From the NCBI GenBank assembly GCA_003566815.1, contig PXBT01000161.1, forward strand, positions 1 through 35,449: a stretch of 35,449 nt of DNA. Reading direction: 5' to 3'. The notes beneath the pieces were generated by a model, which was given only the letters and a program-made list of their open reading frames with translations, did not search any database and was not told the DNA's origin. Below are positions 1 through 35,449 of this stretch, piece after piece (position 1 is the first letter of the stretch; each line of letters opens with the position of its first letter). Made by a program: the position numbers and the translations under genes. This stretch comes from Caldisericota bacterium. Its GTDB lineage: Bacteria > Caldisericota > Caldisericia > UBA6126.

Positions 1-131
1 ATTAATAAACTGGCTCCAAAACCTATTCATCAATAAATAAAACGCCTGTATCGCTCAAAGGGGACAGTCCCCTTTGAGCGATACAGGTGTTTTATTTATT
101 GATGAATAGGTTTTGGAGCCAGTTTATTAAT
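1..131. repeat. Near-perfect palindrome: 65-bp arms, 1-nt centre (pos 66), one mismatch (44/88)
   Basis: Positions i and 132-i are complementary from 1 to 131 except g44 versus t88. Core is ctcaaaggggac-a-gtcccctttgag. The outer arm repeats, inverted, the last codons of the 92..1501 CDS. Confidence 0.97.
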
Positions 132-1501
132 TGCTGTATCAGGCTTTGAGGCTTGGCTTTTGAGGGGGTATCCATTAACTGATGCGAGGGAAATACTGGA
201 GAAGAAAGAAATTCGATTTTGATCATAATTGCAGTATTTTGGTGTTGTTTTGCGATGGATTGAAGGTGGGATAGTCGCTCTTCTTCATTTTGAACTTCAT
301 TGCTCAATAATTTTACTTGATGGCTCATAGGCTGGATACCTTCATATAGCAAACTGCGCAAACCTTCAATGAGCAATCCCGGAGCTTTTGGCAACAGAGA
401 AATCCCTTTACCGATTTCCTGCAAGCCTTTTTCTAAAAGGCTTTTACCTTTCCCAAGCTCTTCCATGCCTTCCATTAGCAGATCTACTCCTTTTTTTCCC
501 TCCTGTAAGCCTTCACTAAGCTTACCTGCTCCCGTGTCCAGCTCCTTTATTCCATTTAATAACTCCTCGTAAGCTTCCTGGGTGGTTTCAAGCAATGGTA
601 AATAATTTTGAGTTATTCGTTGTTGCATTTCCTGAATAACGCTAAAAATTAAATCCATCCTTTGGGTTTGTGCTTTGAGTAATTCATTTATTTTTCTTTC
701 ATGATGAAGATGATCCAGTACCATTTCAGCCAATATCCATGGTTCTGCATCCTCATCGTACACTGATTGCACTTTTCGGGCAAGCGATCTTATATCATCA
801 GCATCTTTGGACATAAGCTCCATAGTGTCCAGGATTTCTTCATGGTTGGTTCTGTACATCGCCATTTGTAGTTGGATTTGCTTCAAAGCTGTTTGAGCTT
901 GTTCCATCTCTCTGGCTAACTGCTCAAAACCTTGCTCTGCTTCTTCCAGACCAGCAAGAATTAACTCAAAAGCTTCTTTCATCAAAGCCGTACCTTTTAA
1001 ATAATCTTGAAAAGCTTTTCTGAGAGATGGCAAATGATACTGCAATTCATTGAAACCTTTGCTCCACAGCATAAAACCTTTCTGGTATTCAGCAAAACCA
1101 TTCTCAAGTTCTTCAGCACCCTCCCCCATTTCTACCAGCCCATTTACCATTTTTATGATTCCTTTTTCCATTTCATCAAATGCATGCAATTGAAGACTCA
1201 AAGGCGATTGAATATCAGGTAAAGGAATATCCAGCATTTTTGGCAAGAGCGTAATTTGTACAGCTTCATGCGACCATGATTCACTATGGGCTTCCCAGGA
1301 AAAAAACAATTCAGTCTGCAAAAGATCTGTAAAAGTTATAATTTGCTCGCTTCCTATGGAAATAGTATCAGCTTTCGGAGCTACAATATCTTTAATCTTG
1401 AGTAGATCATAAGTAAATTGCGCCTGTGTCATATAAGGCACCATTTCTTTGGTTTCTTCATCCTGGTGGAGATTTGTGATCCTTAGCTCTGCCTTTAGCA
1501 T
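92..1501 (-). CDS. Coiled-coil protein with YhgE/Pip-like 'LxxGxxxLxxG' heptad-type repeats; N-terminus uncertain
   Basis: 469-aa ORF with repeated EGMEELGKGKSLLEKGLQEIGKGISLL-type segments. The annotated ATG has an SD-like aggaagga directly abutting it, and the reading frame stays open upstream without a start codon. Confidence 0.75.
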   Translation of the reverse strand: MLKAELRITNLHQDEETKEMVPYMTQAQFTYDLLKIKDIVAPKADTISIGSEQIITFTDLLQTELFFSWEAHSESWSHEAVQITLLPKMLDIPLPDIQSPLSLQLHAFDEMEKGIIKMVNGLVEMGEGAEELENGFAEYQKGFMLWSKGFNELQYHLPSLRKAFQDYLKGTALMKEAFELILAGLEEAEQGFEQLAREMEQAQTALKQIQLQMAMYRTNHEEILDTMELMSKDADDIRSLARKVQSVYDEDAEPWILAEMVLDHLHHERKINELLKAQTQRMDLIFSVIQEMQQRITQNYLPLLETTQEAYEELLNGIKELDTGAGKLSEGLQEGKKGVDLLMEGMEELGKGKSLLEKGLQEIGKGISLLPKAPGLLIEGLRSLLYEGIQPMSHQVKLLSNEVQNEEERLSHLQSIAKQHQNTAIMIKIEFLSSPVFPSHQLMDTPSKAKPQSLIQQLINWLQNLFINK

Positions 1502-1762
1502 TCCTTCCTGCCCCGTGATATCATTCCATTGCCTTTCTCCATCTGATTAAAAAGGTTATCCACTTCTTCATCTTATTTGCTGTCACCTTTCGCTGTAAAC
1601 CTTTTGTTTTATTATAACATTGCCTGAGAGAAGTAAATTAAAAATCAAATCTCTATCATAAGATATTTTGTAAAAATTTTACTTATTTTAATTGCTTATT
1701 AATTCATGTTGTGAGTATAATATGATTAACTTGAAGCAAGTTAAAAATATATTGGAGTCAAA

Positions 1763-2500
1763 ATGGAAATGAATGCAAATATCAACCACCAAATTAGAAA
1801 TATTCTAAGGTCAACCAACAAAATTGTATTTTTTGGAGGAGCAGGGACTTCCACCGAATGCGGAATTCCTGATTTTCGTTCCAGTAAGGGACTTTACTCA
1901 AAGGTGCCTGAAGATACCCTTAGCAGTAAAAATCTGCATGATCATCCAGAGCAATTTTTTGCATTTTTCAGAAAACAACGCCTGTACCCTGAAGCCAACC
2001 CTCATAAAGGACATGAAATATTGGTCAAGTGGGAAAATGAAGGCAAATTGCTGGGCATCATCACCCAAAATATTGACGGAATGCACCAAAAAGCTGGCAA
2101 CAAAAAAGTTGTTGAACTGCATGGTTCTGCTTCTCGATATTATTGCCAGCATTGTGGACAAAAATATACTCTGAATGCTTTTTTAGCCATGGAAACCGTG
2201 CCTTTATGTTCCTGCCATGGTATCATCAGGCCTGATGTAGTATTATTTGGCGAAATGCTGAACGAAAATTCTGTTCATTATGCAGTGAAACTGATACAGG
2301 AAGCTGAAGTCTTGATCATTGGAGGTACTTCATTGGTGGTATATCCTGCATCTGGACTGATAGATTATTTTAACGGAAAGCTCCTTGTTATGATCAATCA
2401 GTCATCCACCGACAGGGATAGAGGGGTGGATCTCTTGATGCGTAAAAGTTTTTCAGAAGCTATGACAGATTTGGATAGTGCAATGTGTTCGATTTTATAG
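1763..2500 (+). CDS. cobB: Sir2-family NAD-dependent protein deacetylase
   Basis: [38 protein letters not shown] and CxxC...CxC zinc motifs. Confidence 0.95.
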
Positions 2501-2525
2501 TATTTTTTGCGAAAGGAGGTAAACT

Positions 2526-2741
2526 GTGAAAAAATTAATTGATCGATCGTTGAAGGCTGCAAGAAAATACAATGTGCTGGATTGGGCTGTATTTAAATTC
2601 TGTCTGATCTCTTTGGGAATTATTCTTGGGACCTATTTTGCAATCTTTTTTAGATCCATCCTGCCCATAGTATGGATTTTCTTTATCCTAACTTATGTTT
2701 GGATTATGCTCAAAACTTTTACCAAATACTGGAAGGAATAA
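2526..2741 (+). CDS. Small membrane protein, about 71 aa
   Basis: Two hydrophobic segments; SD aaaggagg upstream (gcgaaaggaggtaaactgtg); short gap after cobB. Confidence 0.75.
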   Translation: MKKLIDRSLKAARKYNVLDWAVFKFCLISLGIILGTYFAIFFRSILPIVWIFFILTYVWIMLKTFTKYWKE

Positions 2742-2875
2742 TAGAAAATTTTTTTGAAATAATTTTATTTATTATATCAATCATATGTTGTATATAAATG
2801 TTTTTGTTTTATTCTGTAAAATCAATTATAATTAATCATTATAAAATATAAAAAAAGTAATTTAGGGGGCAAAAA

Positions 2876-3703
2876 ATGAAAAAATTATTGGCTCTTCTTG
2901 TTTCAGTTCTTTTGACATGCTCAATAGCTATTGCTGGATGCACAACTGAAACTGAAACGACTCGGGATCCTGTTGAAGTTGAAAAAGACACGAAGGTCAC
3001 TGTTCGCTTGAATGTTGGGGTTGAAGATTTTGGCGAATTGGTTGATTGGGAAGCCTCGCTATACATGGGGGCAATAGCTGGAGAAGAAACCAGTGGAAGA
3101 TTCACTGAATGGAAGCCTGTGGATGATGCAATGGAAATACTTTTTTTAATCCCTGAAGATGTTCGTGAAGGAAATAGTGCTCCCATGGGTAAATTGAATG
3201 ATTGCTATGTCCGTGTAAGAGATTTGGGTGACATAAATTTTCCAAAAATGGATGTGGTAAGCAATCCATTTACGCTAACTAATGGAAAGCACCATCAAGT
3301 CCATATTTGGCTGGATTCAGAAGCTGTATTATTTGAGGATGAAGATCTATATGAAGACAACGCTAATGTTCTTATTGTGCTTTTCACTGGCATCAATGAT
3401 TTTGGTGAAACAGGTGAATGGGAGGCCTCGCTATACATGGGGGCAATAGCTGGAGAAGAAACCAGTGGAAGATTCACTGAATGGAAGCCTGTGGATGTGT
3501 CAGGCGGCGTGGAATTTGATGTCCTGAGTGAGGCTTTGAATCAAGATGAAATCCCGTGGGATGTGCCTATGGACACTTATTTGCGCATCAGAACCATTGG
3601 TGACGATGCTTATCCCCAATATGATTTGGTAACTGCTCCTTTTACCCTTTCAAGAGGAGGTTTACATATGGTTCCTGCCAGGTTGAAAACAACTTTTGAT
3701 TGA
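2876..3703 (+). CDS. Lipoprotein with two tandem copies of an approx. 124-residue module
   Basis: Signal peptide with lipobox IAGC. 'WEASLYMGAIAGEETSGRFTEWKPVD' occurs twice. SD-like aggggg upstream. Confidence 0.85.
   Translation: MKKLLALLVSVLLTCSIAIAGCTTETETTRDPVEVEKDTKVTVRLNVGVEDFGELVDWEASLYMGAIAGEETSGRFTEWKPVDDAMEILFLIPEDVREGNSAPMGKLNDCYVRVRDLGDINFPKMDVVSNPFTLTNGKHHQVHIWLDSEAVLFEDEDLYEDNANVLIVLFTGINDFGETGEWEASLYMGAIAGEETSGRFTEWKPVDVSGGVEFDVLSEALNQDEIPWDVPMDTYLRIRTIGDDAYPQYDLVTAPFTLSRGGLHMVPARLKTTFD
3047..3125 (+). repeat. Direct repeat copy 1 (78/79 nt identical to 3419-3497)
   Basis: Aligned by eye at an offset of 372 nt; only 3052 (a) differs from 3424 (g). Confidence 0.95.
3419..3497 (+). 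repeat. Direct repeat copy 2 (78/79 nt identical to 3047-3125)
   Basis: See copy 1. Confidence 0.95.
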
Positions 3704-3730
3704 TTTTACCTGGTATTTTATTTAACTTCA

Positions 3731-3762
3731 AGGGTAGGTCCAATGGGTCTGCCCTTTTTTTT
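3731..3762 (+). terminator. Rho-independent terminator after the lipoprotein gene
   Basis: AGGGTAGGTCC-AAT-GGGTCTGCCCT stem-loop (with G:U pairs) followed by TTTTTTTT. Confidence 0.85.
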
Positions 3763-3847
3763 ATTTTAAAAAAAACTGTCGGAAATGTAACTTTTTTGGA
3801 CAATTTTTTATACTAATACTATGATGATTGATACAAGGAGAGGAAAA

Positions 3848-4789
3848 ATGAAAAAAATTGTAGTCTTTTTGATCATTGTAGCTCTCGGTTCTTTTAGTAG
3901 TCAGTTTGCGGGAAAGGGCAGAGCATCTCTACCTTTGCTTGATCCCACGCCAAGTCATAGTTATGTTTCCATTGCAAGAAGTCATTTTTTTGCCTTTAAC
4001 AAAGCTATGCCAAAAGATCCTTTACCCCTTCAACGACGAGGGGTCGTAGCTATCGAACGAATCAATGCTGCAGTTGATGTTGCTGATAGTTTTTTGCTCC
4101 ATTCAATCATTGAGCCCGTGATGACAGAAGATGAATATTATAACGATTCCCCGGAAATGAAAGTGAGCCAGAAAATTATCTTTGATGAGCTGGAAAAATA
4201 TGCAAAAAATGTCTCATCCTGGGACACTCTCATTATTTATTCACATACTCACGGTCTGAAAAATGAATTTATACCCGAAGAACCATGGGGAGGACTCAGG
4301 CTTGATGCTCCGCCCAGAAACCGAAGACCTCTTCCCCACCGAGGTGTTACCATATGGCCCCAATATGCAGAACAACTCCTGGCTATCGAAGCAAAAACCG
4401 TCATCGTTATGATTATGTCTTGCTTTGCTGGAGGCTTTATTGATTATTTAATGGAAATCGAGGATCAATGGAACAATCGTGCAGATGAGGGTAAAAATTT
4501 TATAGTCATCACTTCGCAAAATAATGCTTTGCCTTCGGGACCCGTAATGATTGAAGGAGAGTTTATCAATCCTTTTACATATGCAGTTGAACAAGCATTA
4601 CTGGGGCATCCGGATGGCGCCATAACTGGAGAAAAAGATGGCTTCGTAAGTCTGGAAGAATGGGCGCAATATATCATGGAAACCACATCTTTAAATGATC
4701 CCAGAGCTTTGCCCCAGATGATAGGTTCATATCATCCTGATCAGATCCTTTTTAAAGTTAAAAATACAGAACAACCCGACAAACCTTAA
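3848..4789 (+). CDS. Secreted caspase/legumain-like (clan CD, C13/C14-type) cysteine protease
   Basis: Signal peptide from ATG 3848 (SD aaggag at about 3835). His motif 'LIIYSHTHG' followed by Cys motif 'VIMIMSCFAGGFIDYL', then 'FIVITSQNN'; 'EKDGFVSLEEW' near the C-terminus. The ORF track starts at 3821. Confidence 0.7.
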   Translation: MKKIVVFLIIVALGSFSSQFAGKGRASLPLLDPTPSHSYVSIARSHFFAFNKAMPKDPLPLQRRGVVAIERINAAVDVADSFLLHSIIEPVMTEDEYYNDSPEMKVSQKIIFDELEKYAKNVSSWDTLIIYSHTHGLKNEFIPEEPWGGLRLDAPPRNRRPLPHRGVTIWPQYAEQLLAIEAKTVIVMIMSCFAGGFIDYLMEIEDQWNNRADEGKNFIVITSQNNALPSGPVMIEGEFINPFTYAVEQALLGHPDGAITGEKDGFVSLEEWAQYIMETTSLNDPRALPQMIGSYHPDQILFKVKNTEQPDKP

Positions 4790-4809
4790 ACAAGGGTAAA
4801 GATTATAAT

Positions 4810-5172
4810 TTACATAGCATTCATTAATGAAAAAATCCAGATAACTGCAGCAAATATAACAAGCACTAGAAAAAAGAAAAGTATATTTTTAATAGTCTGC
4901 AAAGTATTAAGGGCTTCCATTTGTTTTTCAAAAGTTTTCATGGCTATAACTTCAAGAAATTTTTCATGATTTTGCTTTAATTCTGCTAAAAATGTTTTGC
5001 TGTAAGTAACTGTTTCCTGTTCCTGGGTGTCAACATCTTTGACGAAAACTTTCTTTTCCTCGTCAGGCAACTCTTGATATTCACTCTCAGTAATTATATT
5101 TCCAGATTGATGATCGCACTGAAAATATTTAATTAGAATTTTCTCTTTAAGCTCTTTTTCACAATTATCCAT
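4810..5172 (-). CDS. Hypothetical tail-anchored membrane protein
   Basis: 120 aa, charged soluble portion, single C-terminal TM (ILFFFLVLVIFAAVIWIFSLM). Confidence 0.65.
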   Translation of the reverse strand: MDNCEKELKEKILIKYFQCDHQSGNIITESEYQELPDEEKKVFVKDVDTQEQETVTYSKTFLAELKQNHEKFLEVIAMKTFEKQMEALNTLQTIKNILFFFLVLVIFAAVIWIFSLMNAM

Positions 5173-5213
5173 ACTAAATCTACCTCCAAAACATCGAATC
5201 CCTAAGCAACTAT

Positions 5214-6725
5214 TTAAAATACTTCAAATGGTAAAGAGGACGAAAAAATTCCTTTTGATATTTCTGTAGCAAGGCTCATCATCTCATCAGATAAAGATCG
5301 ATCTTCAGAAGATGCTTTGGAATAGCATCTCACTTTATCATATACCTGGCGTCCCACAATGCCTGCCTTGGCCACATCTCGTTGATCCAATGCCTGTGAA
5401 GCTACAATCAATTCCATAGCCACAATACGGTTTAGGTTTTTAATCATTTTTTCAAGCTTCCAGCAAGCATTGGGAGCCTGGCTGACTAAATCTTCCTGGT
5501 TGCCCGATACAGGTATGGAAGTAGCTGAAGCTGGATACACCAGAGTCTTATTTTGAGAAACCAGTGCTGCGCAGGTATATTGCACTATCATCAGACCAGA
5601 CTGAACTCCTGGATCTTGAGCTAAAAATGGAGTGAGTGATTCATTAAGATGGGGGTCAAGCAAGTGATTGATTCGTCTTTCGCTGATTTCACCCAGAACC
5701 TGTAGAGCAATGGCAAGAAAATCAGCAGGAAAAGCTATGGCTTGAGCATGAAAATTGCCACCTGAAAGCACTTGCTCCTGATCTTGAAAGATAAGAGGGT
5801 TGTCAGTCGCAGCATTGATTTCAATTTGATTGGCATTTTTACAATACTCGTAAATATCAAGCAATGGTCCTATAACTTGAGGATAACACCGAAAAGAATA
5901 GGGATCCTGTACTCGATCAGTAGAATCAATAAGCTTGGAATCTTCCAGTGAATCATAAATAATCTGAGCAATCATACGCTGTCCCGAATGTGGCTTAACA
6001 GTATGCAAAAGCCCTGAAAACGCTGATTTGCAACCTGCATAAGCTTCCATGGAAAGAACCATAGCAGAAAGCGCCGCATAGAGAAGATTTTTTGTCTGTA
6101 TCAAAAGCACTGAAAGCCAGGCGCTGGAAAGACTTGTGCCATTAATCAAAGCCAGACCTTCTTTGGGCATCAGTTTGACAGACTCTAACTGCAATTGTCG
6201 AAGCTTTTCAGCTGAAGAGATGCGCTTTCCTTCACCATCCAGTACATATCCTTCACCCATCAGTACCAAAGCCAGATGAGCCAGAGGAGATAGGTCACCA
6301 CTGGCGCCCAGAGATCCTGTCTCTGGAATCCATGGATAGACCTGTTGATTAAGTAAAGTTTGCATCAATTTGATGGTATCATGTCGAACGCCTGAATACC
6401 CTTTGATAAGAGTGTTCATGCGTATCAGCATCATCGCTCTCACAATGTCTTCGCTCAAGGGCTTTCCTACAGATACCGCATGGCTTCTCACAAGATTTTC
6501 CTGCAATGCTCTCAGCTTATCCATAGGGATGGCTGTGGTTGCTAATTTGCCAAATCCAGTATTGATGCCATATACTATTTTTTCCTGATGCAGGATAGTC
6601 TCAATATAGTCACTGGATTCCTTCATTTTGCTCCATGCTTGTTCAGCAATGGAGACACATTGATAATGAAGGGCTATATCTTCTATTTCTTTAAGTGTTA
6701 GTGAGTGCCCATCAATGGGTATCAT
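5214..6725 (-). CDS. hutH: MIO-dependent aromatic amino acid ammonia-lyase family protein (histidine ammonia-lyase-like)
   Basis: MIO tripeptide in GSLGASGDLSPLAHLALVLMGEG; DPYSFRCYPQVIGP; GNFHAQ. Overlaps the lysS stop by 4 nt (ATGA). Confidence 0.85.
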   Translation of the reverse strand: MIPIDGHSLTLKEIEDIALHYQCVSIAEQAWSKMKESSDYIETILHQEKIVYGINTGFGKLATTAIPMDKLRALQENLVRSHAVSVGKPLSEDIVRAMMLIRMNTLIKGYSGVRHDTIKLMQTLLNQQVYPWIPETGSLGASGDLSPLAHLALVLMGEGYVLDGEGKRISSAEKLRQLQLESVKLMPKEGLALINGTSLSSAWLSVLLIQTKNLLYAALSAMVLSMEAYAGCKSAFSGLLHTVKPHSGQRMIAQIIYDSLEDSKLIDSTDRVQDPYSFRCYPQVIGPLLDIYEYCKNANQIEINAATDNPLIFQDQEQVLSGGNFHAQAIAFPADFLAIALQVLGEISERRINHLLDPHLNESLTPFLAQDPGVQSGLMIVQYTCAALVSQNKTLVYPASATSIPVSGNQEDLVSQAPNACWKLEKMIKNLNRIVAMELIVASQALDQRDVAKAGIVGRQVYDKVRCYSKASSEDRSLSDEMMSLATEISKGIFSSSLPFEVF

Positions 6726-8203
6726 ATATCTTCTCTTTTACGAAGCTGGGGGAAAAGCAACACTTCTCGAATGGATTCTTCCCCAGTAAAGAGCATCACT
6801 ATACGGTCAATACCCAAACCAAGACCTCCGGTGGGCGGCAATCCAAACTTCATAGCTTCGATATAGGCTTGGTCAAAAGTATGAGCCTCATCATCGCCTT
6901 TGCTTCTTGCTTCCTCCTGACCTGTAAAGCGTTCATACTGATCAACAGGATCATTGAGCTCAGTGAATGCATTGCCCACTTCAAGCCCGCCAACAACCAA
7001 TTGAAACCTTTCCACCCATTGAGAATCTCTGCTTTTCTTTTTTGCCAAAGGAGACAGGGGTAGAGGATAATCATACAAAAAGGTAGGCTGAATTAAATGT
7101 GGCTCAACTTTTTTCTTGAGCACCTCATCAACAGCATTAGCCCAGGAAAAGGGTTTATCCATGCGCATCTCTTCTTTGCACAAATATTCTCGAGTATATT
7201 CCTGATGGCAAAGCTGGTGAATATCAACAGAAGCATAATGCTGAAAAGCCTCTTCGAGTGTCATTTTTTTAAAAGGGGGTCGACAGTTGATAGTATGCCC
7301 CTTAAATTGAACTTCATTTCCGTTGAGCGCATGAGTACAAATAGCATCAAAGATTTTTTCTGTAATGCTCATCATAGTTTTATAGTTTCCATAGGCTTCA
7401 TAAAGCTCCATGATGGTAAATTCCGGATTGTGCTGAAGGGAGATGCCCTCATTTCTGAAAGCCTTCCCAATTTCAAATACTTTTTCCAGTCCACCTATGA
7501 TGAGCCTTTTCAAGTAAAGCTCGGGGGCAATTCTTAAGAAAAGCTCCTGATCCAAAGCATTATGAAAAGTTACAAAAGGCTTGGCCAATGCCCCGCCATA
7601 AATATCCTGCAAGGTAGGTGTTTCAACTTCCATGTAGCCTTCAGCAATCAAAACATCCCGAATAGCTTTTATAATTTTAAATCGTTGATAAAAAACATTT
7701 CTAACATCTTCATGCATTAAAAGATCAAGGTACCGTTGGCGATATCTGACTTCAACATTTTCAATACCATGCCATTTTTCTGGCAGAGGTGAAAGTGCTT
7801 TGGATAAAAGGACAGCATCCTGAACTTCAACGGTGATTTCTTCAGTGCGAGTCTTAAAAACAGTGCCCTCCACGCCCAAAATATCTCCTACGCTAATCAA
7901 TTTTTTGACCCGATGAAATGCTTCTTCACTCATTGCATCTTTTCGGTAATAAATCTGTAGCTTGACTCCGCCGCTCAGCATGGTTGCAAACCCTGCTTTG
8001 CCATGAAGTCTTTTAGTGATGAGGCGACCAGCAACTCGGACCTTTTTACCTTCAAATTGTTCAAAATTGCTTTTTATATCATCCGCAGAATCTCTATCGT
8101 TAAAATGAATCAAAGGGTAAGCTTCGGTCTTATGATCTTCCAATTCCTTAATCAATGAATCAATTTCGGGTCCAAATAATTCTTTTCTTTTTTCAGACAT
8201 CAA
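6722..8203 (-). CDS. lysS: Lysyl-tRNA synthetase, class II
   Basis: Class II motifs: FRNEGISLQHNPEFTIMELYEAY; GLEVGNAFTELNDP; GLPPTGGLGLGIDRIVMLFT. Confidence 0.97.
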   Translation of the reverse strand: MMSEKRKELFGPEIDSLIKELEDHKTEAYPLIHFNDRDSADDIKSNFEQFEGKKVRVAGRLITKRLHGKAGFATMLSGGVKLQIYYRKDAMSEEAFHRVKKLISVGDILGVEGTVFKTRTEEITVEVQDAVLLSKALSPLPEKWHGIENVEVRYRQRYLDLLMHEDVRNVFYQRFKIIKAIRDVLIAEGYMEVETPTLQDIYGGALAKPFVTFHNALDQELFLRIAPELYLKRLIIGGLEKVFEIGKAFRNEGISLQHNPEFTIMELYEAYGNYKTMMSITEKIFDAICTHALNGNEVQFKGHTINCRPPFKKMTLEEAFQHYASVDIHQLCHQEYTREYLCKEEMRMDKPFSWANAVDEVLKKKVEPHLIQPTFLYDYPLPLSPLAKKKSRDSQWVERFQLVVGGLEVGNAFTELNDPVDQYERFTGQEEARSKGDDEAHTFDQAYIEAMKFGLPPTGGLGLGIDRIVMLFTGEESIREVLLFPQLRKREDI

Positions 8204-8204
8204 C

Positions 8205-8984
8205 TTAACCTTTTTTAATTTCCAATATTCTATATTTCACAAACCCTTCCGGTGTGGGCACTTTAACAACTTCTTTGTTTTGTCGACCCATCATTGCTCT
8301 TCCAAAAGGAGAAGAATTGGAGATCAAATTTTTCAAAGGATCAGCTTCAAGAGTGCCTACAATCTTTATGGTTTCCTTGGTTTTGGTGGTTAGATTTTCC
8401 ACTCTTACCTTTGTTCCAACTTGTACACATGTTTCAATTCCTGACATCGCTTCATCGACAATAACAGCAGACTTAAGCAAATGCTCCAGCTCCTGAATTC
8501 TTGCTTCAATCATAGCTTGATCTCGCTTTGCTTCCTCATATTCAGAATTTTCTGATATATCTCCCAAAGCTCTTGCCTGACGAATGCGTTCAGCTACTTC
8601 AAGTCGCTTGTTTTGTTTCAAATCTTTCAGCTCTTTTTGGAGCATTTCCAACCCACGCTTTGTTAAAGTTGGCTTTTCTTCCTCGTCAATATTGTAGCTT
8701 CCTACATCTGCTACAGGGGGGCATTTATTATATTCATATGAAGTATCCATTTCTTCAGAATCATCATCAATAGGCCAATCTTCTTTGAGAGATTTTTTCT
8801 TTTTTGTTTTTGGTTCAGCTTGCTTTTTTGCTGGTTTTTTTGTTTTCTTGCTTGTTGCAGTTTTTTTTGATGCACTCGCTGTTTTACTGGTTGTAGCTTT
8901 TTTCTTTGTAGTAGCTGTTTTGCTACTGCTTTTTTTAGTTGTTTTTTCAGTTGTTTTTGTTTCTTTTTCTTCTTTGCTTGCCAT
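8205..8984 (-). CDS. greA: Transcription elongation factor GreA with approx. 105-aa Lys/Thr/Ser/Ala-rich N-terminal extension
   Basis: GreA core: LTKRGLEMLQKELKDLK...ARALGDISENSEYEEAKRDQ...SPFGRAMMGRQNKEVVKVPTPEG. Directly upstream of lysS. Confidence 0.93.
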   Translation of the reverse strand: MASKEEKETKTTEKTTKKSSSKTATTKKKATTSKTASASKKTATSKKTKKPAKKQAEPKTKKKKSLKEDWPIDDDSEEMDTSYEYNKCPPVADVGSYNIDEEEKPTLTKRGLEMLQKELKDLKQNKRLEVAERIRQARALGDISENSEYEEAKRDQAMIEARIQELEHLLKSAVIVDEAMSGIETCVQVGTKVRVENLTTKTKETIKIVGTLEADPLKNLISNSSPFGRAMMGRQNKEVVKVPTPEGFVKYRILEIKKG

Positions 8985-9010
8985 ATAATCTCTCCCTATT
9001 TTTTATAATA

Positions 9011-9913
9011 TTACTTAAATCGCAGTACTGCGGGTTCAAATTTTAAGCGACTAAAAATATCCATAAACTCTTCTATGGTAATATTTTCAGTCTTTTTTTC
9101 AAGGATTGCGCAAACTAAAGCCTCTATCACATTGGTCGCAAATGATCTTCCTTGAAAATGAGGTGTTACCGTAGCTATAAGCTTAACTCCTCGTTTTTTA
9201 AGCTCGTCAATCTCATCTTGTGTAATAGAATTGGTAATGACAATTTTATCATTAGCTTCATGAGGAAAATGACGATAAATATAATGAAAATCTCCAGCAT
9301 AAATATCTGCCTCTTGATATAGTCGGGGAAATTTGGGAACAATCTCGTCCTGATCTTTTCCAACAGGATAAAGCCACTTAAATGGCAATCTCACCATGAG
9401 AGGCAATAGGGTGTAAGCCAAAGCATCCATTCCTCTACTGCTGGAAAAAGCTTTCTTCCCCAGGCCAAGAGCAAAAGGAATATCTCCCCACTTCACTTGA
9501 TAGCCAAGGTCTTTGAAGGTTTCATATAAATAATACCTGGAGACAGCAGATGGTATCAGCACCTTCATATCATTGTTGATAACCAATTGCTCATGTAGTG
9601 AACGGACTGCCATGCATTCAAGAGTTTTTTTGACACCAGATCCATCGGCCAGGGGAGTCTTTTTAATAACCCGGGTTACTTTCCAGGCATCTCGAAAAAT
9701 ATAGCGTTTATTTTTATAGTTCAAGTAAAGATCAAAACCACCCAAACCAAAAGCATCCACTTTGCCATCATGTTTTTTAAAAAGTTCTCTCATTTTGTCT
9801 GCATCGCCATCAGTGCCAATGCGCTCCAGTAAAATAGTCTCTCCCAGAATCTTTATTTCACTCTGATGATTCCTTTTGGAGGAACCAAGGCTTATGCTCA
9901 TTACATGTTTCAT
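9011..9913 (-). CDS. Protein resembling those annotated 'quinate 5-dehydrogenase' in Firmicutes
   Basis: MKHVMSISLGSSKRNHQSEIKILGETILLERIGTDGDADKMR...DAFGLGGFDLYL resembles that family from memory; function unproven. Confidence 0.6.
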   Translation of the reverse strand: MKHVMSISLGSSKRNHQSEIKILGETILLERIGTDGDADKMRELFKKHDGKVDAFGLGGFDLYLNYKNKRYIFRDAWKVTRVIKKTPLADGSGVKKTLECMAVRSLHEQLVINNDMKVLIPSAVSRYYLYETFKDLGYQVKWGDIPFALGLGKKAFSSSRGMDALAYTLLPLMVRLPFKWLYPVGKDQDEIVPKFPRLYQEADIYAGDFHYIYRHFPHEANDKIVITNSITQDEIDELKKRGVKLIATVTPHFQGRSFATNVIEALVCAILEKKTENITIEEFMDIFSRLKFEPAVLRFK

Positions 9914-9952
9914 TTTCTCACCTTAATCAAGGATAATACTTCAACATTATAA

Positions 9953-10945
9953 TTAAAAAAAAGTGTTTTGATAGTTTCGAAGCAAGGTAAGCATTTCTTT
10001 TTTATTTTTCACTTTATTGACCTGATCGCGGATACGACAGGACTCAGGTTGACCATGAAAATAACCATGCAAGTGTTTTCGCATTTCTCTGACAGCCAGC
10101 AACTCGTCACCATAATATTCCAATTGTAGATCAAAATGATCGTAAATTGTTTGAAAGAGCACATCAGGGTTTACTTTTTCTCTGTCCAATAATTCAGGTT
10201 CCTCACCATCCAGAGCTCGATCAACCAATTTGAAAAACCAGGGCCTTCCTATGACAGCTCTGCCTATCATTACCGCATCTGCATTTGTATATTGCTGAAT
10301 AGCAAAAAAATCTTTGATACTTTTTACGCCTCCGTTTGCAATGACAGGAATATCGACACACTGCTTGACAGCTTTTATGGCATCCCAATTTTTTTTTCCT
10401 TTGGATCCTTGCTCTACGGTGCTACCATGAACTGCAATAGCTTTGACGCCTGCTTCCTGGGCTATCTGGGCTACTTCTTCGCAATTAATATGATCTCGAC
10501 TATAGCCAATCCTAATCTTTACTGTAACAGGGATAGCAACACTTTCCACCACTGCCTGCAAAATATCCTTTATTTTCATGGGATCTTTAAGAAGTGCTCC
10601 CCCGCAACCATTTTTTGTAATCTTGGGAGCTGGACAACCCATATTGATGTCCAACATTTCAAATCCTTTTTTCTCCACCACTTTGCTTGCTATGGCCATT
10701 TTCTCAGGTATAGCACCAAACAATTGCAAGTTGACAGGTCGCTCCTCGGGATCAAATTCAAGCATATGCATGGTTTTTTCATTGTTAAAACAAATCCCAA
10801 GGCTTGATATTAAATCGCTATAAACCAGACCTGCGCCAAACCTGCGGCATATTCTTCGGTAGGGAGAGTCTGTATAGCCTGCCATGGGGGCAAGCACTAC
10901 AGGATTTTCCAATTCAATCGAAGCTATGTTCCACGTTTTTTTCAT
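9953..10945 (-). CDS. dusB: tRNA-dihydrouridine synthase, DusB type
   Basis: VVLAPMAGYTDSPYRRICRRFGAGL; DINMGCPAPKITKNGCGGALLKDP; ANGGVKS; MIGRAVIGRPWFF. Confidence 0.95.
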   Translation of the reverse strand: MKKTWNIASIELENPVVLAPMAGYTDSPYRRICRRFGAGLVYSDLISSLGICFNNEKTMHMLEFDPEERPVNLQLFGAIPEKMAIASKVVEKKGFEMLDINMGCPAPKITKNGCGGALLKDPMKIKDILQAVVESVAIPVTVKIRIGYSRDHINCEEVAQIAQEAGVKAIAVHGSTVEQGSKGKKNWDAIKAVKQCVDIPVIANGGVKSIKDFFAIQQYTNADAVMIGRAVIGRPWFFKLVDRALDGEEPELLDREKVNPDVLFQTIYDHFDLQLEYYGDELLAVREMRKHLHGYFHGQPESCRIRDQVNKVKNKKEMLTLLRNYQNTFF

Positions 10946-11696
10946 AAATCACTGAAAGACCTTTCAAGTTAAGATAGGGGTCCATATAGTCCACATATTT
11001 TAAGTTACTCGCTAATAAAGAGCATAGCCCCCCGGTCGCTATAACTTTTCCATTGGCCTCATTAAGTTCTTTGATGAATCCATCAATTAAATAGTCCACC
11101 ATACCCGTAAACCCATAATAAAAACCTGACTGCATGGACTGTATCGTATTTCTTCCAATAAATGCATCGGGTTTTCGAATATCTATTCTGGGCAGTTTGG
11201 AAGTTTTTGAAAATAAAGATTCAGCTGAGTTAACCATCCCAGGAGCAATAGCAACGCCCAATATTTCTTTTTTTGATGTAATGGCAGTTAAAACCGTTGC
11301 AGTTCCAAAGCTGATCATAATAGCAGGCAGGCTATAGGCATGCAAAATGCCCACAGCCCCTGCCACAATATCTGCTCCCAATTCTTTGGCATTCTCGGTG
11401 GAAATAGTTAAACCAGTTTTAATGCCTGGCTCGACAAATACCCATCTTTTTTTGATATAGCGCTTGATGAGAGCAAGGAAAACCGGATCAAGAGAGGGCA
11501 CCACCGAGCAAATACATACTCCTTGAATCCTGTCGAGGGAAAAAGGGATCATTTGCGAAAAAGACTGCAAATAAAACCAGTATTCATCAGAAGTTTTCCC
11601 ATGATCTGTAGCTACTTTAAAAGAATAGACCACTTGGTGCCCTTCCATAAAGCCAAACTTAATATTGGTATTTCCTGCATCAATCGCTAATATCAT
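10914..11696 (-). CDS. coaX: Type III pantothenate kinase
   Basis: MILAIDAGNTNIKFGF; GADIVAGAVG; ISFGTATVLTAI; ATGGLCSLLA. Confidence 0.93.
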   Translation of the reverse strand: MILAIDAGNTNIKFGFMEGHQVVYSFKVATDHGKTSDEYWFYLQSFSQMIPFSLDRIQGVCICSVVPSLDPVFLALIKRYIKKRWVFVEPGIKTGLTISTENAKELGADIVAGAVGILHAYSLPAIMISFGTATVLTAITSKKEILGVAIAPGMVNSAESLFSKTSKLPRIDIRKPDAFIGRNTIQSMQSGFYYGFTGMVDYLIDGFIKELNEANGKVIATGGLCSLLASNLKYVDYMDPYLNLKGLSVIYEKNVEHSFD

Positions 11697-11716
11697 GATT
11701 TAATCCTTTCGAAACA

Positions 11717-12256
11717 TCAGCTTGCTTTAGGCTTTCTCAAATAAGCCAACCAAACGGTGAAAATAGCTGGAGCAATAACAGCTGCCAAAACTGCTTCTGT
11801 TATTATTACAGGTATAGCACCAATCACAACAGCCAAATTAGCTTCGAGAGTTTCTCCAAATACTCTGAATATAGTTGCCAGACCCAAGGTAACAGCAGAA
11901 TTGGTAAATGATCCTAAAACACCAGCGCTTGCTGCTGCAATCATTTTTTTCTTGTCAAACCTGCTAACAAACATAAACACAAAGCCAGCAACAAGACCAA
12001 TCAGGGGCCTGGCTGGAAAGAGGACAAACCAGGGAAACATAGGAAATTGCTGAATTGCAAAAGCACCAAATACACAACCTGTCATAACTCCATACCATGG
12101 CCCCAGCATAATTCCAGCTAAAATCACCGGGATATGGAATATGGTAGCTCCAGCAATAGGCAAGGGAAGAGGAATAAAACCCCAGCCAGTAAATCCTAAA
12201 ACTAAAGAAATTGAAATTAACATAGCACCTAAAACTAATTTTTTGGTCTCACTCAT
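11717..12256 (-). CDS. ECF transporter S component, possibly pantothenate (by adjacency to coaX)
   Basis: Multi-TM protein with ECF-S-like HIPVILAGIMLGPWYGVMTGCVFG and FPARPLIGLVAGFVF; 20 nt upstream of coaX on the same strand. Confidence 0.75.
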   Translation of the reverse strand: MSETKKLVLGAMLISISLVLGFTGWGFIPLPLPIAGATIFHIPVILAGIMLGPWYGVMTGCVFGAFAIQQFPMFPWFVLFPARPLIGLVAGFVFMFVSRFDKKKMIAAASAGVLGSFTNSAVTLGLATIFRVFGETLEANLAVVIGAIPVIITEAVLAAVIAPAIFTVWLAYLRKPKAS

Positions 12257-12268
12257 AATTCATAGGCT

Positions 12269-12288
12269 CCGATCTTTCAAAGTATCGG
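12269..12288 (-). promoter_or_regulatory. Leader hairpin just upstream of the ECF S-component gene
   Basis: On the minus strand: CCGAT-A-CTT-TGA-AAG-ATCGG, followed by AG (so GGAG overlaps the 3' stem) and ATG 12 nt later. Confidence 0.4.
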
Positions 12289-12418
12289 GCACCACACCTA
12301 CCTTTCATTTAAGAGTATGGTCTTTTCAGTACCATCTTGCATTTAATTCTAAAATAGGTATTATTTTTTGCAATGAGAAAAATTGAATGGATTTATTGGA
12401 AAGGATTTGTGATAGTAA

Positions 12419-12664
12419 ATGGATAATGCTGTTGCCACAGTACGATTAATCAGTCAAATCGTGCTTTTTCTCTCTTCTTCGGGAATTATAATTGGATATT
12501 TGCTCCAGTCACCAAAATCTGCAGGTCTTGGCGCTATCTCGGGAAGTGCTTCAATATTTCGCTCCCGCAAACCGATTGATGCTTTTCTTGATAAAGTTAT
12601 CACCTGGTCTGCTGTATTTTTTGTGATTTCCACCTTTCTTTTGGCAATTATACGGCAGAGTTGA
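12419..12664 (+). CDS. secG: Preprotein translocase subunit SecG
   Basis: About 80 aa, two TMs with LLQSPKSAGLGAISGSASIF; followed by tRNA-Leu. ORF start at ATG 12420 (frame as in the supplied track). Confidence 0.85.
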   Translation: MDNAVATVRLISQIVLFLSSSGIIIGYLLQSPKSAGLGAISGSASIFRSRKPIDAFLDKVITWSAVFFVISTFLLAIIRQS

Positions 12665-12690
12665 ATTTTGAATTTTTTTTAGTATTATAT

Positions 12691-12772
12691 GCCGAGGTGG
12701 CGGAATTGGTAGACGCGCACGCTTGAGGGGCGTGTGGAGCAATCCGTGTGGGTTCGATTCCCACTCTCGGTA
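12691..12772 (+). tRNA. tRNA-Leu (GAG)
   Basis: Cloverleaf with variable arm; anticodon loop TTGAGGG in stem CACGC/GCGTG; T-arm GTGGG-TTCGATT-CCCAC. Confidence 0.95.
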
Positions 12773-12786
12773 CTTGAATGTGTAAA

Positions 12787-12858
12787 GGGCGGATAGTTCA
12801 GCGGTAGAACGCCTCGCTTACACCGAGGAAGTCACAGGTTCAAATCCTGTTTCGCCCA
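12787..12858 (+). tRNA. tRNA-Val (TAC)
   Basis: Anticodon loop CTTACAC in stem CCTCG/CGAGG; T-arm ACAGG-TTCAAAT-CCTGT. Confidence 0.95.
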
Positions 12859-12912
12859 CTTTGGCGAGTAGGATTGAAAAAGAAAGTGCAAGGAATTGAA
12901 AACTTGGAATAT

Positions 12913-12986
12913 GGGGTCGTGGTGTAGCGGTTCAACACGCCAGCCTGTCACGCTGGAGACCGCGGGTTCAAATCCCGTCGATCCCG
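12913..12986 (+). tRNA. tRNA-Asp (GTC)
   Basis: Anticodon loop CTGTCAC between CCAG/CTGG-type stem; T-arm GCGGG-TTCAAAT-CCCGT. Confidence 0.95.
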
Positions 12987-12992
12987 TTTTAT

Positions 12993-13068
<76 letters not shown>

Positions 13069-13086
13069 TCCATTATAAAGTCAAAC

Positions 13087-14136
13087 TTATTCGATCTTAA
13101 ACTCAGATAATATTTTCTGAAATGGTTTTGCTATATTTTTACAATCATCATCATACGTGCAGTCTTCTTTTAATAATCGGGCTGTTTTGTTTAATTTTGC
13201 TTGATAAATTGACATATTCCATTCTCGGTGGCTAAATACATATCGCATTTCTCCTATTTTTTGCACAATTTTTACAGATTGGCCATATTTCTCCTTAAAT
13301 GCCTTTTCCATGGCTGAAGTCTTTTCAATGTACACCATAGGTAATCCCCAAAAATCTGACAAAAGAGCTTCGTTTTTTCTTGAGACCAGATAAACAGTGT
13401 TCAGGGTTTCGATCAAAAATACAGCCCATTCTTCTTTTATGGCGGAACTTTTTTTCTTTTTTACGGGCAATTCCTCCTGGGCTTGATGCAAATTTGCAAA
13501 ACATAAGCCCGTCAAAGGACAAAGTAGACATTTTGGGTTTTTGGACAGGCACATCATCGCCCCCAACTCCATCAATGCCTGCGTAAAGTCTCCACATCGA
13601 TCAACGGGAAAATACTGTTGCAAAAAGCCTTCAATATTCTTTTTCGTAATATCTTTGGTCACATCATCCCTTATCCCCTTAAATCGACTGATAACTCTTG
13701 CCACATTGCCATCAACTGCAGGACAGGGCTTGTCCAAAGCTATGCTCATCAATGCCCCTGCAGTATACCTCCCTATACCCGGGAGACTAAGCCAGTCCTC
13801 AAAACTTTTTGGAAAAACCCCTTTGTGTTCATAGTAAATTATTTGAACTGCTTGATGCAGTTGCTTTCCTCTGCGATAATATCCCAGCCCATTCCATGCA
13901 TTGAGTACATCCTCTATGGGAGACAAAGCTAAATCCTCAAGGGATGGAAACCGTTCAATAAAACGCAAATAAAAAGGAATAGCCTGTTCTACTCGGGTTT
14001 GCTGGAGCATAACTTCAGATACCCATATCCTGTAAGGATCATTTTCACCTCTCCAAGGCATGGATCTCTTGGCTTTATCAAACCATTGAAGCAGTCTTTG
14101 TGTCCAATCTGTTTCGATTTTATTATTCTTCATCAT
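13087..14136 (-). CDS. mutY: A/G-specific adenine glycosylase
   Basis: PWRGENDPYRIWVSEVMLQQTRVEQAIPFY; LPGIGRYTAGALMS; VDGNVARVISR; 4Fe-4S ligands C-x6-C-x2-C-x5-C. Confidence 0.96.
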   Translation of the reverse strand: MMKNNKIETDWTQRLLQWFDKAKRSMPWRGENDPYRIWVSEVMLQQTRVEQAIPFYLRFIERFPSLEDLALSPIEDVLNAWNGLGYYRRGKQLHQAVQIIYYEHKGVFPKSFEDWLSLPGIGRYTAGALMSIALDKPCPAVDGNVARVISRFKGIRDDVTKDITKKNIEGFLQQYFPVDRCGDFTQALMELGAMMCLSKNPKCLLCPLTGLCFANLHQAQEELPVKKKKSSAIKEEWAVFLIETLNTVYLVSRKNEALLSDFWGLPMVYIEKTSAMEKAFKEKYGQSVKIVQKIGEMRYVFSHREWNMSIYQAKLNKTARLLKEDCTYDDDCKNIAKPFQKILSEFKIE

Positions 14137-14147
14137 TAAAATAAAAA

Positions 14148-14220
14148 CTGCCCGACAAGGAGTCGAACCTTGACTTTCCTGATCCAGAGTCAGGCGTGTT
14201 GCCAGTTACACCATCGGGCA
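14148..14220 (-). tRNA. tRNA-Gln (CTG)
   Basis: Minus-strand cloverleaf TGCCCGATGGTGTAACTGGCAACACGCCTGACTCTGGATCAGGAAAGTCAAGGTTCGACTCCTTGTCGGGCAG; loop CTCTGGA. Confidence 0.93.
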
Positions 14221-14295
14221 ATAAACGAATATAATTCTACAGAGAATAGCTTTGAGTTTCAAGCAACAAGTTTTAATTATAATTAATTGAGCTTG

Positions 14296-15999
14296 TCAAA
14301 GAGGCAAAGGTAAGGAGAAAAAAAACCTTGCTCCCATATTTTGCTCGCCTTCCGCCCTAACATTCCCGCCATGACGATTTACAATCCGTTCCACTAATGC
14401 CAAGCCTATGCCTGTACCTTTAAATTCATCATCTCCATGCAAACGTTCAAATGTTTTAAATAGCTTATCTTTATACTGCTCATCAAACCCTACTCCATTG
14501 TCCCGAACACCATATTCCACCCACTGGTCTTTCTTAAATCCACTAATTTTAATCTTAACCTGTTCGCGTGTTTTAGAAAATTTCAAAGCATTTTCAATCA
14601 AATTCAACCAGACTTGCCTTATCAAAACAGGGTCGCCAAATGCTTCAGGAAGATCATCCACCTGAATTTGGATAAGATTGCTATCTCTGGTTTGCATAAG
14701 CTCTTTTATGCATTGGGAAACCAGCTCATTGCAATCTATTCTCTGCTTTTTGATTTCACTTTGGGTTACTTTGGACATAAACAACAAACCTTTAATCAGC
14801 TCATCCATTCGTACGGCATTATCTTTAATAATCGACAGCATTCTGGAGCCTTCCTCCCCTAATGCCTCGCTATAATCATCCATAATAATATTTGAAAAAC
14901 CATTGATGGCTCGCAGGGGTGCTCTTAGATCATGGGACACCGAATAGGAGAAAGCCCGTAAAGCCTTGTTCATTTCTTCCAACTCGCTGGTTCTAATCTT
15001 TACACGCTGATCGAGCTCTTCATTCATTTGGATCATTTGTTTTTTGATTTGTGCTTTTTCGGTGATGTCGCGAATAATCAAGACTATATATTGCACCTTA
15101 TGTTGTGCATCTCTAATGGCTTTCCCGTTAATTTCAAGGTCAATAGGTCTCCCTTTACAGCTTTTCCCTTTAAATTCTTCAGCATTCAAGCAAGATCCTT
15201 TCAGCATTTCATTTATTTTTTCTCTTAACCTGTCTCTTTCTTCGGGAATAATAAATTTGTCGATTTTTTGACCCATGATTTCGCTTTCCTGTTCACATTG
15301 AAACAACGGGAAGGCTACAGGTGAGCACATTTTTACAATTCCATCCGCATCGGTGATGGTTATATTGTCTGGAGAAGCAAACAAAATAGACCGATATAAG
15401 GCTTCACTTTTTTTCAATTCTTCAGCAACATGATACCGGGACAAAATTAAATTTAAGATACAGCCTATCAATACAGTAGTAGCTGGGTATACCGTCAAAG
15501 AAGGAAAGATCATTTGCTGGATAGTTCTCCAGGCGAGATCCGAAGGCAATAAAAACAGCAACAAAATCATTGATACATGCACCAGTAATCCAAAATTAAG
15601 TAACAGTAGGGGAGTAATCACAACTTTCTTATGCTTGATGAAAGAGAAAAACAATATCCCCCAACCAGCAGAACTTAAAGCCACCAAAGATCCCGCAAAT
15701 GTTCCCGCTCCACCCTGATAGATGCGAAAAGCTATAACCATAATGGTAGCAACCAAAGCACTGATGGGCCCAAAGAAAAGACCAGAAAAACTGATCAAGA
15801 CAGATCGCCCATCAAAATGAATGCCTGGATAAAGCTGTGCTGGCATCAGCATACCAATAATAGCACCTGCGCCAAACAACAATCCTCTCAGGATTTTTCT
15901 TTCTTGGTTTTTATGATGATCAGCTCCTATCAAACAAGCCAATATGCTCAATAAAGCTATCATCCCCAGGTTAAACACAATTTCAATAAACAGCTTCAT
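14296..15999 (-). CDS. Membrane sensor histidine kinase (5TM-LYT sensor, PAS, HisKA, HATPase_c)
   Basis: N-terminal LytS-like 5TM with YPGIHFDGRSVLISFSGLFFGP; PAS; FSYSVSHDLRAPLRAINGFS; NLIENALKFS...GTGIGLALVERIVNRHGG. Confidence 0.92.
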   Translation of the reverse strand: MKLFIEIVFNLGMIALLSILACLIGADHHKNQERKILRGLLFGAGAIIGMLMPAQLYPGIHFDGRSVLISFSGLFFGPISALVATIMVIAFRIYQGGAGTFAGSLVALSSAGWGILFFSFIKHKKVVITPLLLLNFGLLVHVSMILLLFLLPSDLAWRTIQQMIFPSLTVYPATTVLIGCILNLILSRYHVAEELKKSEALYRSILFASPDNITITDADGIVKMCSPVAFPLFQCEQESEIMGQKIDKFIIPEERDRLREKINEMLKGSCLNAEEFKGKSCKGRPIDLEINGKAIRDAQHKVQYIVLIIRDITEKAQIKKQMIQMNEELDQRVKIRTSELEEMNKALRAFSYSVSHDLRAPLRAINGFSNIIMDDYSEALGEEGSRMLSIIKDNAVRMDELIKGLLFMSKVTQSEIKKQRIDCNELVSQCIKELMQTRDSNLIQIQVDDLPEAFGDPVLIRQVWLNLIENALKFSKTREQVKIKISGFKKDQWVEYGVRDNGVGFDEQYKDKLFKTFERLHGDDEFKGTGIGLALVERIVNRHGGNVRAEGEQNMGARFFFSLPLPL

Positions 16000-16005
16000 C
16001 CCTCT

Positions 16006-16488
16006 TTATCCTTGTTTTGGAAAAGATCTGCAGTCAGGCATGTTTCGGGGGCAATTTTGATTTAATAAAAGCCAGTACATACCAATCTCATTAACAGCTT
16101 CCGTAAATTTATGAAAATCAACTGGCTTGATAATATAGCTATTGACGCCAAGCTTATAAGTTTCCATCAAATCCTTGTCTTCCCTTGAAGAAGTAAGCAC
16201 CACTACAGGGATATGCGAAGTGGATGAACTCGCTTTCAATTTTTTTAAAATTTCTATACCATCTATCTTGGGTAGTTTTAAGTCCAACAATATTAACCTG
16301 AGTCGTTGGGTTTGAGAGCCAGGCATATCAAAATCTTTGTGAAAAATAAACTGGATTGCTTCCTCTCCATCATGAGCGACATGAATTTGATTGCATAGAT
16401 TATTTTTTTTAAAGGCTCTCATGGTCAGCTCAAGATCATTGGGGTTGTCTTCAACTAATAAAATTTCAACTAATTCATCTTTAAGCAT
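16006..16488 (-). CDS. Response regulator, Rcp1-like single REC domain
   Basis: ILLVEDNPNDLELTMRAFK; LILLDLKLPKIDGIEILKKLK; VVVLTSSREDKD; NSYIIKPVDF. Confidence 0.92.
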   Translation of the reverse strand: MLKDELVEILLVEDNPNDLELTMRAFKKNNLCNQIHVAHDGEEAIQFIFHKDFDMPGSQTQRLRLILLDLKLPKIDGIEILKKLKASSSTSHIPVVVLTSSREDKDLMETYKLGVNSYIIKPVDFHKFTEAVNEIGMYWLLLNQNCPRNMPDCRSFPKQG

Positions 16489-16593
16489 AATCCGTTAGCC
16501 TCCATAGAAAAGACTATTAAAAAGCTACCTACATTTGCTTAGATTATAATTGGTAATTTTACATAAGATAGTAAAACTAAGATGAATTTTTAA

Positions 16594-17694
16594 TCAATGA
16601 GAAGCATCCTCAAATTCTTTTCTTAAGGTTTTGATTAATTCATCCACTGAGACCATCTGATTAATGCGCCATACATTGGATCCAGCAAAAGCAAATCCAT
16701 GCTTGAATTGTCCCTTTTTGGCATGAGTAAGTGCTGAAGCAATACAATACGGAGTAGTATTGGGATCACAAGTGCTAATACAATGATACGGGCATGAAAA
16801 AGGTTTTTTTTGTCCTTCGCTCACGTCAAAAAGAAATTTATTTTGTATGGCTCTTCCAGGGAGGCCCACAGGACTTTTTATAATCACAACGTCCTTTTTT
16901 TCGGCCATAAGGTAAGCTTGTTTGAAATCATTGGATGCATCACATTCTTCTGTTGCAACAAATCGAGTAGCCATTTGAACTCCAGAGGCACCCATGGAAA
17001 GATATTTTTTTATATCCTTTCCATTATAAATACCTCCTGCTGCAATTACAGGAATTTTTTTGTTGTATTTTGATTCCAGCAAGGATACTGCTTTAAGTAC
17101 TTCTGGAAGAAGTTGATCAAGCTGATAGGAAGGATTATTGATTTGATCTATTTTGAATCCAAGGTGACCTCCAGCTTGTGGTCCTTCCAATACAATAGCA
17201 TCAGCCGTATAATGGTATCGTTCCTGCCATCGGGTTATTAAAACATGAGCTGCTCTAGCGCTGGAAATAATAGGTACCAATTTGGTTTTGCTGTTTTTGC
17301 TTAAATAAGTCGGCAGATTAAGCGGAAGACCTGCTCCTGCAAAAATAATATCAATTCCTTCTTGAATAGAGGCTGTAACGTAATCGCTAAAATTTGAAAG
17401 CGCAACCATAATATTTACACCCAAAATACCTTTGGTTAAGGATTGTGTTTTACGTATTTCATTTCTCAATGCTCGAATATTTGCTTGTAAATAATTTTTA
17501 AAAAAATCAGTCTCACACATACCTATTCCTGCAGCAGCAATAACTCCGATACCCCCCTGACTAGCTACAGCAGATGACAATCCCGACAGCGATATCCCTA
17601 TTCCCATTCCACCTTGTATAATAGGTACTGGTGCTACTAAATCCCCAATACGAAGAGAGGGGAAGTCAAGATTTTTCATATTAAACCTTTCCAA
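16594..17694 (-). CDS. NAD(P)H-dependent flavin oxidoreductase / nitronate monooxygenase family
   Basis: VPIIQGGMGIGISLSGLSSAVASQGGIGVIAA; EGPQAGGHLGF; VIAAGGIYNGKDIKKYLSMGASGVQMATRFV. Confidence 0.88.
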   Translation of the reverse strand: MERFNMKNLDFPSLRIGDLVAPVPIIQGGMGIGISLSGLSSAVASQGGIGVIAAAGIGMCETDFFKNYLQANIRALRNEIRKTQSLTKGILGVNIMVALSNFSDYVTASIQEGIDIIFAGAGLPLNLPTYLSKNSKTKLVPIISSARAAHVLITRWQERYHYTADAIVLEGPQAGGHLGFKIDQINNPSYQLDQLLPEVLKAVSLLESKYNKKIPVIAAGGIYNGKDIKKYLSMGASGVQMATRFVATEECDASNDFKQAYLMAEKKDVVIIKSPVGLPGRAIQNKFLFDVSEGQKKPFSCPYHCISTCDPNTTPYCIASALTHAKKGQFKHGFAFAGSNVWRINQMVSVDELIKTLRKEFEDASH

Positions 17695-17873
17695 CTTTTT
17701 TCGTCAAAATTAAAACATAATTAATTTAATTTTATCATATAATGCATAAATTTAAAAACTGCACACTCACAACTTTTATTGATTTCTTTGAACTATAGCA
17801 TATAACTTTACTGTTAGAATGGCATAGCTTAAGTAAGGTTTATCCTAACAAGGATAATTAAGGATAATGAAAT

Positions 17874-20735
17874 ATGAACGAACAAGCGCTTCAATATTAT
17901 AAAGAAAAGTATCAACAACTTACCGAGAATATCACGGATGTAATTTTCACAATGGATATGAACCTGAAAACTACTTATATCAGTCCATCGGTAGAAAAAA
18001 TGTTAGGCGAAACCCCCGAACAGCATAGTAAAAAAAGCATCGAAGAAAAATTCCCTCCCTCTTCCCTGAAAAAAATTCAATCAGTATTGCAAGAAGAATT
18101 AGAGAAAGAAAAAGATCCTCAGGTCGATAAAAACAGGTCCAGACTAATTGAACTGGATCACTACAAGTCAGATAAAAAGATTATCCCTGTGTCCATCAAT
18201 ATCAGCTTTTTACGCGATCAAAAAGGTCAGACCATCGGTTTTCTAGGAGTTACCAGAGACATTACAGAAGAAAAAAATGCTTCTGCTTTTCAAGCATTGC
18301 TGACCAACATTGCCAGCTCCTATATCAATGCACCCCTGTCTACCATTTATGACGCTATCAATGCTTCACTGAAAGAAATAGGCACTTTTGTCGATGCTGA
18401 TCGGGTCTATATTTTTGACTATGACTGGGAAAAGCAAGTATGCAACAATATTTTTGAATGGTGCGCAGAAAATATCAGCCCCCAGATAGATAACCTGCAG
18501 TCAGTTCCTCTGGATATAATGCCTGAATGGGTTCAAGCTCATCAGAATAATGATTTGGTATATATCCCCAGGGTACCCTCTTTAGATCAAGGGAGCAAGC
18601 TAAGAAAATTGCTCGAAGACCAGGATATCAAAAGCATGCTGGCTATTCCTCTTATGCTGGATCAACAATGCGTAGGCTTCGTTGGGTTTGATTCGGTCAA
18701 ACATTTTCACGACTATACCGACAAAGATACTACTCTTCTCCGAATATTTTCTGGGATACTGGTGAATATCAAAGAGCGGATTGAAACACAGCGAGAACTT
18801 GTTTCTTCCAAAGAGCAGTCTGATGCTGCAAATAAAGCTAAATCTGAGTTTTTAGCCAACATGAGTCATGAAATCCGCACACCTCTCAATGGCGTGATTG
18901 GTTTTACTGAATTACTTTTAAAAACACCTCTTAGTCATGTTCAGCAACAATATGCGCAGAATGCCCATACTTCAGGGCAAGCCTTACTGGGCATCATCAA
19001 TGATATTCTTGATTTTTCGAAAATTGAAGCAGGTAAGTTGGAGCTTGAACTGATTAAAACAGATGTTTTTGAACTGATGGAACAAACAGCAGACATTATC
19101 AAATATCATGCTTCCCAAAAAGAGCTCGAACTGCTTTTAAATATAAGCTTGTCAATCCCTCGATTTGCTGAAGTTGACCCAATACGCCTTAAGCAAGTAT
19201 TAATTAATTTGCTTAGTAATGCTGTTAAATTTACAGAAAAGGGAGAAATTGAGCTTAAAGTAAGCTTTGAGAAAATAAATAGCGATCAAGGTCGTTATAC
19301 TTTTTCTGTTCGTGACACAGGAATCGGAATCTCACCTGAGCAGAAGGACCGACTTTTCAAAGCATTTTCCCAGGCTGACAGCTCAACTACAAGAAAGTAT
19401 GGGGGCAGTGGATTGGGTTTGACCATTTCAAGCCTGTTGGTAGAAAAAATGGGGGGAAAGATTGCGCTGGAAAGTATACCTGGCAAAGGATCCGCCTTTT
19501 CTTTTATCATCGAAACTACTTATCATAAGGGTACCTTGGAGCAAAGTTTTGAGCCATTGCCCATAAAACGAGTCCTGGTCGTTGATGACAATGTTCAAAA
19601 TCGACAAATCCTTGAACATAATTTTTCCTATTGGGGTATTGCCTTCACTGGATGCGAAAATGGCTTGGAAGCTTTGAAAACATTGGAAAAAAATGAGCCT
19701 TTCGATTTGATTATCGTTGATTATCATATGCCTTACATGGATGGGTTGGAAACCATAAAACTGATAAGAGAAAAACTGGTGCTGACACCTGAAGAAATGC
19801 CCATTATTCTTCTGCATAGCTCCTCTGATGGACAAGAGCTAAGAGATCAATGCAAAAAACTGGGTGTCCGCTTCAATTTAATAAAACCAGTCAAAGCTCA
19901 GGTATTGTATCAATTTCTAAAAAATATCCATAAAAATAAATCTGCTGTGTCTTTAGCTGACAAAGAGTCAGCAACAAAATATTTGCAACAAAAAGCATGT
20001 GAAACCATTGATAATATCAAAATCCTTATAGTCGAGGACTCCCATATGAATATGATGCTGGCAAAGTCATTGATTAAAAATATTCTTCCCTGTGCTGAAA
20101 TACTTGAAGCTATTGATGGCATTGAGGCAGTAGAAATTACATTGGAAAAGCATCCTCATCTAGTGCTGATGGATGTTCAAATGCCTGGATTAGATGGGCT
20201 TGAAGCTTGCAGACAAATTAGGGAAAGAGAACAACAAAAAGACCATCGAATACCTATTATTGCTCTGACTGCTGGAGCACTTAAAGAAGAAAGAGATCGA
20301 TGTATAGCCGCCGGGATGGACGATTTTTTATCCAAACCCATTGATATGGAAACGCTGGACAAAATGATCCACAAACATCTTTTCACTGCTTTAAAAATGG
20401 AGAAAAACCCCAGCTTCGACAAGGCCAGCTTGTTAAAAAGAGTAGGGTACAATACTGATCTTTATTATCAATTCCTTGAAATATCCAAAAATTTGCCTGA
20501 AAAAATTCAAAATCTGGAAAAAGCAATTCAGCGATTTAATGTGGAAGAAATTAAACAAACTGCCCATATCATTAAAGGCACAGCTTCCATGATTAGTTTT
20601 GTCAAAATGGCTTCTATAGCAGAAGCTATGGAGCAAAATACTTCTGACCCGGAGAAATGCAAAGGTTTCCTTGAAGAGCTATTTAATGAGTGGAGTAAAG
20701 TGAAACTTGCAATACAGCAAGAGCTCAACCATTAG
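17874..20735 (+). CDS. Hybrid sensor histidine kinase (PAS-GAF-HisKA-HATPase_c-REC-REC-HPt)
   Basis: [58 protein letters not shown]; two REC domains ([13 protein letters not shown] and [13 protein letters not shown]); HPt [10 protein letters not shown]. Confidence 0.94.
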
Positions 20736-20742
20736 ATCCTCT

Positions 20743-21240
20743 TTATAATTTGCTCATCATGCTCTGTAACATATCTTTGAGATATTGATGCAATTTTTCT
20801 TCATCTTCTGCAATATACCAGAGAAAATGATGGTTTTTCATCTCATCAGCATCGGGTGTGATTAGATGTGTCACAAAATCCTCGGTCATGGCTTTGTAAT
20901 TGAATACGATTTCACTGTTTTCGAGATATTGGCTTCGTACTCTTCGGTAAGTGATTAAGCCCTGGTTGACTTCGTCCTGATAATACTCAGGCAGTATTTC
21001 CATCAGAGCCTCTCCGATAAAATAGCTTTCAAGACATTCATGCCAAAAATGCACAATATCCAGCCGATAATCGGGTAAATCCATCTCAGTTAAATTTTCA
21101 GGAAAATACAATATAGTCTCATTGGTTGGAAGTGTAATTGAAACATCGTGTTTTTCGCATCCACTCCACAAGAATGAAAAAACAAAAAGCGCAACCAGTA
21201 ATACTTTCAAAGGTTGATATAATATTTCTCTGTATTTCAT
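20743..21240 (-). CDS. Hypothetical lipoprotein
   Basis: 165 aa, signal peptide with lipobox-like LWSGC. Confidence 0.65.
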   Translation of the reverse strand: MKYREILYQPLKVLLVALFVFSFLWSGCEKHDVSITLPTNETILYFPENLTEMDLPDYRLDIVHFWHECLESYFIGEALMEILPEYYQDEVNQGLITYRRVRSQYLENSEIVFNYKAMTEDFVTHLITPDADEMKNHHFLWYIAEDEEKLHQYLKDMLQSMMSKL

Positions 21241-21375
21241 CCTTTTTCACCTTTTTCCAATTATACTATGCTTAATTATCTATTATCACTTGATTTTGGA
21301 TGTCGGGTGAAAAAATCCCAAATCACTTGCGTTGCATCCAAAACCTCAATATTAATTCTACTTCCAACCAGCCAT

Positions 21376-22542
21376 TCAGGCAATAAGGATCTGCCTCCAG
21401 GCCAATGGTGGCCAAGCTCTTTGATTTGTTGTATTTATTTCCCCTGCCATCAGGCAATGCTCGCTGAAAGATGCTTCGTTGGTTTTGCCCGTTAGTAGCA
21501 AAGAAAGAAAGGCTTGATCATTAAAACCCGTACCGCGATCCAAAGCTTCCAAAATACCTGTAGCCTGCCTCACGATCACCCATCCTTCTGCCTGGCTGAT
21601 ATATAGGCGTTGACCACCTGCTCCGGCTGCCCGCACCAAATCTTTGGGTATTGCTGGATGATCCCACATATAATTACGATCAATCATACGGTTGCGATCT
21701 CTTATTTCTTTGGATACTTCACGATTCAGCCACCAGGTAAGCCCATAGCCTGGATTGGGGTCTGATCCGATAAAACATTCTTTGATCAAATCAGGGTCAA
21801 GCAATATTTCTTCATTCCATAGCCCTTCCTTGCGCACAAATTCTCCAAATGTTGCCCAATGGCGAGCTGTGAGAAATGCTCCTGAAGGCAAATGAGGATT
21901 GCCGTCCCTTCCTCTTCGCCAAAAACCATAACCAATATTTAATGGCTGAAACAATTTTTGATCAAGATACTCCAAAGGATCAATTCCCTGGGGTTCCAGC
22001 TTCCTGCGCATAATTTCTCCAAAAATCTGAAATGGGGCAGAATCATACATAAAAACTCTATCGGGCCTGAAAAGTGCTGGAGCCTGGAGGGCCTCCTCAT
22101 AGGTGGGCACATTGCCTGGCTGGTTGCCTCCTCGAACTCCGCTGGTGAGCCAAAGAATCTGGCGAATGGTGATCAAAGATTTGATGGGATCGTCCTCCCA
22201 CTCAGGCAAGGTTTCTTTGGCAAGCTCATCCCATTCCATCAAACCATCCTGCACCGCAAAGGCCGCCATGATACCCGAAAAACTTTTGGTCCCGCTTGCA
22301 AGCTCATGAGCTCTCTGAGGAGATCCTATGCCAGTATATGCCTCATAAACTATTTCACCCTCTTTCATAAGGATAAGAGAAATACCATGGTTATCCTCAT
22401 GATATCGTTGAGCCAGAGCAATGAAATCGGGATCAAATCCATCGGATGGCTCTTGCGCATTACTTTGAAAACATAGCAAGGAAAGGATCAAGACCACTAC
22501 CAAAGCCAGACTCTTTTTTAACCAAGACTTACTCATCCACAT
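21376..22542 (-). CDS. Secreted serine hydrolase, beta-lactamase class C / PBP4* family
   Basis: Signal peptide; SxxK in ELASGTKSFSG; Y-D-S (MYDSAPFQIFGEIMRRKL). Confidence 0.87.
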   Translation of the reverse strand: MWMSKSWLKKSLALVVVLILSLLCFQSNAQEPSDGFDPDFIALAQRYHEDNHGISLILMKEGEIVYEAYTGIGSPQRAHELASGTKSFSGIMAAFAVQDGLMEWDELAKETLPEWEDDPIKSLITIRQILWLTSGVRGGNQPGNVPTYEEALQAPALFRPDRVFMYDSAPFQIFGEIMRRKLEPQGIDPLEYLDQKLFQPLNIGYGFWRRGRDGNPHLPSGAFLTARHWATFGEFVRKEGLWNEEILLDPDLIKECFIGSDPNPGYGLTWWLNREVSKEIRDRNRMIDRNYMWDHPAIPKDLVRAAGAGGQRLYISQAEGWVIVRQATGILEALDRGTGFNDQAFLSLLLTGKTNEASFSEHCLMAGEINTTNQRAWPPLAWRQILIA

Positions 22543-22625
22543 GCCCTCCTGGAATCATCTTTTATCACAATACCTTTACGGTACGGATAAAATTACATGC
22601 TTCACGATACCAATTTAAACCCAGT

Positions 22626-22850
22626 TTACACCAGATCATCTTCCATGAGCACATAGAGGTATTCGTCTTCATCCAGACCAAAACGCTCTTCCTCAGTGGT
22701 GAATGATTCTTCCAAAGAAGCGATATATTCCTCTGCTTCTTTTTGTTGGTGTTGATAATCCTTTTCGATATTTTTGCTAACCAAAAAAAGTTCATCCAGC
22801 GGATTAATTTTTTTCTTTTTCTTTTTTTTAGGCCCCTGCAATCTCTCCAT
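22626..22850 (-). CDS. Small Lys-tract / acidic protein, 74 aa
   Basis: MERLQGPKKKKKKKINPLDELF...; good SD aaaggagacctgtcATG. Preferred over the overlapping ORF 22565..22795. Confidence 0.65.
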   Translation of the reverse strand: MERLQGPKKKKKKKINPLDELFLVSKNIEKDYQHQQKEAEEYIASLEESFTTEEERFGLDEDEYLYVLMEDDLV

Positions 22851-22948
22851 GACAGGTCTCCTTTACCTATTAATTACAAAACCTGCAATAATTTGATTGT
22901 ATTTTTGATGAACAAAAAAGCAATATCAAACCCATTCCCCTCTTCATC

Positions 22949-23494
22949 TTATCTTTTAATCCATTTTTGGAAGACAGGTTGAGTAAACAAAACCAATCCA
23001 AGCAGGGTATATGCAACAATTTGAATGGGAGCAGTGAAATATCGAGGAATCAGTGAAACTTGAAAAGGTATCTCAAAGACTAGAAAAAGAAACCAGGGCA
23101 AAAGTGTCCATTGCGTGATGAGCTGAGACAACACAACCCCTGTAATAAATCGGATTCGAAAGGCTTCCATGAGAGTTAAATTTTTTAAAAAAGGCAAGTA
23201 CATCGCCAGCCCAGGAATAAAACCATACATAGCTGAAACAAGGCTGAAATGAGGCATATAGGCCCCTATTGGGCTAATCATAAAGCCACCGATATCAGCC
23301 ACAATACCCACAACAGCTCCGTAAAGAGGGCCAAAGAGCACGCCTGCAATCAAAATCGGGAAAGCCCCAAATCCAACGCGGATATTTTCCGCTCCTCCAT
23401 AGGCAAACCTGATGCTGGCAAAACGAGAAAGAATAATACTCAGAGCAATCAAGATACCGCAATACACCAATTTTTGTATCCAATGACGATTCAT
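22949..23494 (-). CDS. ECF transporter S component, FolT-like
   Basis: ENIRVGFGAFPILIAGVLFGPLYGAVVGIVADIGGFMISPIGAYMPHFSLVSAMYG. Overlaps the tsaD stop by 4 nt. Confidence 0.82.
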   Translation of the reverse strand: MNRHWIQKLVYCGILIALSIILSRFASIRFAYGGAENIRVGFGAFPILIAGVLFGPLYGAVVGIVADIGGFMISPIGAYMPHFSLVSAMYGFIPGLAMYLPFLKNLTLMEAFRIRFITGVVLSQLITQWTLLPWFLFLVFEIPFQVSLIPRYFTAPIQIVAYTLLGLVLFTQPVFQKWIKR

Positions 23495-24522
23495 ATGCCT
23501 ACCTCACTATTCTTTGAATTATGAATGGATGATATCGACAAGCGCGATACCACGGGAAAAGTCAGCGTATCAGCCCCTCTGAGCCTATACTGATGATATC
23601 CGGTAAAAGCTATCATTCCTGCATTGTCCGTGCACCATTTTCTACCAGGGAAAAAGCAGGGAACAGGCAAAGAACTTTGAAACAAATCGCGAAGTGTTTG
23701 ATTGGCGGCCACCCCTCCAGAAAGCGTCACTGCTTTTACAGGGTATTGATGCAACACTCTTTTGGCTACCACCAGCAATTGATGAAACAAAGCATGCTGA
23801 TAAGATGCGCAAAGATGGGCAACTTCCAGGGAGGTTTGATCAGAACCTAATGATTTGAGTAGCAACATGGCTGAAGTTTTCAACCCTGAAAAACTGAGAG
23901 CAAAGGTGCTTTTTTTCACTTTGGGCAATGGAAAGGCATAAGCATTTTTTGATCCTTCCTGTGCTTTCTTTTCTATGAGAGGTCCGGCAGGATAAGGTAT
24001 GCCCAGCAATTTTCCAAACTTGTCCAATGCTTCTCCGCAGGCGTCATCCACTGTTTCAGCCACCTTTTCATACCTTCCTATTGCCTTGACCAGAATATAC
24101 TCGGTATGCCCTCCGGAAACTATGATTCCAAGGAAGGGAAAAGCTATATCGGAATGATCCATCATAGGAGAAAGCAAATGGCCTTCCAAATGATTCACTG
24201 CAACAATGGGTCGCCCAAGCCCCATAGACAAGGTTTTTGCATAGTCAACACCCACCAAAAGTGAACCTACCAGGCCTGGCCCATGAGTTACCGCAATCAA
24301 ATCCAGTTCATCCCATTGGGTTTGAGCTTCCAGTAAAGCATGCTCTGCAACCCAGGGCAAAACTTCCAGATGCTTGCGAGATGCTATTTCAGGCACTATT
24401 CCTCCATATTTTTGGTGAAAAACTTCCTGAGAAGACAAGACTACCGAGCGAATGCCTTGATCGGTATCATATACACTGCAGGAAGTATCGTCGCAGGAAG
24501 TTTCAATTCCCAGCACACGCAT
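23491..24522 (-). CDS. tsaD: tRNA N6-threonylcarbamoyladenosine synthase subunit TsaD
   Basis: MRVLGIETSCDDTSCSVYD; NHLEGHLLSPM; IVSGGHTEYILV; LSGGVAANQTLR. Confidence 0.97.
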   Translation of the reverse strand: MRVLGIETSCDDTSCSVYDTDQGIRSVVLSSQEVFHQKYGGIVPEIASRKHLEVLPWVAEHALLEAQTQWDELDLIAVTHGPGLVGSLLVGVDYAKTLSMGLGRPIVAVNHLEGHLLSPMMDHSDIAFPFLGIIVSGGHTEYILVKAIGRYEKVAETVDDACGEALDKFGKLLGIPYPAGPLIEKKAQEGSKNAYAFPLPKVKKSTFALSFSGLKTSAMLLLKSLGSDQTSLEVAHLCASYQHALFHQLLVVAKRVLHQYPVKAVTLSGGVAANQTLRDLFQSSLPVPCFFPGRKWCTDNAGMIAFTGYHQYRLRGADTLTFPVVSRLSISSIHNSKNSEVGI

Positions 24523-24976
24523 TATTTAGCTCCTTTATCATCTCATATGCATCCTCAAAAGAATGCGCATAATAATTTTTGCGTCGGTAAGTAACCTTGT
24601 AGCCTCTTTGCTTGTAAAAATCAAGGGCTATACTATTGCTAATGCCTACTTCGAGCACGATTGTTTTGCACCGAGCCTGAACAGCAAGTTGTTCTCCAAA
24701 ATTCATCAACAAATGCCCTATGCCTTTTTTCCGATAAGTTGGCTTAACTGCAATATTTGCAATATGAGCCTCATCCAAAATCAACCACAACCCCAAAAAA
24801 CCCACCATTTCTTTTTCCAGGTAGCAAACAAAATATTTGGCAAATCGGTTGCGCACCAGCTCAACAAAAAATTCCTTTTTGGGCCAGGGATACTGAAAAC
24901 TATCTTTTTCAATTTGATAAACCGCAGGGATATCAGCAATATTCATGGACCGAATTTGTATTTTGGGGCTTTTCAT
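24503..24976 (-). CDS. rimI: Ribosomal protein bS18 alanine N-acetyltransferase (GNAT)
   Basis: GNAT fold motifs: EAHIANIAVKPTYRKKGIGHLLM; LEVGISNSIALDFYKQRGYK. Located between tsaB and tsaD. Confidence 0.93.
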   Translation of the reverse strand: MKSPKIQIRSMNIADIPAVYQIEKDSFQYPWPKKEFFVELVRNRFAKYFVCYLEKEMVGFLGLWLILDEAHIANIAVKPTYRKKGIGHLLMNFGEQLAVQARCKTIVLEVGISNSIALDFYKQRGYKVTYRRKNYYAHSFEDAYEMIKELNNACAGN

Positions 24977-25578
24977 CCAAACAAATCGTCCTCTCTGCGG
25001 ATATAGACCGGGAATATTTCATTCAAACTGCAAGCTTGCTTTGATTTTAATGGCAAAACAGCCCGGGGTTGCACATGGATAAACCCCCATTTTTCGCAAA
25101 GAGGAAGAAGATCGGAATATATGGGATAATTTCTTTGCAAATCCATAGCCTCTTCATAGTTTATCATGCAAGCAGATTGCTCCTCAGAATCGCTGAAAAG
25201 TTTGAAATAACCTTCTTTTCCAGACCCGGCTATCACAACCCCATACGGCAGAACAGCCCCAGAGATACAAGCCGAGATGTAGTCAAAGCTGGAAACCAGT
25301 TGCATCTTCGGTTGAAATAACTGGTACCATGCTTTAGCTATGATGACCCCGGCTCGAACTCCTGTGAAAAAACCTGGTCCATGCACCAGATATAGCTCAT
25401 GAATCTCTGTATGGGATATCTTGTTTTTTTTAAGCATGATTTGAATATCATTGACATAAGTATTGTCGGACCGATGATCCAGCACCATCGAATGTTCTTG
25501 AAGGCATTGATAATCTCGAAACAAAGCCAGCATTGATTGTTTCAAAGCAGTTTGTATGAATAACTGATGCTTAGCCAT
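24973..25578 (-). CDS. tsaB: TsaB, threonylcarbamoyladenosine biosynthesis
   Basis: HGPGFFTGVRAGVIIAKA; position in the tsaE-tsaB-rimI-tsaD cluster. Confidence 0.88.
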   Translation of the reverse strand: MAKHQLFIQTALKQSMLALFRDYQCLQEHSMVLDHRSDNTYVNDIQIMLKKNKISHTEIHELYLVHGPGFFTGVRAGVIIAKAWYQLFQPKMQLVSSFDYISACISGAVLPYGVVIAGSGKEGYFKLFSDSEEQSACMINYEEAMDLQRNYPIYSDLLPLCEKWGFIHVQPRAVLPLKSKQACSLNEIFPVYIRREDDLFG

Positions 25579-26005
25579 GTTGAAAAAACCTTACGGTTCG
25601 CAAATTTTCAGCGGTAATTTCAAAATCTATTTTCCAGTCAAAGTATTGCAGGAGTGAAGGAAATTTGTCTCCCCATTCCACCATTTTAATACCCTGATCG
25701 TCCAATTGCTCCAAAAACCCAATATCAAGAAGCTCCTGCACATTTTCGAGGCGGTAGATATCATAATGCAATAAAGGATGGATTCCCTGCAAATACTCCC
25801 TGAGCAACACAAAAGTGGGGCTGATAATATCCTCTTTAACGCTCAATCGATGAGCCACCCCTTTGGTGAAAGTGGTTTTGCCCGATCCAAGGTCTCCGCA
25901 CAACGCAACAGTTTCATGCCCTCGAAGGCAACAAGTAAACCAGTGCCCCAACTGCATTAACTGCTCTTCATTATATAAAATAAACTCGCAAATTTTATTC
26001 TTCAT
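25571..26005 (-). CDS. tsaE: TsaE, threonylcarbamoyladenosine biosynthesis ATPase
   Basis: Walker A GDLGSGKTTFTKGVAHRL; SPTFVLLREY; HYDIYRL; MVEWGDKF. Confidence 0.96.
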   Translation of the reverse strand: MKNKICEFILYNEEQLMQLGHWFTCCLRGHETVALCGDLGSGKTTFTKGVAHRLSVKEDIISPTFVLLREYLQGIHPLLHYDIYRLENVQELLDIGFLEQLDDQGIKMVEWGDKFPSLLQYFDWKIDFEITAENLRTVRFFQHG

Positions 26006-26044
26006 TCCATAGGTATTTTATTCAGTCGAGCCTTGGATTCAACC

Positions 26045-29000
26045 TTAAGGAAGATATTCCCTGGATAAATAATACAGATCTTTGATGTCCACTATGCCGT
26101 CTCCATTGATGTCACATCGCAAATCAAAATTTTCATCCCCATAAGTTGAGCCAAAAGCTTTCTTCATCATAGCCCAATCATCTTCATCGACTTCACCGTC
26201 ATTATTTACATCGCCTCGGAGAAAATATCGATCATAAAGAAAACAAGTAAATCCAGGGCTTCGAAAAGTCAATAATTCTCCGCTTTCATCAAAAGCATAG
26301 AGCTTTGAAACCCTAATGCTGGATTCGCCCCTAAAAATTCCTTCAAAACCCATCTCCAACAAGCTGGTGCCCTTTGGAATAAAGATAGCCTCTTGATCTG
26401 GAGTTGACCAACTGGCATACATGATCCCCTTTGCATTGCTACCTATCCGATTTAGCTCCATGGAGCCACCTATCCATCGATTCATTGCGCGAGTATGAAT
26501 GGACTGGCAAGTCAGTTGTCCGGGCTGAAATCTGCATTCCATAATAAAATGGCTTATATTCAAATCCCTGTCAGCTTTAAGCTCTATGTTAAAGCGCTGG
26601 TTGACGAGATGTTTTCGATAGGCATGCCAATGAACATTGACAGGCTTATTGGGAGAGTTGACTATTTCAATGGGAAAAGTTTCTCTTGACTGAATCACAG
26701 AAAGGTTTCTGTCAATACCCCACATTCTTACCACTACAAAATATTCACCATCAGGAGGAGTCAAAGTGCGATCCATAAATAGCTCATTGAAATTCATTTG
26801 ATAATAGTCCGGAAACAATCCATTATGAGCAAAGATTTGCCCCCACTCCAATCCCTGTCGATCAATCACTGAGATATCCACTATTGCGTTATTTCGTATA
26901 AATTCTGCCCGTTCTGTTGCAATTCTGCTTCCTGATGAGATAAGAAAAGATATTTCAATGGGCCCATCATCAAACAAAGTTGGGATATCCCACCGCTCCG
27001 GGCTGACTTCAACATACTGGACAGGAGCATAAGAAACCTGGTAACCTGGAAAATCAATAACAAATGGTACCTTCAAGTCACCCACTTCAACCCAGCCCTC
27101 ATAATACTGGTTTTCAATTTTTTCAACATCCACCTTGAACTGTATCTCTATTTCGACAGAACCTCCTGAAGGCAACTCAACTCGATTCACTGAAGGTATA
27201 ACTTCAATTGGTGAAGCTTTAAAAGGAAGCTTATTGATCATATGCGCGGATACTTCCTTTGAAACCATTCTTTGTTGGGTATTGCTGATAAGAATGGATT
27301 GCTGAACATTTTGCCCTCGTGATTGCACATGCATGGAAAGAGGATAAATATGTGCAGGTGCTTGAAGTGCTCGATTCAGATTTACTTCGCCCGCTCCCTG
27401 CAAAAACCAGGAAAAAGGTTGATCGGTTAATGGATTTACGAGCCAGGTGGCAGTATGCATCAAAGCTGAAAAAACTTGATCCACGCTCCAATCGGGATGC
27501 GCTTCCATCAAGCAAGCTGCAGCGCCTGCAACAAAGCCAGCTGAAATAGAAGATCCCGACGCCCATTGGTAACCAAGACCAACAATCGAAAAAATATGCA
27601 AACCTGGAGCTATGAGATCGGGTTTTATCATAGCCTGGCGTATTGGCCCCGCTGAAGTCCAGATATCAGGTATCGAGGGATAGCGGGTGGAAAAATAAAA
27701 AGTCCAGTCTTGGAGATGATCCAGAGCAAATTTTATGTCCTCATATTGCACAATGCAGGAAGGAATAGTATTTTTATGCCAATCCCGATCATAGATCTCG
27801 GTATCCACTCTGGGATTTACATAGTCTGCTCCAGGATAATTTACAAAAATTACAGCTTTTGCGCCTGCATTCATAGCGTTTTTCATTTTTTCATGGAAGC
27901 TGATAGGGTTATCAACCGGGCCGCGATGCACCAAAGCTATAAAAGGATCTCCATTTTCAGCAGATGGCCCTGGAGAAACAAAATCTTCTCTTCTTCCATA
28001 AGATGCGCTCATGACAGGCAACTCTGACAAGCTGGTATCAAAAGGCTTGGAAGGCATGCCCAGGGGGGCACCAATAGATTGCCTGTGACCTTGATCATCC
28101 TCCAGCTCAATCCACTGTGTTCTTCGGTCGTTGCTGGCGCCTACAGTCAACACATCGGATGAAGCTCCTGGCAATCTGATTCTATCGACATTTCTTCTAG
28201 GCTGACCTTCATTGCCAGCAGCTGCAATCACAGCAATGCCTGATCGTCTCACCAAAGAAAGCGTATCAATCAAAGCATCATGCTCTCTGCTGGGATCAAA
28301 ACCCACCAACCCATTCAATGAGAGTACCACTATATCGCATTCATCTTTGATGGCTTGCTCCAGGGCGGGGAAAATTGACACCGACATGGCTCTGCCATAC
28401 TCAAAAACCACATACGATATAAATTCGACTTCCGGAGCCACTCCCTGGTGGAATCCATCCCATCCGGCTCCACCTATCACGCCAGCCACGAATGTACCAT
28501 GATACCCCTGGTCATCATAAGAGCGAGCAGGATTGGCAAAATTGGTGCCTCCAACCACTCGGCCTTTAAGCTCTGGATGTTCGGTCTGTATCCCTGTATC
28601 AATGATACCCACTCGCACTCCTTTGCCTGTGAAGGATTCTTGCTGTCGTTCTTTTGGTGAAGCAATATGGCGCACTGCAATCCCACGCGCTGGACTAAAA
28701 GACCCCTTCAAGGGGAAAACCGATTGTATATGGGGAGCTCTGGCAAGTCTGGGAATGTCGCTGGATCGCAGGGAAAGAATCATGCTGTTGCGAGCATGGG
28801 TCAACGCTTGCTTTTCAGTATATTCAATAAATTGCGAGGCCATCCAGGTCCTGAAGTGTTCCTGTATCTCTTCTATTTGATCAATATCTGCACCTTCCAG
28901 CACTGCATCGCCATAAAAATCAATCATAAAAGATCTTTCCTGATGAAGGGTAATATCAATCAACGGGTCTATTTTGGCATACTTCGAATAAATGTTGCCT

Positions 29001-29146
29001 GGAAGTAAATGTAAAATGCTAAAAAAACAAAGCAAAACTGCAACCAGCAATGCTCCTATTTTTTTTGATTGTTTTCCCTGCCATTTTTTCCGAAGATTTT
29101 GCATCATATCATCCTTTTTTAAAAATCTACTGTATATTGTATTCAA
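26045..29146 (-). CDS. Large secreted S8 (subtilisin) protease with PA-like insert, probable cohesin-like region and C-terminal dockerin
   Basis: Catalytic Asp VGIIDTGIQ, His YHGTFVAGVIGG, Ser GSSISAGFVAGAAACL; PA-like AVIFVNYPGADY; dockerin repeats GDVNNDGEVDEDDWAMMKKAF and CDINGDGIVDIKDLYYLSREY. Confidence 0.9.
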   Translation of the reverse strand: MNTIYSRFLKKDDMMQNLRKKWQGKQSKKIGALLVAVLLCFFSILHLLPGNIYSKYAKIDPLIDITLHQERSFMIDFYGDAVLEGADIDQIEEIQEHFRTWMASQFIEYTEKQALTHARNSMILSLRSSDIPRLARAPHIQSVFPLKGSFSPARGIAVRHIASPKERQQESFTGKGVRVGIIDTGIQTEHPELKGRVVGGTNFANPARSYDDQGYHGTFVAGVIGGAGWDGFHQGVAPEVEFISYVVFEYGRAMSVSIFPALEQAIKDECDIVVLSLNGLVGFDPSREHDALIDTLSLVRRSGIAVIAAAGNEGQPRRNVDRIRLPGASSDVLTVGASNDRRTQWIELEDDQGHRQSIGAPLGMPSKPFDTSLSELPVMSASYGRREDFVSPGPSAENGDPFIALVHRGPVDNPISFHEKMKNAMNAGAKAVIFVNYPGADYVNPRVDTEIYDRDWHKNTIPSCIVQYEDIKFALDHLQDWTFYFSTRYPSIPDIWTSAGPIRQAMIKPDLIAPGLHIFSIVGLGYQWASGSSISAGFVAGAAACLMEAHPDWSVDQVFSALMHTATWLVNPLTDQPFSWFLQGAGEVNLNRALQAPAHIYPLSMHVQSRGQNVQQSILISNTQQRMVSKEVSAHMINKLPFKASPIEVIPSVNRVELPSGGSVEIEIQFKVDVEKIENQYYEGWVEVGDLKVPFVIDFPGYQVSYAPVQYVEVSPERWDIPTLFDDGPIEISFLISSGSRIATERAEFIRNNAIVDISVIDRQGLEWGQIFAHNGLFPDYYQMNFNELFMDRTLTPPDGEYFVVVRMWGIDRNLSVIQSRETFPIEIVNSPNKPVNVHWHAYRKHLVNQRFNIELKADRDLNISHFIMECRFQPGQLTCQSIHTRAMNRWIGGSMELNRIGSNAKGIMYASWSTPDQEAIFIPKGTSLLEMGFEGIFRGESSIRVSKLYAFDESGELLTFRSPGFTCFLYDRYFLRGDVNNDGEVDEDDWAMMKKAFGSTYGDENFDLRCDINGDGIVDIKDLYYLSREYLP

Positions 29147-29264
29147 AGCAAACCTTAAATCGAATTTTTCTTGAAAAGAATATCCCTGATACTCTTATGT
29201 ACCAATTTTGACATTGTTTTTGCCTTTGCTTATTGATTATGATCACTTTTTTGCATAATTGTGT

Positions 29265-29293
29265 TTGACATAGCCCATGCTTCAATTTATACT
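29265..29293 (+). promoter_or_regulatory. Sigma-70/SigA consensus promoter upstream of the RHS locus
   Basis: TTGACA (29265-29270), 17-nt spacer, TATACT (29288-29293). Confidence 0.8.
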
Positions 29294-29426
29294 ACTATCA
29301 TATAATTGTTCCCGATTGCCTACCTTAAAGGAAAGCAGGCACATATCCAGGCTGAACATCTTCATAGCAAAGCTTTTTGGTTTTGACAACTGTTTTTCAT
29401 TATCTTAATTTCTGAAGGGAGTTTTT

Positions 29427-32400
29427 ATGAAACTTTTTCGCTGGTTCGTTGCTTTTTGTACACCTATGATGCACTGGACCGTCTGATCGAAGTGGAAGAT
29501 GCCCTCGAGCAAGCCACCAGCTTTACCTGGAATGTGCTTTCCCAGCCCTTGAGTATTGCTTACCCCACCCAGGAAAGCCTGAGCTATACCTATGATGCGC
29601 ATCAGCGGTTGAGCCAGCTATCCGCTTCTGACCAGCGAAGCATCAGCTTTACCTACGATGCCTATGATCGCTTGTCGCACCTGAGCCATTCGGCCACTGG
29701 CACCCATCAATTCAGCTATGATGCTCTGAACCGGGTCACCGCCGTCACTTCGCCTGCGCAAAAGGAGGCCACCTTTGACTATGATGCCGTCGGACGCTTG
29801 ATCGAAAGCACCTGGGAACAGGAAGTCACGCAGTTCACTTATGATGCCGCCAGTCGGCTGACAGCTATTGAAGCCCCGGGCAACCGCAGTTATGCGTTCA
29901 GCTATGATGCCGCTGACCGGCTTCTGAGCGAAGAGCTTCCCAGCACAGCGGAGGTCCATTACCTCTATGATGCCAATGACCGTATTACTGAACTCCTCTA
30001 TACCGCCCCCGCCATGGAGGAACAGGGTGCCTACGCCCCCCGAAAACCTTCACAGAACGAGGCGCAGGCAGCCTCAACAGAAGAGCAGTCAACCCTGGCG
30101 CGGAAAAAAATCTTTCTGGCTGCAGGGGAATATGCCCGTCTGCTCGTGCACTGGCACCTTCACCAGGCTCACCTTCACCGCCAGATCCAGGCCCAGGGAG
30201 GAAAACTCAAAGACCAGGCCTGGGTGACCCAGGTACGTCTCCTCAACTGGTGGCGCAAAGCCCTGCTGGATCCGGTAACCCTGGCTTCCTTCACTCCCCT
30301 GTGGGATGAAGGCGACCGCATCATCGAGGAAAACATCCATCTGGGGAATGCAAGCCATGACCGGTTTTACCAGTACGATGAGGATGATCAGTTACTGGTG
30401 GCCCAACTGCCCCACGCCACCTATACCTATACCTATGATGAGCGCTACAATCGCCTGACCCAGCGCATTGAAGCCACTACCACCGATACCACGGATGAAT
30501 ATACCTACAATGCTGCTGACCAGCTGACCCTGCGGGTACGCAAAGACACCACCACCCAAGCCACCCTTGAAGAAGAAAGCTTCAGCTACAATGCCGTGGG
30601 GGAAATGGTCTCCCGTACCTTAACGATAGGGCAAAACGCTGAGACCACCACCTATGCCTATGAAGTGGGAGGCAATCTGCACCAGGTGACCCTGCCGGAT
30701 CAAAGCGTTCACACCTATTCCTATGATGCGCTCGGGCAGAGAGTACGCAAGCAGACTCCCACGCTTGATATCCACTATCATTATCATCAGGGCGCCTGCA
30801 TCATGGAAGAGCATCGGGATCCCATCACTGAGCAGGTTATCCGTACGTTGCGCTACTACCCCTGGGGCATGAGCATCACGGAAGGCCAGACCACCACTTC
30901 CTATTACTTTATCAGTGATTACCGGGGCTGGGTCTGGGGCCTGACGGATGAAACGGGACTTTTGGTGGAAACTTACGACTATGACCCCTTTGGCAGATTG
31001 CTGCAGGGATCATTACTGCCCCACACCCGGTTTCTTTCCGGGATGCAGGGCGGGCAGTGGGATGCCGCCACGGGCCTGTATCATCTGGGCGCAAGGTATT
31101 ATGACCCAGCACTGGGACGCTTTCTGCAGGAGGATGCTCTCGAAGGATCCGCCAGCCTGCTGGCTTCCCAGAACCGCTATGTCTATTGCCAGAATGATCC
31201 AATTTCTTTAATTGACCCCACAGGCTATTCTCCCGAGAATACCGGTACCCCCTCCCGCTTTGGGCAGGGCAACCCCGCCAACTATTCCTCCTCCCAGCAT
31301 GCCTGCATCGTGAGCCCTCATGATGGGTTTAATCCCTCTTCAGGTTACTTTGATGGTGAATTAGCTGGGAAATCCCTGCCTGGCCTGAGCATGCCGGGAT
31401 GGGACGGGTGCTATGAGGTGGAGGAAATTACCGATGACAAAGACAGAGCTGATGGAGTGCGAAGATATCGTCTTACCATTAATGGAATAACGGTTATTGT
31501 ATTATGGGATGAAAGAACAGGAATTTTTCGTGCAGGCTATACGCATGATGATAACCCAACAGATGCAGAAAGGGGAATTGTAGCTGGACTGAATGCTGCT
31601 TTCAGGCAAATGAAAAAAGAAGGTTTCAGAATTCATTCTCCAACTGATGTAATGAATTTTCTTAGGGATATCGTTTCTTTTGCTGAAGATAACCTGGGAA
31701 CCTTTGCTTCAATTTTGGAAGGTTACGATACTTTTTGGACCTACTACCAATTCATGAAGCATGCTACGATCGGAGCAGTGATAGCAGACAATCTCGCCAA
31801 AGAAGATCACACTGAGCGGGGAGGTGATACAATCTATAAAGGTATTTATAATTTCTACAACGAAAAATTAATTGAAGAAGGTTTTGATCCAAGATACCCA
31901 AGAGGAAAAGTAGAAAATAACTTTAATTCCTATGACATGGAAATTGGTTTTTGGCTTAGCTTCTTCAATGAGCATTTAGGATTAGGTTTATCGATTTTTA
32001 GCGCTGGAACCAATGAATTAATAGGTTTGGTTGATTTGGGCAACATAGTGAAAGCAATGATAAAACAAGAATCTATGTTTGAAGGTACAGTAGGAAATCG
32101 TGCAAAAAGGCATCAAGTCAGAAGATCTGGACCAAACGATGCAATAGATGGCTGGGGATTAATGGCTGTTGGAAAACCACAAGTAAATGAATTAAACAAT
32201 ATGTTTAATTTAAACTTCAACGCATCATCCTTTGGGCCATCTTCAACAAATCCTTTCACCAACATTGGAGTAGGAATAGGACATCTAATGGTAAAAAGAC
32301 GTTATGCAATAGATGCAGGAGAAATGAATAGAAATGATAATTCACTTGAAAACTGGCTCATTGCAGTGATGCGCTATAATGGCTCAGGTGTTCAAGCAAA

Positions 32401-32452
32401 ACAGTACCGAGCAGTCGTAAGAGAAAGATTTCGCAGATACAGGGGGCCATAA
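29427..32452 (+). CDS. RHS/YD-repeat protein with C-terminal lytic-transglycosylase/lysozyme-like domain; 5' frame break
   Basis: YD repeats (YTYDALDRLIEV, YDAHQRL, YDAYDRL, YDAVGRL...), RHS core end YDPALGRFLQEDALEG...NRYVYCQNDPISLIDPTGYS. C-terminal SLT-like signature IKQESMF...GWGLMAVGKPQ...NPFTNIGVGIGHLMVKRRY...NWLIAVMRYNGSG. The continuous ORF begins at TTG 29456; ATG 29427 (SD gaaggga) is out of frame. Confidence 0.85.
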
Positions 32453-32456
32453 GAAG

Positions 32457-33818
32457 ATGATACGAAAAACAACATATAAAAGATTTATTCATTTCATAGG
32501 GATCGTATTTCTTTGCATCTTTTTTATTTCTGTTACTATGCGTATGCCTTTGGAAAGATTTTTTTCAGACCCTACTTCTCTCAAGAAGCAAGATCCTGCA
32601 ATAGTATTTTCCTATTCCTCGGAAAAAGTCTTTGATGATACTTCTCGAAACATAGTTATTGACCCAGCGGGTAATCGTAATTTTGATGGCAGAATGTTCT
32701 TTGGCAAAGATCGGATCTTGTTTAGCTTACACCAACAACAAAGTGATAGTTTGATTCACACGGATTATGAAGGAGATGATGAGCATATAGTTATTGACAG
32801 CAGAAGAACTGTCCTTTTTTCAAGAAGGGTAAACCTTTACGAAAATCAGATATTCTTTTCTCTTGGCTTTCCAAGAAAAAGCCCTGATCAAAACTCAATT
32901 ATAAAGCTTCCATTGAACTATACTGACGATGACCCTTCTCAAGGAGAATGGGAAGTGTTCCATGATATTGTTGCTACCCAATTTTTTATCCATGAGGGAT
33001 GGATGTATTATTCCAATCGTCAAGGTCTCTATAAAAAATCCATGGACTCGAATGAAAACTATCTTCTTGCGAAAGACTTTGCCTTTTCAATCAACCTGCT
33101 GGATGAGTGGCTATACTACATCCGCTCAACTGATATGCATGTAGTCAAAGTTCGTACCGATGGAAGCGACTATCAAAGCATCATGGAAAAAGAGACAAGC
33201 TATCTTACAGTTGATGATCAACACTTCTACTTTCTGGACGCTAATAACCACTTGTGTCGTAGCAACCATGAAGGGAAGGAAGTTAAGACAATTGTTGCTG
33301 AAGCTGTTAAAAGCTTCAATATCAGCGATCAATGGATCTATTACCAAAACAAGAATCAACCCTGGGATTTAATAAGAACACGCAAAAAAGGTACGGAATC
33401 GCAAAATATCTTGCTGAATGGTGGAGCTTTCCTTGATATTTTTACTGACGGAGATATTGCATATGTAATGGCTGCATTAGAAGAAACCAAGTATAGTGAT
33501 ACTAGTGATACTGGAATCTATCGAATAAGCGATGATGGAGCTATTGAGCTCTTTTATCCAAAACTAAGCTCTTTGGCTTCCTATGAAAAAGTCTCTATTG
33601 AAGAGATAAAAGAATCTTTTGAAATAGAGGCTGAATTTGAAAATACAAAGAAAGTGGTAGATGCTAATTTTGAAGATAAGGCCAAGCCTAAAGATGAAAC
33701 ATCTCCCCTGGCTGTGCTTTATTTTCTTGTCCCTGCATTGGGTATCCTTATCGTATTTGGTATCCTATGGGTGAAGAGAAGAAAGCAATTGAATGATAAG
33801 CAAAGTAAAGCAAAGTAA
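32457..33818 (+). CDS. Membrane-anchored DUF5050-like beta-propeller protein; candidate immunity partner of the RHS toxin
   Basis: N-terminal TM, repeated 'WxYYxN...LYK...DG' blades, C-terminal TM (LAVLYFLVPALGILIVFGILWVKRRK). Starts 4 nt after the RHS stop; SD-like aggggg lies within the last RHS codons. Confidence 0.75.
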   Translation: MIRKTTYKRFIHFIGIVFLCIFFISVTMRMPLERFFSDPTSLKKQDPAIVFSYSSEKVFDDTSRNIVIDPAGNRNFDGRMFFGKDRILFSLHQQQSDSLIHTDYEGDDEHIVIDSRRTVLFSRRVNLYENQIFFSLGFPRKSPDQNSIIKLPLNYTDDDPSQGEWEVFHDIVATQFFIHEGWMYYSNRQGLYKKSMDSNENYLLAKDFAFSINLLDEWLYYIRSTDMHVVKVRTDGSDYQSIMEKETSYLTVDDQHFYFLDANNHLCRSNHEGKEVKTIVAEAVKSFNISDQWIYYQNKNQPWDLIRTRKKGTESQNILLNGGAFLDIFTDGDIAYVMAALEETKYSDTSDTGIYRISDDGAIELFYPKLSSLASYEKVSIEEIKESFEIEAEFENTKKVVDANFEDKAKPKDETSPLAVLYFLVPALGILIVFGILWVKRRKQLNDKQSKAK

Positions 33819-33837
33819 GCTAAACCCATGAACTCTG

Positions 33838-33877
33838 CAGGAAGAGAGCAAGATGTTTATTCTTTGCTCTCTTCCTG
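33838..33877. terminator. Inverted repeat between convergent genes (possible terminator)
   Basis: CAGGAAGAGAGCAA (33838-33851), 12-nt loop, TTGCTCTCTTCCTG (33864-33877). No T-tract on either side, so terminator function is uncertain. Confidence 0.5.
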
Positions 33878-33895
33878 TAGGAAATAACTTCCAAA

Positions 33896-35029
33896 CTAAA
33901 AAACAAAAGTCTCAAAATTATCCTGAGTGATGATTTCCACAGTGCTTCCAGGATATGATCTCAAAAATTGTACAGCTTTTGCCTTTCCTGCTCCAAGCTT
34001 CATCTCAAACCCTTTTAGCTCTCCGCCATACTCCTCGATTAGATCAATCTCCTGTTGTTCATAGGTGCGCCAAAAATAATAATTTTTATGGATTTGTCGA
34101 GACTGATCCCTTTTGATACGCTCCATGATCAAAAAATTTTCCCAAAGCCTGCCTTTGTCGTCTCGATATTTCAATTCGTTGAAATTTCTTACCAAAGCAT
34201 TACGAATGCCCAAATCATAAAAAAAGATTTTGCGACTTTTCATGATTTCATTGCGCTGGTTGCGACTGAATGCAGGAAGCCGAAAAATGATATAGCTTTT
34301 TTCAAGCAAATCAACATACCGAATAACTGTTTTTTGGTCTATGCCTACCATATTGGCTAGTTCAGTGTAGGAGACTTCCTGCCCCACTTGAAGCGCCAAA
34401 GCAGTAAGCAATCGTCGCATTTGTTCGTTGTTGCGAACCTGCCTAAGCTCCAGTATATCTCGATACAAATAGTCTCCCGTTAGTTCGATCAGGTAGTTTT
34501 GCAATTCATTCTCGTTCTTGAATTGAAGCGTCTTTGGATATAGCCCAAATCGTAAGTATTGAGATATATTGCTCTTGAGAGCAATCATTTGATCTTCATT
34601 ATATAGTTCTAATAATGCCAGAGGAAACATTAAAAAACTTTTTTTTCGTCCTGTTAAAGGCTCACTCAGTTGATTGACTAGTTCAAAGCTGGAAGAGCCA
34701 CTGACCAACAACTTGACACCTGGAATATAATCTATAATTAGTTTTAAGATTTGACCAATTTGATTTATTCTTTGAGCTTCATCCAGCACCAACAAGGAAT
34801 GCCCTCCTACTATTCTCTTTAATCGTTCAACATTGATTTCCTGGAACAAGTCAATAACTGCTGGGTCATCGCAAGCAAAAAACTGAGGTGAAAAATGATG
34901 TTGTTTTATAACTTGTTGAATCAAGGTGGTTTTGCCTACTTGTCTTGCCCCATACAACATCACAGCAGGATAAAGATCTGAGGCTAAAGCATCCATGATT
35001 TGTTTTTCCAAATATCGGTGAATCATCAT
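33896..35029 (-). CDS. AAA-family ATPase with DUF4143-type C-terminus
   Basis: Walker A LYGARQVGKTTLIQQVI; Walker B LLVLDEAQR; C-terminal FYDLGIRNALVRNF...GRLWENFLIMERIKR...FWRTYEQQEIDLIEEYGG. Confidence 0.9.
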   Translation of the reverse strand: MMIHRYLEKQIMDALASDLYPAVMLYGARQVGKTTLIQQVIKQHHFSPQFFACDDPAVIDLFQEINVERLKRIVGGHSLLVLDEAQRINQIGQILKLIIDYIPGVKLLVSGSSSFELVNQLSEPLTGRKKSFLMFPLALLELYNEDQMIALKSNISQYLRFGLYPKTLQFKNENELQNYLIELTGDYLYRDILELRQVRNNEQMRRLLTALALQVGQEVSYTELANMVGIDQKTVIRYVDLLEKSYIIFRLPAFSRNQRNEIMKSRKIFFYDLGIRNALVRNFNELKYRDDKGRLWENFLIMERIKRDQSRQIHKNYYFWRTYEQQEIDLIEEYGGELKGFEMKLGAGKAKAVQFLRSYPGSTVEIITQDNFETFVF

Positions 35030-35251
35030 AGATGAAAGTATAGCTATTCCCGTAATTATGTCAAATTGCAGGAATATAATCCTCTAATTTATCAAAATCA
35101 CGGGATATTTCTTCTATATTTCCCCAGTTATAGATGAAAATAATGGCTTGATTTTTTTAAGAAGTATTGCTCCTGCCCCCTATCTGGTATTTTTTTCTTT
35201 TTTTAGTCTATAATAGAAGGCAAGCTATGAGAAATAAGGAGATAGAAATCA

Positions 35252-35449
35252 ATGCAAAGCACTAAAAATACCCATCGTAAACGCCAGCAACACAGCAAAA
35301 ACCTCAGATGGATCACCTTATTGATCATTCTGGGGCTTTCCACTTTGATGGGCATTTTGCACCAGACTATTCGTACTGTTCGCACCATTAATGTGGATCA
35401 ATTGTGTCCGTTTGGCGCTCTTGAATCGCTCCATTCTGTAATCACCACG
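35252..35449 (+). CDS. N-terminal fragment of a membrane 4Fe-4S-binding (NapH-like polyferredoxin) protein, truncated by the window edge
   Basis: ATG 35252 with SD aaggagat. Translation MQSTKNTHRKRQQHSKNLRWITLLIILGLSTLMGILHQTIRTVRTINVDQLCPFGALESLHSVITT: one TM and a VDQLCPFGALESL motif typical of such proteins. Not in the supplied ORF track (no stop before the end). Confidence 0.65.
   Translation, partial: MQSTKNTHRKRQQHSKNLRWITLLIILGLSTLMGILHQTIRTVRTINVDQLCPFGALESLHSVITT

Follow-up and report, generated by a model that had tools for sequence, protein, structure and literature searches.

Lysozyme-like toxins are common in bacterial conflict, and the means by which the producer survives them is known for only a few structural types. 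The locus described here raises the question of whether a gene encoding an RHS/YD-repeat protein with a lysozyme-like C-terminus and the membrane-anchored beta-propeller gene located directly behind it constitute a toxin-immunity pair. It lies within a window of 35,449 nucleotides (positions 1 to 35,449 of contig PXBT01000161.1), being the whole stretch of DNA analysed, which belongs to a Caldisericota genome of 1.86 Mb in 220 contigs that is evidently metagenome-assembled. Based on the findings presented below, we consider it likely that this locus represents one cassette of a polymorphic RHS toxin-immunity system, in which an SLT/GH23 tip is accompanied by an anchored propeller as the predicted immunity protein.

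The rhs gene and its C-terminal tip

The RHS ORF (29456-32452, plus strand) is read from a TTG start and encodes 998 aa, with 998 codons uninterrupted by a stop. Its first part (29456-31228, plus strand) comprises an RHS/YD-repeat shell and an RHS-associated core ending in DPTGYS (RHS_repeat, E=3.6e-34; Rhs_assc_core, E=8.6e-20), so that the repeats and the core by which RHS polymorphic toxins are recognised in Pfam/NCBIfam are both present in the window protein. The 407 residues beyond DPTGYS (31228) form the tip, which begins with a variable linker and a helical pre-domain bearing a YQFMKHATIG motif (31229-31849, plus strand), the helices of which are modelled at high pLDDT. Residues H178 and G182 of the tip were invariant among the first 11 tips aligned. 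The remainder (31850-32449, plus strand) is the putative SLT/GH23 lysozyme-like toxin domain, as delineated by Pfam, alignment, HHalign and AlphaFold2/Foldseek, in which E872 (codon GAA, 32069-32071) is the candidate catalytic Glu.

The order of the motifs in the tip, E - GLM - NIGxGxG - YNG, agrees with that of SLT/GH23 domains. The Pfam SLT match of the window tip was sub-threshold (E 0.009-0.05; cut-off 21.3 bits) and the motif match could therefore, on its own, have been due to chance; several tips matched Pfam SLT independently, at E 0.0016-0.02, which is likewise below the curated cut-off. Searches of Pfam/NCBIfam with the tip alone returned sub-threshold matches or nothing, and a sequence search of the PDB with the tip or a tip profile returned nothing useful. 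In a profile-profile comparison by HHalign, using 18 genuine SLT domains from the same phylum as reference, all tips together matched SLT with a probability of 94.6% and a score of 46, and the window's family alone with a probability of 94.1%, while 60 column shuffles scored at most 4.6 against approximately 45 for the real profiles. The comparison paired ES with ES and YNG with YN. The tips of family f6 alone gave no match to the SLT profile, and it is therefore by resemblance to the f1 tips that they are counted as members. Across 21 aligned tips the only invariant positions are the candidate catalytic Glu and one Gly of NIGxGxG, the Glu being kept in tips whose identity to that of the window falls to 21-35%.

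The original prediction had proposed structural modelling of the tip, and this gave an AlphaFold2 model with a pTM of 0.76 and a pLDDT of 70. The most probable PDB match of this model in Foldseek was the GH23 chitinase domain 3w6b (probability 0.66; TM 0.51 on the target), with MltC, MltF and ostrich g-lysozyme ranking lower, while LT_GEWL and SLT proteins were the most probable matches in a viral library (probability 0.28). Although the expected fold families thus head both searches, none of the Foldseek E-values was significant, and the fold evidence is accordingly taken as supporting only. A second model, of the corresponding domain at another locus (A5, L051), was poor (pLDDT 53). The absence of a lysozyme-like domain from the C-terminus had been named in advance as a reason to abandon the prediction; the profile-profile comparison supports the presence of such a domain and, together with the invariant Glu, corroborates the lysozyme-like tip with Glu872. 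As judged from its sequence, the last ~200 residues of the RHS ORF appear to be a divergent SLT/GH23 lysozyme-like domain, for which peptidoglycan cleavage is predicted. Relatives of the tip were absent from the viral contigs, plasmids and phages searched.

The anchored partner gene in the window and in relatives

The candidate immunity gene (32457-33818, plus strand) begins 4 nt past the rhs stop and encodes a 453-aa DUF5050 beta-propeller protein (E=9.3e-27, 94.4 bits; cut-off 27), with a weak match to the solved seven-bladed propeller 3s25 and with N- and C-terminal transmembrane helices. Its probable ribosome-binding site AGGGGG (32441-32446, plus strand) lies within the last codons of the toxin, in the sequence AGGGGGCCATAAGAAGATG. 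The arrangement foreseen in the original prediction, namely an adjacent propeller with membrane segments at both ends and a Shine-Dalgarno sequence inside the toxin gene, was recovered. Since the outer flanks of both hydrophobic segments (residues 6-26 and approximately 418-441) are positively charged, the propeller should face outward. PADLOC reported nothing for the RHS or the propeller gene, and no counterpart of the propeller was found in the viral contigs searched.

The position of this gene is conserved in relatives. The tip family was first found in sister genera by a search of the order, and more members were obtained by profile search of the phylum, giving a sample of 22 pairs of tip and next gene, drawn from genomes of a single uncultured lineage, whose close relatives are labelled Caldisericia. 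In every pair (22 of 22) the next gene has the same direction and encodes a protein that is either a lipoprotein or anchored in the membrane and that bears a signal or anchor at its N-terminus, a lipobox being recognised by regular expression or by eye in approximately 18. The gap between tip and partner ranges from -13 to +36 nt, with a single one of 90 nt. Linkage to such a partner in other genomes, the second point on which the prediction had been open to refutation, was thus found throughout the sample, and chance adjacency of tip and partner was rejected on account of this recurrence.

On the basis of their own Pfam matches, or of homology to members that have such matches, the 22 partners comprise three DUF5050, five SBBP and nine PQQ/BamB-like proteins (some sub-threshold), one PdaC-domain lipoprotein and four proteins of no recognised fold. 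Within the window's own family at least 13 of 18 pairs have a propeller partner by Pfam or homology and, as propeller genes account for at most ~3% of genes in these genomes, this is far beyond chance (binomial P 1.2e-16, a generous value given that some pairs are related). The partner with the PdaC/DUF4163 domain, at locus L031, offers independent support for both halves of the lysozyme-immunity reading, since the extracellular part of RsiV has PdaC/DUF4163 as its N-terminal domain and RsiV inhibits lysozyme with loops that enter the active site of the enzyme; caution is warranted as not all DUF4163/DUF3298 proteins bind lysozyme (PMC5014341). At one locus (L054; G004:C43, 1516-3159) a transposase gene is located between the tip and its propeller-like partner.

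The 5′ end of the local rhs copy

The window's rhs gene is incomplete at its 5′ end. What appears to be the original start, with the Shine-Dalgarno sequence GAAGGGAG and an ATG opening MKLFRWFVAFC..., is found at 29427-29460 (plus strand), in a frame other than that of the RHS body. No ATG opens the RHS frame itself, the Shine-Dalgarno/ATG at 29427 belonging to the other one, and an export signal is absent in frame from the N-terminus of the window's RHS ORF. An apparent deletion or assembly junction falls between start and body, at approximately 29457-29460, and the 130 bases leading up to it (29330-29459) are 89% identical to a second contig of the same genome (G000:C159), where the matching rhs start runs on as a proper signal peptide, MKLFRWFVAFCCVVSLWITALPLSY, before the contig ends. 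This second start (G000:C159:45-173, minus strand; L105), which has an intact signal peptide and is 89% identical to the rhs promoter region of the window, lies near a reading frame resembling a DNA cytosine methyltransferase (FIDLFSGIGG). Signal peptides are present on those RHS proteins of the clade that have intact starts. Because the C159-like start and the RHS body are in different frames, the window gene has lost the part between signal peptide and repeats, by deletion or at an assembly junction, and it is possible that no secreted toxin is made from this copy. The toxin-immunity interpretation of this locus is supported for the lysozyme-like domain and for its linkage to the partner, but is weakened with respect to the truncated local rhs gene. 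A comparable break was seen at L092 (G045:C20, ~250-480), where the RHS signal-peptide frame and a 1905-aa body are likewise in different frames; this reflects a frameshift or an error of assembly, for which a short A run is the possible site.

It is a serious possibility, if somewhat short of an even chance, that the window copy is a non-functional relic which lost the 5′ part of rhs and whose tip and partner are in decay or have no role beyond that of a donor for recombination. Such a fate would be consistent with the out-of-frame signal-peptide start and the RHS frame devoid of an ATG, and also with a decayed copy of the partner's C-terminus elsewhere in the genome (G000:C99:6229-6357, minus strand), which corresponds to the last 43 residues of the propeller at 67% identity and contains stops. 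The 998 stop-free codons, the intact catalytic residues and a partner gene that is intact with its own Shine-Dalgarno sequence argue against decay; moreover, the junction may be an assembly artefact, and rhs systems normally include orphan tips. We regard the local copy as a probable orphan cassette or donor that has kept its immunity gene, the proposed function being that of the family. The relic reading is limited to the local copy and is compatible with a toxin-immunity explanation for the family as a whole.

Cassette exchange, alternative functions and known inhibitors

Within one genome, the DNA at the junction preceding different tips is 98-100% identical over 50-140 nt and then drops to approximately 25-30%, the level of unrelated sequence. 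The exchange of a C-terminal tip behind a conserved junction, a further mark of RHS polymorphic toxins, is therefore observed in the relatives, where RHS cores also recur after partner genes to give tandem cassettes. Rows of extra anchored proteins occur at L034 and L091; at the former (G002:C36, 2747-10357) one tip/partner pair is followed by at least four more anchored proteins, in part PQQ-like, which form a possible orphan immunity array. On the tip tree the partner classes interleave, a DUF5050 pair (G002C100) standing beside an SBBP pair (G002C112) with support of 100/99, and the number of partner-class changes is 9 against 11.8 expected upon shuffling (4 of 200 shuffles were as low). 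Tips and partners are exchanged as cassettes whose junctions are almost identical, and partners appear to be partly inherited together with their tips and partly swapped.

An alternative that we regard as unlikely is that the anchored propeller serves the RHS protein itself, as a chaperone, gate or surface anchor, rather than providing immunity to the tip. Partners of this kind also occur behind other RHS tips, which keeps this main rival alive and means that the association of the partner may extend beyond lysozyme tips: at L099 an RHS gene with a different tip, which is frame-shifted, is followed by a DUF5050 lipoprotein, and at L100 (G004:C48, 3081-8312) a lipoprotein without a recognised fold comes after a 1281-aa RHS protein that has a signal peptide and ends in a short Cys-rich tip. 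Propellers and RHS shells are also combined in Tc toxins and teneurins (PMC13018210), the TcB propeller gating the RHS cocoon. A core-binding accessory should, however, be conserved, and in one genome a near-identical RHS junction is followed by partners of unrelated sequence groups; it is this constancy of the junction while partners change that weakens the accessory role. In addition, the partner is found behind the tip in every case and for the most part moves together with it, and one partner is PdaC/RsiV-like rather than a propeller.

SLT/GH23 domains often serve in secretion and phage entry, and these genomes encode many DUF5050 and PQQ proteins away from RHS loci too, yet a housekeeping or delivery enzyme that loosens peptidoglycan for RHS passage under regulation by a scaffold-like propeller is very improbable, as the many divergent tips per genome, abrupt junctions and tandem cassettes follow the pattern of polymorphic toxins and the Glu is retained even in the most divergent tips.

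Under the favoured toxin-immunity explanation, a Sec-exported RHS shell would carry the exchangeable C-terminal tip, which would be released outside the cell, where its SLT-like domain would cut peptidoglycan at a glycosidic bond with Glu872 as the catalytic acid. The outward-facing, anchored DUF5050 propeller would bind the tip at the producer's own envelope and cover its active site, in the manner of the propeller-like inhibitors Tsi1, PliI and X-Tfi-XAC2610 (the last of these modelled; PMC3391265, PMC10933484). Related bacteria hold many such cassettes, keeping the lysozyme-like tip family with differing anchored extracytoplasmic partners, mostly propellers of three sequence types. There is perhaps an even chance that full-size, membrane-anchored propellers of at least three distinct types (DUF5050, SBBP and PQQ/BamB-like) have been recruited interchangeably against one RHS lysozyme-like tip family, such that a common scaffold fold rather than a conserved protein family would give immunity.

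Each element of the system has a precedent, be it the RHS toxin accompanied by an immunity gene, the toxin of lysozyme fold or the propeller-like inhibitor. The RHS/YD-repeat polymorphic toxins (Zhang et al. 2012, PMC3482391) and teneurin-like proteins (PMC13018210) resemble the present system in the RHS shell, conserved core end, exchangeable tip, directly downstream partner gene and tandem orphan cassettes; they differ in that the window tip is a divergent SLT/GH23 lysozyme-like domain and the usual partner here is a beta-propeller, a domain stated as not found among immunity proteins (PMC3482391). Partial or fragmented propellers do inhibit peptidoglycan hydrolases (PMC10933484, PMC3391265). 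In Xanthomonas citri the lysozyme-fold X-Tfe-XAC2609 is, like the target of PliI, blocked by an extracytoplasmic all-beta inhibitor of propeller topology, X-Tfi-XAC2610, but it is a T4SS effector and its inhibitor is small (PMC10933484); no sequence relation of X-Tfi-XAC2610 or PliI to the DUF5050, SBBP and PQQ proteins was seen. Tse1 of Pseudomonas aeruginosa is similarly neutralised in the periplasm by Tsi1, a fragmented propeller, although Tse1 is a T6SS amidase and Tsi1 a three-sheet partial propeller (PMC3391265). RsiV of Bacillus subtilis (DUF4163 and DUF3298) is membrane-tethered and shares PdaC/DUF4163 with the L031 partner, but is an anti-sigma factor and lysozyme receptor of another fold than the window's propeller (PMC5014341). 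PefE of Proteus mirabilis, also an immunity protein, is predicted to form a bladed propeller, one face of which bears the variable specificity regions; it belongs to a T6SS effector operon, its fold is predicted only, and no lysozyme-like effector was seen for it (PMC5714391). The statement in the original prediction that it knew of no described beta-propeller immunity protein holds for RHS-lysozyme tips only, as partial propellers and the predicted PefE precede it.

No description of full propellers from several sequence groups that act for a single toxin family was found in the literature searched, which contained few subscription papers. In this little-studied phylum an entire toxin family has propellers as its usual partners, besides one partner of the RsiV type; if the proposed function is correct, these would offer both a natural series for how one fold is re-tuned to block one enzyme family and a source of candidate new inhibitors of lysozymes and transglycosylases.

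The pair has further neighbours in the window. Convergent to the propeller gene is an AAA_14/DUF4143 ATPase gene (33896-35029, minus strand), a PADLOC candidate for PDC-S01 (E=1e-138), and similar ATPase genes are located near propeller or tip genes on G000:C104, G000:C172, G004:C82 and G004:C53. Divergent from the rhs gene, a subtilase with PA and dockerin-type domains is encoded at 26045-29146 (minus strand).
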